Assembly (NCBI RefSeq): GCF_001183545.1
Contig: NZ_KQ236688.1
Span: 4,104,395 to 4,168,394, forward strand
Length of the DNA stretch: 64,000 bases
From: Cellvibrio sp. pealriver
Lineage (GTDB): Bacteria > Pseudomonadota > Gammaproteobacteria > Pseudomonadales > Cellvibrionaceae
Reading direction: 5' to 3'
Shown piece by piece: positions 1 through 64,000 of this stretch; the first letter of the stretch is position 1; every line of letters starts with the position of its first letter. The notes beneath the pieces are model-generated. The model saw only the letters and a program-made list of their open reading frames with translations, had not been told where the DNA came from and searched no databases. The position numbers were made by a program, and so were the translations under genes.

Positions 1-1
1 A

Positions 2-982
2 CGCAAGGCATTGGGTTACACGAGTATCAATCTCTGGGGTGGTTCTTATGGAACACGCGTCGCATTAGAGTACTCGCGCCGTTATCCGCAGCACGCACGC
101 ACGCTCATACTGGATGGTGTTGCACCGGTCAGCATTGCGCTGCCGAAATATTTTGCGCGCGACACCATGTTGGCATTGCACGCGGTGAATGATGAGTGTC
201 TTGCGCAGCCGGATTGCGCTTCGGAATTTGGCAATATCGTGCAAAAAGCGGAATCCGTTTTTCAGTATTTGCAATCCATACAAGCTGACACAGGCGCTCT
301 ATCGATTTCATATGAACATCCACGCAATCAGCAAACCGAAACCCTGATGCTATCCCCGCGCACATTTTCATCACTGTTATTTATGTCGCTATATTCACGC
401 GACCTGACCGTATTATTGCCACGTGCGATCAGTTATGCCGAACAAAAAGATTATCGTTTACTGGCTGCGCTTTCGGCATTGGCGAATGAGCAAATGCAAC
501 AAATGAATATCATGGAAGGTATGCGCTACAGCGTGATTTGCAACGAAGACTGGCCGCAAATATCCGCTGACGATATTGCCCAGAGCGCTCCATTTTTTGG
601 GATGCACTTTGTAAAAGACATGCAGGCGATTTGTGAGTTTTGGCCCAAAGCAACACTGCCTGCTGATTATTGGGAACCAATAAAAAGTGAAGCGCCTGCA
701 CTGTTATTGTCTGGCAAGCATGATCCGGTTACGCCGGAATCCTGGGCAAAAGCGGTTGCTGAACACCTTCCCAATGCGCAGTTGCTGACAGCGAGCGGTG
801 GCAATCATTCTATTTTTACTGAAGGTTGTATCCCGCAATTGATTGCACAGTTTATTGAACGCGCCTCCATGGAGGGTGTTAATAGCGAGTGTGTCAGCCA
901 CATCAAACCACTGCCGCTGGTGTTGGGAGCCAACCAGAAAAAATCAGCCAGCTCATCATCTGCAGGGAGCGAACAACCATGA
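2..982 (+). CDS. Alpha/beta hydrolase, TAP-like C-terminal domain (5' partial)
   Basis: Serine hydrolase of the alpha/beta fold, probably a proline iminopeptidase or tripeptidyl aminopeptidase-like enzyme; the exact substrate is not readable. The frame is open to the left edge, and the first visible residues (RKALGYTSINLWGGSYGTR) are internal to such proteins, so the N-terminus lies outside the window and the apparent TTG start at 11 is not real. The nucleophile elbow GGSYGT supplies the Ser, KHDPVTP near visible residue 240 the Asp, and GGNHSI near residue 264 the His, so the triad looks intact. The stop overlaps the natA start (ATGA at 979-982), which implies translational coupling to the ABC exporter downstream. 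Family assignment is firm; pairing of the hydrolase with transport is inference. Confidence 0.85.
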   Translation, partial: RKALGYTSINLWGGSYGTRVALEYSRRYPQHARTLILDGVAPVSIALPKYFARDTMLALHAVNDECLAQPDCASEFGNIVQKAESVFQYLQSIQADTGALSISYEHPRNQQTETLMLSPRTFSSLLFMSLYSRDLTVLLPRAISYAEQKDYRLLAALSALANEQMQQMNIMEGMRYSVICNEDWPQISADDIAQSAPFFGMHFVKDMQAICEFWPKATLPADYWEPIKSEAPALLLSGKHDPVTPESWAKAVAEHLPNAQLLTASGGNHSIFTEGCIPQLIAQFIERASMEGVNSECVSHIKPLPLVLGANQKKSASSSSAGSEQP

Positions 983-1773
983 TCCGTGTTGAACATCTCA
1001 GTAAACATTTTGCGGCAAAAAAACTGTCTGGTTTTCAACTGCCGGTGTTTAAAAAATCGCATCAACCTGAAGTGATTACGGCATTGGATGATGTCAGTTT
1101 TACGTTGCGCGACGGTGAAATTACCGGTTTGTTGGGTTTGAATGGCGCAGGTAAATCGACATTGATGCGGTTGATTTACGGTTTGTTGCAGCCCAGTGCG
1201 GGCGATGTATGGGTGAATCATTTTCGGGTGAGCGATAACGCCAATGCGGCGCGCCAGCAATTAGGTGTGCTACCGGATGATACCGGATTGTATAAGCGTT
1301 TAACCGCGCGTGAAAACATTCGCTACTTTGGTGAATTGCAGGGAATGGCAGGGCAATCTTTGGAGCAAGCGATTGACCAGTTAATTGCATTGTTGGGAAT
1401 GGAGTCTATCGCGGATAGGCGCGCGGAAGGGTTTTCATTGGGTGAGCGAATGAAAACCGCATTGGCGCGCGCGATTGTGCACCAGCCACAACATATTTTA
1501 TTGGATGAGCCCACCAATGGTTTGGATGTGATTACCACCCGCGCGGTGCGGCGCTTGCTACATGAATTAAAACAGCAAGGGCGATGTGTGATTTTTTCCA
1601 GCCACTTGATGCATGAAGTCAGTGGTTTGTGCGACCGTATTATTGTGATTGCGCGCGGAAAAATTCTTGCCGATGGTTCATTGGCTGAAATATTGGAAGT
1701 AGGAAAATCCCATCAGTTAGAAGAGGCGTTTGTCAATCTGGTGCAACCGGAAGAGGAATATTCCCATGCGTGA
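979..1773 (+). CDS. natA: ABC transporter ATP-binding protein, NatA type
   Basis: ATPase subunit of an ABC-2 exporter of the NatA (sodium extrusion) type, acting at the cytoplasmic face of the inner membrane. Walker A GLNGAGKS is at residues 53-60, the signature SLGERMK at about 153-159, Walker B HILLDEP at about 172-178, and the switch His in SSHLM near 209. It has 264 residues, normal for a NatA-like subunit. I use the ATG at 979 because it opens the conserved IRVEHLSKHF strand and forms an ATGA overlap with the upstream hydrolase; the longer GTG-started frame only adds shadow sequence. The natB start lies inside its last codons. NatA is the best family match, but the exported substrate is inferred. 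Confidence 0.85.
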   Translation: MIRVEHLSKHFAAKKLSGFQLPVFKKSHQPEVITALDDVSFTLRDGEITGLLGLNGAGKSTLMRLIYGLLQPSAGDVWVNHFRVSDNANAARQQLGVLPDDTGLYKRLTARENIRYFGELQGMAGQSLEQAIDQLIALLGMESIADRRAEGFSLGERMKTALARAIVHQPQHILLDEPTNGLDVITTRAVRRLLHELKQQGRCVIFSSHLMHEVSGLCDRIIVIARGKILADGSLAEILEVGKSHQLEEAFVNLVQPEEEYSHA

Positions 1774-2959
1774 ATGGTTTATGAATATGCGGATCGTGTT
1801 GCGCAAAGAATGGTGCGATGCACTGCGCGATAGCAAGAGTTTGCGTATGGCGCTGTTGATGCCGGTGTACTTTGTGGGCGTTTTTGTTGCGTCATCGTTA
1901 TTTATTATCCATATGTCAAACCAATCGCGCGCCACCACCAGTGAGCCGATTAAATTGGCTGTAGTTGGTGCAGAATTTTTGCCTCCCCTTATCGATTGGT
2001 TGCAAGAGCGCGGTGTCAAAGTAGACGCGGTGGATGACGATGCTTACCAACAAGTTGAGCGTGGTGATTTGGGTTATGCGTTGATTATTCCAAACGATGC
2101 ACGTGAAAAATTTGCAACCGGTGAATCGATTGAGTTGGCATTGGTGTTCGATGCAACCAATAGCAAATTACAAGGCAGTTTGCATTTTGTGCGGCAACAA
2201 ATCTGGAACTGGAATGCACGCATGGGCAGTTTGCGGTTGTTATCGCGCGGTATATCGCCGGGTATTACCAATCCGGTGTATATCCGCGATCTCAATATCG
2301 CCAGCGATGAAAAAATGGGATTCTTTGTGATGGCCAGTTTGCCCATGTTGTTAATTCTCACCGCATTTATTTCCAGTGTCGGTTTCAGCGCAGATATGAC
2401 CGCAGGTGAGCGCGAGCGTCGCTCGTTGGAATCATTGCTGATCACACCGGCATCCTCTGCTGCATTGGCTATCGGCAAATGGTTCACCAGTTTTTCACTG
2501 ACCTTATCCGTATTGTTGGTGGAAGTTGTATTGCTTGCAGTCGCGTTCGCTTACGTTCCATTTAAAGAGTTGGGCTTGCGCGTTGATGTGTCTGTGGTTG
2601 ATCTTGCCTGTGTGTATGTGGTGTTGATATCGGTCGCGCTGCTGGCAACCGCGCTGCAATTTGTGATTTCACTTTTTGCGCGTAATTTTAAAGATGCCCA
2701 GACCTATATGGGGTTAATGGTGTTCCTGCCGATGGTGCCACTGTTTTATACAATGTTTAACCCAAGTGCGTATGAGGAATGGTTCCGTTGGGTGCCGGTG
2801 CTAAGCCAGCAGGTGTTGGTCAAAGATTTACTCTTGGGTGGTGATGTTGCGCCATTTCATTTTTTCCAAGCCTGGATTGTGGCAATACTGCTGGCGATAC
2901 TATTTTTGTATTACACGGCAAGCCAATTGCGAAAGCCGAAAATTGTTTACGGTATTTAA
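1766..2959 (+). CDS. natB: ABC-2 type permease, NatB type
   Basis: Membrane partner of the preceding ATPase, 397 residues. The architecture is that of NatB and related ABC-2 permeases: one N-terminal membrane segment (about 21-45), a soluble extracytoplasmic domain of roughly 130 residues, then five or six hydrophobic segments from about residue 190 to the C-terminus. The family-typical cytoplasmic stretch AGERERRSLESLLITP follows the second segment. I choose the ATG at 1766, which overlaps the natA stop by eight bases and gives a positively charged N-terminus (MREWFMNMR). It ends before a bidirectional terminator. Operon: hydrolase-natA-natB. Family is certain; sodium as cargo is only inferred. 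Confidence 0.85.
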   Translation: MREWFMNMRIVLRKEWCDALRDSKSLRMALLMPVYFVGVFVASSLFIIHMSNQSRATTSEPIKLAVVGAEFLPPLIDWLQERGVKVDAVDDDAYQQVERGDLGYALIIPNDAREKFATGESIELALVFDATNSKLQGSLHFVRQQIWNWNARMGSLRLLSRGISPGITNPVYIRDLNIASDEKMGFFVMASLPMLLILTAFISSVGFSADMTAGERERRSLESLLITPASSAALAIGKWFTSFSLTLSVLLVEVVLLAVAFAYVPFKELGLRVDVSVVDLACVYVVLISVALLATALQFVISLFARNFKDAQTYMGLMVFLPMVPLFYTMFNPSAYEEWFRWVPVLSQQVLVKDLLLGGDVAPFHFFQAWIVAILLAILFLYYTASQLRKPKIVYGI

Positions 2960-3051
2960 TCCGGTCTTTAAATAAAGCGCCTGATTAATAAACCGGTACA
3001 ACATATCGCTAAAAAATACCTTTAAAAACATAACTTTAAAACATGCCAATT

Positions 3052-3087
3052 AAAAAGCGCAGACACCCTAAAATGTCTGCGCTTTTT
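3052..3087. terminator. Bidirectional intrinsic terminator between natB and the GST gene
   Basis: A 14-bp perfect stem (3052-3065 with 3074-3087), eight-base loop, A tract on one side and T tract on the other. It lies between convergent genes, so it can end transcription in both directions. Confidence 0.9.
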
Positions 3088-3124
3088 TTATTGGTGTTTT
3101 TTAAGATGCATTGTTTTTTTGTTG

Positions 3125-3685
3125 TTAACTTTGTGGTGGTTGTGTGGCCTGAAAATGCGGATGCTGATTTGCATTCACATAAAATTGTTCCAGTGCGGGG
3201 TAAACCGAAAAATCCACTTGGTTGCGCAATTTTGCCCAGCCAATAAAACAAGCCAGGCGTATGTGCGCATCGGTGTAGGGCGCTGAATTTGGCAGTGGTA
3301 ATTGGTTTAATTCCTTCAGTGTTGTATGGATGCGCGCCGCTTGCCGCTGCAGATAAGGAATGCCGCTAATATCAACGCCATCGCGTTTGATAAAAAATAA
3401 ATTCACGGTGGCATCCATCAGCGTATTTACCAAACACAGCTCATCCAATTCTTTGGCTGTTTTGCAGTAATCTTGGCCAACCCGCTCGCGCAGGTATTTA
3501 ATAATCGATGCAGAGTCCGTTAAAAAAATATCGCCATCCTGTAAAAACGGAACGCGTTGCGTGGGCGATTGTGCAGCACTGCCGGTCTGGTCTGTTTCAA
3601 TAAATTCGCAAGCCAAACCGGTTTCCAGCAGGACTATGCGCACATGGCGTACAAACGGCGATGTATAGCTTCCATAAAGTTTCAT
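3125..3685 (-). CDS. Glutathione S-transferase family protein
   Basis: Cytosolic glutathione S-transferase-like protein of 186 residues, slightly shorter than the usual 200-220. The N-terminal thioredoxin fold begins MKLYGSYTSPFVRHVRI, with the active-site Ser/Thr region in TSPF. The cis-Pro segment RVPFLQDG and the glutathione-contacting TDSASIIKYL motif follow at about residues 44-67. The rest is the all-alpha C-terminal domain. Likely role is conjugation or glutathione-dependent reduction in detoxification; the substrate cannot be told. It stands as a single minus-strand gene followed in the same direction, across 18 bases upstream, by the SnoaL-like gene, so the two may be co-transcribed. 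Confidence 0.85.
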   Translation of the reverse strand: MKLYGSYTSPFVRHVRIVLLETGLACEFIETDQTGSAAQSPTQRVPFLQDGDIFLTDSASIIKYLRERVGQDYCKTAKELDELCLVNTLMDATVNLFFIKRDGVDISGIPYLQRQAARIHTTLKELNQLPLPNSAPYTDAHIRLACFIGWAKLRNQVDFSVYPALEQFYVNANQHPHFQATQPPQS

Positions 3686-3703
3686 GGTGCGTTCTCCCGA
3701 TAA

Positions 3704-4174
3704 TTATAGTGTTGTCTGCGGTGGATACTTGAATGCCTGGCGGGCGAGCAGTTTCCAGTCGCCGGATTGTTTTTGCCACACCAACAAAATGCCTAAATGA
3801 ATGGTGTTTGGTACTCCGCCATCCTTGATGTCGGCTTTCAAATCGTGGCGCACCAGTGCGGTATCGCCTGAAATACGGATGCTTTGGTTACTTAACTCCA
3901 TAGTGACAAAATCGGATTTGCCACTGCTGATTTTTTCAATAAATGCCTCTTGGTCTTCCATGACTCCACTTGAATGACCGTAGCTCAGTTGCGCTGCTGA
4001 CAAGTTGCGCAATACCTTGCTGTCGCCGTCAATCATGGCTTGGCGCAGGGCTTCCACTTTCTGGGCAACCTGTTGGGAATCGCTTGTATCGGCCGCCGTC
4101 ACAGTTGTGCAGCAAACGCTGCTGATGAAAAGTGTCCACGCTCCAAGACGCTTGGCTAACTTATTGAAACTCAT
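3704..4174 (-). CDS. Secreted nuclear transport factor 2/SnoaL-like protein (DUF4440-type)
   Basis: 156 residues. The first 27 form a signal peptide (positively charged start, hydrophobic core, TVTAA cleavage region), so the mature protein is periplasmic. The mature part has the pattern of NTF2-like folds: an N-terminal helix with VEALRQAMIDGD, a central DFVTMELSNQSIRISGDTA segment and a C-terminal strand ending in WQKQSGDWKLLARQAFKY. Such proteins bind small molecules or act as isomerases, but no catalytic residue can be assigned. It lies just upstream of the GST gene on the same strand. The fold call is fairly safe; the function is unknown. Confidence 0.75.
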   Translation of the reverse strand: MSFNKLAKRLGAWTLFISSVCCTTVTAADTSDSQQVAQKVEALRQAMIDGDSKVLRNLSAAQLSYGHSSGVMEDQEAFIEKISSGKSDFVTMELSNQSIRISGDTALVRHDLKADIKDGGVPNTIHLGILLVWQKQSGDWKLLARQAFKYPPQTTL

Positions 4175-4452
4175 ATGAAAACTCCTATAAAAATCCTGCA
4201 GTAGAGTGATTGGGTGACCGAGTGATTATGCTTGTTATGGTTGTTGATTCTAGCGGCTCTTATGGTGTTTCGGGTGTTGTCATTATGTAAAAGCATGCTT
4301 ACGGGCTGGCTGGATATTCCAACACGGTTTTTGACAAGCGTGATAATTCTCACGACACTGGTGTGAGGTTGGTCACACATGTTGTGATTGATGCCACTGA
4401 CGGTATCAGTAGGCAGTAGCCAATAGGCAGTAACAAATAAGGGAGTTGCATC

Positions 4453-4758
4453 ATGCCGGAGTTAAGCCCATCCAAGTCTTCACTGAAAACCACGTTAGCT
4501 GAACGTTTACAGCATGTTGTAGATGATCGGCGCGGGGGTCAAAAAGCGGTGCCTATCGATATAGGGCGCTATCTAAATGAATCCCAATTGCTCGCGCTGC
4601 ACAGTCTGGAAAGTTTTGGCTGGCATTTGTGGTTTGTGCGGCGGCCGCTGTTTATGCAGCCGGTTGTGGTGGTTGCCAATGCCGAATCTACCCAGCATGC
4701 GTTGCTTGAGGAAGATGGTTCTGTCAATTTAAAACCCGCGTTGCATTTTCGCCACTGA
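4453..4758 (+). CDS. Conserved hypothetical protein, 101 aa
   Basis: Small soluble protein with no signal peptide or membrane segment. A polar N-terminal 30 residues precede a compact region with YLNESQLLALHSLESFGW and FVRRPLF, a pattern I associate with uncharacterised small gammaproteobacterial proteins; no function is known to me. The start is supported by AAGGGAG about 9 bases upstream of the ATG. It is divergent from the SnoaL-like gene and stands alone. The 4175-4452 gap upstream contains no ORF I trust and presumably holds both promoters. Confidence 0.7.
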   Translation: MPELSPSKSSLKTTLAERLQHVVDDRRGGQKAVPIDIGRYLNESQLLALHSLESFGWHLWFVRRPLFMQPVVVVANAESTQHALLEEDGSVNLKPALHFRH

Positions 4759-4913
4759 TCGCTAACAGTGCATCGGTTATGCAGCTTATGTTTATCCGAC
4801 TGCGTGTTGTTTTAGTCGTGTTGTGTTAATGCAGTAGCGTAGTTTTTTATTCAGGCATCATTCAGTGCCTCGGTCATAGCATCAGCTCCATATTCCCCCC
4901 GCGGAGCTGTGTT

Positions 4914-5435
4914 ATGAAAAAGTTGCTGCCTGCTATTGGTCTTCTGTTGTGTGTAAATTTTTTATCGGGTTGCGGCAGCGAAACAGTTGCAGCCGATGAT
5001 CCGCATGAAAACTACGTCCCTGAGTTGCGCGCGTTCGATATTATCGATAGTTACGATACCGATACCGCAACACCTAACCATCCTCCGCTAATTCTAGATC
5101 CCTATCTTTACGATGGCTTGTTTGAAGTTTTTTGGGATGTCGATAGCCTTGAGGATTATCGCGTGTCTGTGCGGATCAATGATCGCAATACGATTGAAAA
5201 TAGTATTGTGGTGCATTCACAGTGGTGCGGAGCAGGGCGCTCATGTGACCAAAGCGGCAATTTGATTTGTGAGTACACATCAGACTTTTTTATGTCCTGC
5301 GGTAATGCAGCGCAAGAGCGGGATATTTACCCGTTAATCGACCAAATCCCGCAAAAAGTCTATTTGTTTATTGAAATCTGCGATTACAACTCTGGTTACT
5401 GTGAATACGATTATTATCCGGTTGAATTGCATTAG
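4914..5435 (+). CDS. Hypothetical lipoprotein, 173 aa
   Basis: The N-terminus MKKLLPAIGLLLCVNFLSGC is a lipoprotein signal with a clear lipobox (LSGC, Cys20), so the mature protein is probably anchored in the outer membrane facing the periplasm. The mature part is acidic, rich in Asp/Tyr (for example DYRVSVRINDRN), and has six or more Cys residues, suggesting disulfides. I do not recognise the family. It is flanked by a small hypothetical gene and the TSUP permease, both on the same strand but with separate intergenic regions. Confidence 0.7.
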   Translation: MKKLLPAIGLLLCVNFLSGCGSETVAADDPHENYVPELRAFDIIDSYDTDTATPNHPPLILDPYLYDGLFEVFWDVDSLEDYRVSVRINDRNTIENSIVVHSQWCGAGRSCDQSGNLICEYTSDFFMSCGNAAQERDIYPLIDQIPQKVYLFIEICDYNSGYCEYDYYPVELH

Positions 5436-5547
5436 CGCTTTGCGCACAAGCTGCGCGTAAAATTTTATCTTGCGCAAGGATAGCGCTGGATAAATTGCCC
5501 CCGCTTCGCCATGCTAGTGTCTTTTATTTCTTACAAAGACTGTCGGC

Positions 5548-6312
5548 ATGATTTCTGACCCTCTGTTTTATTGTCTCGCTATTCCTGTTGTGATCCTGGT
5601 TGGGATGTCCAAAGGCGGCTTTGGTGGCGGTTTTGGTACGCTTGCTGTTCCCCTGCTGGCATTAATGATCGACCCGCGCCTGGCTGCGGCAATTCTGCTG
5701 CCGATTTTATGCAGTATGGATGCATTCAGCTTGTGGAGTTTTCGCGGTGCCTGGGACAAACTCAATTTAAAAATTCTTTTGCCTGGCGCATTGCTCGGCA
5801 CCGTTGCGGGTGCGTTGACATTTGAGATGACCAACGCTGATTGGATTCGTGTGTTAATTGGTTTTTTATCGATTTACTTTGTGCTTCATTATTTATGGGG
5901 CAAAAAATTTCTGGAACAATTGCGCGAACAAAAACCCAATAAAATCGCTGGCACCTTTTGGGGTGGCGTTGCCGGCTATGTCAGTTACATCGCCCACGCC
6001 GGTGGGCCGCCAGTGGCAATTTATTTATTGCCGCAACATCTCTCTAAATCTGTGCTTGCCGGAACAACCATTTTATTTTTTGCCATCATTAATTTTATTA
6101 AGTTAATTCCCTATGTGTGGTTAGGGCAAATTACCCAGGCCTCGTTTTTCACATCGCTGATGCTTTTGCCATTGGCACCATTGGGTGTGTGGCTGGGGGT
6201 TTATCTGCATCATCGCGTGTCTGACCGTATTTTTTACTGGGTCAGTTACGGCTTTTTATTGTTGGCGGGAATTAAATTAACCTACGAAGGTATGTTGGGA
6301 TTGTGGGGGTAA
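5548..6312 (+). CDS. TSUP family (TauE/SafE) permease
   Basis: Inner-membrane permease of 254 residues with about eight hydrophobic segments in two repeats. The N-terminal VGMSKGGFGGGFGTLAVPLLAL is the TauE/SafE signature, and it recurs in the second half as SYIAHAGGPPVAIYLLPQ. The family moves sulfite, sulfoacetate, taurine or other organosulfur anions, but the substrate here cannot be told. The gene is monocistronic in appearance, between a lipoprotein gene and a beta-barrel gene. No sulfur-metabolism neighbour is present to help. Confidence 0.9.
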   Translation: MISDPLFYCLAIPVVILVGMSKGGFGGGFGTLAVPLLALMIDPRLAAAILLPILCSMDAFSLWSFRGAWDKLNLKILLPGALLGTVAGALTFEMTNADWIRVLIGFLSIYFVLHYLWGKKFLEQLREQKPNKIAGTFWGGVAGYVSYIAHAGGPPVAIYLLPQHLSKSVLAGTTILFFAIINFIKLIPYVWLGQITQASFFTSLMLLPLAPLGVWLGVYLHHRVSDRIFYWVSYGFLLLAGIKLTYEGMLGLWG

Positions 6313-6429
6313 GCTCTCCGGCTGGAATTTATAGGCAAATTGGGTATGATGCTCACGCACATGACTGGGCGATGATGGTGGATAACAACGCTATCGCCTC
6401 AACACACATCCATTAAAGGACTCAAAAAA

Positions 6430-6957
6430 ATGAAAAAGTGGTTAGCTGCCTTGGCGTTAGGTTTACCGATGGTTGCCGTTGCGGGTGATAACTCTACCGG
6501 CGGTTTTTATGTAGGTGGAGGCGCGGCAGATTTAAAAATGCGCTTTGATGGAGGCGGTGACTCTCTGGATTGGACAACAGGTGAGATCTTGGGAGGCTAC
6601 AAACACAGTCCTTTTGTCGGTGGTGAGGCTCGTTTAGGTTATGGTTCAGAAGATGGCCTTGATCTGCTTTATACGTCTTTTTATTACCGCACCGAAAGCT
6701 CGAACGATACCGCTAAAACCTATCTTTTATTTGGCTATACCTTGGGGCAGGTTAAATTCGATGGTGATGTAGGTGAAGATGATTCTGTTAACTTGAATGG
6801 TTTTTCCTATGGCGCAGGTGTTGGTTTTCCTGTTACACCGCAGTTGAACTTTAATTTGGAAGCCCGGATGGTTCTTGATGGTGATGCCAAATTTGACGGT
6901 GACTCAGAAGGTATTGAGCTCAGCGGTGTTTCGTTGAACGTTGATTACCGTTTCTAA
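6430..6957 (+). CDS. Small outer-membrane beta-barrel protein
   Basis: 175 residues. A signal peptide of about 18 residues ends AVA-GD. The mature protein alternates polar and aromatic residues, begins FYVGGGAADLKM and ends in the terminal aromatic signature YRF-stop, which is recognised by the BAM complex. About eight strands can be counted, as in OmpA-N/OmpW-like barrels. It is acidic and rich in Gly and Asp loops. Function is unknown; it could be a small porin or adhesin. The start is supported by AAAGGA about 8 bases upstream. Confidence 0.8.
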   Translation: MKKWLAALALGLPMVAVAGDNSTGGFYVGGGAADLKMRFDGGGDSLDWTTGEILGGYKHSPFVGGEARLGYGSEDGLDLLYTSFYYRTESSNDTAKTYLLFGYTLGQVKFDGDVGEDDSVNLNGFSYGAGVGFPVTPQLNFNLEARMVLDGDAKFDGDSEGIELSGVSLNVDYRF

Positions 6958-6969
6958 TTCTGCTTTTTT

Positions 6970-7002
6970 GCACTTGGGCATTTTTATTAAGCGCCCAAGT
7001 GC
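6970..7002. repeat. Inverted repeat between convergent genes
   Basis: Ten-base perfect arms (6970-6979, 6993-7002) with a 13-base AT-rich loop, between the stops of the beta-barrel gene and the minus-strand Thr-rich gene. Neither side has a T tract in the right place, so it may stabilise 3' ends rather than terminate by itself. Confidence 0.6.
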
Positions 7003-7025
7003 ACTTCCTCATTCAAGTTTTTGCG

Positions 7026-7601
7026 TTACAGTTGTCCGTTGTTTCCGCTTTGAACCATGTCTGCACTATTAGCTGAGTGCTCTGTGTCATTTGATGAATG
7101 CGCCGCGCTACTCGTTTGCAATGTGCAATATTGGATAATTTTCTCTTCTATTTTGGCGGTAGCACTGGAGGTTTTTTGCTGCTGCTTCCAGAATTTGCAT
7201 TCCATGCTTTTTTCTTTAATCGCGCGCAGTTTTGCAAGCCGCTCTGCTTCTGCCTCGTCGATCAAGCGCTGTTCGCGGCGCGCTTCTGCTTGGGCTAAAA
7301 ACTCATCATGAGTGAGCTCAGTTTGCTCTTCTGTCTGGAGTGATGTACTTGATGTCGTTGTTGTGCCAGAGATTGTTGTGTCAGCGGCTGTAGTGTCAGA
7401 AGCAGTAGTTTCAGGTGTATTGGCGGCATTATTCGCGCGTAATTGCGCTATGGCTTCTTGCATAGCGGCGGGCTGTTGGCTTGCCGTTGGTGCTGGTGCT
7501 GGTGCTGCACCAGAGTGGCTCGCCATGATTAAATAAACACTGAATCCACCCAGAAAAAATAAGCCAATTCCGGCTGCGATTGTTTTTTTACCAATTTCCA
7601 T
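7026..7601 (-). CDS. Membrane-anchored hypothetical protein with Thr/Ala-rich linker
   Basis: 191 residues. One N-terminal membrane segment (about residues 8-27) is followed by an Ala/Pro stretch, then a low-complexity Thr/Ser/Ala linker (about 60-90) and a charged helical region (about 95-140, EARREQRLIDEAEAERLAKLRA) that could form a coiled coil. Two Cys (in MECKF and QYCTL) could form a disulfide. The C-terminal 35 residues are Ser/Asn/His-rich. This is a single-pass protein facing the periplasm. I do not recognise the family, and no partner is evident nearby. Confidence 0.65.
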   Translation of the reverse strand: MEIGKKTIAAGIGLFFLGGFSVYLIMASHSGAAPAPAPTASQQPAAMQEAIAQLRANNAANTPETTASDTTAADTTISGTTTTSSTSLQTEEQTELTHDEFLAQAEARREQRLIDEAEAERLAKLRAIKEKSMECKFWKQQQKTSSATAKIEEKIIQYCTLQTSSAAHSSNDTEHSANSADMVQSGNNGQL

Positions 7602-7667
7602 TGCGTGCTCCTGTATGCAATTGGTTTTACTTTATATGTGTAGCGTTTGTGCGCCACTTTTTTGTGA

Positions 7668-8009
7668 TTATGCCTTTTTAACAAATTCTGATTTCAGCAT
7701 CATGGCACCGTGGCCATCCACTTTACAATCCAGATTATGGTCGCCATTCACCAAGCGGACAATTTTTACTTTGGTACCGACTTTCAATACGGAGGAGGTG
7801 CCTTTGATTTTTAAATCTTTTGCGACTGTCGCGTTGTCGCCATCGGCCAGCAAATTGCCGTTGGCATCGCGCACGATTAATTCATCGTCACTCGCCACAT
7901 CGGTAGCATTTTTAGGCCATTCGTGTGCGCATTCGGGGCAAATTAATAACTCGCCATCTTCGTAGGTGTATTCGGAATTGCATTTGGGGCAGTTGGGTAA
8001 AGTGCTCAT
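7668..8009 (-). CDS. yjdM: YjdM/PhnA-like zinc-ribbon protein
   Basis: 113 residues, the usual length for YjdM (formerly PhnA). An N-terminal zinc ribbon is formed by CPKC (8-11) and CPEC (about 24-27). The C-terminal PhnA domain carries [25 protein letters not shown] and ends KSEFVKKA, a family hallmark. In E. coli the protein sits beside the phosphonate operon but is not needed for phosphonate use, and its role remains unclear. It lies between a Thr-rich protein gene and tex on the same strand, separated from tex by two short hairpins. Confidence 0.93.
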
Positions 8010-8047
8010 AATTGTTTCTGCATTGAGATAGTGTCGTGCTTGGCCGC

Positions 8048-8068
8048 CATTCTCGCGCAGCGAGAATG
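8048..8068. repeat. Short hairpin, intergenic
   Basis: Eight-base arms (8048-8055, 8061-8068; CATTCTCG/CGAGAATG) around CGCAG, between tex and yjdM. It resembles the short palindromes scattered in many gammaproteobacterial intergenic regions. No proper T tract follows on the minus strand. Confidence 0.6.
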
Positions 8069-8090
8069 ACGACTCCCTTTTTTAATCATT

Positions 8091-8109
8091 CACCAAGCTC
8101 AGCTTGGTG
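8091..8109. repeat. Short hairpin downstream of tex
   Basis: Nine-base perfect arms (8091-8099, 8101-8109; CACCAAGCT/AGCTTGGTG), 21 bases beyond the tex stop. It is a likely 3'-end stabiliser or weak terminator, but no T run follows on the minus strand. Confidence 0.6.
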
Positions 8110-8129
8110 TGACTATTGTGGACAACTAA

Positions 8130-10475
8130 CTACTTTTTCTTCATCGCCTGTTGCAACAGAGCACCCAAACTGCCGGTGCTGGCCGGTGCAGGATTATTTT
8201 TCTGCGCCGCGCGTTGTTGGTTTTGCGATGGTGAGCGCTCGCCACCCTTTTTACCCTCTACTTTTTCACCGGGCGTATCATCCAAACGCAATGAGAGGGC
8301 AATGCGTTTACGTGGTACATCCACTTCCATCACTTTCGCTTTGACGATATCGCCTGCTTTTACCGCCTCGCGTGGGTCTTTAATAAAATTATGTGAGAGC
8401 GCAGAGATATGCACCAGTCCGTCCTGATGTACACCAATATCCACAAATGCGCCGAAGTTGGTGACGTTAGTGACAGTGCCTTCCAAAATCATACCGGGAA
8501 CTAAATCGGTAATTTCTTCTACGCCATCCTGGAATTGCGCCGTTTTAAATTCAGGGCGCGGGTCGCGGCCTGGTTTATCCAATTCTTTAATGATGTCGGT
8601 AACCGTCGGAACACCAAATTTTTCGTCAGTGTAGTCTGCTGCTTTTAAGCTGCGCAGGAAGGATGAATCGCCAATCAAGCCTTTTAAATCGCGGCTATTT
8701 TTCTGTGCGATTTTTTCAACTACGGAATAGGATTCCGGGTGAACGGCAGACGCATCAAGCGGATTGTCGCCACCGGCAACGCGCAAAAAGCCTGCCGCTT
8801 GCTCAAAGGTTTTTTCACCAAAGCGTGGTACTTTTTTCAGCGCGGCGCGTGATGCAAACACGCCGTTTTGGTTGCGGAATTCTACAATGTTATTGGCGAG
8901 TGTAGTGTTCAAGCCGGATACACGTGCAAGCAGTGCAGCCGATGCCGTGTTCACTTCTACGCCCACCGCGTTTACGCAGTCCTCTACAACCGCATCAAGC
9001 GAGCGCGCCAATTGCGATTGCGAAACATCGTGTTGGTATTGGCCAACACCGATGGATTTTGGATCAATTTTTACCAATTCGGCGAGCGGGTCTTGCAAGC
9101 GGCGCGCAATAGAAATCGCCCCGCGAATAGTCACGTCCAAATCCGGAAATTCTTTCGCTGCGTATTCTGATGCTGAATAAACCGATGCACCGGCTTCACT
9201 AACGATTACAGCGCTGGCTTTGATTTCCGGATGGCGTTTGAGTACATCTTTGGCAAATTTTTCGGTCTCGCGCGATGCAGTGCCGTTACCAATTGCGATC
9301 AAACCGACATTATGTTTGTTGCACAGGTGAACCAGAATCGCTTCTGACTCGGCAATTTTATTGAGCGGCGGCGTTGGGTACATCACGCAGTGGTCAAGCA
9401 CTTTACCGGTTGCATCTACCACAGCGACTTTCACGCCGGTGCGCATGCCTGGGTCTAAACCTATGGTGGCTTTTTGGCCTGCAGGTGCGGCGAGCAACAA
9501 ATCTTTTAAATTGGATGCAAATACTTTTATCGCTTCTTCTTCGGCTTTTTCGCGCAGCTCACCCAGCAGATCAGTCTCCAAATGCGTGAGCAATTTTACT
9601 CGCCAGGTCCAGCGTACCACTTCAGCTAACCAGCCATCGGCGGCGCGGCCTTTATCCTGAATTTGCCAATGTTCGGCGATCATGGTTTCACAAGGATGGC
9701 CGATGCGTTGTTCTTCATCACCTACTTTAATACTGATGCTCAGTACGCCTTCGTTGCGACCGCGGAACATGGCCAGTGCGCGATGCGAAGGCACCGATTT
9801 AAGTGCTTCATCGTGCTCAAAATAATCGCGGAATTTTTGTACTTCTTGCGATGTGTCATTGGCTTTTTCGGGTACAGCACGTGCCGACAAGGTGGCTTCG
9901 TTGTGCAGGAAGTGACGCAGGCGGCCGAGCAATTCTGCATCTTCACTGAATTTTTCCATCAGGATGTATTTGGCACCGTCGAGCGCCGATTTCACATCAT
10001 TAATGCTGTGCTCAGCGTTGAAATACTTGGCGGCTTCTACTTCAGGAGCGAGTGTTGGGTCGGCTAGCAGTGCTTCTGCCAGTGGCTCCAGCCCCGCCTC
10101 TTTGGCGATCTGGCCTTTGGTACGGCGCTTGGGCTTGTAAGGCAGGTACAAATCTTCCAGGCGGTTTTTGGTATCGGCGATGGATACCTCATGTTCCAGT
10201 TCCGGCGTGAGTTTTCCTTGTTCGCCGATGGATTTCAGGATCGCCGCGCGGCGCTCTTCCAGCTCGCGCAGGTAGCGCAGGCGCTCTTCCAGTGTACGCA
10301 TTTGCGAATCATCCAGCCCGCCGGTCACTTCTTTACGATAACGCGAAATGAACGGCACGGTCGCGCCTTCATCCAGTAGCCCTACGGCTGCGCTAACTTG
10401 TTGTTCCTGAACGTTTAATTCATCGGCGATGCGTTTGGCAATGCTGGGTAAACTGGTCATAACGAAATGGCTCAT
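8130..10475 (-). CDS. tex: Tex family transcription accessory / RNA-binding protein
   Basis: Cytoplasmic nucleic-acid-binding protein of 781 residues, full length for Tex (YhgF). Order: helical N-terminal Tex region with [17 protein letters not shown], YqgF-like RNase H fold with [16 protein letters not shown] near residue 340, helix-hairpin-helix region ([14 protein letters not shown]), and a C-terminal S1 domain from about 658 ([21 protein letters not shown]). A basic Gln/Ala-rich tail follows. Tex is a conserved elongation/RNA-quality factor that affects toxin gene expression in some pathogens. Two starts are possible (ATG at 10475 or at 10460); neither has a clear Shine-Dalgarno. It is divergent from the DUF2884 pseudogene. 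Confidence 0.95.
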
Positions 10476-10696
10476 ATTGCGGCTTGAATCGGAAAGGGCA
10501 CCATTATCGCCAAATAACGCGCCACTTCCAGACTTGTTTTTAGCCGGGGTTTATGGGTTGGAATCATGAATTGCCAATAATTTTTTATTGCAACTGAATC
10601 TGATTGTGCGTTCCCTGCGTCTCAGGATTTAGCTAGCGAAAAAACGCAATACAAGTCCGATAAAAGCAAATCAGGTTAAAGGCAAAAGGTGAGGGT

Positions 10697-11483
10697 ATGA
10701 AAATCGTAGTTGCCGGGTTGTGTGTGGCAATGGCCTGCAGTGTGCAGGCCGGCCAAAGCTGCAATATCAACGTGCAGGGTGATTTGAGTATTTCCAAAGA
10801 CGCGATCCGCGTTGCGGAAGAAGGGCGGCCAGTTTATGAAATTACCCGCGACAACACCCTGTTTGTGGATGGTGTGGCAGTGGTGTTGGATAGCGAACAA
10901 ACCGCACTGCTGGGCCGGTATGAATCGCAGTTGCGTGCACTGGTGCCGCAGGTGTAAAGGCGTGGCGGTGGAAGGCATCAATATGGCAGTGACAGCGCTT
11001 TCGATCACCATTGATGGGTTATTGGGTGAAGGGAATAAAGTGTCGCAGCAATTGCGCGATGAACTGAATGGTTTGAAGGGTGATGTGCAGCAATATTTTT
11101 CACCGGACAATACCATCAGGTTTAACGCCAAGGGTGATAGCACGCCCGATTTGTTAGGTGATTATTTTGCAACGCGTGTTGAGCGAATAGTTGAAACATC
11201 CGTACAGGAATCATTGGGTGATGTGTTGTTAGCCCTGGGTAGGGAAGTATTGGCCAGTGGTGGCGATATGGAAGCATTTGGCGTGCGGATGGAAAAGTTT
11301 GGCCAGCAAATGGAGCAGCAGATGAATGCAAAATCAGCTCTGCTTGAAACACGCGGCGCGGCCTTGTGCGACTCCATCCGGGCACTGGATGTGATTGAGG
11401 AGCAACTAAAAGTGAAGTTGCCGCAGGCGAGCCAATTTAATCTGTTGCAGGTGGAAACGCCTGCGCAAGTACACACAATTTAA
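10697..11483 (+). pseudogene. DUF2884 (YggN-like) gene split by a one-base frameshift
   Basis: Two adjacent frames together make one DUF2884-type periplasmic protein. The first (10697-10957) encodes a signal peptide (cleavage after VQAG) and 86 residues ending ALVPQV-stop. The second, without a start of its own, continues as KGVAVEGINMAVTALS from 10956 to 11483. Dropping one base (for example T10955) joins them into 261 residues, the expected family length. Causes could be a true inactivating mutation, an assembly error or, less likely, frameshifting; GTG-TAA offers no re-pairing for +1 slippage. The downstream frame still looks selected (no stops, sensible composition), so the lesion is recent or not real. 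Function of the family is unknown. Confidence 0.8.
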
Positions 11484-11539
11484 GTTCACCTAATGGTGCA
11501 ATTTGTTGGTTATCCGTTGATTATTTTTTGAGGTTTATT

Positions 11540-12310
11540 ATGTTAATTCGCTCTCTATCATTTGCACTGGTTAGCGTGTTTGTCGCGGCTAATGTGCAAG
11601 CAGAAATCGTTGCCAAAACCTATCCCGTAAAAGATTTTTCTGAATTTGTCAGCGGTGGAAATACCTCTGTTGAGATCACCCAGGACGGCACTGAGTATTT
11701 GCGTGTCGAGGCAGAAGCAGAAGTGATGAAGCGTATCAAGGTCGATCAAACCGGAAAGCGCGTCAGCGTGTGGGCAAAAGGGGAGCCGGGATTTTTCAAT
11801 TGGTTTAATCACAGCAATGAGCCCGTGCGCATCGTATTGCGTGTTAAAAAATTGGAATACCTGGAAATTTCCGGTGGCGCACGCGCTAATGTAGGTGATT
11901 TACAGAGCGATATTTTCCGGCTTGGCGTGAGCGGTGCGGGCAATGTGGAATTTGCCGGCCTTAATGCTGGGGAGTTGATTGTGGATTTGTCGGGTGCGGC
12001 CAATGTAAAACTGAATGCACTCAACAGCAAACGTCAGGATTTTGATTTATCCGGTGCATCAAACGTGGATATACGTGCAGAGGGGAACACCCAGTCATTG
12101 GAAGTGACTGCCAGCGGCGCGAGCAATTTCCGCGGCAGAAAATTAACTGCAAAAGACGCTAATTTGGGTGCGAGTGGTGCATCGCATGTTGAAGCATCAG
12201 TCACTGATGTGCTCACGGCAGAGGCGAGTGGCGCATCCAGTATTGATTACTACGGCGATCCAAAAGCAAAAACCAATTCCAGTGGTGCCAGCCACGTCAA
12301 TGCACATTAA
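11540..12310 (+). CDS. DUF2807 (GIN domain) secreted adhesin-like protein
   Basis: 256 residues. Signal peptide of about 20 residues (LIRSLSFALVSVFVAANVQA). The mature protein is a DUF2807 'putative auto-transporter adhesin, head GIN domain': repeated SGA(S/A/G)N and SGASHV turns at about 20-residue spacing from residue 115 to the end indicate a beta-helix. I choose the ATG at 11540, with GAGG six bases upstream, over the TTG at 11528. The function of these envelope proteins is unknown. The last 14 bases overlap the 3' end of the convergent GGDEF gene. Confidence 0.85.
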   Translation: MLIRSLSFALVSVFVAANVQAEIVAKTYPVKDFSEFVSGGNTSVEITQDGTEYLRVEAEAEVMKRIKVDQTGKRVSVWAKGEPGFFNWFNHSNEPVRIVLRVKKLEYLEISGGARANVGDLQSDIFRLGVSGAGNVEFAGLNAGELIVDLSGAANVKLNALNSKRQDFDLSGASNVDIRAEGNTQSLEVTASGASNFRGRKLTAKDANLGASGASHVEASVTDVLTAEASGASSIDYYGDPKAKTNSSGASHVNAH

Positions 12311-13610
12311 CCGCGTTTTGTTTTGCTGCGTACATGGCGTTATCGGCATGGCGCAGCAAGGCCTGGTCGGTGTCACCGTCTAACGGATAGTGTGCGATTC
12401 CTATGCTGGGCATGATGCGTACCATTTGCCCTTGTAGATCAAATGCTTCTTGAAAAACATCCCGGATTTTTTGCACAACCGTAATGCTTTGTTCGGGGTA
12501 ATCCAGATTTTCCAGCAATATGACAAATTCATCGCCGCCAAACCTGACTACGGTATCGCACTCGCGCACACAGGATTCCAAACGGCGCGCTGCCTGCTCT
12601 AGCAGAACATCACCTGCAGTGTGCCCGTAGTTGTCATTCACGGCTTTGAATTTATCCATATCCAAATACAGCAGTGAAAAGATGACTTGATGGCGTTTGG
12701 CGCGCGCCATGGCCGAATGAATACGATCATAAAATAAGGTGCGGTTGGGGAGCTTGGTCAGTTGGTCGTAAAGCGCAAGATGCTCCAGTCGCGCCATCAT
12801 TTGTTTGCGCTCAACCGCAGCGGCGATTTGTGTAGAGACAAATTGCAATAATTCCAGATTTTTTTCGCTGTAATGCTGTTGTGCAGAATAACTTTTTAAT
12901 ACCAGTGCGCCCAACACGCCTGAGTGTGATTTCAGTGGTACACCCAGCCAGCTTTGCAGTGCCATACGCTCATGCATGGCGTTGTAAAGACAGGCTTCGT
13001 TTTTATGTAGCACTTTATTTAACAGTTGATTGCTCGTTTCGCTGCTGTCATTGCCAAAATCCATCACCACTTGTTCGCGTGAATAAGGAAGGCTGACAGC
13101 AGCAGAAGATTTATCGCGCAATGCAATCGCGAAATTATCGGCCGGTAACAACTCACTGATAATGCGATGGATTTGCGCGAAGAGTGTGTTTAAGTCCTGC
13201 GTATTATGGGATGCCTCGGCAATCGCAAACACGGCTTGTTGAATGCTTTCGGCATGTTTGCGTCGGGTGATATCGCGCGCTACAGCTACCCTGCATTGGT
13301 CTGCTTCTGACCACCGTGCCGACCACATGATATGCACTATTTCGCCGTCTTTGCGGATATAGCGATTTTCAAAATGAGGTTGGGGTTCGCCCGCCATAAT
13401 TCCGGCAACTGTGTGCAGTGTGCGTTGACGGTCATCCGGGTGCATCAAGTCCAGCATTTGCCTGCCCATCATCTCCATTTGGCTGTAACCGAAAATTTGT
13501 TCGGCACTGGGGCTCACATACAAAAAGTGACCTTGTTTATCCACCACGCAGATGGCATCAACCAGCAGGTCAACATATTTGCCCAAGGCAGGGAAAGAGG
13601 GGGCATTCAT
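12297..13610 (-). CDS. PAS-GAF-GGDEF diguanylate cyclase
   Basis: Cytoplasmic sensor cyclase of 437 residues predicted to make c-di-GMP from two GTP. PAS domain about 10-115 (IFGYSQMEMMG, then the PAC part VAVARDITRRKHAE), GAF domain about 130-268 (SWLGVPLKSHSGVLGALVL), GGDEF domain about 275-437. The active site GGDEF is intact at 358-362, and an RxxD inhibitory site (RECD, 349-352) stands five residues upstream, so product inhibition is expected. No membrane segment is present, so it senses a cytoplasmic or diffusible signal. Upstream is the YtrA operon, divergently oriented. It shares a 14-base convergent overlap with the DUF2807 gene. Confidence 0.93.
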   Translation of the reverse strand: MNAPSFPALGKYVDLLVDAICVVDKQGHFLYVSPSAEQIFGYSQMEMMGRQMLDLMHPDDRQRTLHTVAGIMAGEPQPHFENRYIRKDGEIVHIMWSARWSEADQCRVAVARDITRRKHAESIQQAVFAIAEASHNTQDLNTLFAQIHRIISELLPADNFAIALRDKSSAAVSLPYSREQVVMDFGNDSSETSNQLLNKVLHKNEACLYNAMHERMALQSWLGVPLKSHSGVLGALVLKSYSAQQHYSEKNLELLQFVSTQIAAAVERKQMMARLEHLALYDQLTKLPNRTLFYDRIHSAMARAKRHQVIFSLLYLDMDKFKAVNDNYGHTAGDVLLEQAARRLESCVRECDTVVRFGGDEFVILLENLDYPEQSITVVQKIRDVFQEAFDLQGQMVRIMPSIGIAHYPLDGDTDQALLRHADNAMYAAKQNAVNVH

Positions 13611-13765
13611 AATCTACATCCATCAGAACGGCCAAGGTAAACAGGCTGGCCTCATATTCTACATAGCATAGTCAGGCACACGGCGGATTAAAACCTGGCG
13701 GCCAACTTTTATGTTAGGCGGTGTATTGGGCTTGGTGAAATTGGGGGGTTGTTTTAATCTGTTAT

Positions 13766-13789
13766 GGTGTTATATTTGTGTATAACACC
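13766..13789. promoter_or_regulatory. Perfect palindrome, candidate YtrA-family operator (GGTG-N16-CACC)
   Basis: Perfect nine-base arms GGTGTTATA/TATAACACC with a six-base spacer, 48 bases before the first gene of the GntR/ABC operon. The spacing equals GGTG-N16-CACC, which I recall as the operator described for a Xanthomonas YtrA-subfamily GntR regulator. The operon encodes such a regulator, so autoregulation is the simplest reading; the link is inferred. Confidence 0.65.
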
Positions 13790-13836
13790 AGTTGGTGTGA
13801 AATGTGTTGATTGGTCTTCATCATAAGGAGCGGGAT

Positions 13837-14229
13837 ATGTCGGATGTGGTAGTGGGAGTAACAAAAGTGCAGATGATATTGCTGAGGGCAATGTATCTGC
13901 TGATTGTGGTTGGGTTGGGGTTAACTATTTGGCCATCGATTATTGTTCCGGACGCGCGTATTGCTGATCCGCATTCGGTCATCCAATCCATGTTGGGCGC
14001 GTTTTCTCTATTGGCGCTGGTCGGGCTGCGTTACCCATTACAGCTGTTGCCTATTTTGTTGTTTGAATTGATGTGGAAAACCTTATGGGTGTTGGTATTT
14101 GCACTTCCAGTGTGGTTGCAAACAGGGCTTGATGAATATGCCAAAGGTGTTTTGTTTGCGTGTGTGATGGGTATTGTGCTGACGCCTTTTATTATTCCCT
14201 GGCGTTATGTAATGGCGAAGCTGCGTTAG
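13837..14229 (+). CDS. Hypothetical four-helix membrane protein, first gene of the YtrA-type operon
   Basis: 130 residues, nearly all hydrophobic, with four predicted membrane helices (about 12-32, 48-66, 70-92, 100-120) and a short basic C-terminus (WRYVMAKLR). I use the ATG at 13837, which has AAGGAG about seven bases upstream; the longer GTG start adds only untranslated leader. I do not recognise the family. Its position right behind the candidate operator and ahead of the TPR protein, GntR regulator and ABC genes suggests an accessory membrane part of that system. Confidence 0.7.
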   Translation: MSDVVVGVTKVQMILLRAMYLLIVVGLGLTIWPSIIVPDARIADPHSVIQSMLGAFSLLALVGLRYPLQLLPILLFELMWKTLWVLVFALPVWLQTGLDEYAKGVLFACVMGIVLTPFIIPWRYVMAKLR

Positions 14230-14293
14230 TGTGAACGCACACGGCTGAATGAATGCGGATGAATAGGCACTTATTGCTAGAGGAGTTGATGTA

Positions 14294-15328
14294 ATGAAGG
14301 AAATGTTCTTGTTTTTAAATAAAAAAATCAGTGTTGGCGCAAGCGTGTTTTTGTTCCCGGCAATGGTAGTTGCGGCGGATTCGTCGCATGTCGCTGATGC
14401 AGAGGCAGAAAATACCAATGCCGGAGTTCAGGCTTATCTTGAAGGGCGTTATGACGATGCCGAGCAGTTTTTTTTAGGTCATACGAAAACCGCAGCAAGT
14501 AAAAATGAGTCACTTATTTTTCTGGGCAGGATCGCCATTATGCGCGGTGATACGGAATTGGCGGTAAATTACGTTGAGCAAGCTTTGGCTATTGGCCCTA
14601 ATTCAGCGGAAGAAGTGAAAATTTCTGGCGATGTTTATTGCAATCAGGCGCAAGGGGCATCGATTTTTACTGCACTGAAATTAGCAAAAAAATGTGCGGC
14701 ACAATATGAGGCTGCATTACAGATAGATGCTAACAATATAGAGGCTTTAGCTGCTGCGGCACGCTTTTATCTCAGCGCGCCCTCTATTGCCGGAGGATCA
14801 ACCAAAAAAGGTGCCGAGTATTTACAGCGCTTGCAGCAGTTGTCTCCTGAGGATGCAGATACTTATAAAATTCATAGTCTGGAGCAAGACGGAAAAACCG
14901 ATGCTGCGCTGCAATTAGCAGATGAGTTAAGCGGTAAAACATTCAATTCGGCAATTAATCAATATGAAGTTGCGCATTTTTATCGGGATAAAAAAGTATT
15001 CGACAAAGCAAAACGTCTGTTTGAATCCGTTTCCAATACGCCCGTTAGCGTCAAAACCAAATGGCATATCCATGACAGCCTGCTCCAGTTAGGGGAAATT
15101 GCCATTATGGAAAACGACTTTGACAAGGGCATTGAGTATATTGAGCGGTATCAATCGAAGAACAAAAACCCAAAAGATCCGCATTATTTTTGGGCATCCT
15201 GGAGTTTGGCAAAGGCGTATAAGTCGGTAGGCAATACGGAAAAATATGCGCTGTTGGTTAATAAAATAAAGTCGGAGGACTATCAAAAAGATAAGGCCTT
15301 CTCCAAAGAGTTTGAAGCCAATATATAA
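14294..15328 (+). CDS. Secreted TPR-repeat protein
   Basis: 344 residues with an N-terminal signal peptide (cleavage near VVAADS). The mature part is a run of tetratricopeptide-like helix pairs: AYLEGRYDDAEQFF, IAIMRGDTELAVNYVEQAL, AAQYEAALQIDANNIEAL and, near the C-terminus, IAIMENDFDKGIEYIERY. It is probably a periplasmic protein-binding scaffold. The start has GAGG about ten bases upstream. Within the operon it precedes the GntR regulator by a few bases. A role in sensing or assembly for the ABC system is inference from position. Confidence 0.78.
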   Translation: MKEMFLFLNKKISVGASVFLFPAMVVAADSSHVADAEAENTNAGVQAYLEGRYDDAEQFFLGHTKTAASKNESLIFLGRIAIMRGDTELAVNYVEQALAIGPNSAEEVKISGDVYCNQAQGASIFTALKLAKKCAAQYEAALQIDANNIEALAAAARFYLSAPSIAGGSTKKGAEYLQRLQQLSPEDADTYKIHSLEQDGKTDAALQLADELSGKTFNSAINQYEVAHFYRDKKVFDKAKRLFESVSNTPVSVKTKWHIHDSLLQLGEIAIMENDFDKGIEYIERYQSKNKNPKDPHYFWASWSLAKAYKSVGNTEKYALLVNKIKSEDYQKDKAFSKEFEANI

Positions 15329-15366
15329 CCTTAGTGACAAGGATGTCGATCAGCCATGAGATGCAA

Positions 15367-15735
15367 ATGACAATGAATTGGAATGATGACCAACCTATTT
15401 ATCGACAGCTGCGCGAAAAAATCGCAGCGTTGATCTTATCCGGCGCGATTAAAGAAGGGGAGCCTTTACCTTCGGTTCGTCAGGTATCGAGCGATTATCA
15501 AATTAATCATATTACCGTCAGTAAAGCTTATCAGGAGTTGGTAGATATGGGACTGGTTGAAGCGCGGCGCGGTATGGGTATGTATGTGCTCGATGGTGCA
15601 CAACAAAAACTACACGGGATTGAAAAGGAAAAATTCATTTCTACCGAAATTCCGGCGTTGGTGCAACGTATGCGTCAGCTGGGCGTGAGCAAAAAAGAAT
15701 TGATCGCTGCATTGCAAGCGGTTCAAGGAGAATAA
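15367..15735 (+). CDS. GntR family regulator, YtrA subfamily
   Basis: Short GntR repressor of about 122 residues: an N-terminal winged helix-turn-helix (QPIYRQLREKIAALI, then LPSVRQVSSDY and ITVSKAYQELVDMGLVEARRGMGMYV) with only a short helical C-terminal dimerisation tail and no large effector domain. That size defines the YtrA subfamily, usually linked to ABC transporters in the same operon. Several starts are in frame (GTG 15334, ATG 15343, 15361, 15367, 15373); I prefer 15367 because GAG lies six bases upstream and it yields the usual N-terminus. It ends one base before the GTG of the ATPase gene. It likely represses its own operon through the palindrome at 13766-13789. Confidence 0.87.
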   Translation: MTMNWNDDQPIYRQLREKIAALILSGAIKEGEPLPSVRQVSSDYQINHITVSKAYQELVDMGLVEARRGMGMYVLDGAQQKLHGIEKEKFISTEIPALVQRMRQLGVSKKELIAALQAVQGE

Positions 15736-15736
15736 G

Positions 15737-16615
15737 GTGAATCAAGTCATTAGTGCACAAGGTGTCAGCAAGCATTACGGAAAAAAGGTAGCGCTTGATA
15801 ATGTAAATTTGCAAATAGCATCAGGAAAAATCGTTGGGCTTATTGGCCCTAACGGTGCGGGCAAAACCAGTTTGCTGAAAGGTGTTTTGGGCTTGGCTCC
15901 TGTTGACGGCGAGCTTAGTGTTTTAGGAATGAACCCCCAGCGCGAGCGAGTGAAATTATTAGAGCGCGTTTCCTTTATTGCCGATACCGCCACGCTGCCG
16001 CAGTGGATCAGCGTGCGCGAGTTGATCGCTTACACCGAAGGCGTTCATCCGCGTTTTAGTCGTACGCAGTGTTTAAAATATCTTGCGGAAACTTCTATTG
16101 CACTGACCGATAAAGTCAGGTCGCTCTCCAAGGGTATGGTTACCCAATTGCATTTGGCATTGATTATGTCGATTGATAGTGAGCTATTGGTATTGGATGA
16201 GCCGACCTTGGGCTTGGATATTCTCTATCGCAAACAGTTTTATGAAAACTTGTTAAATAATTATTACGATGACCAGAAAACCATTTTGATTACTACGCAT
16301 CAAGTAGAAGAAATCGAAACTATCTTGACGGATCTGGTGTTTATCAATCAGGGTAAAATTGTGTTGGATACCAGCATGGAACAAGTTGCTGCGCAATATG
16401 TGGAGTTGCATGTGGATGCCAATTACAAAGATCATGCGTTGGCGCACAACCCTATTCACAGTCGTCGCTTATTGGGCGGGTTCAGTATGTTGTTTGAACC
16501 TAATGAACAACAGCGCGAATCGCTGGCGCAATTGGGTAAGCTCACTACGCCGAGCTTAAGTGAATTATTTGTGGCAAAAATAAAACCACAGCATGTGGCG
16601 AAGGAGGTTGCGTAA
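15737..16615 (+). CDS. ABC transporter ATP-binding protein
   Basis: 292 residues, GTG start with AAGGAG just upstream. Walker A GPNGAGKT is at about 37-44, an atypical signature LSKGM(V)TQLHLAL replaces LSGGQ near 133, and Walker B LLVLDEPTLGLD is near 154. The H-loop is in TTHQVEE. The C-terminal 70 residues form an extra domain often seen in YtrB/CcmA-like ATPases of YtrA operons. Partner is the following permease, with which it overlaps by one base (TAATG). The substrate is unknown; B. subtilis relatives act in cell-wall or antibiotic response. Confidence 0.88.
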   Translation: MNQVISAQGVSKHYGKKVALDNVNLQIASGKIVGLIGPNGAGKTSLLKGVLGLAPVDGELSVLGMNPQRERVKLLERVSFIADTATLPQWISVRELIAYTEGVHPRFSRTQCLKYLAETSIALTDKVRSLSKGMVTQLHLALIMSIDSELLVLDEPTLGLDILYRKQFYENLLNNYYDDQKTILITTHQVEEIETILTDLVFINQGKIVLDTSMEQVAAQYVELHVDANYKDHALAHNPIHSRRLLGGFSMLFEPNEQQRESLAQLGKLTTPSLSELFVAKIKPQHVAKEVA

Positions 16616-17544
16616 TGTTTGCAAAGCGTGTGGCGGTGCAGTTGAAACGTGAATACTGGGAGCACCGCAGTTTATTTGTGTTTTTGCCTTTGGTGTGTGT
16701 GTTATTGGTGACGGGTTTTTGGGTGTTGGCGGTTATTAGTGATCCCGTCATTACCCAGCAAAAAGGATCAGATTTTCATTTTCTGGATCCTCGCGTTCAG
16801 GAAATGTTAAAGCCGGACGAAACCGGTAGCGGTTATAAAATCAATTATGACAATAAATCCGTAGTGGGTTTTATTGTTGCGTTTCAGCAGTTTATAGGAT
16901 GGTGGTTTTTTACTGTCATCAGCGTGTTTTTAGCCTTGTATTACTGTTCATCTTGTTTGTTTGCTGACCGCAAAAGTCGCGATATTTTATTTTGGCGCTC
17001 CATGCCTGTGAGCGAACCATTCAATGTGTTGATTAAATTGGTTGTGGCTGCAGCGAGCGTTCCTCTGTTGACCTTGTTGATGAATACACTGACGAGCCTG
17101 GTGTTATTGCTGGTGATGAGTGCGTGGTTGGGTGACTTGGGGCAATTCACTACAGCGTTACAAGCATTGCCACTTTTAGGTAGCTATTTCCTGGGAAGTG
17201 TTGGGTTAGTGCCACTGTTACTGCCTTTATTTGCCTGGGCGATGCTGGCATCGGCCTATACCAAAAAATCGCCTTTTTTAGCGGCAACGTTTATTCCGTT
17301 GCTCTTGTTGGTTGCCGATCGTTTTCTTCATTATTTTATGGGAATCAACATTCATATTTATGAATTGGTAAAAACCTATTTTAAAACGATTGCCGAAGCC
17401 ATACAGATGTCGTTTGGCGATGCCGGTAATGGCTATGTGAGTTTTACGTTTAACTACTCTATAGATGTCGCAATCTATTGTGTGATTGTGGCGATGTTGT
17501 TGGGTGTAGTGATATGGCTGCGCAATAGCCGCTACGAGATTTAA
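16615..17544 (+). CDS. ABC transporter permease of the YtrA-type operon
   Basis: 309 residues with six hydrophobic segments (about 20-40, 85-108, 135-165, 180-205, 215-240, 285-303) and an extracytoplasmic loop after the first. The segment after the second helix (LFADRKSRDILFWRSMPVS) is typical of ABC-2 permeases. It is translationally coupled to the ATPase gene by a one-base overlap. Together they form a two-component exporter or lipid/peptide-stress transporter, cargo unknown. Confidence 0.85.
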   Translation: MFAKRVAVQLKREYWEHRSLFVFLPLVCVLLVTGFWVLAVISDPVITQQKGSDFHFLDPRVQEMLKPDETGSGYKINYDNKSVVGFIVAFQQFIGWWFFTVISVFLALYYCSSCLFADRKSRDILFWRSMPVSEPFNVLIKLVVAAASVPLLTLLMNTLTSLVLLLVMSAWLGDLGQFTTALQALPLLGSYFLGSVGLVPLLLPLFAWAMLASAYTKKSPFLAATFIPLLLLVADRFLHYFMGINIHIYELVKTYFKTIAEAIQMSFGDAGNGYVSFTFNYSIDVAIYCVIVAMLLGVVIWLRNSRYEI

Positions 17545-17568
17545 CCATCATTAAAATGGATTATATTT

Positions 17569-18267
17569 ATGAGTGCATCCAGTTTGGCAAGGTTGGCAGG
17601 GTTGATTTATCTGGTGCTGATTGTTACAGGCATATTTGGTTTGGTTTATGTGCCTGCTACATTAATCGATTGGGCTGACCCGGCAGTAACGGTTGCGAGA
17701 ATTAATGAGCAAAAGCAGCTGTTCCGGTTAGCGGTAGTTGCCGATGTTATTTGTTTCGTGTGTTTTATTTTTTTACCTCTAGTGTTGTATAAGTTGTTGG
17801 GGTGGGTGAATCGCCAGATGGCAATACTGATGGTTGTTTTAGCGTTGGTCAGTATTCCGGTCACAATGGTTAACGTTACCAAGTTAGTGGATGTGCTCAC
17901 CTTGCTTCATGGTCATGCTTATTTATCTGCAATTGCAGGTGAACGGCTACATGCACAGGTCATGTATTTGTTGGTGTCGTTTAATAACAATACCTTGGTT
18001 GCGAGTATTTTTTGGGGTGCTTGGTTGCTGCCATTTGGCTATCTGGTATTTAAATCCGGCATGTTGCCGCGCTTTTTGGGCGTGTGTTTGGTGTTGGGTG
18101 CTGTGGGGTATCTCGCGGAGTTTATATTGAAATTTGTATTCTCCCTGGAATCTGTCCCCTTCTATGTTGGGTTGCCGGGTACTATTGGTGAGTTCGGAAT
18201 TTGTTTGTGGATGCTTGTCTTGGGTGCACGGAGTGCGCCATCGCCCCCAGAACTATCAAATCACTAG
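17569..18267 (+). CDS. DUF4386 family membrane protein
   Basis: 232 residues, six to seven hydrophobic segments, beginning SLARLAGLIYLVLIVTGIFG, which is the recognisable DUF4386 opening; the ARINEQKQLFRLAVVADV segment is also typical. The function of the family is not known. It starts 24 bases after the ABC permease, so it could be the last gene of the YtrA operon. Confidence 0.82.
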   Translation: MSASSLARLAGLIYLVLIVTGIFGLVYVPATLIDWADPAVTVARINEQKQLFRLAVVADVICFVCFIFLPLVLYKLLGWVNRQMAILMVVLALVSIPVTMVNVTKLVDVLTLLHGHAYLSAIAGERLHAQVMYLLVSFNNNTLVASIFWGAWLLPFGYLVFKSGMLPRFLGVCLVLGAVGYLAEFILKFVFSLESVPFYVGLPGTIGEFGICLWMLVLGARSAPSPPELSNH

Positions 18268-18353
18268 AGTGTCTACAGCGGGGTGAGATACGCATTGGCG
18301 GTTCATCGATTGTATGCGTGCCCATTTCAATAGCCATTAAAAGAGGATGCGTT

Positions 18354-19178
18354 GTGTTGGCAGTGTGGAGGTTTAAGCCAAAGAAGTTAAAACAAGACAA
18401 GCTCAAGCAAAAATCGGCGACCTGTTTTTTGTCTGTCGTATTGTTGTATTGTTGTTCGGTTTTATCTGTAACAGCAACTGCAAACGGTGTAGAAGATTTT
18501 CGTGCTGCGCTTCCACTGCTGAAGTCGTCAACGCCGATTGTGCTTAATGCACAATTCAAATTGTTCGGTCGCAGTGGTGAGCACGACGAATTGATTGAGC
18601 GTGAAGGCTTGATTAATGTTCGTTTGGAGGATGGGGATGGTGGGTTGCGAGCAACCTATTCGCCAGAATTAATTGCGCAATTGCACACCGAAGAGCTGGC
18701 CAAGATTGACGATGAAAACGTAAAAAATTCAGCGCTAAATGCGGTCGGGCAATTTGAGTATTGGGAGTGGCGGGAGATATTGTACCCCGCAGCGCAAATG
18801 GAATTAATTTTGGGGCGCTACCATTTTGTAAGCGAAAAAATGGATAGGTTTAATGGTCTGCCTGCCCGATTGCTTACCTTCAGTATGCCCAAAGAAAAAA
18901 TCGATAAAAGTTTTCGCAAGTACGTTAAAAAATATAAGAATCATTTTTTAGTGTGGATTGATGCGAATGGTGTTCCGCTTGCAAGCAAAATAACGGAGAA
19001 AGGTTCAGGGCGTGTATTTATTGTAATTGGTTTTAGTTTCAAAAATGAAATTCATACTGAGTATCGCCAACACAACGGGCGGTTGATTGCCATTAAGCGC
19101 GAAGTGAATGATGAAAGCACGGGTGCAACCATGCGCAGCCAACGGCATTTCATTACCACTGCGAGCCCCATAAATTAA
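18354..19178 (+). CDS. Hypothetical exported protein
   Basis: About 274 residues from a GTG at 18354, chosen because AAGAGG stands seven bases upstream and it places a signal peptide (KSATCFLSVVLLYCCSVLSV) near the N-terminus; the longer frame upstream overlaps the DUF4386 gene by 67 bases and looks spurious. The mature protein is a mix of strands and charged residues with no repeats, cysteines or membrane segments. The central WREILYPAAQMELILGRYHF and VFIVIGFSFKNEIHTEY parts suggest a beta-rich fold similar in layout to MucB/RseB-type lipid-binding N-domains, but this is only an impression. I do not assign a function. Confidence 0.65.
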   Translation: MLAVWRFKPKKLKQDKLKQKSATCFLSVVLLYCCSVLSVTATANGVEDFRAALPLLKSSTPIVLNAQFKLFGRSGEHDELIEREGLINVRLEDGDGGLRATYSPELIAQLHTEELAKIDDENVKNSALNAVGQFEYWEWREILYPAAQMELILGRYHFVSEKMDRFNGLPARLLTFSMPKEKIDKSFRKYVKKYKNHFLVWIDANGVPLASKITEKGSGRVFIVIGFSFKNEIHTEYRQHNGRLIAIKREVNDESTGATMRSQRHFITTASPIN

Positions 19179-19317
19179 TCGTACAGGAGCCTTTGGTTAG
19201 GAACCTCTTGTTTATCCCCAATGTCTCACGCTACATGCACACCTCTGTGCTAGCTCCAACAAAGCTGCTAGGCTTTGCCCGCACATAAAATCTCTCTAAC
19301 CCTAAAGGAACTACGCC

Positions 19318-22155
19318 ATGTTAAAGCGCTACTCGGCCTATGCTTTCAGTTTGCTATTGCTGGGCGGAATCGGTTTGGTGGGCTGTGAATCTACCAGCAG
19401 CCCCAAACCGGTAGTACAACAACTTGAGCAGGTCACTATCACCAAAAGCCCTAATGATGACCGCCAATATGCGGCATTAATGCTGCCTAATGGTTTGCAA
19501 GTGGTGCTGGTGTCTGATCCCTCATTGGAGAATTCTTCGGCATCGCTCGCGGTGGGTGTGGGCAGTGCCCATGATCCAAAAGACCAGCTTGGACTTGCGC
19601 ATTATCTTGAGCACATGCTGTTTTTAGGCACGGAAAAATATCCCGAGCCAGATGGCTTTATGAAATACACCCAAGCCAATGGCGGTATGACCAATGCGTT
19701 TACGGCTTACGATAAAACCAATTACATGTTTCAGATCAACGCCGGAAAATTTGATGAAGCCTTGGATCGTTTCAGCGATTATTTTAAAAAGCCGACGTTT
19801 GATCCGCACTTCAGCGATAAAGAGCGCAATGCAGTAAATAATGAGTGGTCGCTGCAAAAAGCCCAGGACAATTGGAATCTGTATGCATTGCAGGGATACA
19901 CTGCAAACCCCCACAGCCCCAGCGCAAAGTTCACTATTGGTAATCTGGATACCTTGAAGGATAAACCAGGCTCTGTGCTCAATGATGAAATGAAAAAATT
20001 CTACAATACTTATTACTCATCCAACATCATGAAGTTGGCGTTAGTAGGTAAGCAATCTTTGCCAGAATTAAAAGCCTTGGCTGAAAAACATTTTGCAGCC
20101 ATCCCCAATAAAAATGTAACGCTACCTGAAATCACTACGCCCGGTCTTACCAAAAACGAAATGGGTAAAAGTATTCATTACAAACCCATTAAAGAATTAA
20201 AAGTGTTGTACGTGGATTTTCCGGTTAAATCCAATAAAACCCAGTGGCGATTAAAGCCCAATCAATTCATTCATAGCCTGCTTACCTCTGAAGAGCCGGG
20301 TACTTTAGGTGAACAATTGCGTGCACAAGGTTTGGTGAAAACCTTGACCGCCTATTTTGATGCCGAAGCCTATGGTCCCGATGGGTTTTTGCGCGTGCAG
20401 GCCGATTTGACCGATGCTGGTTTGCAAAAGCAGGATGAAGTGATTGCAGCCATTTTTGCTTATGTTGATGTCATCAAACGCAAAGGGCTGGATAAAAATT
20501 ATTATCGCGAATTGCAAGCTATGCGCACCAAAGATTTTGCCAATGCCCCCAAGCCTGATCCACTACAACAGGCAGTTGGTTTGGCGATATCGCAGTTTGA
20601 TTTGCCTGTTGAAAACCTGATGAATTCAGAATACATCTACGAACGCTATGATGAAAAGTCAATCAATGCGGTACTGTCGCAATTGGAAGAAAAGCGCGCG
20701 CGTATTTGGTACGTTAATCCAAACGAAAAAGCAGACACTCCGGTTCCATTTTTTGATGGCGTTTATTCAATCCGCGATATTACCGGCGATGAATACAAAC
20801 GCTGGGAGTCATTGAAGAAAAATTATGCGTTTAACTTGCCGCCGCTTAATGATTTATTTACCGATACCCAAGCGCCGATTGTTGACAATACTTATCTCAA
20901 GCCGCATCAGGTAGTGAGTCAGGCAGGTGTTGAGGCCTTCCTCGTGCATCCGGAATTTTATCGTGAAGACAAGGGTAAACTCGCATTGCAGATCAATGTA
21001 GATTTCGCAATGAAATCGCCAAGAGAGGCAGTATTGGCCAGTTTGGTGAATGACATTTATGCCAAGCAGACAATGACGTTGTCGGATCGTGCCGGGCGCG
21101 CCTCTTTAGGGATTTCAACCTCGGTAATGGATGCGGTTAGTCAGGGTATTTTTATTTCGGGCTACACCACCAAGCATCCGCAATTGTTGCAAAAGATGTT
21201 AAACGAATTTGTGACGTTAGATATTAGTGACAAACATTTTCATGAAGCTATGGATAGCTTCCAGCAGGGCATGTCCAACAAGAAAAAGAATCATGTATTC
21301 CGCCAATTGTTTGGCCATGCACAGCGCTTGATTTCCAAAACACCTTGGACCGATGAACAAATTCTGGCGGCGGCTGAAAAAATTACTAAAGCCGATGTGA
21401 TTGCCTATCATCAAGCTGTTAAAGCTGATCCATTATTACGTTTGCTCGCCGTCGGCAATTATACCGATGCACAAGTCCGTGCTATGGCAGAAGCAGCGGC
21501 AGCGATATTGCCGGGCAAGCGTTTGCCGGAGTCGCGTGCGGTCAACCAATACGTCACACCTGCTGCTGGCAAAGTGGTGAGCTTTAATGATGATGTCGAG
21601 TTGGCGGATAGTGCGCTTTTGCAAGCCTGGTTTGGTAGCGCCAAATCTGACGATGAGCAAGCACAATTAGCGGTATTGAATTCGTTATTCGGCAATGATT
21701 TCTTTATGCAATTGCGCACCCATGAGCAGTTGGGTTATGTGGTGACCAGCTTTAATTATCCGGTAGATGATATTCCCGGTTTTGTGATGCTGGTACAAAG
21801 CTCCAACACGGATTTGCCAGGCATTAAGGCGCGCATGGATAAATTCCGCAAAGAATATTTAGCCAAATTAAAAACAACGGACGAAGCCGAGATTGAACAG
21901 GCAAAACAGGCATTGATAGCGAATGCGCTGGAAAAGCCAAGCGATTTCTATTCCGAAGCGGATAGATACAGTGGCGAGTTCTGGCATGGTAAATACGCAT
22001 TTGATGGCCGCGACCGTTATCTGGCGGCATTGAATAAAGTCACCAAAGCGGATGTAATCAAAATCTACGAATCGCTTCTGTTAAATGAAAAAGCAGGTAA
22101 AGGCTTGTTGCAATTGCGCGGTACCAATTTTAAAGCCAAGCCATTTGCACACTGA
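19318..22155 (+). CDS. M16 family metallopeptidase lipoprotein (pitrilysin type)
   Basis: 945 residues, full length for a pitrilysin/insulysin monomer with four homologous domains. Lipobox LVGC (Cys23) indicates envelope anchoring. The inverted zinc motif HYLEH is at 95-99, and the third ligand Glu in NNEW is at about 176. The family degrades small peptides in the periplasm. The C-terminal half has the inactive domain motif LRTHEQLGYVV typical of this subfamily. AAAGGA lies nine bases before the ATG. E. coli protease III (ptrA) is the closest named relative, but that one is not lipidated. Confidence 0.93.
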   Translation: MLKRYSAYAFSLLLLGGIGLVGCESTSSPKPVVQQLEQVTITKSPNDDRQYAALMLPNGLQVVLVSDPSLENSSASLAVGVGSAHDPKDQLGLAHYLEHMLFLGTEKYPEPDGFMKYTQANGGMTNAFTAYDKTNYMFQINAGKFDEALDRFSDYFKKPTFDPHFSDKERNAVNNEWSLQKAQDNWNLYALQGYTANPHSPSAKFTIGNLDTLKDKPGSVLNDEMKKFYNTYYSSNIMKLALVGKQSLPELKALAEKHFAAIPNKNVTLPEITTPGLTKNEMGKSIHYKPIKELKVLYVDFPVKSNKTQWRLKPNQFIHSLLTSEEPGTLGEQLRAQGLVKTLTAYFDAEAYGPDGFLRVQADLTDAGLQKQDEVIAAIFAYVDVIKRKGLDKNYYRELQAMRTKDFANAPKPDPLQQAVGLAISQFDLPVENLMNSEYIYERYDEKSINAVLSQLEEKRARIWYVNPNEKADTPVPFFDGVYSIRDITGDEYKRWESLKKNYAFNLPPLNDLFTDTQAPIVDNTYLKPHQVVSQAGVEAFLVHPEFYREDKGKLALQINVDFAMKSPREAVLASLVNDIYAKQTMTLSDRAGRASLGISTSVMDAVSQGIFISGYTTKHPQLLQKMLNEFVTLDISDKHFHEAMDSFQQGMSNKKKNHVFRQLFGHAQRLISKTPWTDEQILAAAEKITKADVIAYHQAVKADPLLRLLAVGNYTDAQVRAMAEAAAAILPGKRLPESRAVNQYVTPAAGKVVSFNDDVELADSALLQAWFGSAKSDDEQAQLAVLNSLFGNDFFMQLRTHEQLGYVVTSFNYPVDDIPGFVMLVQSSNTDLPGIKARMDKFRKEYLAKLKTTDEAEIEQAKQALIANALEKPSDFYSEADRYSGEFWHGKYAFDGRDRYLAALNKVTKADVIKIYESLLLNEKAGKGLLQLRGTNFKAKPFAH

Positions 22156-22252
22156 CTCTGTAAAAGTCTCTGCTGTTGGCAATCGTTGCGCTGACAGCAG
22201 AGGTGTGGCGGCTTATAATGCCCCTCTATTATTTCTTGATTGTGAGTTTTCC

Positions 22253-22555
22253 ATGAGCACTACCGACGACGATATTTTTTGGGAATTGGTTGAAACGTTT
22301 ATCAATAATGCCAACGATGCTTGTGACAATGCCGACCCGGGTATTGTGAGTGCTGCGTTGATGAATGCGGCGGCGCGTTTTAATGCTTATGCAGTTGCGC
22401 AGAGCTCGCTGGATAAAAATGAATTTGCCGAGGATGTGGAAGGGACAACCAACTACTTGACCGGTCGCTACCGTGATTTTCTTAAAGAGCATATGGAAGA
22501 CTACCGCGATAACTACACAACGCTTATTGGCAACCGGGAGCTGCCCGAAGAATAA
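22253..22555 (+). CDS. DUF3144 family protein
   Basis: 100 residues, acidic, helical, no signal peptide. The sequence ETFINNANDACDNADPGIVSAAL, with MNAAARFNAYAV following, and the final FLKEHMEDYRDNYTTLIGN are characteristic of DUF3144. I choose the ATG at 22253 (MSTTDDD); the longer frame upstream overlaps the pitrilysin gene and is not coding. The function is unknown. A UUCG-loop terminator follows. Confidence 0.85.
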   Translation: MSTTDDDIFWELVETFINNANDACDNADPGIVSAALMNAAARFNAYAVAQSSLDKNEFAEDVEGTTNYLTGRYRDFLKEHMEDYRDNYTTLIGNRELPEE

Positions 22556-22580
22556 GCCTTGCGTTAGTGCGTTATGAGAA

Positions 22581-22606
22581 AAAAGCAGCTTCGGCTGCTT
22601 TTTTAT
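22581..22606 (+). terminator. Intrinsic terminator after the DUF3144 gene
   Basis: Nine-base stem AAAAGCAGC/GCTGCTTTT closed by a TTCG tetraloop and followed by a T run. The remaining intergenic part to 22844 is AT-rich and presumably holds the promoter of the esterase gene; I see no other feature. Confidence 0.92.
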
Positions 22607-22844
22607 TGTCTGCTTAATGGTTTTGGTTTTGTTTGGCGTTATCGGTAATCGTCTGCAAACGTTCAATATTTGTAAAGATCTGGCGTGGGCAAAAATCTCG
22701 GGTTTATCTTTGTCTGGTATACAAGTATATTAAATGGCCAGCATATGCTGGCGATAAGCATAACAATTCATAACGACAATTATAAAAACGAACATAACCA
22801 TTAGTCTAACAACCACTACAATACCTTTACTTGTGAACCTGACT

Positions 22845-24815
22845 ATGAACAAGCCTCTCTCTATTAATAAACAATTATTTTTACTGCTTTTTTCTGCACT
22901 GTTTTCTTTGAATACGGTTGCCGATGTGTCACTGCCGCGGTTGTTAAGTGATGGCGCAATCCTGCAGCGCGATAAACCGCTGACGATTTGGGGTTGGGCG
23001 GATGAAGGTGAAAATGTCTCGGTTACTTTTGCAGGAAAAACATTATCAGCGGTGGCGAAAGACGGACGTTGGTCGGTCACTTTTCCTGCGTTGAAAACAG
23101 GTGGCCCTTATGAATTGAAGGTCAGTGGCAACAACCAATTGTTGCGCAAAAATATTCTGATGGGCGATTTATGGATTGCGGCGGGGCAATCCAATATGGA
23201 ATTGCCATTGAATCGCGTGAAATACCAATACCCGGATTTGATTGAATCGACCAACCAGCCGAATATCCGCGAATTCAATGTGCCTGTTACTTATGCGTTT
23301 AAAGGGCCGCTGCAAGATTACACCCAAGGCCAATGGAAAACCGCAACGCCAGAAAATATGGCAACATTTTCTGCTGTCGGATTTTTCTTTATGCAAAAAC
23401 TCCACGCCGACAATAATGTGCCGATTGGATTGGTCACTATTCCGGTAGGTGGTTCACCTGCGGAGGCGTGGGTGAGTGAATCGGTATTGGAAAAATATCC
23501 GCACTACCAACAAAAATTGCAACCCTTTAAAGATGATGCTCACGTGCAGGCGACTATCGCAAACGATAAAGCCAACAGCAGTAAATGGTATGCCGATCTG
23601 GATGCGGCCGATGTCGGTTTGAAAAATAATTGGCAACAAGAAAATATCAACACCGAAAATTGGAAAACCTTGCAGGTACCTGGCTTTTTAAAAGAACAGG
23701 CGGTGAGTAAAGAGGATAAAGAATTTACCAATGGTGCCCTCTGGGTGCGCAAAACAATCGAATTGACGACAGCACAAGCGGCGAAAAAAGCGGTGCTTTG
23801 GTTGGGTTGTATTGTGGATGGCGATCAAGTGTATGTGAATGGTCAATTGGTCGGCCAAACTGGCTATCAATATCCACCGCGTATTTATGCAGTGCCTGCA
23901 GGTTTATTAAAAGCGGGTGCGAATAGCATCAGCATCCGTGTCACCAGCTATTCATCGAATGTGGGTTTTGTTAAAGATAAACGCTATGCGCTGTTGTTGG
24001 GTGATGGTTTGTTTGGTGATGAGGCTGTTGATCTGAAAGGCGAGTGGAAATACCAAATCGCGGCGCGCGTAAATGCGATGCAGCCGGGAACAACATTGCA
24101 TTATTTGCCATCCTCTTTATTTAACGCGAAGTTGGCGCCGGCGTTGCCGCTGAAAATCAAAGGTGTTATTTGGTATCAGGGTGAATCTAATGTGGGTCGC
24201 GCTGCGGAATATCAACAACTAATGGCCGATTTAATTAGCGATTGGCGCGCGCAATTCCAACAAAAAGAATTACCTTTTATTTATGTGCAACTGGCTAACT
24301 TTTTACCTGCAGCGAAAGAGCCGGGTGAGAGTGGTTGGGCCGAGTTGCGCGAAGCTCAGCGGCAATTACTTGCGATAAATAATACCGCGATGGCGGTGGC
24401 GATTGATGTGGGTGAGTGGAACGATATTCATCCGCTCAACAAGCAAGCGGTGGGCGAGCGGTTGGCGTTGGGGGCATTGAAGGTCGCGTATGGGAAAAAA
24501 TCTTTGTTGGCTTCCGGCCCGCGCCTGAAAAAAATAAAGGCCAGTGGTGAAAAATTGGAACTGAGTTTTGCAGATGTCGGTAAAGGCTTGAGCGTGCGTG
24601 GTGAGCAGCTGGGGCATATTGCGATTGCCGGTGCGGATAAGAAATTTGTGTGGGCCAAGGCGCAGGTTAAGAAGGATAAGGTGATTGTGTGGGCGGATTC
24701 TATCGCTGAGCCAAAATGGGTGCGTTATGCATGGGCGGATAACCCTGAGGGGGCAAATCTGTATAATAGCGCGGGTCTGCCTGCATCGCCGTTTGAGGCT
24801 CGCGTATCAGATTAG
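22845..24815 (+). CDS. Sialate O-acetylesterase-like SGNH hydrolase
   Basis: About 656 residues, secreted (signal peptide to about residue 26, NTVADVS). The SGNH nucleophile is in GQSNM (Ser116), the conserved IWYQGESN block near 450 supplies the oxyanion Gly/Asn, and the DVGEWNDIHPLNKQ segment near 525 carries the Asp-x-x-His pair. A jelly-roll or galactose-binding-like insertion (about 250-400) interrupts the hydrolase, as in family sialate 9-O-acetylesterases. In plant-biomass degraders such enzymes often remove acetyl groups from polysaccharides, so the substrate may be xylan or another glycan rather than sialic acid. ATG 22845 is preferred over GTG 22833. Confidence 0.88.
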   Translation: MNKPLSINKQLFLLLFSALFSLNTVADVSLPRLLSDGAILQRDKPLTIWGWADEGENVSVTFAGKTLSAVAKDGRWSVTFPALKTGGPYELKVSGNNQLLRKNILMGDLWIAAGQSNMELPLNRVKYQYPDLIESTNQPNIREFNVPVTYAFKGPLQDYTQGQWKTATPENMATFSAVGFFFMQKLHADNNVPIGLVTIPVGGSPAEAWVSESVLEKYPHYQQKLQPFKDDAHVQATIANDKANSSKWYADLDAADVGLKNNWQQENINTENWKTLQVPGFLKEQAVSKEDKEFTNGALWVRKTIELTTAQAAKKAVLWLGCIVDGDQVYVNGQLVGQTGYQYPPRIYAVPAGLLKAGANSISIRVTSYSSNVGFVKDKRYALLLGDGLFGDEAVDLKGEWKYQIAARVNAMQPGTTLHYLPSSLFNAKLAPALPLKIKGVIWYQGESNVGRAAEYQQLMADLISDWRAQFQQKELPFIYVQLANFLPAAKEPGESGWAELREAQRQLLAINNTAMAVAIDVGEWNDIHPLNKQAVGERLALGALKVAYGKKSLLASGPRLKKIKASGEKLELSFADVGKGLSVRGEQLGHIAIAGADKKFVWAKAQVKKDKVIVWADSIAEPKWVRYAWADNPEGANLYNSAGLPASPFEARVSD

Positions 24816-24837
24816 TCTTTGTTCCCCGCGCAATGGT

Positions 24838-24929
24838 TCCGGCGTTTACTCTGAGACTCGCCGTGAACCCGTCCGTGGGGGCTCGTCGCCCGCATCCCTG
24901 CGGGCTACGGTCTCCGAGTAAACGCCGGA
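24838..24929. repeat. Large imperfect cruciform repeat element
   Basis: Outer arms of 20 bases (24838-24857 and 24910-24929) match at 19 positions. Between them lies an inner perfect seven-base stem (GCCCGCA, TCCC loop, TGCGGGC; 24888-24905). The nested layout resembles dispersed intergenic hairpin repeats seen in several marine and soil gammaproteobacteria. I found no second copy in the window. Confidence 0.75.
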
Positions 24930-24973
24930 TCCATTCCGCTACCTCTGTGACGAATAGAGAATGATTGAATGCG

Positions 24974-25013
24974 AAAACGCCGATGTAGAATTAATTTCTC
25001 ATCGGCGTTTTTT
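24974..25013 (+). terminator. Intrinsic terminator upstream of the flavoprotein gene
   Basis: Twelve-base stem AAAACGCCGATG/CATCGGCGTTTT, 14-base loop, T tract. It ends the esterase transcript just 15 bases before the next start, leaving little room for a separate ribosome-binding site. Confidence 0.9.
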
Positions 25014-25027
25014 ATTGTGAATCGTTT

Positions 25028-26350
25028 GTGGATCCTATTGTGAATCAGCTCGATATTTTTGATCTCCCTCCTGAAAAAACCGTAGCGATTATCGGCGGCG
25101 GCCCTGCGGGTTTAATGGCAGCTGAAGTGATTGCATCGGCTGGGCATAACGTCTCGGTCTACGATGCAATGCCGTCGGTGGGGCGTAAATTTTTATTGGC
25201 GGGTGTGGGGGGAATGAACATCACGCACGCTGAAGCCAAAGACGATTTTCTTTCGCGCTACTCCGCGAGCAGCCAACTCATTAATAGCCTGAATGCATTT
25301 GATGCGGATGCGCTGCGCAACTGGATTCATGGTTTGGGTATTGAAACATTTGTGGGCACATCGGGCCGTGTGTTTCCGCGCGATATGAAAGCAGCGCCGC
25401 TGTTGCGTGCGTGGTTGCATCGTCTGCGTGAATTGGGTGTGACGTTTTATCCGCGCCATCGCTGGCTGGGTTGGGGTGAATCGCAAGGCAATGGTCAGGC
25501 TCCGTTACTTTTTTCAGCGCAAGAAAATGATGCAACCCTAAACAAAACAGTAACGGCCGATGCGGTGTTGTTAGCACTGGGCGGTGCCAGTTGGCAGCGT
25601 TTGGGGTCCAACGGTGCCTGGGTGCCGCTGCTGCGCGAGCGCAGTGTGCAAGTAAATGATCTTGTGCCGAGCAATTGCGGGTTTGATGTGGCATGGAGTG
25701 ATGTTATTACCAGCCAGCATGCAGGCGCGCCTTTGCATGGTGTTGGTTTGAGTTGTGCTGATGTGCATGGGCGGACGCGCACGGTGCTCTCGGAGGCGAT
25801 TATCAGTGCCTATGGAATTGAAGGCACAGGTATTTATGCGTTATCCAAAGAGCTGCGCGAACAAATTGATCAGCAGGGATCGGCGTTACTGAATATTGAT
25901 CTGCTGCCGGATTTATCGCGCGATAAAATTATCCAGCGCTTGAATAAACCGCGTGAAAAAAATTCACTGAGCAATTTTTTACGCAAGCAGTTGAATTTGT
26001 CGCCGGTTAAGCTCGCATTGTTGCGTGAGCTGACGGCAAAAAATACCTATGAAAATCCCGAGCTGTTGACGCTAGCGATTAAAAAATTATCGCTGACGTT
26101 AACCGCAACGCGCCCTATTGATGAAGCGATTAGCAGTGCAGGTGGCGTTGCTGCCAAAGAGTTGGATAGTTTATTCATGCTCAAAAAAATGCCCGGCGTA
26201 TTTTGCGCAGGCGAAATGCTGGATTGGGATGCACCTACTGGCGGTTATTTGCTAACAGCGTGCTTCGCCTCTGGCCGCACGGCAGGGCAGGGGGTTGTTA
26301 ATTTTTTGCAAGGCGGTGCGCCAATATTGAAACAGAAGGCGCAGCGATGA
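25028..26350 (+). CDS. NAD(P)/FAD-dependent oxidoreductase, TIGR03862 flavoprotein family
   Basis: 440 residues. The N-terminal dinucleotide-binding motif GGGPAGLMAAE is at about 23-33, the flavin-family segment GRKFLLAGVGGMNITHAE follows near 52, and the C-terminal ISSAGGVA plus GVFCAGEMLDWDAPTGGYLLTAC block is near 365-415. This is the HI0933/YhiN-like group; TIGR03862 is the best fit. The reaction is not known. Starts GTG 25028 or GTG 25040 are both possible, neither with a clear Shine-Dalgarno because a terminator ends 15 bases upstream. It overlaps the glycosyltransferase gene by ATGA. Confidence 0.88.
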   Translation: MDPIVNQLDIFDLPPEKTVAIIGGGPAGLMAAEVIASAGHNVSVYDAMPSVGRKFLLAGVGGMNITHAEAKDDFLSRYSASSQLINSLNAFDADALRNWIHGLGIETFVGTSGRVFPRDMKAAPLLRAWLHRLRELGVTFYPRHRWLGWGESQGNGQAPLLFSAQENDATLNKTVTADAVLLALGGASWQRLGSNGAWVPLLRERSVQVNDLVPSNCGFDVAWSDVITSQHAGAPLHGVGLSCADVHGRTRTVLSEAIISAYGIEGTGIYALSKELREQIDQQGSALLNIDLLPDLSRDKIIQRLNKPREKNSLSNFLRKQLNLSPVKLALLRELTAKNTYENPELLTLAIKKLSLTLTATRPIDEAISSAGGVAAKELDSLFMLKKMPGVFCAGEMLDWDAPTGGYLLTACFASGRTAGQGVVNFLQGGAPILKQKAQR

Positions 26351-27645
26351 AACGCGCACTGATTATTGGTTATGTATGGCCCGAGCCGAATTCATCGGCG
26401 GCGGGCACGCGTATGTTGGAGCTGGTGCAGCTGTTATTGGATATGCAATACGATGTCACTTTCGCATCGGCTGCCGCGTTATCGGAGCATCGTTTTGATT
26501 TGAATTCGCTCGGGGTCGCTGAACAAACAATTGCGCTGAACTGCAGTAGTTTTGATGCCTATGTGCGGGAACTGAAGCCGGATTTGGTGTTGTTCGACCG
26601 TTTTTTTACCGAGGAACAATTTGGTTGGCGTGTAGCACAAGAATGTCCGGATGCGTTGCGCGTGCTCGATACGGAAGATTTGCATAGCCTTCGCCATGCG
26701 CGCCAGCAATTATTAAAAGCAGCGCAAAAACATGGCGCGAATGAAAAAGAAAAACAATCGGTTGCGCCAGTGATTGCCAGCAGCGAATTGCTTTACCAGC
26801 AAATGTGTGCAGATGACATGGCCGTACGCGAAGTGGCTGCTATTTTTCGCTGTGATGTGTCGCTCATGATTTCCGAATTCGAAATGGAATTATTGCAGCG
26901 GTATTTTTCAGTTCCTGCACAATTACTTTTTTACTGTCCATTCCTGTCGCAGCCAGACACAAACCTTGCATCGCTGCCCGATTTTTCTGCGCGACAACAT
27001 TTTATTGCGATCGGCAATTTTCGCCACGAACCCAATTGGGATTCGGTGCTTTGGTTAAAGCATCAATTGTGGCCAATGATTCGCGTGCAACTCTCTGCTA
27101 TAGGAATGGCGCAGGCTGAGCTGCATATATATGGCGCTTATCCGCCACCCAAAGCGACGCAGCTACATAACGCGAAAGAGGGCTTTCACATCAAAGGCTG
27201 GGCGGCAGACGCGCGCGCGGTCATGCAATCGGCGCGCGTGTGCCTTGCGCCTTTGCGTTTTGGTGCGGGTATCAAAGGAAAACTGGTCGATGCTATGCGT
27301 TGCGGTACGCCATCTATTACTACCAGTATTGGTGCCGAATCCATGAGCGGTGGATTGCCCTGGTGCGGCGCTGTGGCGGATACCGCAGAGGCTTTTGTTG
27401 CGGCGGCAGTTGAGCATTATCGGCAAGAGGCGCTGTGGCAGCAAAAGCAACAGCAGGGGCTGACGATTATGCGCGATTATTTCTACCGCGCCGATTATGC
27501 CAATACGTTGCAGGTTCGATTGTCGTCTCTCGCTGCCAATCTGAAAAACGAACGTGGTAATAATTTTATCGGCCAAATGCTGCGTCATCATCATCACAAG
27601 AGCACCCAGTACATGGGGCAGTGGATCGAAGCAAAAAACAAGTAA
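26347..27645 (+). CDS. Glycosyltransferase (GT4-like)
   Basis: 432 residues, GT-B fold. The N-terminal domain starts ALIIGYVWPEPNSSAAGTRMLEL. The C-terminal donor domain shows HFIAIGNFRHEPNWDSVLWL, LHIYGAYPP, HIKGWAADAR and the nucleotide-sugar binding FGAGIKGKLVDAMRCGTPSITT segment with the conserved Glu replaced by Asp in KLVDA. The ATG overlaps the flavoprotein stop, so the two are translationally coupled. The acceptor is unknown and no polysaccharide cluster surrounds it. A His-rich motif (RHHHHK) lies near the C-terminus. Confidence 0.82.
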   Translation: MKRALIIGYVWPEPNSSAAGTRMLELVQLLLDMQYDVTFASAAALSEHRFDLNSLGVAEQTIALNCSSFDAYVRELKPDLVLFDRFFTEEQFGWRVAQECPDALRVLDTEDLHSLRHARQQLLKAAQKHGANEKEKQSVAPVIASSELLYQQMCADDMAVREVAAIFRCDVSLMISEFEMELLQRYFSVPAQLLFYCPFLSQPDTNLASLPDFSARQHFIAIGNFRHEPNWDSVLWLKHQLWPMIRVQLSAIGMAQAELHIYGAYPPPKATQLHNAKEGFHIKGWAADARAVMQSARVCLAPLRFGAGIKGKLVDAMRCGTPSITTSIGAESMSGGLPWCGAVADTAEAFVAAAVEHYRQEALWQQKQQQGLTIMRDYFYRADYANTLQVRLSSLAANLKNERGNNFIGQMLRHHHHKSTQYMGQWIEAKNK

Positions 27646-27835
27646 TTCTTTTCTCTTTTTGTAGACCTGGTTAGCACTTTTTCTTCCCACTTTCATCGTG
27701 TAAAAGTGCGACCGACCGATCTTGCGCAATTGTTTGACAACGTTGTCCTGCAGGAATAGCCTGCTTCCGGGTATGTGGTAAAACAATAATCAACCATTCT
27801 CCTGCAAGGAGATAAACCGGTCGGGTGACTTTACT

Positions 27836-29173
27836 ATGAGCATCAAAAAAATCCTCGGGATTACTTCCGTATTCCTGTTATCAACACAGGCTTATGCCTA
27901 TAACTGTACTGGCGTTGCCCAGTATGTGGATGGACGTTCCTACAACAACAACGCAATTGTGCAGAACGCAGGTAGCGCGTTCAGCTGTAAGGTCAGTGGT
28001 TGGTGTTCTATTGGCGGCCCTTATGCGCCGGGTACGGGTTGGGCAGCGGGCGATGCCTGGACTAACCTTGGTTCTTGCGGCACGACTACTGCGAGTTCAG
28101 TCGCAGCAAGCTCAACGCCACGTTCAAGCGCCCGCTCCAGTGCGGCATCAAGCACGCCCGCAACCGGTGGTAACTGCCCTAACTGGGCGGCAGGAACCAA
28201 TTACCAAGTGGGTGTAGTGGTGCGATACAACGGCGGCTTCTACCGCGCGAAGAATGAAAACCCGGGTTACGATCCGGTGATCAGTACCTGGTTCTGGGAG
28301 CCGGTTGCGTCTTGCCCCGGCGGCACTACTTCATCCAGTAGTACAGGCAATAACGGCACTTGTGCCGCTTGGGTTGCTGGCAGAATGTATTACGCAGGCA
28401 ACACCGTGAGCTACAACGGCGCAAGCTTCCGCGCGAAATACGATAACCCCGGTTACGATCCGCTGATCAGTACCTGGTATTGGGAGCCGACCAGCACCTG
28501 TAATGGCACGGGTACCAGTTCCAGTGTGTCATCCAACACCAATAACGGTACTGGTTTTGGCGCAGTGGTGAGTGAAGCGCAATTCAACCAAATGTTCCCC
28601 GGCCGCAACCCCTTCTACACCTATGCCGGATTGGTTGCCGCGACCCAAACTTACCCGGCATTTGCCGGTACGGGTGATCTCCAACTGCGCAAACGCGAAG
28701 CGGCAGCTGCATTGGCTAACTTCTCGCACGAAACCGGCAGTTTTGTGTATGTGACCGAGATTGCGAAAGGGTTGTACTGCAGCGATTGGGGTAATTTGGC
28801 AACTTGTCCTTGTGAGCCCGGCAAGCAGTATTACGGTCGTGGTCCTATCCAATTGAGTCACAATGGTAACTACTGTGCCGCGGGCGCTGCCTTAGGTTTG
28901 GATCTGCGCCGCAATCCTGAAATTGTTGAGCAAAATGCAACAGTTGCCTGGCAGACCGCACTTTGGTTCTGGATGACTCAAAGTGGTTCTGGGTATCGCC
29001 CTGCGCACAGCAATATTGTGAACAACTATGGCTTTGGCGAGACTATCCGTACCATCAACGGTGCACTCGAATGTAACGGCGGAAACCCTGCCCAGGTGCA
29101 AAGCCGTATCAATGAGTTCAACCGTATCCTCCAGATTATTGGTGGAACTGCAGGTAATAATCTGGGCTGTTAA
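27836..29173 (+). CDS. Secreted GH19 chitinase with three chitin-binding-like modules
   Basis: 445 residues: signal peptide 1-21; a CBM5/12-like module about 23-81 (WCSIGGPYAPGTGWAAGDAW); Ser-rich linker; second module about 112-160 and third about 174-222, both with the (Y/A)NPGYDP-type repeat and ST(W)xWEP ending; linker; GH19 catalytic domain from about 240. The two catalytic Glu are E299 (SHETG) and E308 (VTEIA), nine residues apart as in bacterial ChiC enzymes, with YYGRGPIQLS nearby. It hydrolyses chitin outside the cell with inversion. AAGGAG is 24 bases before the ATG, too far to be its usual ribosome-binding site. A strong terminator follows. Confidence 0.93.
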   Translation: MSIKKILGITSVFLLSTQAYAYNCTGVAQYVDGRSYNNNAIVQNAGSAFSCKVSGWCSIGGPYAPGTGWAAGDAWTNLGSCGTTTASSVAASSTPRSSARSSAASSTPATGGNCPNWAAGTNYQVGVVVRYNGGFYRAKNENPGYDPVISTWFWEPVASCPGGTTSSSSTGNNGTCAAWVAGRMYYAGNTVSYNGASFRAKYDNPGYDPLISTWYWEPTSTCNGTGTSSSVSSNTNNGTGFGAVVSEAQFNQMFPGRNPFYTYAGLVAATQTYPAFAGTGDLQLRKREAAAALANFSHETGSFVYVTEIAKGLYCSDWGNLATCPCEPGKQYYGRGPIQLSHNGNYCAAGAALGLDLRRNPEIVEQNATVAWQTALWFWMTQSGSGYRPAHSNIVNNYGFGETIRTINGALECNGGNPAQVQSRINEFNRILQIIGGTAGNNLGC

Positions 29174-29236
29174 TGAGCCCGGTTGTTAATGTGCCGGTTG
29201 TTAACGCACTTGTTTAATGTTGTGATTTAAAGAAAG

Positions 29237-29262
29237 ACGCCGCAGCGATGCGGCGTTTTTTT
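29237..29262 (+). terminator. Intrinsic terminator after the chitinase gene
   Basis: Eight-base GC-rich stem ACGCCGCA/TGCGGCGT with GCGA tetraloop and seven T. Confidence 0.93.
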
Positions 29263-29366
29263 GTGCCTGTAAAAAAACAATAAATAAAATGCTGATACAG
29301 ATCGCTTGCCCTTGAAATAAACGCCTTGGCCACAAACTCCCTGACATCCCAGCGCTGGTTAGCACT

Positions 29367-29774
29367 ATGTCAGTTCCCCATCATCCATTAGTACTCGATT
29401 CCCGGCGCATATTGCGTTGGGTGGGTGTTATGGGGATCTTGTGGCTGTTGCTATTGTGGAAGTGCGTGGGGTTTTCTGCGCAAAATTTTTATCTTCACCA
29501 GCAATCGCAACCCGCAATTCCGGTTGATGCTCATGCGCATATTTATGTCGCGGGCGATCATCAGTTTTCGCCGCGCCGAACGTTAAATGCGCTATCGCCA
29601 CCTCCGCTTTCTGATTATCAGGTTCCACTTGTCAGTACGGTGTTTTTTAGCCTGCTGGCTCTTTTATCACCGCAAAAGAATTCAGTTGTTTATGCAACAG
29701 AATTTTCGTTTGCTGCACACCAGTTGCAGTTAGCGACACTGAATATTTCCCGCGCTCCACCTGCTTTCCACTAA
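29367..29774 (+). CDS. Hypothetical small membrane protein upstream of secDF
   Basis: 135 residues. Two hydrophobic segments (about 18-36, and 88-100) surround a His/Ala/Pro-rich extracytoplasmic part with VDAHAHIYVAGDHQF. The C-terminus ends RAPPAFH. I do not recognise a family. It lies 67 bases ahead of secDF on the same strand and may be co-transcribed. The His-rich loop could bind metal, but that is speculative. Coding status rests on the long open frame and fit with spacing. Confidence 0.5.
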   Translation: MSVPHHPLVLDSRRILRWVGVMGILWLLLLWKCVGFSAQNFYLHQQSQPAIPVDAHAHIYVAGDHQFSPRRTLNALSPPPLSDYQVPLVSTVFFSLLALLSPQKNSVVYATEFSFAAHQLQLATLNISRAPPAFH

Positions 29775-29841
29775 CAAAATCCTCAACCATCAATTGATAA
29801 TTTTTTTGCTTTCACTATGAAGGCAGAGTGGAGTGTTGCTT

Positions 29842-32142
29842 ATGAAATCCCTTTCAACCAGGGCGGTAGTCTACTGCCTGATTATTTTATTGGGGCTGCT
29901 GTTTGCCGCTCCCAATGTGTTGCCAGATTCCTGGCTAAAAAAATTACCGGATAGTTACAGCCAACAAAAAATCACCTTGGGCTTGGATTTGCGCGGCGGC
30001 TCGCATTTATTGCTGGAGGTGGATACCAGCGAGTTGACGCACAATAAAAATCCAGCGATGCACAACCAGATTATTCATGATGAGGTCGAGCAAAGCCTTG
30101 AGGTTGTGCGCCGTCGTTTGAATGAAACCGGCATGGTGGAGCCGATGATTACCCGTCAGGGAAAGGACAGCATTCTGGTGCAAATGCCTGGTGTAAGTGA
30201 CCCGCAGCATATCCGTGAATTATTGGGTACTACCGCAAAAATGACTTTCCATTGGGTGGTAGATGCAAAAACCCGCGCAGCTACCCAGCAGATTAATGTG
30301 AAAGGTGAAAGCGAAGGTGTGAGTTATCCATTAGAGGCCCCAGTCGCGCTTGAAGGTAAACATATTAGCGATGCGCGTTTGGCATTTAGCCAGCAAAGTA
30401 ATGAACCTGTGGTGAATTTTAAATTGGATAGCGAAGGCGCACGTCGCTTTGGCGATTTAACCAAACATAATGTTGGTCGCGCATTGGCAATTGTGTTGGA
30501 TGACCGTGTTATTACAGCGCCGGTAATTCGCAGTGCAATACAAGGTGGTAGCGGGGAAATTAGCGGATCATTTACCAGTGCATCGGCGAATGACCTTGCG
30601 TTGTTATTGCGCGCGGGTGCATTGCCTGCGCCTTTGAAAGTAATTGAAGAGCGCACGGTTGGCCCGGATTTAGGAAGCGATGCGATTGCGATGGGCGTGA
30701 CTACCGGTATCGTCGGTGCACTATTGGTATTGGCGTTTATGGTAGGGATTTACGGGCGCTGGGGATTCATTGCCTGCGTTGGGTTGGCGATCAATATCGG
30801 GCTGACAATCGGCGTGTTAAGTGTGTTGGGAGCAACACTGACGCTACCAGGAATTGCCGGATTAATTTTAAGTATTGGTATGGCAGTGGATGCGAATATT
30901 TTAATTAATGAACGCATCCGCGAAGAAACGCGCAGCGGTCAATCGGCAATGGCCTCATTGAATGCGGGCTTTAGCCGCGCCTACGCCACTATTCTCGATT
31001 CCAATCTCACTTCTTTAATTGCTATCAGCTTATTGTTTTTATTTGGCAGCGGCCCAGTGCGCGGCTTTGCGGTGACCATGGCGGTAGGCGTATTAATTTC
31101 CATGTTCACCGCTATTTCGTTTACGCGTTTGGTGATGGAGTGGCGCGTGCGGAAATTGGATAAGCAGCCGCTGAAAATTACCGGCATTCAATGGTTGGAT
31201 ACGCTCAGTGAAAATACCATTCCATTTATGCGGGCGCGTTATGCAGGGTTAATTGCCTCTGCGGTGTTATCCCTTGCGTCTGTGTTCTTATTTTTTAAAC
31301 CGGGTTTGGAATACGGCATTGATTTTAGTGGTGGCAGTGTGATTGAAGTGCAAGCGCCTGATGTCAGCGTGGCAAGTTTGCGCGAGCAATTATCGGCAAA
31401 GGGTTTTCATCAAATTGCGCTGCAAGAGTTTGGCGGTGACGGCCATTATTTAATGCGTTTGCCGTTGCAGTCAGAGCAAGACGTTGCAACTGGCAATATC
31501 GTACAGGCTGTGAAAAACAGTGTGCAGCAATTATCGCCCGATGCAACCTTCCCGCGCACTGAAATGGTGGGGCCACGCGTGAGTGGCGATTTTGGCGATG
31601 CTACCATCCTTGCAATTATTTTGGCGGGCTTGGGCATGCTGGGTTACTTATGGGTGCGTTTTGAATCGCATTTTGCGCTAGCCGCAACCTTGACGCTGGT
31701 GTTGGATTTGACCAAAACCATCGGCTTTTTTGCGTTAATGGGCATCGAATTTAATTTGACGGCAGTTGCCGCATTGCTCGCATTAATTGGTTATTCGGTG
31801 AATGACAAAGTCGTGGTGTTTGATCGCATCCGTGAAAAATTACGTGCTGACCCAACCAAACCGCTGACGCAAACCTTGAACGAAAGTATTACCTCAACCC
31901 TGACACGCACTATTTTTACCTCGGTAGTGACCTTCCTGGCGTTGTTGCCGATGGGAATCGCCGGTGGCAGTGCCGTGTCCAGCTTTGCCTTGCCAATGTT
32001 GTTCGGCATTGTGATCGGCACCAGTTCATCAATTTTAATTGCAGCACCGATTGTGAATTGGTTGGGAATAAAACGAAGTAAAAAAGGCTTGTCACAAATA
32101 CGCACTCCAATCGCACAATCCGGAGTGGACAACTTGCCATAA
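29842..32142 (+). CDS. secDF: SecD-SecF fusion protein (protein-export membrane protein)
   Basis: 766 residues joining SecD and SecF in one chain with twelve membrane helices. The SecD half starts with a membrane helix and GLDLRGGSHLLLEVD near 45, has the P1 domain (DSILVQMPGVSD, then ALAIVLDDRVITAPVI) and the helices with SIGMAVDANILINERIREE. The SecF half begins about 465 (FFKPGLEYGIDFSGGSVIEV) and holds VRFESHFALAATLTLVLDLTK and IGYSVNDKVVVFDRIRE. It uses the proton-motive force to aid protein translocation. Gammaproteobacteria usually carry secD and secF as separate genes beside yajC; none of that context is here, so this may be an extra copy. ATG 29842 follows GGAG by eight bases. Confidence 0.92.
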   Translation: MKSLSTRAVVYCLIILLGLLFAAPNVLPDSWLKKLPDSYSQQKITLGLDLRGGSHLLLEVDTSELTHNKNPAMHNQIIHDEVEQSLEVVRRRLNETGMVEPMITRQGKDSILVQMPGVSDPQHIRELLGTTAKMTFHWVVDAKTRAATQQINVKGESEGVSYPLEAPVALEGKHISDARLAFSQQSNEPVVNFKLDSEGARRFGDLTKHNVGRALAIVLDDRVITAPVIRSAIQGGSGEISGSFTSASANDLALLLRAGALPAPLKVIEERTVGPDLGSDAIAMGVTTGIVGALLVLAFMVGIYGRWGFIACVGLAINIGLTIGVLSVLGATLTLPGIAGLILSIGMAVDANILINERIREETRSGQSAMASLNAGFSRAYATILDSNLTSLIAISLLFLFGSGPVRGFAVTMAVGVLISMFTAISFTRLVMEWRVRKLDKQPLKITGIQWLDTLSENTIPFMRARYAGLIASAVLSLASVFLFFKPGLEYGIDFSGGSVIEVQAPDVSVASLREQLSAKGFHQIALQEFGGDGHYLMRLPLQSEQDVATGNIVQAVKNSVQQLSPDATFPRTEMVGPRVSGDFGDATILAIILAGLGMLGYLWVRFESHFALAATLTLVLDLTKTIGFFALMGIEFNLTAVAALLALIGYSVNDKVVVFDRIREKLRADPTKPLTQTLNESITSTLTRTIFTSVVTFLALLPMGIAGGSAVSSFALPMLFGIVIGTSSSILIAAPIVNWLGIKRSKKGLSQIRTPIAQSGVDNLP

Positions 32143-32149
32143 GAACATC

Positions 32150-32177
32150 AGCGCCTGCATTTGCAGGCGCTTTTTTT
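32150..32177 (+). terminator. Intrinsic terminator after secDF
   Basis: Ten-base perfect stem AGCGCCTGCA/TGCAGGCGCT with two-base loop and seven T. It separates secDF from the convergent DUF3087 gene. Confidence 0.92.
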
Positions 32178-32222
32178 GGATAATCAGAATGATTTTTGGT
32201 GGGAAGCTTTTGGTTAAAAGCG

Positions 32223-32729
32223 CTAAAACGCAGCCAATATTTTTTCGTCGTAATCATTCACCGATAAGGTTACGCCGAATTTTTCTGCGAGGTGATCAAG
32301 CTCATGCTGTTTAATCGCCAACGCATCCAGCGTGAGTGTGTTGTCGTCTAGCTGCCACACCAATCTCGAACCTGCATAACTGTATTGCATCGCCAACATT
32401 GCATTTCTATCGCCGTTAAGTGCAGCCGCTTCCAGCTTTTGCATTTTCCGGGTTATCTTATTCAGCGCCTGCTTCAATTCCCAAACGTAAGTCACCTCAC
32501 GCATGAAATCATGCTGGCGATATTTATTAAGTAGCCAACCAATTGTGATTGCACTAACGACTACTCCCAATAAGTTCCAATGAAAATGGCTACCACTTTC
32601 ATCGGGGAAAATAGCGATCAATGTCTGCGACAAAGCCAAACTACCTACTGCCAAACTAACAGCGCAACCAATAAACACCATTTTTAAATGCTTGCGATAA
32701 CGCGCTTTATCAATATTAATGAGCTGCAT
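32223..32729 (-). CDS. DUF3087 family membrane protein
   Basis: 168 residues. Start at the ATG 32729 (MQLINIDKARYRKHLK), where the DUF3087 pattern begins; the longer frame adds an unlikely leader. Two hydrophobic segments (about 18-36 and 48-65) are followed by a cytoplasmic helical tail (VWELKQALNKITRKMQKLEAAA). The family is found across gammaproteobacteria and has no known function. It sits alone, convergent with secDF. Confidence 0.85.
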   Translation of the reverse strand: MQLINIDKARYRKHLKMVFIGCAVSLAVGSLALSQTLIAIFPDESGSHFHWNLLGVVVSAITIGWLLNKYRQHDFMREVTYVWELKQALNKITRKMQKLEAAALNGDRNAMLAMQYSYAGSRLVWQLDDNTLTLDALAIKQHELDHLAEKFGVTLSVNDYDEKILAAF

Positions 32730-32895
32730 AAAATCCAGAATAAAAAGTGAAATATATAACGATTGTGAGAAACGCTGCTGATGTTTAATGGTATAGAACA
32801 ATACTTCAGAAAACGACCAGAGGTAGACCTTGGTGCAAAATGTAAGTTGGGCAGCAATGCTCAGCCTACGCACTGAATTTATTGATTTCTCATGC

Positions 32896-32921
32896 GTACG
32901 ATTACGCTGCGCTAATCGTAC
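32896..32921. repeat. Palindrome overlapping the stop of the HEPN-like gene
   Basis: Nine-base arms GTACGATTA/TAATCGTAC around CGCTGCGC. Similar TACGATTA...TAATCGTA palindromes recur in intergenic DNA of many proteobacteria. Here it covers the last codons of the minus-strand gene and could work as a 3'-end hairpin. Confidence 0.6.
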
Positions 32922-33757
32922 CTACGGGCTATTTTTTTACCGCATCGCTTGTTATGCAAGACCCCACAAAATTTCAAATAAAGAGAGTAAATAAATAATG
33001 GTGTTAAAACAAATACATTAAATGACATTCCCCATGCTGCGGTAGCGATAGGACCAAGATTAGAAAATTCTATATTGAAAAGGTAGCAAATCGGCATGAT
33101 TGGAAAAAAGAAAGCCACAATGCTAATGATTAACGTCATTAGCATTAATAGGATGTAAGTACATAGAAGTCGTAGAAAACTACAACTCTTAACCCTTTCT
33201 TTAAACTGCACAATCTCTCCAAGAGGTTGCATAACGCCGCATTCAGAGCGGTATCTCCGCTGCCTTGAATTGTTAGCACAAATACCTTTAAGATAAGGAA
33301 AGCTGAACGGCTCATGCTTCTCAGTGTGTAAGTAGCCATTATTTATAGCAATAGCAAGATTTGGAATAAAGTTACTGAAATCAAAATTCGGTGGATCTTT
33401 TTTAGTTCGGTCATGATAGTAACGCACATCCATAAAAACCCTAGACCACTGCTTTAGCTCGTTCTCGAAAGCTTCTTTTCCGGATTTTGCTACCAGTTCA
33501 CCATACATTTTTACAACCCATATTTTTTTATTATCAGGTAATTTCTCATACAATTTATATAGGTTGTGCTCTTTTCCGGGATCTATGCTGCATGATGCAA
33601 GAAGAGCTTTGGTATGGAGCTCAATAGCGAAAGAAAAGCAAACCATCGTGGGGGCAATATACCTGGTGTCAGTACACAAACTCCCCAGATGTACCCCCGC
33701 CAGAACAAAATCTTCAGCTGTCCCGTCTGCCATTCCGTGTTGCAATTCAAAAGACAC
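32912..33757 (-). CDS. HEPN-like domain protein with C-terminal membrane anchor
   Basis: About 281 residues from the GTG at 33757. I choose it because AGGAGG stands ten bases upstream, while the earlier ATG at 33805 lies inside a palindrome. The first 150 residues show a helical HEPN-like pattern (TMVCFSFAIELHTKALLAS, then KEHNLYKLYEKLPDN and MDVRYYHDR). The classical Rx4-6H ribonuclease motif is not evident, so activity is doubtful. Residues 180-260 contain two to three membrane helices. AT content is higher than in neighbours, suggesting acquired DNA. HEPN proteins often work in defence or toxin systems; here no antitoxin partner is visible. Confidence 0.6.
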   Translation of the reverse strand: MSFELQHGMADGTAEDFVLAGVHLGSLCTDTRYIAPTMVCFSFAIELHTKALLASCSIDPGKEHNLYKLYEKLPDNKKIWVVKMYGELVAKSGKEAFENELKQWSRVFMDVRYYHDRTKKDPPNFDFSNFIPNLAIAINNGYLHTEKHEPFSFPYLKGICANNSRQRRYRSECGVMQPLGEIVQFKERVKSCSFLRLLCTYILLMLMTLIISIVAFFFPIMPICYLFNIEFSNLGPIATAAWGMSFNVFVLTPLFIYSLYLKFCGVLHNKRCGKKIARRYD

Positions 33758-33787
33758 GAGAGTGCGCCCTCCTGATAACATTATTAC

Positions 33788-33808
33788 TAGATGGAAAATT
33801 TCCATCTA
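33788..33808. promoter_or_regulatory. Perfect 10-bp-arm palindrome in front of the HEPN-like gene
   Basis: Arms TAGATGGAAA/TTTCCATCTA around one central base, about 30 bases upstream of the GTG start and 15 before its AGGAGG. The position suits an operator over the promoter or leader. No regulator gene for it is visible nearby. Confidence 0.5.
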
Positions 33809-33956
33809 TCGCGTTTGGATTTTTTTTCGTCTAAGTTTGAAAGGTAAATTTTATAGCTACTTGGTGATTTTTAAGTGGCTTTCGCGTGTGATTACCTTAA
33901 TATCGTTTAAACAATTGTTCAATTACAGCACATAACTACGATAGGTTTTTAGTGGA

Positions 33957-34883
33957 TTAATCATCGTAATGATTAAGGGTGTTCAGGCGCAGTACCCGGC
34001 GGTTGGGGTTGTGTATTTCTTTATAGCCTTGTTCAAATCCGGGGGTGCTAAAAAATAATTGTTCGAAGCTGCCATCTTCAATGGCTATTTGTAGACCTCG
34101 TTCGATTCGCTCTGCCAGGCGAGTATTTTTTTTGTTCACGAAAAAATAAATCGGTGCGGGGTAGTGAAACATCAGGGTGTCTTCAATGATAAATCCTTTG
34201 TCTGCATGGGCTTTTTGTTCTGTCCATACTTCATAAACGCCACGAGGGAAGTAATCAAAGCGTTTGCGTTGCAACATGGTAAATAATAATTCGTAGTGCG
34301 CTGATGTAACCACGGGTAATCCATTGGTTTGTAGTATTGCCGTATCTGGCCAGACACTGCCCGAACCGGCATTAAATTTTTTCAAATCTTCCAATGTGGT
34401 TACAGCACGAAATTTTTCTTTGTCTTCCTGACGGATTAAAAAAACACGATAACTATTCATGCCGCGCAGCAGGGATATTTTGACGGGGAGTAACTTTTTT
34501 TCCCGTTCTTCATCAATCATGGTCCAGGTGACATCAATAATTCCGTCATCCCTGCTCACCTCAGCGATATAACGCTGGTTGCTGAGAATGCGTTTAAGCC
34601 GTTCCAGCTTGTAGGGGCCGTGAGTGTCGCGGGTTTTTTCCAGCGCTAATTCCAGTAGTTTATAGAAGTAAATTTCGTGAGCCTGGGCGGTCACTTCCAG
34701 TGGCTGGGTGACGATATGAAGAGGTGCTTCGTCTGCGGCAAGCTCCGCTGTAATTGCAGGTGCTGTCATCGCAGATGAGCTGAAGCCCAATAGCAATAGC
34801 GTGCAATAGCGCCATGACGTGCAATAAAGCCGTGATAGGCAATAACGCCATGAAAAGTTACACAATATGTGGCCAGGTATCAT
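33957..34883 (-). CDS. Periplasmic solute-binding-like protein (SBP family 3 type)
   Basis: 308 residues. After an N-terminal hydrophobic leader (to about residue 42, SSSAMTAP) the mature part resembles family 3 solute-binding or sensor proteins: LHIVTQPLEV start, EIYFYKLLELALEKT, DVTWTMIDEEREKKLLPVKISLLRGMNSYRVFLI, and a late DTLMFHYPAPIYFFVNKKN plus ERIERGLQIAIEDGSFEQLF ending. No ABC permease is adjacent, so it may act as an orphan sensor; such orphans are common in Cellvibrio-like genomes. Three copies of an 18-bp repeat code the start (SWRYCL/SRLYCT/SWRYCT), so the true N-terminus is uncertain and the first ATG lacks a ribosome-binding site. Confidence 0.75.
   Translation of the reverse strand: MIPGHILCNFSWRYCLSRLYCTSWRYCTLLLLGFSSSAMTAPAITAELAADEAPLHIVTQPLEVTAQAHEIYFYKLLELALEKTRDTHGPYKLERLKRILSNQRYIAEVSRDDGIIDVTWTMIDEEREKKLLPVKISLLRGMNSYRVFLIRQEDKEKFRAVTTLEDLKKFNAGSGSVWPDTAILQTNGLPVVTSAHYELLFTMLQRKRFDYFPRGVYEVWTEQKAHADKGFIIEDTLMFHYPAPIYFFVNKKNTRLAERIERGLQIAIEDGSFEQLFFSTPGFEQGYKEIHNPNRRVLRLNTLNHYDD
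34803..34856. repeat. 18-bp tandem repeat, three units, in the leader of the solute-binding-like gene
   Basis: Units start at 34803, 34821 and 34839, each beginning GCAATA followed by a CGCCATGA-like core; units 1 and 3 differ at one of the first 15 bases. On the minus strand they encode six-residue repeats. Strand slippage could change the unit number without changing frame. Confidence 0.7.
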
Positions 34884-35068
34884 TTTATTTATTGAGAGGT
34901 CGTTTTATTGGCAGCCAGATTGAAGGCTGTTGGCACATTGCCGGCACAGGTTTTTACAGGTCTTGCAGTTGAGTATAGCTGCTATTTGCGCCCTGTGGTT
35001 TGCGTTGAATGCTGTGGAGAAAGCCGCCTCGGGTATAAAGAAATGATGTCTATAAATAACGGCTATAA

Positions 35069-35100
35069 ACAACAACGCCTGCATATGCAGGCGTTGTTGT
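35069..35100. terminator. Perfect 32-bp palindrome ending the PMT-PA14 operon
   Basis: Two 16-base arms without spacer (35069-35084, 35085-35100), 22 bases beyond the PA14 gene stop. On the minus strand it is followed by a T-rich stretch, so it is a probable terminator. Confidence 0.8.
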
Positions 35101-35121
35101 GGGGGTTTTTCTTGATGTGCG

Positions 35122-35685
35122 TTAGAACGTAATAGCGCTGGAATCCTCGCCAAACCAATGAGGTTTCTCATCGCCGCGCGCATATTCCACGGTAAAGCCT
35201 GAGTTACCAAAGCCCTGGAAGTAGGAGATGTTTACTTGGTGCTGGCCTTTGCTTAAATGGATCATGCAGGGCTGTACCGAGTAGGGGCGATCCCCCAAGT
35301 GTTCGCACACCAGTTTTCCATCAATGCTGAGTGAGAAGCCATCATCACTGCCCATCAAGAAGCGATAGTTATCTGCTTCATTCACGGTAATGGTGTGATT
35401 AACATCGACAAAAAAATCATCGCTGTACGTCGCAACATTACCTAATTTTGGGTGGCTGAAACGGTTGCTATCGATCAGGTTGAGTTTGTCCACCATCACT
35501 TCGCGCGTGAATTCAATATCGCGCGGTTGGTAAATGTTGCCGATGGATACACGATTTTTGCTGATTACCAATTTGACGACCGGATCGACACTTACTGGGG
35601 TGATGCGCACCAGAATAATAATCGTGACCAGTGCAATCAGCGCAGTGAAAATACTATTTTTATTAATAAGCTGTTGGATATTCAT
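35122..35685 (-). CDS. Membrane-anchored PA14-domain protein
   Basis: 187 residues. One N-terminal membrane segment (about 10-30) anchors a single extracytoplasmic PA14-like beta-sandwich (VATYSDDFFVDVNHTITVNEADNYRFLMGSDDGFS region, with the SDDG turn and later QGFGNSGFTVEYARG). PA14 domains often bind carbohydrates or glycoproteins. It starts two bases after the mannosyltransferase stop, so the two are one transcription and probably one functional unit. I see no enzyme signature. Confidence 0.82.
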   Translation of the reverse strand: MNIQQLINKNSIFTALIALVTIIILVRITPVSVDPVVKLVISKNRVSIGNIYQPRDIEFTREVMVDKLNLIDSNRFSHPKLGNVATYSDDFFVDVNHTITVNEADNYRFLMGSDDGFSLSIDGKLVCEHLGDRPYSVQPCMIHLSKGQHQVNISYFQGFGNSGFTVEYARGDEKPHWFGEDSSAITF

Positions 35686-35687
35686 GA

Positions 35688-37202
35688 TTATCTCACCACC
35701 TGCAATTTCCAGAAGCTATACCAGTTGCGCAATTCAAATTGGTCTTCGGTCAAACCAAATCCATAAGTAAAGGGGGAGAAGAATGCGAACACTGCAATCA
35801 CAAGCAGTGCAAACAAGCTGGCGTTAATGATGGTGTGTTTATTGTTGGCGATGACGTCGTCGCGATAAATGTAAGTAAATACCAATGCAAGATTAATTGC
35901 GCCGAATAACAATGCCATTAAATAGTGGTAGAGATACATTACCCGTTCAATTTGTAGTATCGACAGCATGTAAATGATGTACAAACTGGTGAATGCGCAA
36001 ATCCAATAAAACAGTTTTTCATCTTTAATCGGATTGCCATACACATAGCGGCCGATAATCAGACCAGCCGATAAAATAATGCCGCCAATTACCGAGAACC
36101 AGACAATAGGATTACCAATCAAGTATTTGTATTTGGTAACGGTTTTGCCGTCGATCACTTCGCGATCCCAACGGTAGCTGATGGTTTTGCTGCTCAATGG
36201 CCAGTTCATCACGTAACTGCCATTTTCATCGGGTTTGCATTCATCCAAACGCGGTACGCCGTCTGCGTACTCCGACATGTATTTCCAGTTGTCGCGCATC
36301 CCCAATGAAAACGTTTTGAGTGACCAGGTATCGCCCATGCGAATTTGATTAAGGTATTCGGGGGATGCTTTATAGGTGCGCTCTTGATATACCTTTTCAC
36401 CCAAGCCGATATGCACGTAAAACACGCCCAAAAATACCAGTGCAACAGGCACTACCGCCGCAGGCACTGTTACCGCAAGGCGCTTTGTGAGCGCTAACCA
36501 ATTCCAGCGCTTGATGTTGCTCCATTGGTCAACGCCGTACAGCATCACAAACAGCACCAATAAAATGGCGGCCGTCACTTTGACGCTGGTACCTAATCCA
36601 ATCAACACGCCGAGCAATGCGTATTGCTTCCAGGTGATGGGTATCTGGTGATTGATATGGCGAGTGATAGCGCGGGTGAAGTAATACAGCGCGGCAAGTA
36701 CAAAAAATAACTGGATGCCGTCCAAGTGCACGGCGCGGGAATGGATCACCAATGCATTATCAAAAATCACCAGGCTCGTGAATGCAGCCGCAAGCCAGGC
36801 GCGTTGGGTAATGCAGTTGAGAATGCCGTAAAAAAACAACACCGATAGCGCCATCATCACCGTTGACGGCCAGCGAAATCCTTTATACGTCATCTCGGGT
36901 GGTGCGTTATCACCGGTGAGATAATCCGTTTCCAGCAATTTGGTTTTATTGACGCTTTCATTACCGCCAAACAATGACTCACCCACCGCCATCAGCATTT
37001 TGCCGAGGGGTGGGTGAGGCTCCATATACATCACGTTATCAATATATTTTTGCGCATTGGGAACGTGATAGTTTTCATCCCAGAACATCGCTTGTGGCGA
37101 GCCATAAAAAGGAAAATAAACTCCCAGCGAAATGACCAGAATGACAGCTGGATAAATAAATTGCGCGTATTTCTTTAAGAAGCTCTGTAAGAAAATTTTC
37201 AT
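35688..37202 (-). CDS. Protein O-mannosyltransferase-like enzyme (PMT family, GT39)
   Basis: 504 residues with eleven or so membrane helices. The catalytic first loop contains FWDENYHVPNAQKYI (about 40-54; Asp-Glu pair) and the HPPLGKML motif (about 63-70); HSRAVHLDGIQLFF near 155-168 is also family-typical. Bacterial PMTs transfer mannose from a polyprenyl phosphate to secreted proteins. The tail YSFWKLQVVR ends just before the PA14 gene. Close family members are found in actinobacteria and scattered proteobacteria. The target protein is unknown, but the coupled PA14 protein or the ThuA neighbour are candidates. Confidence 0.87.
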   Translation of the reverse strand: MKIFLQSFLKKYAQFIYPAVILVISLGVYFPFYGSPQAMFWDENYHVPNAQKYIDNVMYMEPHPPLGKMLMAVGESLFGGNESVNKTKLLETDYLTGDNAPPEMTYKGFRWPSTVMMALSVLFFYGILNCITQRAWLAAAFTSLVIFDNALVIHSRAVHLDGIQLFFVLAALYYFTRAITRHINHQIPITWKQYALLGVLIGLGTSVKVTAAILLVLFVMLYGVDQWSNIKRWNWLALTKRLAVTVPAAVVPVALVFLGVFYVHIGLGEKVYQERTYKASPEYLNQIRMGDTWSLKTFSLGMRDNWKYMSEYADGVPRLDECKPDENGSYVMNWPLSSKTISYRWDREVIDGKTVTKYKYLIGNPIVWFSVIGGIILSAGLIIGRYVYGNPIKDEKLFYWICAFTSLYIIYMLSILQIERVMYLYHYLMALLFGAINLALVFTYIYRDDVIANNKHTIINASLFALLVIAVFAFFSPFTYGFGLTEDQFELRNWYSFWKLQVVR

Positions 37203-37238
37203 AATGTTATTGGTTATGGTTGATGTTGTTGTGAATTT

Positions 37239-38012
37239 TTATTTTTTGCGCAAACCCTTTCCGGTCGCTGCCCAGTAAAGCCCGCCATAAATGTGCTCAA
37301 GGAATAGGGCATCACTGTAAGTGGCAGGCATGTGCCCCAGTGCAGTGTAAAACGCACGTCCGCCATCGTAATTGTGATACCAGGCGATAGGGTGGAATTT
37401 GCCCATGCCATTACTTTTTTTGCTGCCCCAATCTGCTGCGGGATTAAAGGTTTGTTCATCGACAGTCAAAATATAGTTGAGGCCTTTGGTGCGTTCTGCA
37501 CCGAATTCATACCATTCATCAGTCCACCAAAAACGGTCGGGCATGCGTTCGAGCCCGGGAAATTTACGGTCGGTAACGGAGAGCTCTGCGGTTTGGATTT
37601 CAGGGTGAATATGGAAGGTGCGCCCCACCATTTTGGTGTACCACTCCCAATCGTATTCAGTGTCTGATGCGCTGTGTATGCCAACAAACCCTTTGCCTGC
37701 ACGAATGAAGCGCTCCATTGCAGCTTGTTGCTCATCGTTGAGGATATCGCCGGTGGTTAACAGGAATATGATGGCGTGATATTGCGTGAGTTTTTCATCG
37801 CTGAAGATGGAGGCATCTTCATGCCAGTCCACGGCGAAGTGGTGGCGAACTGCCAATTGGCGGATGGCATCAACACCTTCATTAATGGATTGGTGGTGAA
37901 AGCCATTGGTTTTAGTAAATAGAAGCACTTTGAATTGCTGTGCATGGGCGCTGAGACAGGTGAGGCTGAGTGCGCAGATAAACGCCAGGGATAATGCGAT
38001 CCGGTTAAGCAT
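37239..38012 (-). CDS. ThuA-like domain protein, secreted
   Basis: 257 residues. Signal peptide about 1-24 (CLSAHA-QQ). The mature protein is a ThuA (trehalose-utilisation, class I glutamine amidotransferase-like fold) domain: KVLLFTKTNGFHHQSI opening, DAIIFLLTTGDILNDEQQAAMERFI-like segment, GKGFVGIHSASDTEYDWEWY, and C-terminal PIAWYHNYDGGRAFYTALGH with EHIYGGLYWA. Family members are usually periplasmic and associated with carbohydrate use; the catalytic Cys of true amidotransferases is replaced. It stands 36 bases upstream of the PMT gene in the same direction. Confidence 0.9.
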   Translation of the reverse strand: MLNRIALSLAFICALSLTCLSAHAQQFKVLLFTKTNGFHHQSINEGVDAIRQLAVRHHFAVDWHEDASIFSDEKLTQYHAIIFLLTTGDILNDEQQAAMERFIRAGKGFVGIHSASDTEYDWEWYTKMVGRTFHIHPEIQTAELSVTDRKFPGLERMPDRFWWTDEWYEFGAERTKGLNYILTVDEQTFNPAADWGSKKSNGMGKFHPIAWYHNYDGGRAFYTALGHMPATYSDALFLEHIYGGLYWAATGKGLRKK

Positions 38013-38112
38013 GTTATTTCCTCGCTGATGGTTTGTTATTGTGTCCCTGTAGTCATCGGCTCATTCCATAGTCGGCCGTCATCATAAGCGATACAAATAT
38101 ATAGGCAATAAA

Positions 38113-38142
38113 AAAGGGCGCTGTGTGCGCCCTTTAGTGAAT
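38113..38142 (-). terminator. Intrinsic terminator after the PEP-CTERM gene
   Basis: Nine-base stem AAAGGGCGC/GCGCCCTTT; on the minus strand it is followed by TTTTTTATTG-like sequence. It ends the PEP-CTERM transcript. Confidence 0.88.
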
Positions 38143-38159
38143 CGATTGGTGAGCCTGAA

Positions 38160-38891
38160 TTAAGCTGAACGACGACGCGCAACAACCAAGCCTACCAAGC
38201 CTAACATCAACAGGATCAGTGAGTTTGCCTCGGGAACTTTTACTGTTTTCGCTTCAAACGTGACTGATTTGAGTTTGAAGTAGTCATTTTTTTGAGTCAG
38301 TTTATTGGATTGGGTTGGTGCACCAAACGCCGCGTTGTAAGCACCCACCAGCCAGTACTGGGACTGTATATCCGCTGGATTCACCGCGAAACTGCCACTG
38401 CCGTTGCGATTGTAGTTACCTACAACACTCCAGCCGTTACTCAACAATGTTGCCCAGTTGTTGCCGAGGCCAGCCAAGCTTCCGGAGAAGGGAGTTGCAC
38501 CGGTATAAGCAAGAACAGACACATCAGCATCGGTTTGTGCCCAGCCAATCGCCAAGCCGCTTACATCAACGATTTTGCTAAATGAAAACAACACGGCATC
38601 ATAGTCGCCCTTGGAGTTGTCAATTGCATGCTCGGGGCTACTGGCATTTTCTACTCCGATGCCAGAGCCTGACCATCTGCCGATCTTATCCTGCACGATG
38701 TTTTTGCTACCGCTGGAGCTATTAGACCAGCCGGTTACAGTGAGGTTTGCTTCGGTAGAGGTGTAGCTAAATGACCACACGTTCGTTGAGGTATTCGGTG
38801 CGAGGTTAATGGTCACCGGTAATGCAACCGCGTTCATAGCGAAGCCAGTGCTTAATGCGATTCCTGCAATAAACGATTTAATGGATGGCAT
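38160..38891 (-). CDS. PEP-CTERM sorting domain protein
   Basis: About 243 residues from the ATG at 38891 (MPSIKSFIAGIALSTG), which gives a good signal peptide; a longer start at 38927 is possible. The C-terminus has VPEANSLILLMLGLVGLVVARRRSA-type layout: a PEA variant of PEP, a hydrophobic helix and an Arg cluster, the tripartite exosortase signal. The mature part is Ser/Asn/Gly-rich and beta-like, as in many exopolysaccharide-associated substrates. EpsH/XrtA exosortase is not in the window and must be elsewhere. Confidence 0.85.
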   Translation of the reverse strand: MPSIKSFIAGIALSTGFAMNAVALPVTINLAPNTSTNVWSFSYTSTEANLTVTGWSNSSSGSKNIVQDKIGRWSGSGIGVENASSPEHAIDNSKGDYDAVLFSFSKIVDVSGLAIGWAQTDADVSVLAYTGATPFSGSLAGLGNNWATLLSNGWSVVGNYNRNGSGSFAVNPADIQSQYWLVGAYNAAFGAPTQSNKLTQKNDYFKLKSVTFEAKTVKVPEANSLILLMLGLVGLVVARRRSA

Positions 38892-38931
38892 GATGTGTTG
38901 AGTCCAATAGATTTGAGTGAGTGACATTTAT

Positions 38932-38945
38932 GACTGTTAACAGTC
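38932..38945. promoter_or_regulatory. 14-bp perfect palindrome upstream of the PEP-CTERM gene
   Basis: GACTGTTAACAGTC, 41 bases before the preferred ATG. It may be an operator; in the same region the sequence is AT-rich and likely holds the promoter. Confidence 0.4.
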
Positions 38946-39087
38946 GTTTACTATCGGCGAATAGCAAATTGTGCGCCATGTCTCATAACTTGTTGATTAT
39001 CCATCTGTAGTTGATTTTGATGAAAAATGATCGAAATAGTTATGTCAGATTTTTCGACAATATATGTACCTATATTAGATACAAAAA

Positions 39088-39106
39088 AGCCCGAACGAGT
39101 CGGGCT
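39088..39106 (-). terminator. Intrinsic terminator after the antiporter gene
   Basis: Seven-base stem AGCCCGA/TCGGGCT with a T6 run on the minus strand, 64 bases beyond the antiporter stop. Confidence 0.88.
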
Positions 39107-39169
39107 GAAAGGGCATAACGCACGGTAAGGAGAGCTAATGCAATATCAAACGGTTTGGGGTTTTGCGGG

Positions 39170-40447
39170 TTACTGTGTTTCTTCTGCGCCAACTGCGGCA
39201 AGTTCACCCGTTTCACGAGCGCGTTTACCGTAGACGAGCTCAAAGAGTGGTGATGCCATCAAAGTGGTAACAATCGCCATCAGCACCATTATGGAAAAAA
39301 GTGCCGGGCCAATAACGCCGGCTTGCAAGCCAATATTGATAATAATCAGCTCCATCAAGCCGCGCGCATTCATCAGTGCGCCAATCCCCATCGCTGTACG
39401 GTTGTCAGCACCGCACAGGCGGGCTGCCCCCCAGCAGGCAACGCCTTTGGCGAGGATCGAACCCACTAAAATTACCGCTGCAATCGCCAGCAGCTCCATG
39501 TTGTTAACCATAGTGAGTTGGGTATTAAGGCCTGAGTAAGTAAAGAAGATTGGGATCAGCGCGATTACGACGAAGGGCTCCAGTTGGCGTTTGACTTCTT
39601 GCGTCAGTTTACCGCGCGGCATAATCGCGCCGAGTAAGAATCCACCAAACACAGCATGCAGGCCAATCGCGTCCGCGGTAAAAGCGGACAACATAAAACA
39701 CATCAAAACGATAGCGAGTAATGTTGGGCTGAGCGTTTGCTGTTTTTCTGCAGCGCGCGCTAGAGGTGCCAGTAGTTTGGGGGCAACCAGAATCATAAAG
39801 GTGGCGAAAATTATCCCCCCGATGATGGTTTTAATGGCCAACTCCGCACCCGCGCCAAATGTTGCCAATACAATCGCCAGCACACACCAAGCTCCTGCAT
39901 CGTCAATTGCGCCCGCTGATAGTGACAAGGTACCGAGCTTGGTTTGGCTAAGGCCGCGCTCGTGGATAATCCGCGCCAGCATAGGGAAGGCGGTAATCGC
40001 AATGCATGCACCCATAAACAGGGTTGCACTGAAAGCGGTCGCTTTTTCAGAAAAGAGTCCGGGCACGCTCATCAGCCACGGAGTAATGGCAATCGCCACC
40101 AAAAACGGTGCTGCCATACCGGAGATGGAAACGGCAGCTGCACTTTTGAGATTGGCCTTGAAGTGATCGCCGCGAAAGCCAAGCCCCACCAAAAACATAT
40201 ACATGCCCACGCCCAGTTGTGCGCCTACATAAAGAACGCCTTTCATCTCGGTAGGGAAGATGGTTTTTTGGAGTTCCGGCATTAATAAGCCAAATAGTGA
40301 TGGGCCGAGGATAACCCCGGCAATCATTTCCCCGACCACTTGGGGTTGGTGAAGGTATTTTTGTCCAATCCAGCCTACCAAACGGCAAACAGCAAGGATG
40401 ACGAACATCTGTAGGAAAAACACTACGGAGAGTTGGGCAATTGACAT
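39170..40447 (-). CDS. CPA2 family cation:proton antiporter
   Basis: 425 residues with about 12 membrane helices, matching the length of the KefB/GerN membrane domain without a TrkA-N tail. Family features are QPQVVGEMIAGVILGPS near 37-53, ITAFPMLARIIHERGLSQTKLG in the middle with the ion-binding AIDDAGAW Asp pair, and GLMELIIINIGLQAGVIGPALFS near 365. Exchanges Na+ or K+ for H+ across the inner membrane. Start ATG 40447 is preferred to 40459. It is divergent from oxyR, with which it shares a 222-bp control region containing an ATAG-N7-CTAT site. A link to oxidative or redox stress is inference. Confidence 0.9.
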   Translation of the reverse strand: MSIAQLSVVFFLQMFVILAVCRLVGWIGQKYLHQPQVVGEMIAGVILGPSLFGLLMPELQKTIFPTEMKGVLYVGAQLGVGMYMFLVGLGFRGDHFKANLKSAAAVSISGMAAPFLVAIAITPWLMSVPGLFSEKATAFSATLFMGACIAITAFPMLARIIHERGLSQTKLGTLSLSAGAIDDAGAWCVLAIVLATFGAGAELAIKTIIGGIIFATFMILVAPKLLAPLARAAEKQQTLSPTLLAIVLMCFMLSAFTADAIGLHAVFGGFLLGAIMPRGKLTQEVKRQLEPFVVIALIPIFFTYSGLNTQLTMVNNMELLAIAAVILVGSILAKGVACWGAARLCGADNRTAMGIGALMNARGLMELIIINIGLQAGVIGPALFSIMVLMAIVTTLMASPLFELVYGKRARETGELAAVGAEETQ

Positions 40448-40558
40448 GGCTACATCCAATTTTTATTGATTTAATCGTTGTTACTACTTGCCCAGCGCAA
40501 GGCAATTTGTGGCTGGATATTTAATGTGAGGCGCGCGCAGGGCGGCAACCGGAATGCC

Positions 40559-40573
40559 ATAGACATTATCTAT
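40559..40573. promoter_or_regulatory. OxyR-like half-site ATAG-N7-CTAT
   Basis: ATAGACATTATCTAT lies between divergent antiporter and oxyR genes, 97 bases before the oxyR ATG. It matches the OxyR consensus ATAGntnnnanCTAT except at one inner base. The second half-site expected seven bases further is poorly conserved, so binding is only a hypothesis. Confidence 0.5.
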
Positions 40574-40669
40574 AGTGTTTGCGGAGCGATTTTTTTAGCG
40601 ATAGGTTTTTGCCTTGCACGCAAGATATGTGCACACTGATAGCTGCTTTTCCTTTGGTGCCTTACCCCT

Positions 40670-41632
40670 ATGACCCTTACCGAACTGCGTTACATCGTTG
40701 TCCTTGCCGAGGAGCAACATTTTGGCCGCACGGCTGAGCGCTGCCATGTGAGCCAGCCGACCTTGAGTATTGCGGTCAGAAAACTGGAAGAGGAATTGGG
40801 TGTGGAGCTGTTTGAACGCACCAAAACCTGCGTCAAACCTAATGAAATTGGTGGGCAAATCGTAGCGCAGGCAAAAGCGTTGCTGGCTAATGTGGCGAGT
40901 ATCAAAGCGCTTGCCGATGCAGGCAAAGATCAGCTTGGTAGCCCTCTTGCTTTGGGTACTATTTTTACTATGGGGCCTTACCTTCTGCCCCAGCTTATTC
41001 CGCACTTGCAAAAGCAGGTTCCGGAAATGCCGTTATTTGTGCAAGAAGACCTCACGGAAAGCTTGCGTAAAAAATTACGCGATGGCGTGTTGGATGTGAT
41101 TCTGGTTTCCCTGCCGTTCAATGCGCCGGATGTGGTTACCCAGGAGTTATTTGATGAGCCGCTGGTGTTGGTTATGCCCTACACACACCCATTGGTGCAT
41201 CTACAGGAAATCACATTGGATGATATAAAACAGCAGCAGCTATTACTGATGGGCCCTGGGCATTGCTTGCGTGAGCAGGTGCTGGAGCTGATTCCGGGGC
41301 TGCGCGAGCAAGTGGCTGATGCCGCTTATCATTGTGCAGAAGCAAATAGTTTGGAAACGCTTCGCTATATGATTGCGGCAGGTCTAGGCTTAAGCATATT
41401 GCCACGCTCCGCAGCAGAGGCGAGTCTGTGCCAGGCGAATCGATTGGTGGCGCGTCCGCTAGCGATCCCCGGTAGCCAACGGCGTTTGGCACTTGCATGG
41501 CGCGCCAGCTTCCCGCGTTACAAAGCGATTGATGTGTTGCGCAAATCCATACTGACATGTAGCGGAGCTTATTGGAGTTTCACCACTGAACCCGATGAAA
41601 ATGTGCAGACTATGCTATCGGTTCATTGGTAA
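40670..41632 (+). CDS. oxyR: OxyR-type LysR family regulator lacking the resolving cysteine
   Basis: 320 residues. Winged helix-turn-helix at 1-60 (TLTELRYIVVLAEEQHFGRTAERCHVS), then the OxyR-type regulatory domain. The peroxidatic Cys199 is present in GPGHCLREQ, with numbering identical to E. coli, but the position of Cys208 is Ile. Another Cys occurs at 222 (AYHCAEA). The usual C199-C208 disulfide therefore cannot form; activation may rely on sulfenic acid, Cys222, or the protein may regulate something else. A candidate OxyR half-site is upstream. Divergent from the antiporter and 31 bases upstream of the halogenase gene. Confidence 0.88.
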   Translation: MTLTELRYIVVLAEEQHFGRTAERCHVSQPTLSIAVRKLEEELGVELFERTKTCVKPNEIGGQIVAQAKALLANVASIKALADAGKDQLGSPLALGTIFTMGPYLLPQLIPHLQKQVPEMPLFVQEDLTESLRKKLRDGVLDVILVSLPFNAPDVVTQELFDEPLVLVMPYTHPLVHLQEITLDDIKQQQLLLMGPGHCLREQVLELIPGLREQVADAAYHCAEANSLETLRYMIAAGLGLSILPRSAAEASLCQANRLVARPLAIPGSQRRLALAWRASFPRYKAIDVLRKSILTCSGAYWSFTTEPDENVQTMLSVHW

Positions 41633-41663
41633 CTATTGAGTTGTTTGTGAGTAAGAAAACATT

Positions 41664-43190
41664 ATGACCGCCAGCATTAATCCACTTAAAAAAATCGTCA
41701 TCCTCGGCGGTGGTACATCCGGCTGGATTGCAGCCTCCATGCTTGTCGCACATCTAAAGCGGGAGCTTTGCGAAATCGAATTGGTTGAGTCGGAAGACAT
41801 TAGTTCGATTGGTGTCGGTGAATCAACAATACCACCGGTGGTTCGTTTGGTGACCAGCCTGGGAATCGATGAAGAAGAATTTATCCGCGAGACACAAGCC
41901 TGTTACAAACTCGGCATTAAATTTGTTGATTGGCGGACGAAGAACCAAACCTATTTTCATCCTTATGGCGCGCTGGGTAAACGCATCGGCTCGCAGGATT
42001 TTTATCAATGCTGGCTGAAAGCAACCAAAGAGGGCGAGGATTACAATCTGCAAGATTTTTCCCCCTGTGCCGTAATGGCCGCGCAGGAAAAGTTTTTCTT
42101 ACCTTCGCAGGCAATGAATACACCGATTGGCGGCGCAGGTTATGCCGTGCATCTGGATGCTAAATTAGTCGCTGCCTATTTGCGTCGCTATGCTGAAGAG
42201 CGCGGCGTCAAACGCAGTGAAGGCAATTGCGTGAATGTGTTGCGTAAAGAAAATGGTTTTATTGAGGCGTTGGAATTATCGACGGGTGAAAAAATTGGTG
42301 GCGATTTTTTTATTGATTGTTCGGGTTTCAAAGCGCTGCTGATTGAAAAATCATTGGGCGTAGAATTTGAAGATTGGTCGCATTATTTACCTTGTGATCG
42401 CGCATATGTAGTGAAAACAGAAAAAGCGGGATCGCGCATGCCGTACACCACCGCAACAGCACGCAAATCCGGTTGGGGGTGGCGCATTCCATTGCGCAAT
42501 GGCACAGGTCACGGCTACGTATATTCCAGTAAATTTTGCAGCGACGCTGAAGCCAAAACGACCTTATTGAAAAATTTGGATGCGCCGCGCATCAGCGATC
42601 CTCGCATGATTAGTTTCAATACCGGTCGGCGAAAAGAATTCTGGCGGGGCAATTGTTTGGCGTTGGGGTTATCGGGTGGTTTTGTCGAACCGCTGGAGTC
42701 AACTGCCATCCATTTAATTGCGCGTGGTATGGATTTCTTTTTGCGCTTTTTTCCTGATGCAGAATGCGAGCGCAGCCTGCAGCGAGAATACAATCGTCGC
42801 ATGGCAGCCGATTATGAAGAGGTGCGCGATTTTATTGTGCTGCACTATTGCACGACCGAGCGCGATGACAGCGAATTTTGGCGCTGGTGTAAAACCATGG
42901 ATTTGCCTGAGTCATTACGTGAGCGTATAGAGTTGTTTCGTGGGCATGGCATTTTGCGCGAAGACAATGATGAATTGTTTCGTGCGGCCAGCTGGCAATC
43001 CGTCTTTGAAGGAATGGGGATTCGCCCGCAAAAATATAATCCGCGCGTGGACAATCTGGATTACCAGCAGATCAGTGATACCCTGAAGCTTGCGCGCTCA
43101 GCCATCTTCAATATGGTTAAAAGCCTGCCCAGCCACGATGAGTATCTGGAGGAGCATTATGGAATGGTGACTGTCTCTGCAAAAGACTAA
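41664..43190 (+). CDS. Flavin-dependent tryptophan halogenase family protein
   Basis: 508 residues. FAD motif GGGTSGW at 15-21, the conserved Lys (Lys82, in CYKLGIKFVDW) that forms the chloramine or stabilises HOCl, the family fingerprint WGWRIP at 271-276, and Glu345 in EPLEST. All catalytic positions of PrnA-like enzymes are therefore kept. It would chlorinate or brominate tryptophan or another indole using FADH2, Cl- and O2. No flavin reductase, TonB receptor or biosynthetic cluster is adjacent. Many Cellvibrio and Xanthomonas relatives carry several such genes near TonB receptors with unknown substrates. It is 31 bases behind oxyR in the same direction. Confidence 0.9.
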   Translation: MTASINPLKKIVILGGGTSGWIAASMLVAHLKRELCEIELVESEDISSIGVGESTIPPVVRLVTSLGIDEEEFIRETQACYKLGIKFVDWRTKNQTYFHPYGALGKRIGSQDFYQCWLKATKEGEDYNLQDFSPCAVMAAQEKFFLPSQAMNTPIGGAGYAVHLDAKLVAAYLRRYAEERGVKRSEGNCVNVLRKENGFIEALELSTGEKIGGDFFIDCSGFKALLIEKSLGVEFEDWSHYLPCDRAYVVKTEKAGSRMPYTTATARKSGWGWRIPLRNGTGHGYVYSSKFCSDAEAKTTLLKNLDAPRISDPRMISFNTGRRKEFWRGNCLALGLSGGFVEPLESTAIHLIARGMDFFLRFFPDAECERSLQREYNRRMAADYEEVRDFIVLHYCTTERDDSEFWRWCKTMDLPESLRERIELFRGHGILREDNDELFRAASWQSVFEGMGIRPQKYNPRVDNLDYQQISDTLKLARSAIFNMVKSLPSHDEYLEEHYGMVTVSAKD

Positions 43191-43310
43191 TCGCTTTGGT
43201 TGGTGAACTCAGGCGTGAAATGCAGGTCAACATTAGCCGATCTTTTTGTATTGTGGGCGCGACTAAAACTTCAAGTCATTTACATTGCGGAATAAAAGTG
43301 GAATAAACCG

Positions 43311-43763
43311 ATGGGCAAGGCCTTTGTTGTAGTGTTGATGATTTTCATTCTAGCTGGGTGCAGCAATAGCGGGCGCAGCTATGTCGATACCGAGATGACA
43401 GAAACCCTTGAGGTGGAAATCCTGCCTAATGCCAGCAAGATGTTTACCTATCGCCTGCGTTGGCCTGAAGAGCATATTCCCAGCCATATCCAGATTGCGC
43501 GCAATGGCAATAATCCTGAACGCGGTTTTGCCCAAGGCGGTGTTGATGTGGGGCGCAGCACCCATGAGCGCTTGCTGGCGAATACAGCCTATGTCGTCGA
43601 GCGTTCAGGGTATTGTCGGGATGGTTTTTTCGAGTTGGATCGCAGTATCTCCCGCTATCATCTCTGGGTGCGCGGAGAGTGCAAAGATAGCGCGACAGAC
43701 GCTGACCGCCAGTCATTTGGTTCAGGGCAGACGTTGACCTCAGGGCGCTGGGGAAAGTCTTGA
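43311..43763 (+). CDS. Hypothetical lipoprotein, 150 aa
   Basis: Lipobox LAGC (Cys17) after a short signal (GKAFVVVLMIFI). The mature part is polar, beta-like, with TYRLRWPEEHIPSHIQIARNG and two Cys in SGYCRDG and RGECKD that could form a disulfide. I do not recognise the family. It stands alone between the halogenase and gltB. A terminator follows about 150 bases further. Confidence 0.7.
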   Translation: MGKAFVVVLMIFILAGCSNSGRSYVDTEMTETLEVEILPNASKMFTYRLRWPEEHIPSHIQIARNGNNPERGFAQGGVDVGRSTHERLLANTAYVVERSGYCRDGFFELDRSISRYHLWVRGECKDSATDADRQSFGSGQTLTSGRWGKS

Positions 43764-43913
43764 GCCTAGCTCCGACACAGTTCAGCTGGCGCGCAGAATC
43801 CTCTAATTCATCGGTCTTGCAGCGTATTATCTCCCTATAGTTCGATCCTTGCCCTTCCGGCCTTATCTTGCTAATACCCCTCCAAGCGGGTAATATCCTG
43901 CGCCCATTTGCCT

Positions 43914-43940
43914 AGCCCCTACAACCTCAGGGGCTTTTTT
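43914..43940 (+). terminator. Intrinsic terminator between the lipoprotein gene and gltB
   Basis: Seven-base stem AGCCCCT/AGGGGCT with eight-base loop and six T. It lies 118 bases before the gltB ATG, so it could also act as an attenuator if the gltB promoter is upstream; the gap 43764-44057 contains nothing else I can support. Confidence 0.85.
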
Positions 43941-44057
43941 GTCTGGGATGTGAATTGGCGCAGCTTTCGCATAAATGCTTGCCGCATGAGTGCATAAAAA
44001 TTGCTCCTTTAACTTGCAGCATATTCCTTGATAGTGATTTTTGTTGAGAATCAGCCT

Positions 44058-49942
<5,885 letters not shown>

Positions 49943-49997
49943 GTTTCACAAATCCAATCTGGCGCAATAAGTTAGATTTTGGAATGCACTACACTTC

Positions 49998-50023
49998 ATT
50001 AGCCCCGCAAATGCGGGGCTAAT
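49998..50023 (+). terminator. Hairpin after gltD
   Basis: Twelve-base perfect stem ATTAGCCCCGCA/TGCGGGGCTAAT with a two-base loop. No T run follows, so it may terminate poorly and protect the gltBD mRNA 3' end. Confidence 0.7.
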
Positions 50024-50092
50024 GCTATCTAGCGTGAGAATTTTTGCTAATGCCTGTGAATAAGGCGCATTAGAACCAGAGGAATTAAGAGA

Positions 50093-51160
50093 ATGACAGA
50101 GCTCAAGAATGATCGCTTTCTGCGTGCACTACTCAAGCAGCCAGTGGATGTGACTCCGGTATGGATGATGCGCCAAGCCGGGCGCTATCTGCCTGAGTAT
50201 CGTGCCAGCCGTCAGCGCGCGGGCGATTTTATGGGGCTCTGCACCAACCCCGAGATGGCGTGCGAGGTAACTTTGCAGCCCTTGGATCGCTACCCCGGGC
50301 TTGATGCAGCCATTCTTTTCTCTGACATTCTTACCATCCCCGATGCCATGGGCTTGGGGTTGTATTTTGAAACTGGCGAAGGCCCGAAATTTCACAAGGC
50401 GGTACGCACCGAGGCGGATGTCGATGCACTCAAGGTTATCAATCCCGAGCAGGATTTGCCCTACGTCGTCAATGCTGTCAAAACTATTCGTCGTGAACTG
50501 AATGGCCGCGTGCCATTGATCGGTTTTTCCGGCAGCCCTTGGACCTTGGCTACTTATATGATCGAAGGTGGTTCCAGCCGCGATTTTCGTCGCGCCAAAG
50601 AGATGCTCTACAATCAGCCGCAAGTGATGCATCGTTTACTGGATGTATTGGCTGACTCTGTCACTGTTTATCTGAATGCCCAGATTAAAGCGGGCGCACA
50701 AGCGGTACAGATTTTTGATACTTGGGGTGGTGCGTTATCCCATGCTGCCTACCAAGAGTTCTCGCTTAAGTACATGCAGAAAATCGTCTCTGGTTTGATT
50801 CGCGAAAATGAAGGTCGTCAGGTACCTGTGATCCTGTTCACCAAAGGGGGCGGGCAGTGGTTGGAGTTTATGGCAGCGACAGGGGCAACTGCATTGGGGC
50901 TTGATTGGACTACCGACATCGCCCAAGCTCGTGCCCGTGTGGGTAATCAAGTGGCGCTGCAGGGCAATATGGATCCCACTATTTTGTATGCGTCACCTGA
51001 ACGTATCCGCGCTGAAGTGGGTAGTATTCTTGCTGCTTATGGCAGTGGCTCGGGACATGTATTCAATTTGGGGCATGGTATTACGCCCGAGGTTGATCCG
51101 GCGCATGCCGGGGCATTTATTGATGCAGTGCATGATTTATCAGCCGGTTTTCATCGCTAG
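50093..51160 (+). CDS. hemE: Uroporphyrinogen decarboxylase
   Basis: 355 residues, standard length. Converts uroporphyrinogen III to coproporphyrinogen III in haem synthesis, cytoplasmic. The N-terminal signature [17 protein letters not shown] (Arg pair for substrate carboxylates) and the later [23 protein letters not shown] and HVFNLGHGI blocks are all intact. Start has GAGGAAT about eight bases upstream. Location after gltBD is a common arrangement in gammaproteobacteria. Confidence 0.97.
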
Positions 51161-51382
51161 TTTCCCTGTATGGGTTTTATTCAAGTGTGCTGTACCCCAC
51201 CTTGCAGGATGATTTAGCTGCCTTTAGTCCTGCGGCTCTGGTGTGGCATCCATTTCTTGATTACACTCGATCAGGTTAGGGCTTTTCCAGAATGGGTGGG
51301 TATTCGCAATCAAGGGTTTGGTTGCGCCCCCTGCAATAACAACAGTGGATAACGGGCACCGAGTGGTGAGTGGGGATCAAGC

Positions 51383-52750
51383 GTGGGAATCAAGCAGGTT
51401 AAAGTTGACGTCAATGAGTTAACTATCGGCATGTATGTCTCGGGTTTGGATCGCCCTTGGTCGCAAACCCCATTTCCCCTGCAAGGCTTTTACTTGCGCG
51501 ACCTCGGTGAAATCAATCAGCTCAAAGCCCTCTGTAATTACGTTTTTATCGATGTTGAAAAAGGCCGAGGCCCCATTGCCGCGAACCTTAAAACCATCGC
51601 TCCCTCCGCTAAGAAACCCAGTACCCGCGAGCGTGTCAGCTCATACAATGAATCCGTTGCGCCACTCAAAATCCAGCGTGGGTTGTATCGCGGTGTAGAG
51701 CCACTCCAGCGTGAGGTTAAAAAGGCTCGCCAGCTACATCAAAAAGTGTATGGCGCAGTCGTGGAGGTAATGGATCAGCTCGAAAAAAATCAGTTTGATG
51801 GTTTGGACTTGGGTGAAACCAAGCGGGTCGCGAGTGAGATGGTCGATAGCGTCTTGCGTAACCCGGATGCCTTGACTTGGCTCTCCCGTGTTCAGGAAAA
51901 AGATGAATACACCTACAGCCACGCAGTGCGTTCATCGGTATGGGCGATACTGTTTGGTCGCCACATCGGCCTACCCAAGCGTGACTTGGATGTACTGGCG
52001 ATGGGTGTGTTGTTAAAAGATGTGGGCAAAGTGCAATTGGAAGCTGCACTGCTGTCAAAGTTGGATCGCACTCCGGAGGAAGAGCGCCTGTACGAGACTT
52101 TTGTGGAGTTGGGGTGCGAGATTCTGCGCAAGACACCAGGTGTAGAGCCGCGCGTAATCAGCGTGGTCAAAACTCACTGTGAACGATTGAACGGCAGTGG
52201 TTATCCGCAGGGTTTATCTGGCGACAAAATTCCTTTGTTGGGCAAAATTGCAGGCATAGTCACTTACTATGATCACGTCACCAATCCGCGTGGTTCACGT
52301 CATCCCATCGCGCCTTCCAAAGCGGTTGCCAAGCTCTATGAGTTGCGCAATATCCAATTTCAGGAAGAGTTGGTGGTGGAATTTATCCGCGCCATCGGGT
52401 TGTATCCAACGGGCACTTTAGTGGAATTGAGCACAGGCGAGGTGGCCGTTGTCGTTGAGCAGAATTTTGAGCGCCGCTTGAAGCCCAAAGTAATAGTTGT
52501 ATTGGATGCCTACAAACAGGCGCTAAGCGAATACTTGCTGCTGGACTTATCCGAGGATGATAAGCGCAAACAAGAACTGCTCGATTCCGGCAAAAAATCG
52601 CGCTATGAAATTGAAAAAATCGAAATTGCCCGCGATCTTGAACCCGGCAGTTACGATGTTGATATCGCCAGCATTCGCGATCACTATTTAATGAAAAATG
52701 AAAAGAAAGGCTTAATGGCGTTGCTGAGCCGTTTAACCACGCGTGGTTAA
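51383..52750 (+). CDS. DUF3391/HD-GYP-like protein with degenerate metal site
   Basis: 455 residues. N-terminal DUF3391 (about 5-60, ELTIGMYVSGLDRPW) and an HD-GYP-type domain (about 150-340). The first His (H180) and the GYP part (GSGYP, 271-275) survive. However, the HD pair reads Lys-Asp (212-213), the HxxxG histidine is Phe240, the HHE motif is HCE (265-267) and the first Asp of DxxxD is Thr294. Most di-iron ligands are lost, so hydrolysis of c-di-GMP is unlikely and the protein may be a binding or scaffold partner. A long C-terminal domain (about 350-455) follows. It has its own promoter region; the neighbours hemE and terC are unrelated. Confidence 0.85.
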   Translation: MGIKQVKVDVNELTIGMYVSGLDRPWSQTPFPLQGFYLRDLGEINQLKALCNYVFIDVEKGRGPIAANLKTIAPSAKKPSTRERVSSYNESVAPLKIQRGLYRGVEPLQREVKKARQLHQKVYGAVVEVMDQLEKNQFDGLDLGETKRVASEMVDSVLRNPDALTWLSRVQEKDEYTYSHAVRSSVWAILFGRHIGLPKRDLDVLAMGVLLKDVGKVQLEAALLSKLDRTPEEERLYETFVELGCEILRKTPGVEPRVISVVKTHCERLNGSGYPQGLSGDKIPLLGKIAGIVTYYDHVTNPRGSRHPIAPSKAVAKLYELRNIQFQEELVVEFIRAIGLYPTGTLVELSTGEVAVVVEQNFERRLKPKVIVVLDAYKQALSEYLLLDLSEDDKRKQELLDSGKKSRYEIEKIEIARDLEPGSYDVDIASIRDHYLMKNEKKGLMALLSRLTTRG

Positions 52751-52980
52751 ATTACGCCGTTTTGGTTTTCGGTTGTCCTGTCTCATTTGTACCTCGTCTG
52801 TGTGCAACCTCCGTTCTTTCTTCATTTGCATTAATTATCCAACCTCATTGTGATAGAGCCATAAGCTGCTGATACAATTCCGCTCCCTGCAATACAGCGT
52901 GCGGGCGTTAATGCCAAACATGGCCAGCATATGTAGCGGCTGCTGTATGGTGTACATCACACAAATCAAAGAGAGTTTAT

Positions 52981-53733
52981 ATGTTCGAATGGATAGCAAG
53001 CCCCGAGGCGTGGGTTGCATTGGCAACGCTAACAGCGTTAGAGATTGTATTGGGGATCGATAATATTATTTTTATTTCGATCCTCGTCGGGCGTTTACCA
53101 GAGCATCAGCGTAAGTTTGCACGTAATGTGGGTTTAGGCTTGGCGATGCTGACGCGCTTGGCATTATTGTTCTCACTGGCGTGGATTATGGGGCTGGTCG
53201 AGCCATTGTTCAGTGTGTTTGGAGAAGAGATTTCCGGGCGCGATATCATCCTGATTGGCGGCGGTCTGTTCCTGATTGCCAAAGCGACCCATGAAATACA
53301 TGGCAGTCTGGAGGGAGCCATAGAGTCAGAGCGCAATGTTGCAGCGCACGGCCTGATGGTGGTGTTAATACAAATTGCGATTCTGGATATCGTTTTCTCG
53401 CTTGATTCTGTAATCACTGCGGTAGGCTTGGTTAGCCAGGTACCGATTATGGCGCTGGCAATTATTATTGCTGTCGGTGTTATGTTGTTTGCTGCAAAGC
53501 CGATCGGCGATTTTGTGGATTCCCACCCAACTATCAAAATCCTCGCGTTGTCATTCCTGGTGATTGTTGGCTTTACGTTGTTGGTGGAAGGTTTCGATGT
53601 AAATGTACCGAAAGGCTACATCTACTTTGCGATGGCTTTCTCGCTGGCGGTAGAAATGATCAACATCAAAATGCGCAAGCATCAGGATAAACCGGTGGAG
53701 CTGCGTAAAGACTATCCGGGCGACCAGCAGTAG
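52981..53733 (+). CDS. TerC family membrane protein
   Basis: 250 residues, seven to eight membrane helices, beginning FEWIASPEAWVALATLTALEIVLGIDNIIFIS, the TerC opening with the acidic metal-site residues (E, D, N); the second acidic site is in ILDIVFSLDSVITAV. The group includes YgdQ/YoaE and Alx-like proteins; manganese or other metal export to secreted proteins is known for some. It stands alone, followed by a bidirectional terminator shared with psd. No yybP-ykoY-like riboswitch is seen upstream. Confidence 0.9.
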   Translation: MFEWIASPEAWVALATLTALEIVLGIDNIIFISILVGRLPEHQRKFARNVGLGLAMLTRLALLFSLAWIMGLVEPLFSVFGEEISGRDIILIGGGLFLIAKATHEIHGSLEGAIESERNVAAHGLMVVLIQIAILDIVFSLDSVITAVGLVSQVPIMALAIIIAVGVMLFAAKPIGDFVDSHPTIKILALSFLVIVGFTLLVEGFDVNVPKGYIYFAMAFSLAVEMINIKMRKHQDKPVELRKDYPGDQQ

Positions 53734-53760
53734 TTGTCCAGCAACTAGTGAGTTGCCCTA

Positions 53761-53798
53761 AAACAACAAAGCCGATCATTTGATCGGCTTTGTTGTTT
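53761..53798. terminator. Bidirectional terminator between terC-like gene and psd
   Basis: An 18-base perfect stem (53761-53778 with 53781-53798) and two-base loop, A and T tracts at opposite ends. Confidence 0.92.
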
Positions 53799-53813
53799 TG
53801 GATGCAGAAAAGG

Positions 53814-54665
53814 CTATCGCTTACTGCCCATGCGCTCGCCCATTTTGGTGGGCGTGGTGGCCGCAAAACGGCTATCCCATTGGATTTTATCTTTGGCAAA
53901 CAGGATGATGGCGGTAGAGCCCAGCTTAAAACGGCCCATTTCATCCCCTTTATTCAGGACGATGTTTTGGTAAGGGTAAAGTGATGTCGCTATCTCGCGG
54001 CTGGCAAAAGGTGCTACCTGCCCATCCCAGACAGTTTCGATACCCGCCACAATCATTGCGCCAACCAATACCACGGCCATTGGCCCTATGTCGGTATCAA
54101 AAATGGCTACAACCCGCTCATTGCGTGCAAACAGACGCGGTACATTTTCTGCGGTCACGGTATTCACTGAAAAGAGTTCGCCGGGAATGCTGATCATGGT
54201 GCGCAATTTACCGCCATAAGGCATGTGCACACGGTGATAATCACGCGGGGATAAATACACAGTGGCGAAATCACCCTCGGCAAATTCAGCCGCGAGCGCT
54301 TCATCGCCCCCAAGTAATTCCTGTGCAGTGTAATCCTGCCCTTTAGCCTGGAAGATACGACCATCGATAATCTTGCCTAGCTGGCTGATGGCACCGTCTG
54401 CAGGGCTGACGATCGAATCTTGTGTGCTATCGACAGGCCGTGCACCGGGTTTGAGGGCACGGGTGAAGAAATCGTTAAAGCATCCATAGGCGAGCGGGTT
54501 TTCTTCAGCGGCAAGGCTCATATCTACGTTGTAGCGTTTTACAAACCAGCTGATAAACGTATTTTTAACGAACTTGTTCGGTGTGCTGGCCAGCCAACCC
54601 GCTGCGCGCGACAAGCCATGTTGAGGTACCAGGTGTTGTAAACGGATAAACAATTTTTCATTCAT
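53814..54665 (-). CDS. psd: Phosphatidylserine decarboxylase proenzyme
   Basis: 283 residues, the usual length. Makes phosphatidylethanolamine from phosphatidylserine at the inner membrane. The self-cleavage site LGST is at 248-251, where Ser250 becomes the pyruvoyl group of the alpha chain; SPADGAISQ (about 87-95) and [10 protein letters not shown] (about 140-149, His catalytic) are present. It is divergent from the YgjP-like gene, with about 177 bases between them. Confidence 0.96.
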
Positions 54666-54842
54666 GTATTTTTATATTCCCTGCTGCCAACAGTTGCGGC
54701 GAATAGATGGGGCGGCAGTGTAACAAAACTCGGTAAAGCTTTGGTGCAGCATGGGAGTCTTCTTTCCGGCTGTGGTATCTTCCCGCTGGCCGCGATGTTG
54801 CGGACATCACAGTGCGCTCGGTAGGCAAGCAAAGGGTAGACA

Positions 54843-55592
54843 ATGTCAGAGTGGGTCGATCTGAAGAAGCATACATCTCCATCTCTCTTGGGGGTTGATT
54901 TGGGGTTTGATTTCACTGTCGCCCGATCAGCCCGGCGACGCAGTATCAGTATCGAAATTCGTCATGCAAAAGTCGTCATTCGCGCCCCAATGGGCGTCGC
55001 ACAATCGGTATTGGTTGGCTTTGTACATCAAAAAGCGGCGTGGGTTCGCGCCAAGATCAACGAACAGCAGCACCTGCTTGCGGCACTGCCGCAGGCGCGT
55101 ACTTACGCACAGGGCAGTCAACTTCCTTTTATGGACGAAATCCTGACATTAACTATAGGTCGTGGTACGCGTGCAGCGGTTGCGCGGGTCGATCATCAAT
55201 TGCATCTCTTGCTCTCATCCCGCTCGCGTTTAGGTGACGAGGCCCAGATTCGCCAGTTGTTAGAGCGTTGGTATCAACAGCAGGCGCTTGCGCTGCTTAC
55301 GCGTAAAACACAGGCGCTTTGTGCACAGCTGGGTTTGAATTGTACGCAAGTCAGTGTACGGGCGACCCGCTCAAAATGGGGTCATTGCACCAGTCGCGGG
55401 GCGATCCAATACAACTGGAATATACTGCTGGCTCCTGAGGCTATAGTCGATTATCTTGTCGCCCACGAAGTTAGCCATCTGCGCCACCAGAACCACAGCG
55501 CCGATTTCTGGGCATTGGTTGCCAGCATATGCCCAACCTTCAAGGCCGACCGTGCCTGGCTTAAAGCCGAAGGTGCCCATCTCTGTTTATAA
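54843..55592 (+). CDS. YgjP-like metallopeptidase domain protein (DUF45)
   Basis: 249 residues. Family segments RRRSISIEIRHAKVVIRAPMGV near 31-52, the ATRSKWGHCTSRG block near 174-186 and the zinc motif HEVSH (208-212) with downstream NHSADFW are all in place. The third ligand is probably the Glu/His after NHSADFW. Family members are SprT/M48-like soluble metallopeptidases with unknown substrate; E. coli YgjP is the named relative. The start at 54843 has GGGTAGA upstream, weak. It precedes DUF2750 by 20 bases. Confidence 0.88.
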   Translation: MSEWVDLKKHTSPSLLGVDLGFDFTVARSARRRSISIEIRHAKVVIRAPMGVAQSVLVGFVHQKAAWVRAKINEQQHLLAALPQARTYAQGSQLPFMDEILTLTIGRGTRAAVARVDHQLHLLLSSRSRLGDEAQIRQLLERWYQQQALALLTRKTQALCAQLGLNCTQVSVRATRSKWGHCTSRGAIQYNWNILLAPEAIVDYLVAHEVSHLRHQNHSADFWALVASICPTFKADRAWLKAEGAHLCL

Positions 55593-55611
55593 ACCTCAAA
55601 GGCGTTTTAAC

Positions 55612-55995
55612 ATGAATGACACAGTCACAATCGAACCGCTTGGCGATGATCCCGCTGAAAACCTTGACCGCTTTATTGTAGAGGCGATGGAGTTGGGATG
55701 TGTGTGGGGGCTGGAGGGGCCGGATGGTTGGGCATTGAGTGCATCGGAAGATCATGATGAAGTCGATGTTATGCCGTTTTGGTCGCAGGAAAGTTTTGCC
55801 CGCGCGCATTGTGTAGATGACTGGAAAAGCTATCGTCCGGTTGCCGTTGATTTGATGGAGTTTCTCGAAGAATGGCTGCCCGGTATGCACGATGATGTAC
55901 TGTTAGTTGGTATCAACTGGAATGAAGATCTGGAGGGAGAAGAAATCGAACCCTTGGATCTGCTGGAAGAGTTCGAAATGGAGATGGGGGAATAA
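55612..55995 (+). CDS. DUF2750 family protein
   Basis: 127 residues, strongly acidic, cytoplasmic. RFIVEAMELGCVWGLEGPDGWALSAS and VDVMPFWSQESFARAHC are recognisable DUF2750 blocks. I choose the ATG at 55612; the longer frame overlaps the peptidase gene. The function is unknown; some relatives occur near immunity genes. It is convergent with a hypothetical gene ten bases away. Confidence 0.85.
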   Translation: MNDTVTIEPLGDDPAENLDRFIVEAMELGCVWGLEGPDGWALSASEDHDEVDVMPFWSQESFARAHCVDDWKSYRPVAVDLMEFLEEWLPGMHDDVLLVGINWNEDLEGEEIEPLDLLEEFEMEMGE

Positions 55996-56004
55996 CCGGG
56001 AGCG

Positions 56005-56430
56005 CTAGTAGAAACCGCGCTCCTGAAAGTGGTTAAGTTCCTCATCGTCATCGCCGAATAAATGCAGATGCAATATGTCAACCTCATAGCGCTTGGCGTA
56101 ATCATTCAGCATTTTCAAACTGACCATGCTTGGCGTCATGCTGTACCAATAATGGGTTGAATCATCGTGGACTGCCAACACAAACTCCAATGCGCCAGGT
56201 ACCATCTTGCGGGTCAGATGGCTGAAAATTTTGCGCTGTAGCTGGAGCACTGAAAAGTTAAAGTCCGCGCACAGTCGCATCAATTGCGGGTACTGACTTT
56301 CACGCCGGTCTTGTATACGAATATCGCGGCTGGCGAATAATTCGTCCGGGTCGATCAGTAGCTTGTGCGGGGGGCGTTGCATAGGGATATATTCAGTTGG
56401 CATTTTTGTAGAGTAACTTTCGCTAAACAT
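56005..56430 (-). CDS. Hypothetical protein, 141 aa
   Basis: Soluble, no signal or membrane segment. Two parts: basic N-terminal half (QLMRLCADFNFSVLQLQRKIFSHLTRK region) and an acidic C-terminal half (VDILHLHLFGDDDEELNHF). I do not recognise a family. Convergent with DUF2750, with no room for a terminator between. The start MFSES is set by the longest frame; MPTEY ten residues later is possible. Confidence 0.55.
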   Translation of the reverse strand: MFSESYSTKMPTEYIPMQRPPHKLLIDPDELFASRDIRIQDRRESQYPQLMRLCADFNFSVLQLQRKIFSHLTRKMVPGALEFVLAVHDDSTHYWYSMTPSMVSLKMLNDYAKRYEVDILHLHLFGDDDEELNHFQERGFY

Positions 56431-56554
56431 TTTACCGGTACAGGGAGCGAGTACTAAAGATCAATAGTCAGTAAAAAGAGTGCGGATTAGATCACATAAG
56501 TGTGAATTTACGAGTGTCTGGGATCACAATTTTACTGTTGAATAGGGCGTCAAA

Positions 56555-57040
56555 ATGACTTTTGTTTTAAATAATCAATTACGTGGCCTGTTGTTATTCT
56601 TTATCGGTCTTATATTGGCCGGTTGTTCAAACTTACAACCAAAATTGGAGCAGCCCACAGTGAAAGTGGCAGGGTTGCAATTACTGCCTGCGCAAGGATT
56701 TAGCCAGCCGATAGAAGTTAGTTTGCTGATTGCCAATCCCAATGATCGCGATTTGCATCTGCGTGGCATGTCGTACACCATCGGTATTGAAAATTTTGAT
56801 GTGCTCAGCGGTGTGAGTGATCAATTGCCTACGCTTATGGCCTATCAGGAAACACCAGTGAAAGTCGTTGTGTCAGCGAACGTATTGCAACTGGTGCGGT
56901 TGATTGAACATTTTGGCCGCAATGGTGTGAAAGAAAATGTGAATTATAATTTTTCGGCCAAATTGGATTTCAGTGCGTGGCTCCCCGCATTGCGTATTAA
57001 CGAGGCCGGCAAAATTCCACTTGCCGCCAAAAAACGATAA
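56555..57040 (+). CDS. LEA14-like (WHy domain) lipoprotein
   Basis: 161 residues. Lipobox LAGC (Cys24). The mature protein is one Late Embryogenesis Abundant type 2 (WHy) domain: VKVAGLQLLPAQGFSQPIEVSLLIANPNDRDLHLRGMSYTI and ETPVKVVVSANVLQLVRLI. The family is found in many gammaproteobacteria; its role is unknown, perhaps in stress tolerance. It is 65 bases upstream of parC and may be co-transcribed with it. Confidence 0.88.
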   Translation: MTFVLNNQLRGLLLFFIGLILAGCSNLQPKLEQPTVKVAGLQLLPAQGFSQPIEVSLLIANPNDRDLHLRGMSYTIGIENFDVLSGVSDQLPTLMAYQETPVKVVVSANVLQLVRLIEHFGRNGVKENVNYNFSAKLDFSAWLPALRINEAGKIPLAAKKR

Positions 57041-57105
57041 TCGGACAACATCGTTTTCAACACAAAAATAGCGTTGTTTAAATATCTGTATCTTCAGGAT
57101 CTTCA

Positions 57106-59364
57106 ATGAGTGACGAAATAACCTTGGCTGATGCCGATGAGCGCATCGCGCTTAAAGATTACACCGAGAAAGCCTATCTCGATTATTCCATGTACGTAAT
57201 TCTCGATCGCGCCCTTCCGCATATTGGTGACGGTCTCAAACCTGTGCAACGTCGTATCGTGTATGCGATGAGCGAACTGGGTTTAAAAGCCAGCGCCAAA
57301 TATAAAAAATCCGCGCGTACTGTTGGTGATGTCATTGGTAAATTCCATCCGCATGGCGATTCCGCTTCCTACGAAGCCATGGTGTTAATGGCGCAGCCTT
57401 TTTCCTATCGCTACACGTTAGTCGATGGTCAGGGTAACTGGGGTTCGCCGGATGATCCAAAGTCGTTCGCGGCCATGCGTTACACCGAATCGCGCCTCAC
57501 CAAATACAGTGAAGTATTGCTGGAAGAATTAGGGCAGGGCACGGTTGATTGGCAGCCTAACTTCGATGGCACACTGGAAGAACCAATAGTATTACCTGCG
57601 CGCGTCCCCAATGTATTGTTGAACGGAACAACCGGTATTGCAGTAGGTATGGCGACGGATATTCCGCCGCACAATTTGCGTGAAGTGGTCAATGCGTGCG
57701 TGCATTTGCTCGATAACCCGCAAGCAACTGTGAGCGATTTGTGCCAGCACATTCTTGGCCCCGATATGCCCACCGAAGCAGAAATTATTTCACCGCGCGA
57801 TGAACTCATCAAAATGTATGAGACCGGGCGCGGCAGCGTGCGTATGCGCGCCGTCTGGCAAAAAGATGAAGAGTCGGGCGATATCATTATCACTGCGCTG
57901 CCGCATCAAGTGAGCGGAGCAAAAATTCTGGAACAGATCGCCGCGCAAATGCAGGCGAAAAAATTGCCGATGGTCGCCGACCTGCGCGATGAATCGGATC
58001 ACGAAAATCCAACCCGTTTGGTCATTGTTCCGCGCTCTAACCGTGTTGATCTCGAACAAGTCATGCAACATTTGTTTGCAACCACAGAGCTTGAGCGCAC
58101 CTATCGCGTCAACATGAACATGATCGGCATCGACGGTCGTCCAGCGGTTAAAGCGCTCAATAAAATTTTGCATGAGTGGTTAAGCTTCCGCACAGTGACA
58201 ACGCGCCGCCGCCTGCAATACCGCTTGGAAAAAGTGGAAGAGCGTTTGCTGCGCCTGGCGGCATTAATGATTGTATTCCTCAATGTCGATGAAGTGATTC
58301 GTATCATCCGCGAAGAAGAAAATCCAAAACCGGTACTAATGGAGCGTTTCAACTTAATTGAAATGCAAGCGGAATATATTTTAGAAACCAAGTTGCGCCA
58401 ATTAGCGCGTTTGGAAGAAATGAAAATCCGCGAAGAGCAAGAAGCGCTTATCAAAGAGCGCGATGGCTTGCAAAAAATTCTGGATTCCGCAGTGAAATTA
58501 AAAAATCTGGTGCGCAAAGAATTAATCCAGGTTGCCGAGCAATTTGGCGATGATCGTCGCTCGCCCATTGTTGCACGCGCAGAAGCACAAGCACTGACAG
58601 AAACTGAGCTATTAAGTGTTGATCCAGTTACCGTTGTCATTTCCGATAAAGGTTGGATTCGCGCTGCAAAAGGCCATGAAATAGACCCTGAAGGTTTAAG
58701 TTACAAAGCCGGCGACAGTTTTAAATTTGCGTTGCGCGGCAAGAGCAATCAGCAAGTGATTCTGATCGACTCAACGGGCCGCAGCTATTCATTGCCCGCA
58801 CACAACTTGCCTTCTGCGCGCGGTCAAGGTGAGCCACTAAGCGGTCGCATTAGCCCACCGAGTGGTGCCACCTTTGAAGGTGCATTGATGGGCACCGATC
58901 AGCAGCGCGTGCTATTGGCATCCGATGCGGGTTATGGATTTATCGCCAAGCTGGAAGATCTCATCAGTAAAAATAAAGCCGGTAAAGCATTGCTCACGCT
59001 GCCAGAAGCTGCACAGGTTTTACCTCCACAATTAATTGATAATCCCGAACAATCATTGCTAGCTGCGGTGAGTAACGATGGCCGCTTACTGGTCTTCCCC
59101 GTTACAGAATTACCTGAACTGGCACGCGGCAAAGGCAACAAAATCATGAATATTCCGTCTGCCCGCGCGGCAGCGCGTGAGGAATTTGTTGTTTCGGTGA
59201 ATATTGTTGGCGCAGGCCAAACCCTCACATTACACTCAGGTAAACGTCACATCACCTTGAAAATGTCAGACCTTGAACATTACAAAGGCGAACGTGGCCG
59301 CCGGGGTAATAAACTTCCACGCGGATTCCAAAAAGTGGATAAAGCAGAAGTTACCGACAAATAA
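57106..59364 (+). CDS. parC: DNA topoisomerase IV subunit A
   Basis: 752 residues, standard length. Decatenates daughter chromosomes with ParE. The catalytic Tyr is at 126 ([10 protein letters not shown]). The quinolone-resistance region reads GDSASYE: Ser86 and Glu90 (E. coli Ser80, Glu84) are unchanged. The winged-helix, tower and coiled-coil parts are intact and the C-terminal beta-pinwheel starts about 510. It is preceded by the WHy lipoprotein and ends at a strong terminator. parE is not in the window. Confidence 0.97.
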
Positions 59365-59399
59365 AATAACAGGGCGGATTATTTCCGCCCTGTTATTTT
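59363..59399 (+). terminator. Intrinsic terminator after parC
   Basis: 16-base perfect stem (59363-59378 with 59384-59399), five-base loop, T tract at the end. It could also terminate in the opposite direction. Confidence 0.93.
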
Positions 59400-59459
59400 G
59401 GGATGCTGTGATTTGCCTATGTCGAATTGTGATTTAACAAAATAATAATAGGAGTATTT

Positions 59460-59732
59460 ATGAGTTCAAAAGACAAGCGCCGTCACGTACGCACTGCATT
59501 CGCTTGCCGCATTAAAATCGCACACGACTCCATCGGTGAACTTTTAGTAAAAACCCGCGATATATCCGACGGTGGAGTCTTCGTCGTACTGGAACCCGAA
59601 CACATCCCTCCCGTTGGAACACACCTACAAGGCCAAGTCCAAGGCCTAATGGAAGATGCCCCAGTACTCATGATGGAAGTCGTCCGCGTAGAACCCGCCG
59701 GTGTCGGATTGCGTTTTGTTCAGGATGAGTGA
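59460..59732 (+). CDS. PilZ domain protein
   Basis: 90 residues, essentially one PilZ domain. The c-di-GMP binding motifs are present: RRHVR at 7-11 (RxxxR) and DISDGG at 34-39 (D/NxSxxG). It should bind c-di-GMP and act as a small adaptor. Its start has AGGAGT about seven bases upstream. It stands between parC and the right-hand accessory island, convergent with the thioredoxin-like gene. Confidence 0.9.
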   Translation: MSSKDKRRHVRTAFACRIKIAHDSIGELLVKTRDISDGGVFVVLEPEHIPPVGTHLQGQVQGLMEDAPVLMMEVVRVEPAGVGLRFVQDE

Positions 59733-59851
59733 TTCACTGGGGCTGTGCGTTAATCCGATTTACTCTTCGCTAATTTTATCTTCAAATCGAAACGCGAATT
59801 TATCAATCCAATAATGTTTATACGCTGAATAACTTTTTATGTGACTGAAGG

Positions 59852-60259
59852 TTAAGCAGCGTGATGTTGTTGCAGAAGATGTGGGCGAATATCCGAAGGC
59901 AAATGCGATTCGCTCGTAGGTATGGATTGAATAAATTCAAAAAAATCGCGTTTTTTTATGTGGGTATCATCAATTGCGCCATAACGAATCAAATGGGGGC
60001 CTTGATAAACCCAAACTAGAGGGATGGTTTCAGGAAAAAAATCCCCTAAAAATTCGCAGTGGGTCTCTAGATCAAGCCAAAGCCAATGCACATTGGTTAA
60101 TTTCTTTTCAGAGAATTGGGAAATAGCTTTTTTTACGGGATCGCATTTGTGACACCAAGATGCCCCAAGTGCAATAACGATGGATTCATTGCTATTGTTT
60201 AATATATTTTTTATTTTCACAAAATCGCTCCATGCATCTAACACATTACTGTTATCCAT
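59852..60259 (-). CDS. Thioredoxin-like protein of the accessory island
   Basis: 135 residues, no signal peptide. A thioredoxin fold core with WCHKC (Cys36, Cys39) and cis-Pro near 79 (ETIPLVWVY). The motif is not the usual CGPC, so its redox potential probably differs. It is the last gene of the minus-strand cluster and starts 16 bases after the HEAT-repeat gene stop, so it is likely co-transcribed. In effector loci such proteins could aid folding or immunity; this is inference. Confidence 0.75.
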   Translation of the reverse strand: MDNSNVLDAWSDFVKIKNILNNSNESIVIALGASWCHKCDPVKKAISQFSEKKLTNVHWLWLDLETHCEFLGDFFPETIPLVWVYQGPHLIRYGAIDDTHIKKRDFFEFIQSIPTSESHLPSDIRPHLLQQHHAA

Positions 60260-60275
60260 AAACTCAGTTCCTTGA

Positions 60276-61550
60276 TTAGTATATGAAAAATGGTTTGGGG
60301 AAACTCGCCCATTCCTGCGATTCTTTTGAGAGAGTTGAAAGCAAGGCTCGTTGCCAATGCTGCGGCATAGCGCAAGATGAACTTAATGCTGGTAAAACAT
60401 TATCAACTGATATGCCGTTAAGAAGTCTTCTTTTCTCTGAGTTGTGGGGTGACTGATCAGATAACCACTGTTTAACGGCGGAAGCCGATACCGTACTCAA
60501 GCCTTCCACTTCTCGAAGGAGTTGTTTGATGTGTGGCGGATAATTTCCTTCCTGATCATCGCGAGTGTCGGCGTCAGATTGAATCTCACGTATGTCATCG
60601 AAAGAGTCAAGATTGATGCCGGTAATGTGGTGAATCGCATAGGCAGCGAGTGGCGCTGCAATTTTATGATCTAGCAAAATTATCAGGCGTTCCACAGCGC
60701 TACTGGTGCCGCGAAACGCGTTTGCCCAGATATAATCGCGTAAAGAGGTGCTAGTGTTGAAAGTGGGGAGTGAATGTTCAAAGCTTTGTTCTGAGCTGGT
60801 TATACACCATGTTAGCAAATATTTAAGTCGTTCATTTTTGCCAAGTCTTGGTATTAAGTTAACAGTTTTTTGTTGGTGCTCCGGCCTTCCTAAAATAGCA
60901 AGAGAAGCACTTGCAGCGAGTTGGCATAAAGGTTCATTATCGTTCAGCGCGTTCATGAGAGCAGGAATATAATCGCTAAGTTGATATTGGCCTATTGCTT
61001 CTAAAGCCTTAATTCGAAGTGATAAATTCGACGATTTAATTGCCATTGTTAGCAAAAAGTCGGTATTCATTTCTGGTATTTGTAATGCTGTGCAAATGAG
61101 TGCATTTTTTAATGAATCTGACAGTTGCCAAAAGAACTGAATTGCAGTGATTGCTTTTTCTTTATCTCCGAGTAAAAGTGTCCATTGCAATGCGCTGGAA
61201 AGTCCCGCAGATGAGCTGCTATTTGATTTCACAACCTTGGCAATCGCATGCAACTGTTCATCTCGGCCAGTTTGAATCGCAATGTAACTAGCCGCAAATA
61301 ATTCGTCAGCAGTTTGCCATCGGTTCATTCTCTGGAGTGCGTAAGGCCATGCAGTATCGACCGCAAGGCGCAGCCCTTCCAGATTGGCATCAAGCCGCTG
61401 TTCAATTCGATAAAACTGATTAAGGTTAATGTTCGGGCTCCAAAGTGAGTCTTCCCTTCTAAGCCAACAAAATGCAGCTTCTTCAACGTGTTGCTCGACT
61501 ATAGTGTTGAGTGGACTGCGAGAAATTTTTATTGCGTTTGGTAATTCCAC
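60276..61550 (-). CDS. HEAT-repeat protein, TIGR02270-like
   Basis: 424 residues, soluble. N-terminal part with VEEAAFCWLRREDSLWS, then repeats of the HEAT kind (SLRIKALEAIGQYQLSDYIPAL and PLCQLAASASLAILG, about 190-235) and LDHKIAAPLAAYAIHHITGINL near 310. It resembles the TIGR02270 family, which I recall from type VI secretion-linked loci. It follows the first propeller-like gene by 21 bases. The assignment rests on layout and the N-terminal pattern, not on a search. Confidence 0.65.
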   Translation of the reverse strand: MELPNAIKISRSPLNTIVEQHVEEAAFCWLRREDSLWSPNINLNQFYRIEQRLDANLEGLRLAVDTAWPYALQRMNRWQTADELFAASYIAIQTGRDEQLHAIAKVVKSNSSSSAGLSSALQWTLLLGDKEKAITAIQFFWQLSDSLKNALICTALQIPEMNTDFLLTMAIKSSNLSLRIKALEAIGQYQLSDYIPALMNALNDNEPLCQLAASASLAILGRPEHQQKTVNLIPRLGKNERLKYLLTWCITSSEQSFEHSLPTFNTSTSLRDYIWANAFRGTSSAVERLIILLDHKIAAPLAAYAIHHITGINLDSFDDIREIQSDADTRDDQEGNYPPHIKQLLREVEGLSTVSASAVKQWLSDQSPHNSEKRRLLNGISVDNVLPALSSSCAMPQHWQRALLSTLSKESQEWASFPKPFFIY

Positions 61551-61571
61551 AGTAAGAAAATCCTTTGTCTT

Positions 61572-62570
61572 TTATTGATAAGGTGCAACCAAGCACTGCC
61601 ATTCATTGCCATTAAATGCATGCACTTCATAGTTGCTGGCAACAACGAGCAATCCATCGTAGGCATCCATATGACCGTTGTAGGTAATGAGTTCGCCGTT
61701 ATGTTCCGGAGTTTTTAGTTCTTTTCCATCCCAAACTTTTAATTGGTAACCAGAGCAGAGCCAGAGTTGGTTGTTGAACCATACGCTGTCATTGAATAAA
61801 ACGCTGGAGTAGCCTTTTGCGATTTTTTTCCAAGTGTTTTTTTCGCCAACCCATAAATTGCCGCCTTCACCGCTGATGTAAACCTCACCGGTTGGTGCAA
61901 CCGTAACTGTGTTGAGTTGCTCATTACTGGGGAAGTCGCACTGGTGCCAGCGAGTACCATCGTAGCGCCATACATCGCCGTGACCGCCGACAGCATACAT
62001 GTTGGATTCGTTGTGGCCGTCGAGATCTTCAAAACCAAAAAATCCGTTGCGTATTTGTTCGGAAGTTAATTTCGGAAAGCCATTCATTACTGGTTCCCAT
62101 TTTCCAATATCAACGCGCTTGTATATATCGCGAAAGGAGCCAATCGCATAAGCCCAGCCGTCAATACACTTTAGTTTTTGCGTGGCAATACCTTTGCTAG
62201 GCTCGGTTTTACCGATGGGGGTTATTTCTTCCATTTGCTTTAGATCAGCGTTAACGGAGTAGACCTGACCAATTCTGTTTCTAGACGCTGTGAGTCCTTG
62301 AATTACAGGTTTCCTAGCTACTCCTGCGCGAGGAAATGCGAAACCATTATCAAAATCTGCATAGCCTATACGACTAAATTCTAGGTTTATAGTTACCAAT
62401 CGTGTGGGTACTTCACTATCCCAAAGCTTAGAGAGTTCCTTGTCATTAAGGTCTTTCCTTAGGATTAGGTTAACCATTTTATTTGTTCTTAATGCACAAT
62501 CACTGATAAGCCATCTATTAAATGTTTCATTCCATTTTTCTTTCGAGGTAAAAATATTTTGATTATTCAT
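61572..62570 (-). CDS. Beta-propeller-like protein, copy 1
   Basis: 332 residues, soluble, no signal. The N-terminal 75 residues (up to the WDSEVPTRLVTINLEF part) lead into repeating 40-residue blades with Trp-Asp/Gly motifs: DGWAYAIGSFRDIYKR, MYAVGGHGDVWRYDGTRW, VYISGEGGNLWVGEKNTW, LWLCSGYQLKVWDGKEL, LLVVASNYEVHAFNGNEW. A paralogue lies at 63067. By eye the 3' half (61578-61950) matches the copy with about 18 differences in about 375 bases, while the 5' half is more diverged. It overlaps the stop of the toxin-like ORF by eight bases. Immunity or chaperone role is inferred from context. Confidence 0.7.
   Translation of the reverse strand: MNNQNIFTSKEKWNETFNRWLISDCALRTNKMVNLILRKDLNDKELSKLWDSEVPTRLVTINLEFSRIGYADFDNGFAFPRAGVARKPVIQGLTASRNRIGQVYSVNADLKQMEEITPIGKTEPSKGIATQKLKCIDGWAYAIGSFRDIYKRVDIGKWEPVMNGFPKLTSEQIRNGFFGFEDLDGHNESNMYAVGGHGDVWRYDGTRWHQCDFPSNEQLNTVTVAPTGEVYISGEGGNLWVGEKNTWKKIAKGYSSVLFNDSVWFNNQLWLCSGYQLKVWDGKELKTPEHNGELITYNGHMDAYDGLLVVASNYEVHAFNGNEWQCLVAPYQ
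61578..61950. repeat. Near-identical 3' segment shared by the tandem propeller genes (copy 1)
   Basis: Aligns without gaps to 63073-63445 at a constant offset of 1495 bases. I count about 18 mismatches in roughly 375 bases, most at third codon positions. Beyond 61950 the two genes diverge. Confidence 0.85.
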
Positions 62571-63043
62571 GATTGTTGTCTCTATTTGGTGCTTTTACAG
62601 GATTGCCAAGTTGATCAACAGCATTAACTTTCGCGTTCGGGCAAAGTCCGTTGTAGTAATCTTCAAGCTGCGCCTTTATGCAATCTTTGCCGCAACCAGA
62701 AAGCGGAAACGTTTCTGTGTGTGATTCAGCTGCAGCATCGATTGCATCAGTCATGCTCATCTTGCCGTGTGTATCAATGGCGTTATCTTTAGGTTTTTTA
62801 TCCAGTGCTTTATCAAATTTATTGTGAATCCTTTCATGGCTTCCGCCACTGCCGCGTCCACCTTCAACACATACCACTGGTGCGTCACTATCTTTATAGC
62901 CGGGGCAGCAACCGCGTCTACACATTTTTGCGATCAGTTTTGTTGGGTTTTGATGGCTCTACATTGCCTGCGCTGTTGCCTTGTTTTTTGTGGGGAATCA
63001 GGCTGCATTTGTGTGCGCGAATATGGGAGGGTAATGTTGCCAT
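62563..63043 (-). pseudogene. Tox-GHH2-like nuclease toxin gene, split at an A5 tract
   Basis: Two overlapping frames. The first (ATG at 63043, 41 residues, MATLPSHIRAHKCSLIPHKK) ends TAG at 62918. The second (62563-62925, 120 residues) begins at an ATG inside the A5 run 62925-62929; losing one A fuses them to about 159 residues. The second frame has the pattern of a Tox-GHH2 (HNH/Endo VII-like) nuclease domain: SDAPVVCVEGG, GGSHERIHNKFDK, AIDAAAESHT, GCGKDCIKAQLEDYYNG. The family call is from memory of the pattern. It could be a pseudogene, a frameshifted real gene, or a sequencing artefact. Eight bases overlap copy 1. Confidence 0.5.
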
Positions 63044-63066
63044 CCTTGGTTAATTCCTATCGATAG

Positions 63067-64000
63067 TTATTCATAAGGTGCAACCAAGCACTGCCATTCA
63101 TTGCCATCAAATGCATGTACTTCATAGTTGCTGGCAACAACGAGCAATCCATCGTAGGCATCCATGTGGCCGTTGTAGGTAATGAGTTCGCCATTATGCT
63201 CTGGGGTTTTTAATTCTTTACCATCCCAAACTTTTAATTGGTAACCAGAACAGAGCCAGAGTTGGTTGTTAAACCATACGCTGTCATTGAATAAAACGCT
63301 GGAGTAGCCTTTTGCGATTTTTTTCCAAGTGTTTTTTTCTCCGACCCATAAATTGCCGCCTTCACCGCTGATGTAAACCTCGCCGGTTGGTGCAACCGTA
63401 ACTGTGTTGAGTTGCTCATTACTGGGGAAATCGCATTGATGCCAACACGCACCGTCGTAGCGCCATACATCGCCGTGACCGCCGATAGCGTACATATTGG
63501 ATTCGTTGGGGCCATCCAGATCATTAAAACCGTAGTGACCATTTTCAATCTGTTCAGGTGTTAGTCGTGGAAAGCCATTCATCACTTTTTCCCAGTGTCC
63601 TATATCTACTCGTTTATAGATTTTTCTGAACATTCCAATGGCATATGCCCAGCCATCAATACACTTGAGTTTTAACGTGACTATTCCTTTGCTGGGATCG
63701 GTTTTTCCTATAGGAGTTATTTCTTCGAGATCTTCCATGCCTGATCCGATAAAACCTATTGTTCCTGATCTCGTTCTTGATGATGCCAATCTTTGCATAA
63801 CTGGTTTTCTTGAAACGCCAGCTCTTGGAAAGCTCATCCCATTAAATCCAATGTGTCCACTTTTTTCAGGGTTGTCATCAATAAAAATTGTAAGTAATCG
63901 TGTTGGTACTTCGCTGTCCCAAAGGGTTTCTATTTCTCCTTCTGGTATATCTTTGCGAAGAACAAATGCAATTTTTTCTTTTGTTAATACCGCACAATCT
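63067..64000 (-). CDS. Beta-propeller-like protein, copy 2 (5' partial)
   Basis: The frame runs to the right edge without a stop, so its start lies outside. The visible 310 residues align with copy 1 over the full length: the edge sequence LRKDIPEGEIETLWDSEVPT matches LRKDLNDKELSKLWDSEVPT. The annotated ATG at 63837 (MSFPRAG) is internal. The C-terminal half is nearly identical to copy 1, the N-terminal half about two-thirds similar by eye. The toxin-like ORF begins 23 bases after its stop. Order on the minus strand is copy 2, toxin-like ORF, copy 1, HEAT protein, thioredoxin-like. Confidence 0.7.
   Translation of the reverse strand, partial: DCAVLTKEKIAFVLRKDIPEGEIETLWDSEVPTRLLTIFIDDNPEKSGHIGFNGMSFPRAGVSRKPVMQRLASSRTRSGTIGFIGSGMEDLEEITPIGKTDPSKGIVTLKLKCIDGWAYAIGMFRKIYKRVDIGHWEKVMNGFPRLTPEQIENGHYGFNDLDGPNESNMYAIGGHGDVWRYDGACWHQCDFPSNEQLNTVTVAPTGEVYISGEGGNLWVGEKNTWKKIAKGYSSVLFNDSVWFNNQLWLCSGYQLKVWDGKELKTPEHNGELITYNGHMDAYDGLLVVASNYEVHAFDGNEWQCLVAPYE
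63073..63445. repeat. Near-identical 3' segment shared by the tandem propeller genes (copy 2)
   Basis: Partner of 61578-61950. Sharp loss of similarity upstream suggests recombination or gene conversion between the copies. Confidence 0.85.

What the first reader, a model, noticed from the sequence alone, without database searches (positions are those of the whole stretch)
59852..64000. Candidate toxin/immunity island: tandem propeller paralogues around a Tox-GHH2-like ORF, with HEAT and thioredoxin-like partners
Seen: on the minus strand two paralogues flank a small Cys/His-rich ORF, all overlapping or closely spaced, followed by a HEAT-repeat and a WCHKC thioredoxin-like gene. Known: Tox-GHH2 nucleases are polymorphic or type VI effectors, and such loci often show repeated immunity genes next to orphan toxin modules. 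Inference: the propeller-like proteins could be immunity proteins or effector adaptors, the rest accessory factors. The island is AT-richer than its surroundings and continues past the right edge, where a VgrG, PAAR or Rhs gene would be expected.
Basis: partly seen in the sequence, partly recalled or inferred. Interest (0 to 1): 0.75.

Follow-up and report, generated by a model that had tools for sequence, protein, structure and literature searches.

The report
T6SS nuclease toxin with immunity array
This is the tail end of a bacterial harpoon (type VI secretion) gene cluster, probably in a Cellvibrio bacterium: one DNA-cutting toxin is followed by three alternative immunity genes and two leftover, disarmed toxin ends, a layout like known toxin-immunity arrays but with pieces that have been shuffled between two species.

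Summary
The 120-aa ORF is a Tox-GHH2 tail (Pfam above cut-off) but lacks the GHH motif. Past the right edge lie VgrG, DUF2169, a thiolase-like gene, a 525-aa Tox-PAAR-like + Tox-GHH2 effector with GHH, ClpV and T6SS core genes, plus a second detached tail and a third propeller gene. In 38 of 63 relatives' loci a propeller gene lies just downstream of a GHH2 tail. The layout matches the Proteus mirabilis pef operon, where PefE, a modelled propeller, neutralises the Tox-GHH2 toxin PefD (PMC5714391). So it is a pef-like operon, a known kind. The variant is the array. A second Cellvibrio genome also has three modules, with contents permuted. Immunity N-halves group by type across genomes; C-halves group within a genome for five of six copies; one copy is a clear chimera (0 of 5000 shuffles). 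Detached tails stay conserved (dN/dS 0.01-0.03), although both here have lost GHH. I read the array as recombining allele cassettes. Whether exchange happens within a cell line or between strains is unresolved; toxin-immunity co-variation was not significant.

The parts
59852..60259 (-). Thioredoxin-like protein, 135 aa, WCHKC motif; last gene of the cluster
   Evidence: relatives: 28 ORFs in 26 of 65 loci, WCxxC in 26 of the 28
60276..61550 (-). HEAT/armadillo-repeat protein, 424 aa (TIGR02270-like, below that model's cut-off)
   Evidence: relatives in 41 of 65 loci
61572..62570 (-). Propeller-like immunity protein of module 3 (W3), 332 aa; type-C N-half
   Evidence: PefE-like by position and sequence
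62563..62925 (-). Detached Tox-GHH2 tail of module 3, 120-aa ORF, GHH stretch missing
62918..63043 (-). Leader and linker of the detached module-3 tail: short ORF (41 codons and stop) with its own start, out of frame with the tail
63067..64000 (-). Propeller-like immunity protein of module 2 (W2), 332 aa in all; runs to 64065 on the contig

Best explanation
The region is the 3' end of a T6SS spike/effector operon of the pef ('synteny type A'-like) kind in a Cellvibrio species. The effector (Tox-PAAR-like head, Tox-GHH2 nuclease tail) is loaded on VgrG with help from DUF2169, thiolase-like, HEAT and perhaps Trx-like proteins and is injected into neighbours. The propeller protein just downstream blocks the toxin in the producer and its kin (shown for PefD/PefE in P. 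mirabilis; inferred here). The two extra propellers would protect against other allelic toxin types (inferred). The two extra toxin tails are detached cassettes; both have lost the GHH stretch and should be inactive as nucleases. Modules share a left arm (linker plus GHH codons) and a right arm (C-half of the immunity gene) around a variable core (toxin segment, immunity N-half). The arms are kept alike inside the second genome and, for two of three immunity genes, inside this one. Recombination through the arms has shuffled the cores among three slots, between or within strains (inferred).
For: Family and neighbourhood. A GHH2 tail lies just upstream of a propeller in 38 of 63 loci, 36 of them with GHH, and of 43 of 88 full-length propeller ORFs. 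Second Cellvibrio genome with three modules: toxin types A/B/C in slots 1-3 here, B/C/C there. The detached tails K2 and K3 there and the W3 leader here share the same junction with a ribosome-site-like stretch and ATG. Immunity N-half DNA: W1-K3 0.76, W2-K1 0.67, W2-K2 0.71, K1-K2 0.69, the other pairs compared 0.50-0.55; C-half: K1-K3 among themselves 0.94-0.96, W2-W3 0.94, between genomes 0.85-0.87 for the six pairs compared. Chimera test for K3: 0 of 5000 shuffles; K2: 1 of 5000 for each of two stretches, chosen after seeing the pattern. Same-type tails: W2-K1 4.7 amino-acid-changing and 33.3 silent differences, W3-K2 4.0 and 30.0. PefE S137, A138, K140 map to W3 145, 146, 148.
Against: No function was measured here. 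Structure prediction was off, so 'propeller' rests on weak matches and the published PefE model. The C-half of W1 is no closer to W2 and W3 (0.87, 0.89) than to the other genome (0.87 for K1 and K3), so C-halves do not group by genome for that copy. Toxin-segment and immunity-block distances over the six modules are not significantly correlated (N r=-0.05, 374 of 720; block ii r=0.19, 138 of 720; block iii r=0.00, 360 of 720), and 36 pairs from many genera gave no clear peak. K3 pairs a C-type tail with B-type specificity residues; 5 of 6 matches is reached by 3 of 60 label arrangements. The single-break test on the whole K2 gene was not significant (1219 of 5000). 45 of 88 propellers have no tail upstream; only 2 of these 45 had less than 700 nt held.
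Confidence: 0.8

Rival explanations
1. Plain sequential displacement as in V. cholerae: new effector-immunity modules came in from other strains at the effector head, and old immunity genes with tail ends were pushed downstream and are decaying. (A rival for the array history only, not for the toxin-immunity reading.)
For: Same layout as in PMC5361080; both detached tails here have lost GHH; tails of the same types occur as short ORFs in other sources.
Against: Detached slots with the same junction (W3, K2, K3; W2 only partly alike) are shared by two genomes at large silent divergence; same-type tails show dN/dS 0.01-0.03; linkers of K1-K3 and C-halves of K1-K3 and W2-W3 are more alike inside a genome than between genomes, which one-way displacement does not give. 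W1 does not show this in its C-half.
Confidence: 0.3
2. Tandem duplication in place with later divergence.
For: K2 and K3 tails are close (dS 0.35).
Against: Toxin segments of W2 and W3, and N-halves of W1, W2 and K3, have closer relatives in the other genome than in their own.
Confidence: 0.05
3. Detached tails are genes in their own right (free nuclease with own start and immunity, or a dead tail acting as decoy), kept by selection.
For: W3 leader and K2/K3 tails share a ribosome-site-like stretch and ATG; strong conservation.
Against: W2 has no such start; W3 is out of frame with its leader; both lack GHH. Recent loss would also explain this.
Confidence: 0.15
4. Propellers are adaptors or loading factors rather than immunity proteins.
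Against: PefE protects against PefD independent of T6SS activity (PMC5714391, abstract); the family stands in tandem in 15 of 65 loci, as immunity genes often do.
Confidence: 0.04

Closest known systems
Proteus mirabilis pef operon (PefD/PefE, orphan PefE2)
   Same: vgrG, DUF2169, PAAR-like + Tox-GHH2 effector, propeller immunity of about 320 aa differing mostly in its N-half, and in L054 a downstream Trx-like gene; second, differently specific immunity copy nearby (PMC5714391, sections 8, 9; locus L054)
   Different: Here three immunity alleles stand in tandem, with two toxin tails between them; in HI4320 pefE2 is a few genes downstream beside transposase pseudogenes and an rhs fragment
P. 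aeruginosa vgrG1b cluster (Tse7/Tsi7, PA0095-PA0101)
   Same: VgrG, OB-fold, DUF2169, thiolase-like, Tox-GHH2 effector, immunity, HEAT (passages of PMC7970981, PMC11883445, PMC9846239)
   Different: One immunity gene in that passage's list; Tsi7 was not compared by sequence here
V. cholerae immunity gene arrays by sequential displacement
   Same: One active effector, several immunity genes and an effector 3' end downstream (PMC5361080, abstract and passages)
   Different: Here alleles of one toxin family with shared arms and matching slots in two species
CDI/Rhs orphan CT-immunity modules; Neisseria mafB-CT silent cassettes
   Same: Silent toxin ends with immunity genes that can be loaded by recombination (PMC3150448, PMC4287609, passages)
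   Different: There toxin ends next to each other are often unrelated and the join is at VENN or a similar motif; here the tails are of one family, the left arm includes the catalytic GHH codons and the right arm lies inside the immunity gene

Membership tests
Tox-GHH2 nuclease (PF15635) | Profile match above cut-off (25 bits) | tested here: met
   525-aa effector 32.3 bits; 120-aa ORF 33.7; module-2 tail 21.9 as an ORF but 27.3 in the genome scan
Tox-GHH2 nuclease (PF15635) | Catalytic GHH motif, effector outside the window | tested here: met
   Present in the 525-aa protein
Tox-GHH2 nuclease (PF15635) | Catalytic GHH motif, the two detached tails | tested here: not met
   Absent from both; they are remnants, not active members
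T6SS synteny type A / pef operon | VgrG, DUF2169, thiolase-like, DUF4150/PIPY effector, armadillo-like gene in order | tested here: met
   the effector head contains PIPY. The thiolase-like and HEAT matches lie below the NCBIfam cut-offs
T6SS synteny type A / pef operon | DUF6484 gene | tested here: not met
   The 166-aa gene has no DUF6484 match; VgrG has one below cut-off. The 166-aa gene has position-conserved relatives in other clusters. So I file the locus as pef-like, not as a strict type A member
PefE immunity family | Follows the GHH2 toxin gene; similar length; variable N-half | tested here: met
   48% identity to the C-terminal part of both P. mirabilis copies
PefE immunity family | Propeller fold | tested here: inconclusive
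   Weak matches only; structure tool off
PefE immunity family | Neutralises its cognate toxin, allele-specific | not testable with these tools
   Needs co-expression and competition assays
Sequential-displacement immunity array | Immunity genes of one genome do not group together | tested here: inconclusive
   Largely so for N-halves (but K1-K2 0.69 is like W2-K1 and W2-K2); not so for the C-halves of K1-K3 and W2-W3
CDI/Rhs orphan module | Detached toxin end lacks translation start | tested here: inconclusive
   W2 none seen; W3 leader, K2 and K3 have ATG and a ribosome-site-like stretch

The most novel reading that the evidence does not exclude
The array is a standing allele-switching device for T6SS kin recognition. 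Detached tails are templates, not junk: because the catalytic GHH codons belong to the left recombination arm carried by the effector head, a tail that has lost GHH is disarmed while detached yet still carries the specificity segment. Frequent re-loading through the two arms keeps the tails under purifying selection, keeps arms alike within a genome, and permutes types among old slots while older immunity genes stay.
Probability: 0.3. Interest if true: 0.65.

Novelty: new variant of a known kind. Interest (0 to 1): 0.42.

Why it matters
Why bacteria keep toxin ends next to orphan immunity genes is called unclear for CDI (PMC3150448, passage). Here matching slots in two species, permuted contents, partly homogenised arms and conserved but GHH-less tails make the idea of re-usable specificity cassettes testable in Cellvibrio. 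It also shows that PefE-like proteins, for which the ones I scanned had no Pfam or NCBIfam match above cut-off, are widespread (232 relatives) and often in tandem (15 of 65 loci; loci were picked by C-half patterns, so this is not a random sample).

Tried and rejected
Adaptor role for the propellers: set aside on the PefE literature and the tandem pattern. Co-variation of toxin and immunity regions: of 43 toxin-propeller pairs, 38 with a complete tail and 36 after removing near-duplicates were used, and the six Cellvibrio modules; no significant signal in the six and no clear peak in the 36, so not used as support. 'GHH-less tails recur in many genera': first read from ORF calls, but DNA showed that one case (L091, second tail) has GHH upstream in frame without a start codon and another (L089) is cut by unrelated DNA; after a frame-wise scan 2 full-length cases outside Cellvibrio remained (L064, L089), so I dropped the claim. 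Tandem count: 16 loci by ORF ends became 15 by match coordinates. First genome-contig scan with one protein confirmed none of 24 stretches; the scan with alignment A1 gave 63 loci, of which the propeller model matched in 62. A class-wide search gave 13 of 369 genomes, most of the matches outside this genome weak or partial; not followed. PADLOC: no match. Short-tail search gave only 4 relatives, one probably this genome's own. Promoter scan: fewer sites than in shuffles, not informative. Literature searches that showed me no report of this array in their listings: 20 of 43 shown; 10 of 17; 12 of 95; only open-licence PMC papers are held.
Full report
WHAT IS THERE. The window is bases 4,104,395-4,168,394 of contig C2 of a 4.43-Mb genome. 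Genome G013 of the same genus has a contig of 5,762,391 bases, the length given for a protein named 'Cellvibrio sp. KY-GH-1', so the organism is a Cellvibrio species (inference). I fetched the contig beyond the right edge (L006; window coordinate = L006 coordinate + 56605; L007 follows). Reading the minus strand towards the window: T6SS core genes (in L007, 9 proteins scanned and all 9 matched T6SS or baseplate families: TssG, TssF, gp25, Hcp, VipB, VipA, ImpA_N, VasE, DotU; the last two are on the plus strand), ClpV, VgrG, a 166-aa gene, DUF2169, a ketoacyl-synthase/thiolase-like gene, a 525-aa protein with Tox-PAAR-like (96.8 bits) and Tox-GHH2 (32.3 bits) domains, then propeller 1 (341 aa), a detached GHH2 tail, propeller 2 (332 aa), a second detached tail, propeller 3 (332 aa), HEAT and Trx-like genes. 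Tox-GHH2 gave 3 matches in this genome, all in this locus, and none in 14 control genomes.

I call the modules W1-W3 here and K1-K3 in G013 (L014). W1 and K1 carry the tail joined to a PAAR-like head.

THE DETACHED TAILS ARE DISARMED HERE. Both lack the roughly 20 residues that hold GHH, and the W3 leader is out of frame with its tail. [A/G]HH is required for activity of Tse7 and relatives (PMC10902643, passage read). K2 and K3 keep GHH, so intact relatives exist.

THE PROPELLERS ARE IMMUNITY PROTEINS (inference from relatives). The database holds 232 relatives at E<=0.001, 120 listed. 19 of 21 genomes of the genus have none, so the family is patchy. Of 63 named loci, 38 have a GHH2 tail within 700 nt upstream of a propeller, 36 of them with GHH. 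Of 88 full-length propeller ORFs in 65 loci (the 63 plus the two Cellvibrio loci), 39 follow a tail with GHH, 4 a tail without, 45 none. One locus is Proteus mirabilis (L054). There PefD (PAAR + Tox-GHH2) is toxic in E. coli and PefE protects; PefE and PefE2 differ mostly in the N-terminal half and protect only against their own pef allele; the specificity element is aa 136-158, with S137, A138 and K140 (PMC5714391: abstract, sections 8, 9, 13, 14 and passages read; the three residues alone did not switch specificity in that paper). Counting back from the C-terminus of the L054 protein as a 320-aa protein gives S137-A138-R139-K140, aligned to W3 S145-F146-R147-D148.

TWO GENOMES, MATCHING SLOTS, PERMUTED CONTENTS. 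Toxin variable-segment types: W1 A, W2 B, W3 C; K1 B, K2 C, K3 C. The active type of G013 is a dead remnant here. The immunity genes fall in three blocks (30-codon windows). Columns 30-150: W1 with K3; W2 with K1 and K2; W3 alone. Columns 150-210: W2 with K1 and K3; W3 with K2; W1 alone. Columns 210-358: K1-K3 0.87-1.00 among themselves and W2-W3 0.87-0.98, against 0.79-0.91 between genomes; W1 is not closer to W2 and W3 over the whole C-half (0.87, 0.89) than to K1 and K3 (0.87 each, the ones compared). In silent divergence: K1-K3 0.26-0.41, W2-W3 0.31, W1 to W2 and W3 1.16 and 0.84, between genomes 0.88-1.62. K3 is a chimera of W1-like and K1-like parts (0 of 5000 shuffles). K2 gave 1 of 5000 in each of two overlapping stretches that I chose after seeing the windows, and 1219 of 5000 for a single break on the whole gene. 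The linker+GHH stretch is more alike within G013 (dS 0.10-0.29) than between genomes (0.78-0.88). Residues at the three PefE positions are L-F-K (W1), M-F-K (W2, K1, K3), S-F-D (W3, K2) (read): they agree with the toxin type in 5 of 6 modules, which 3 of 60 label arrangements reach. This is suggestive only; I assigned the labels.

CONSERVATION OF DEAD TAILS. Over 78 codons W2 and K1 differ by 33.3 silent and 4.7 changing differences (dS 1.95, dN 0.026); W3 and K2 by 30.0 and 4.0 (dS 1.33, dN 0.022); five backbone genes or parts have dS 1.06-2.61 and DUF2169 is saturated. So tail types are about as diverged as the rest of the cluster, and unconstrained time must be short: with dS 1.33 and 186 changing sites, 4 changes equal about 2% of the path (my arithmetic). 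W3, K2 and K3 share the junction after the preceding immunity stop, with a ribosome-site-like stretch and ATG; W2 matches it only partly. Either contents are refreshed by recombination with active copies (own or other strains), or detached tails have long been functional genes and died recently here.

MECHANISM AND LIMITS. Shown: gene content, mosaic structure, arms alike within G013 and partly here, conservation. Taken from relatives: toxin-immunity function; delivery roles of DUF2169 and neighbours (PMC11883445: abstract and passages). Inferred: recombination through the arms swaps specificity cores. Not shown: that exchange happens within a cell lineage; that the extra propellers are expressed; that any of them protects. 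The co-variation tests did not support a link between toxin segment and any one immunity block.

NOVELTY. Known: pef-type operon (PMC5714391), orphan immunity arrays (PMC5361080), silent CT cassettes (PMC3150448, PMC4287609). New as far as my searches reach (listings): an array of alleles of one GHH2 toxin family with arms at the catalytic motif and inside the immunity gene, matching slots in two species, and dead but conserved tails.

Noticed in passing
L014:1301-4308: In the second Cellvibrio genome four ORFs (439, 173, 195, 176 aa; by eye two pairs of similar proteins) lie between clpV and vgrG; in the window's genome clpV abuts vgrG at this place. Possibly another effector-immunity module.
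   Followed up: no
L054:5022-6597 and L053:6151-6618: In the draft of Proteus mirabilis ATCC 29906 both propeller genes are open only in their C-terminal part (176 and 155 aa), while PefE is reported as 320 aa; broken genes or a draft error. Described only.
   Followed up: partly
L097:5378-6642, L098: A MAG labelled Peptococcaceae carries propeller relatives, one beside a GHH2-type tail; a binning error or another delivery route.
   Followed up: no
L089:5000-5460: In Massilia mucilaginosa the toxin tail is cut just upstream by unrelated DNA that I did not identify.
   Followed up: partly
window:59852-60259: The Trx-like gene with a WCxxC motif recurs in these clusters (26 of 65 loci), although it was not among the type A genes named in the passages of PMC11883445 that I read; the GHH2 tails are themselves Cys-rich.
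   Followed up: partly
L006:18002-18931: 309-aa protein next to clpV without Pfam or NCBIfam match.
   Followed up: no
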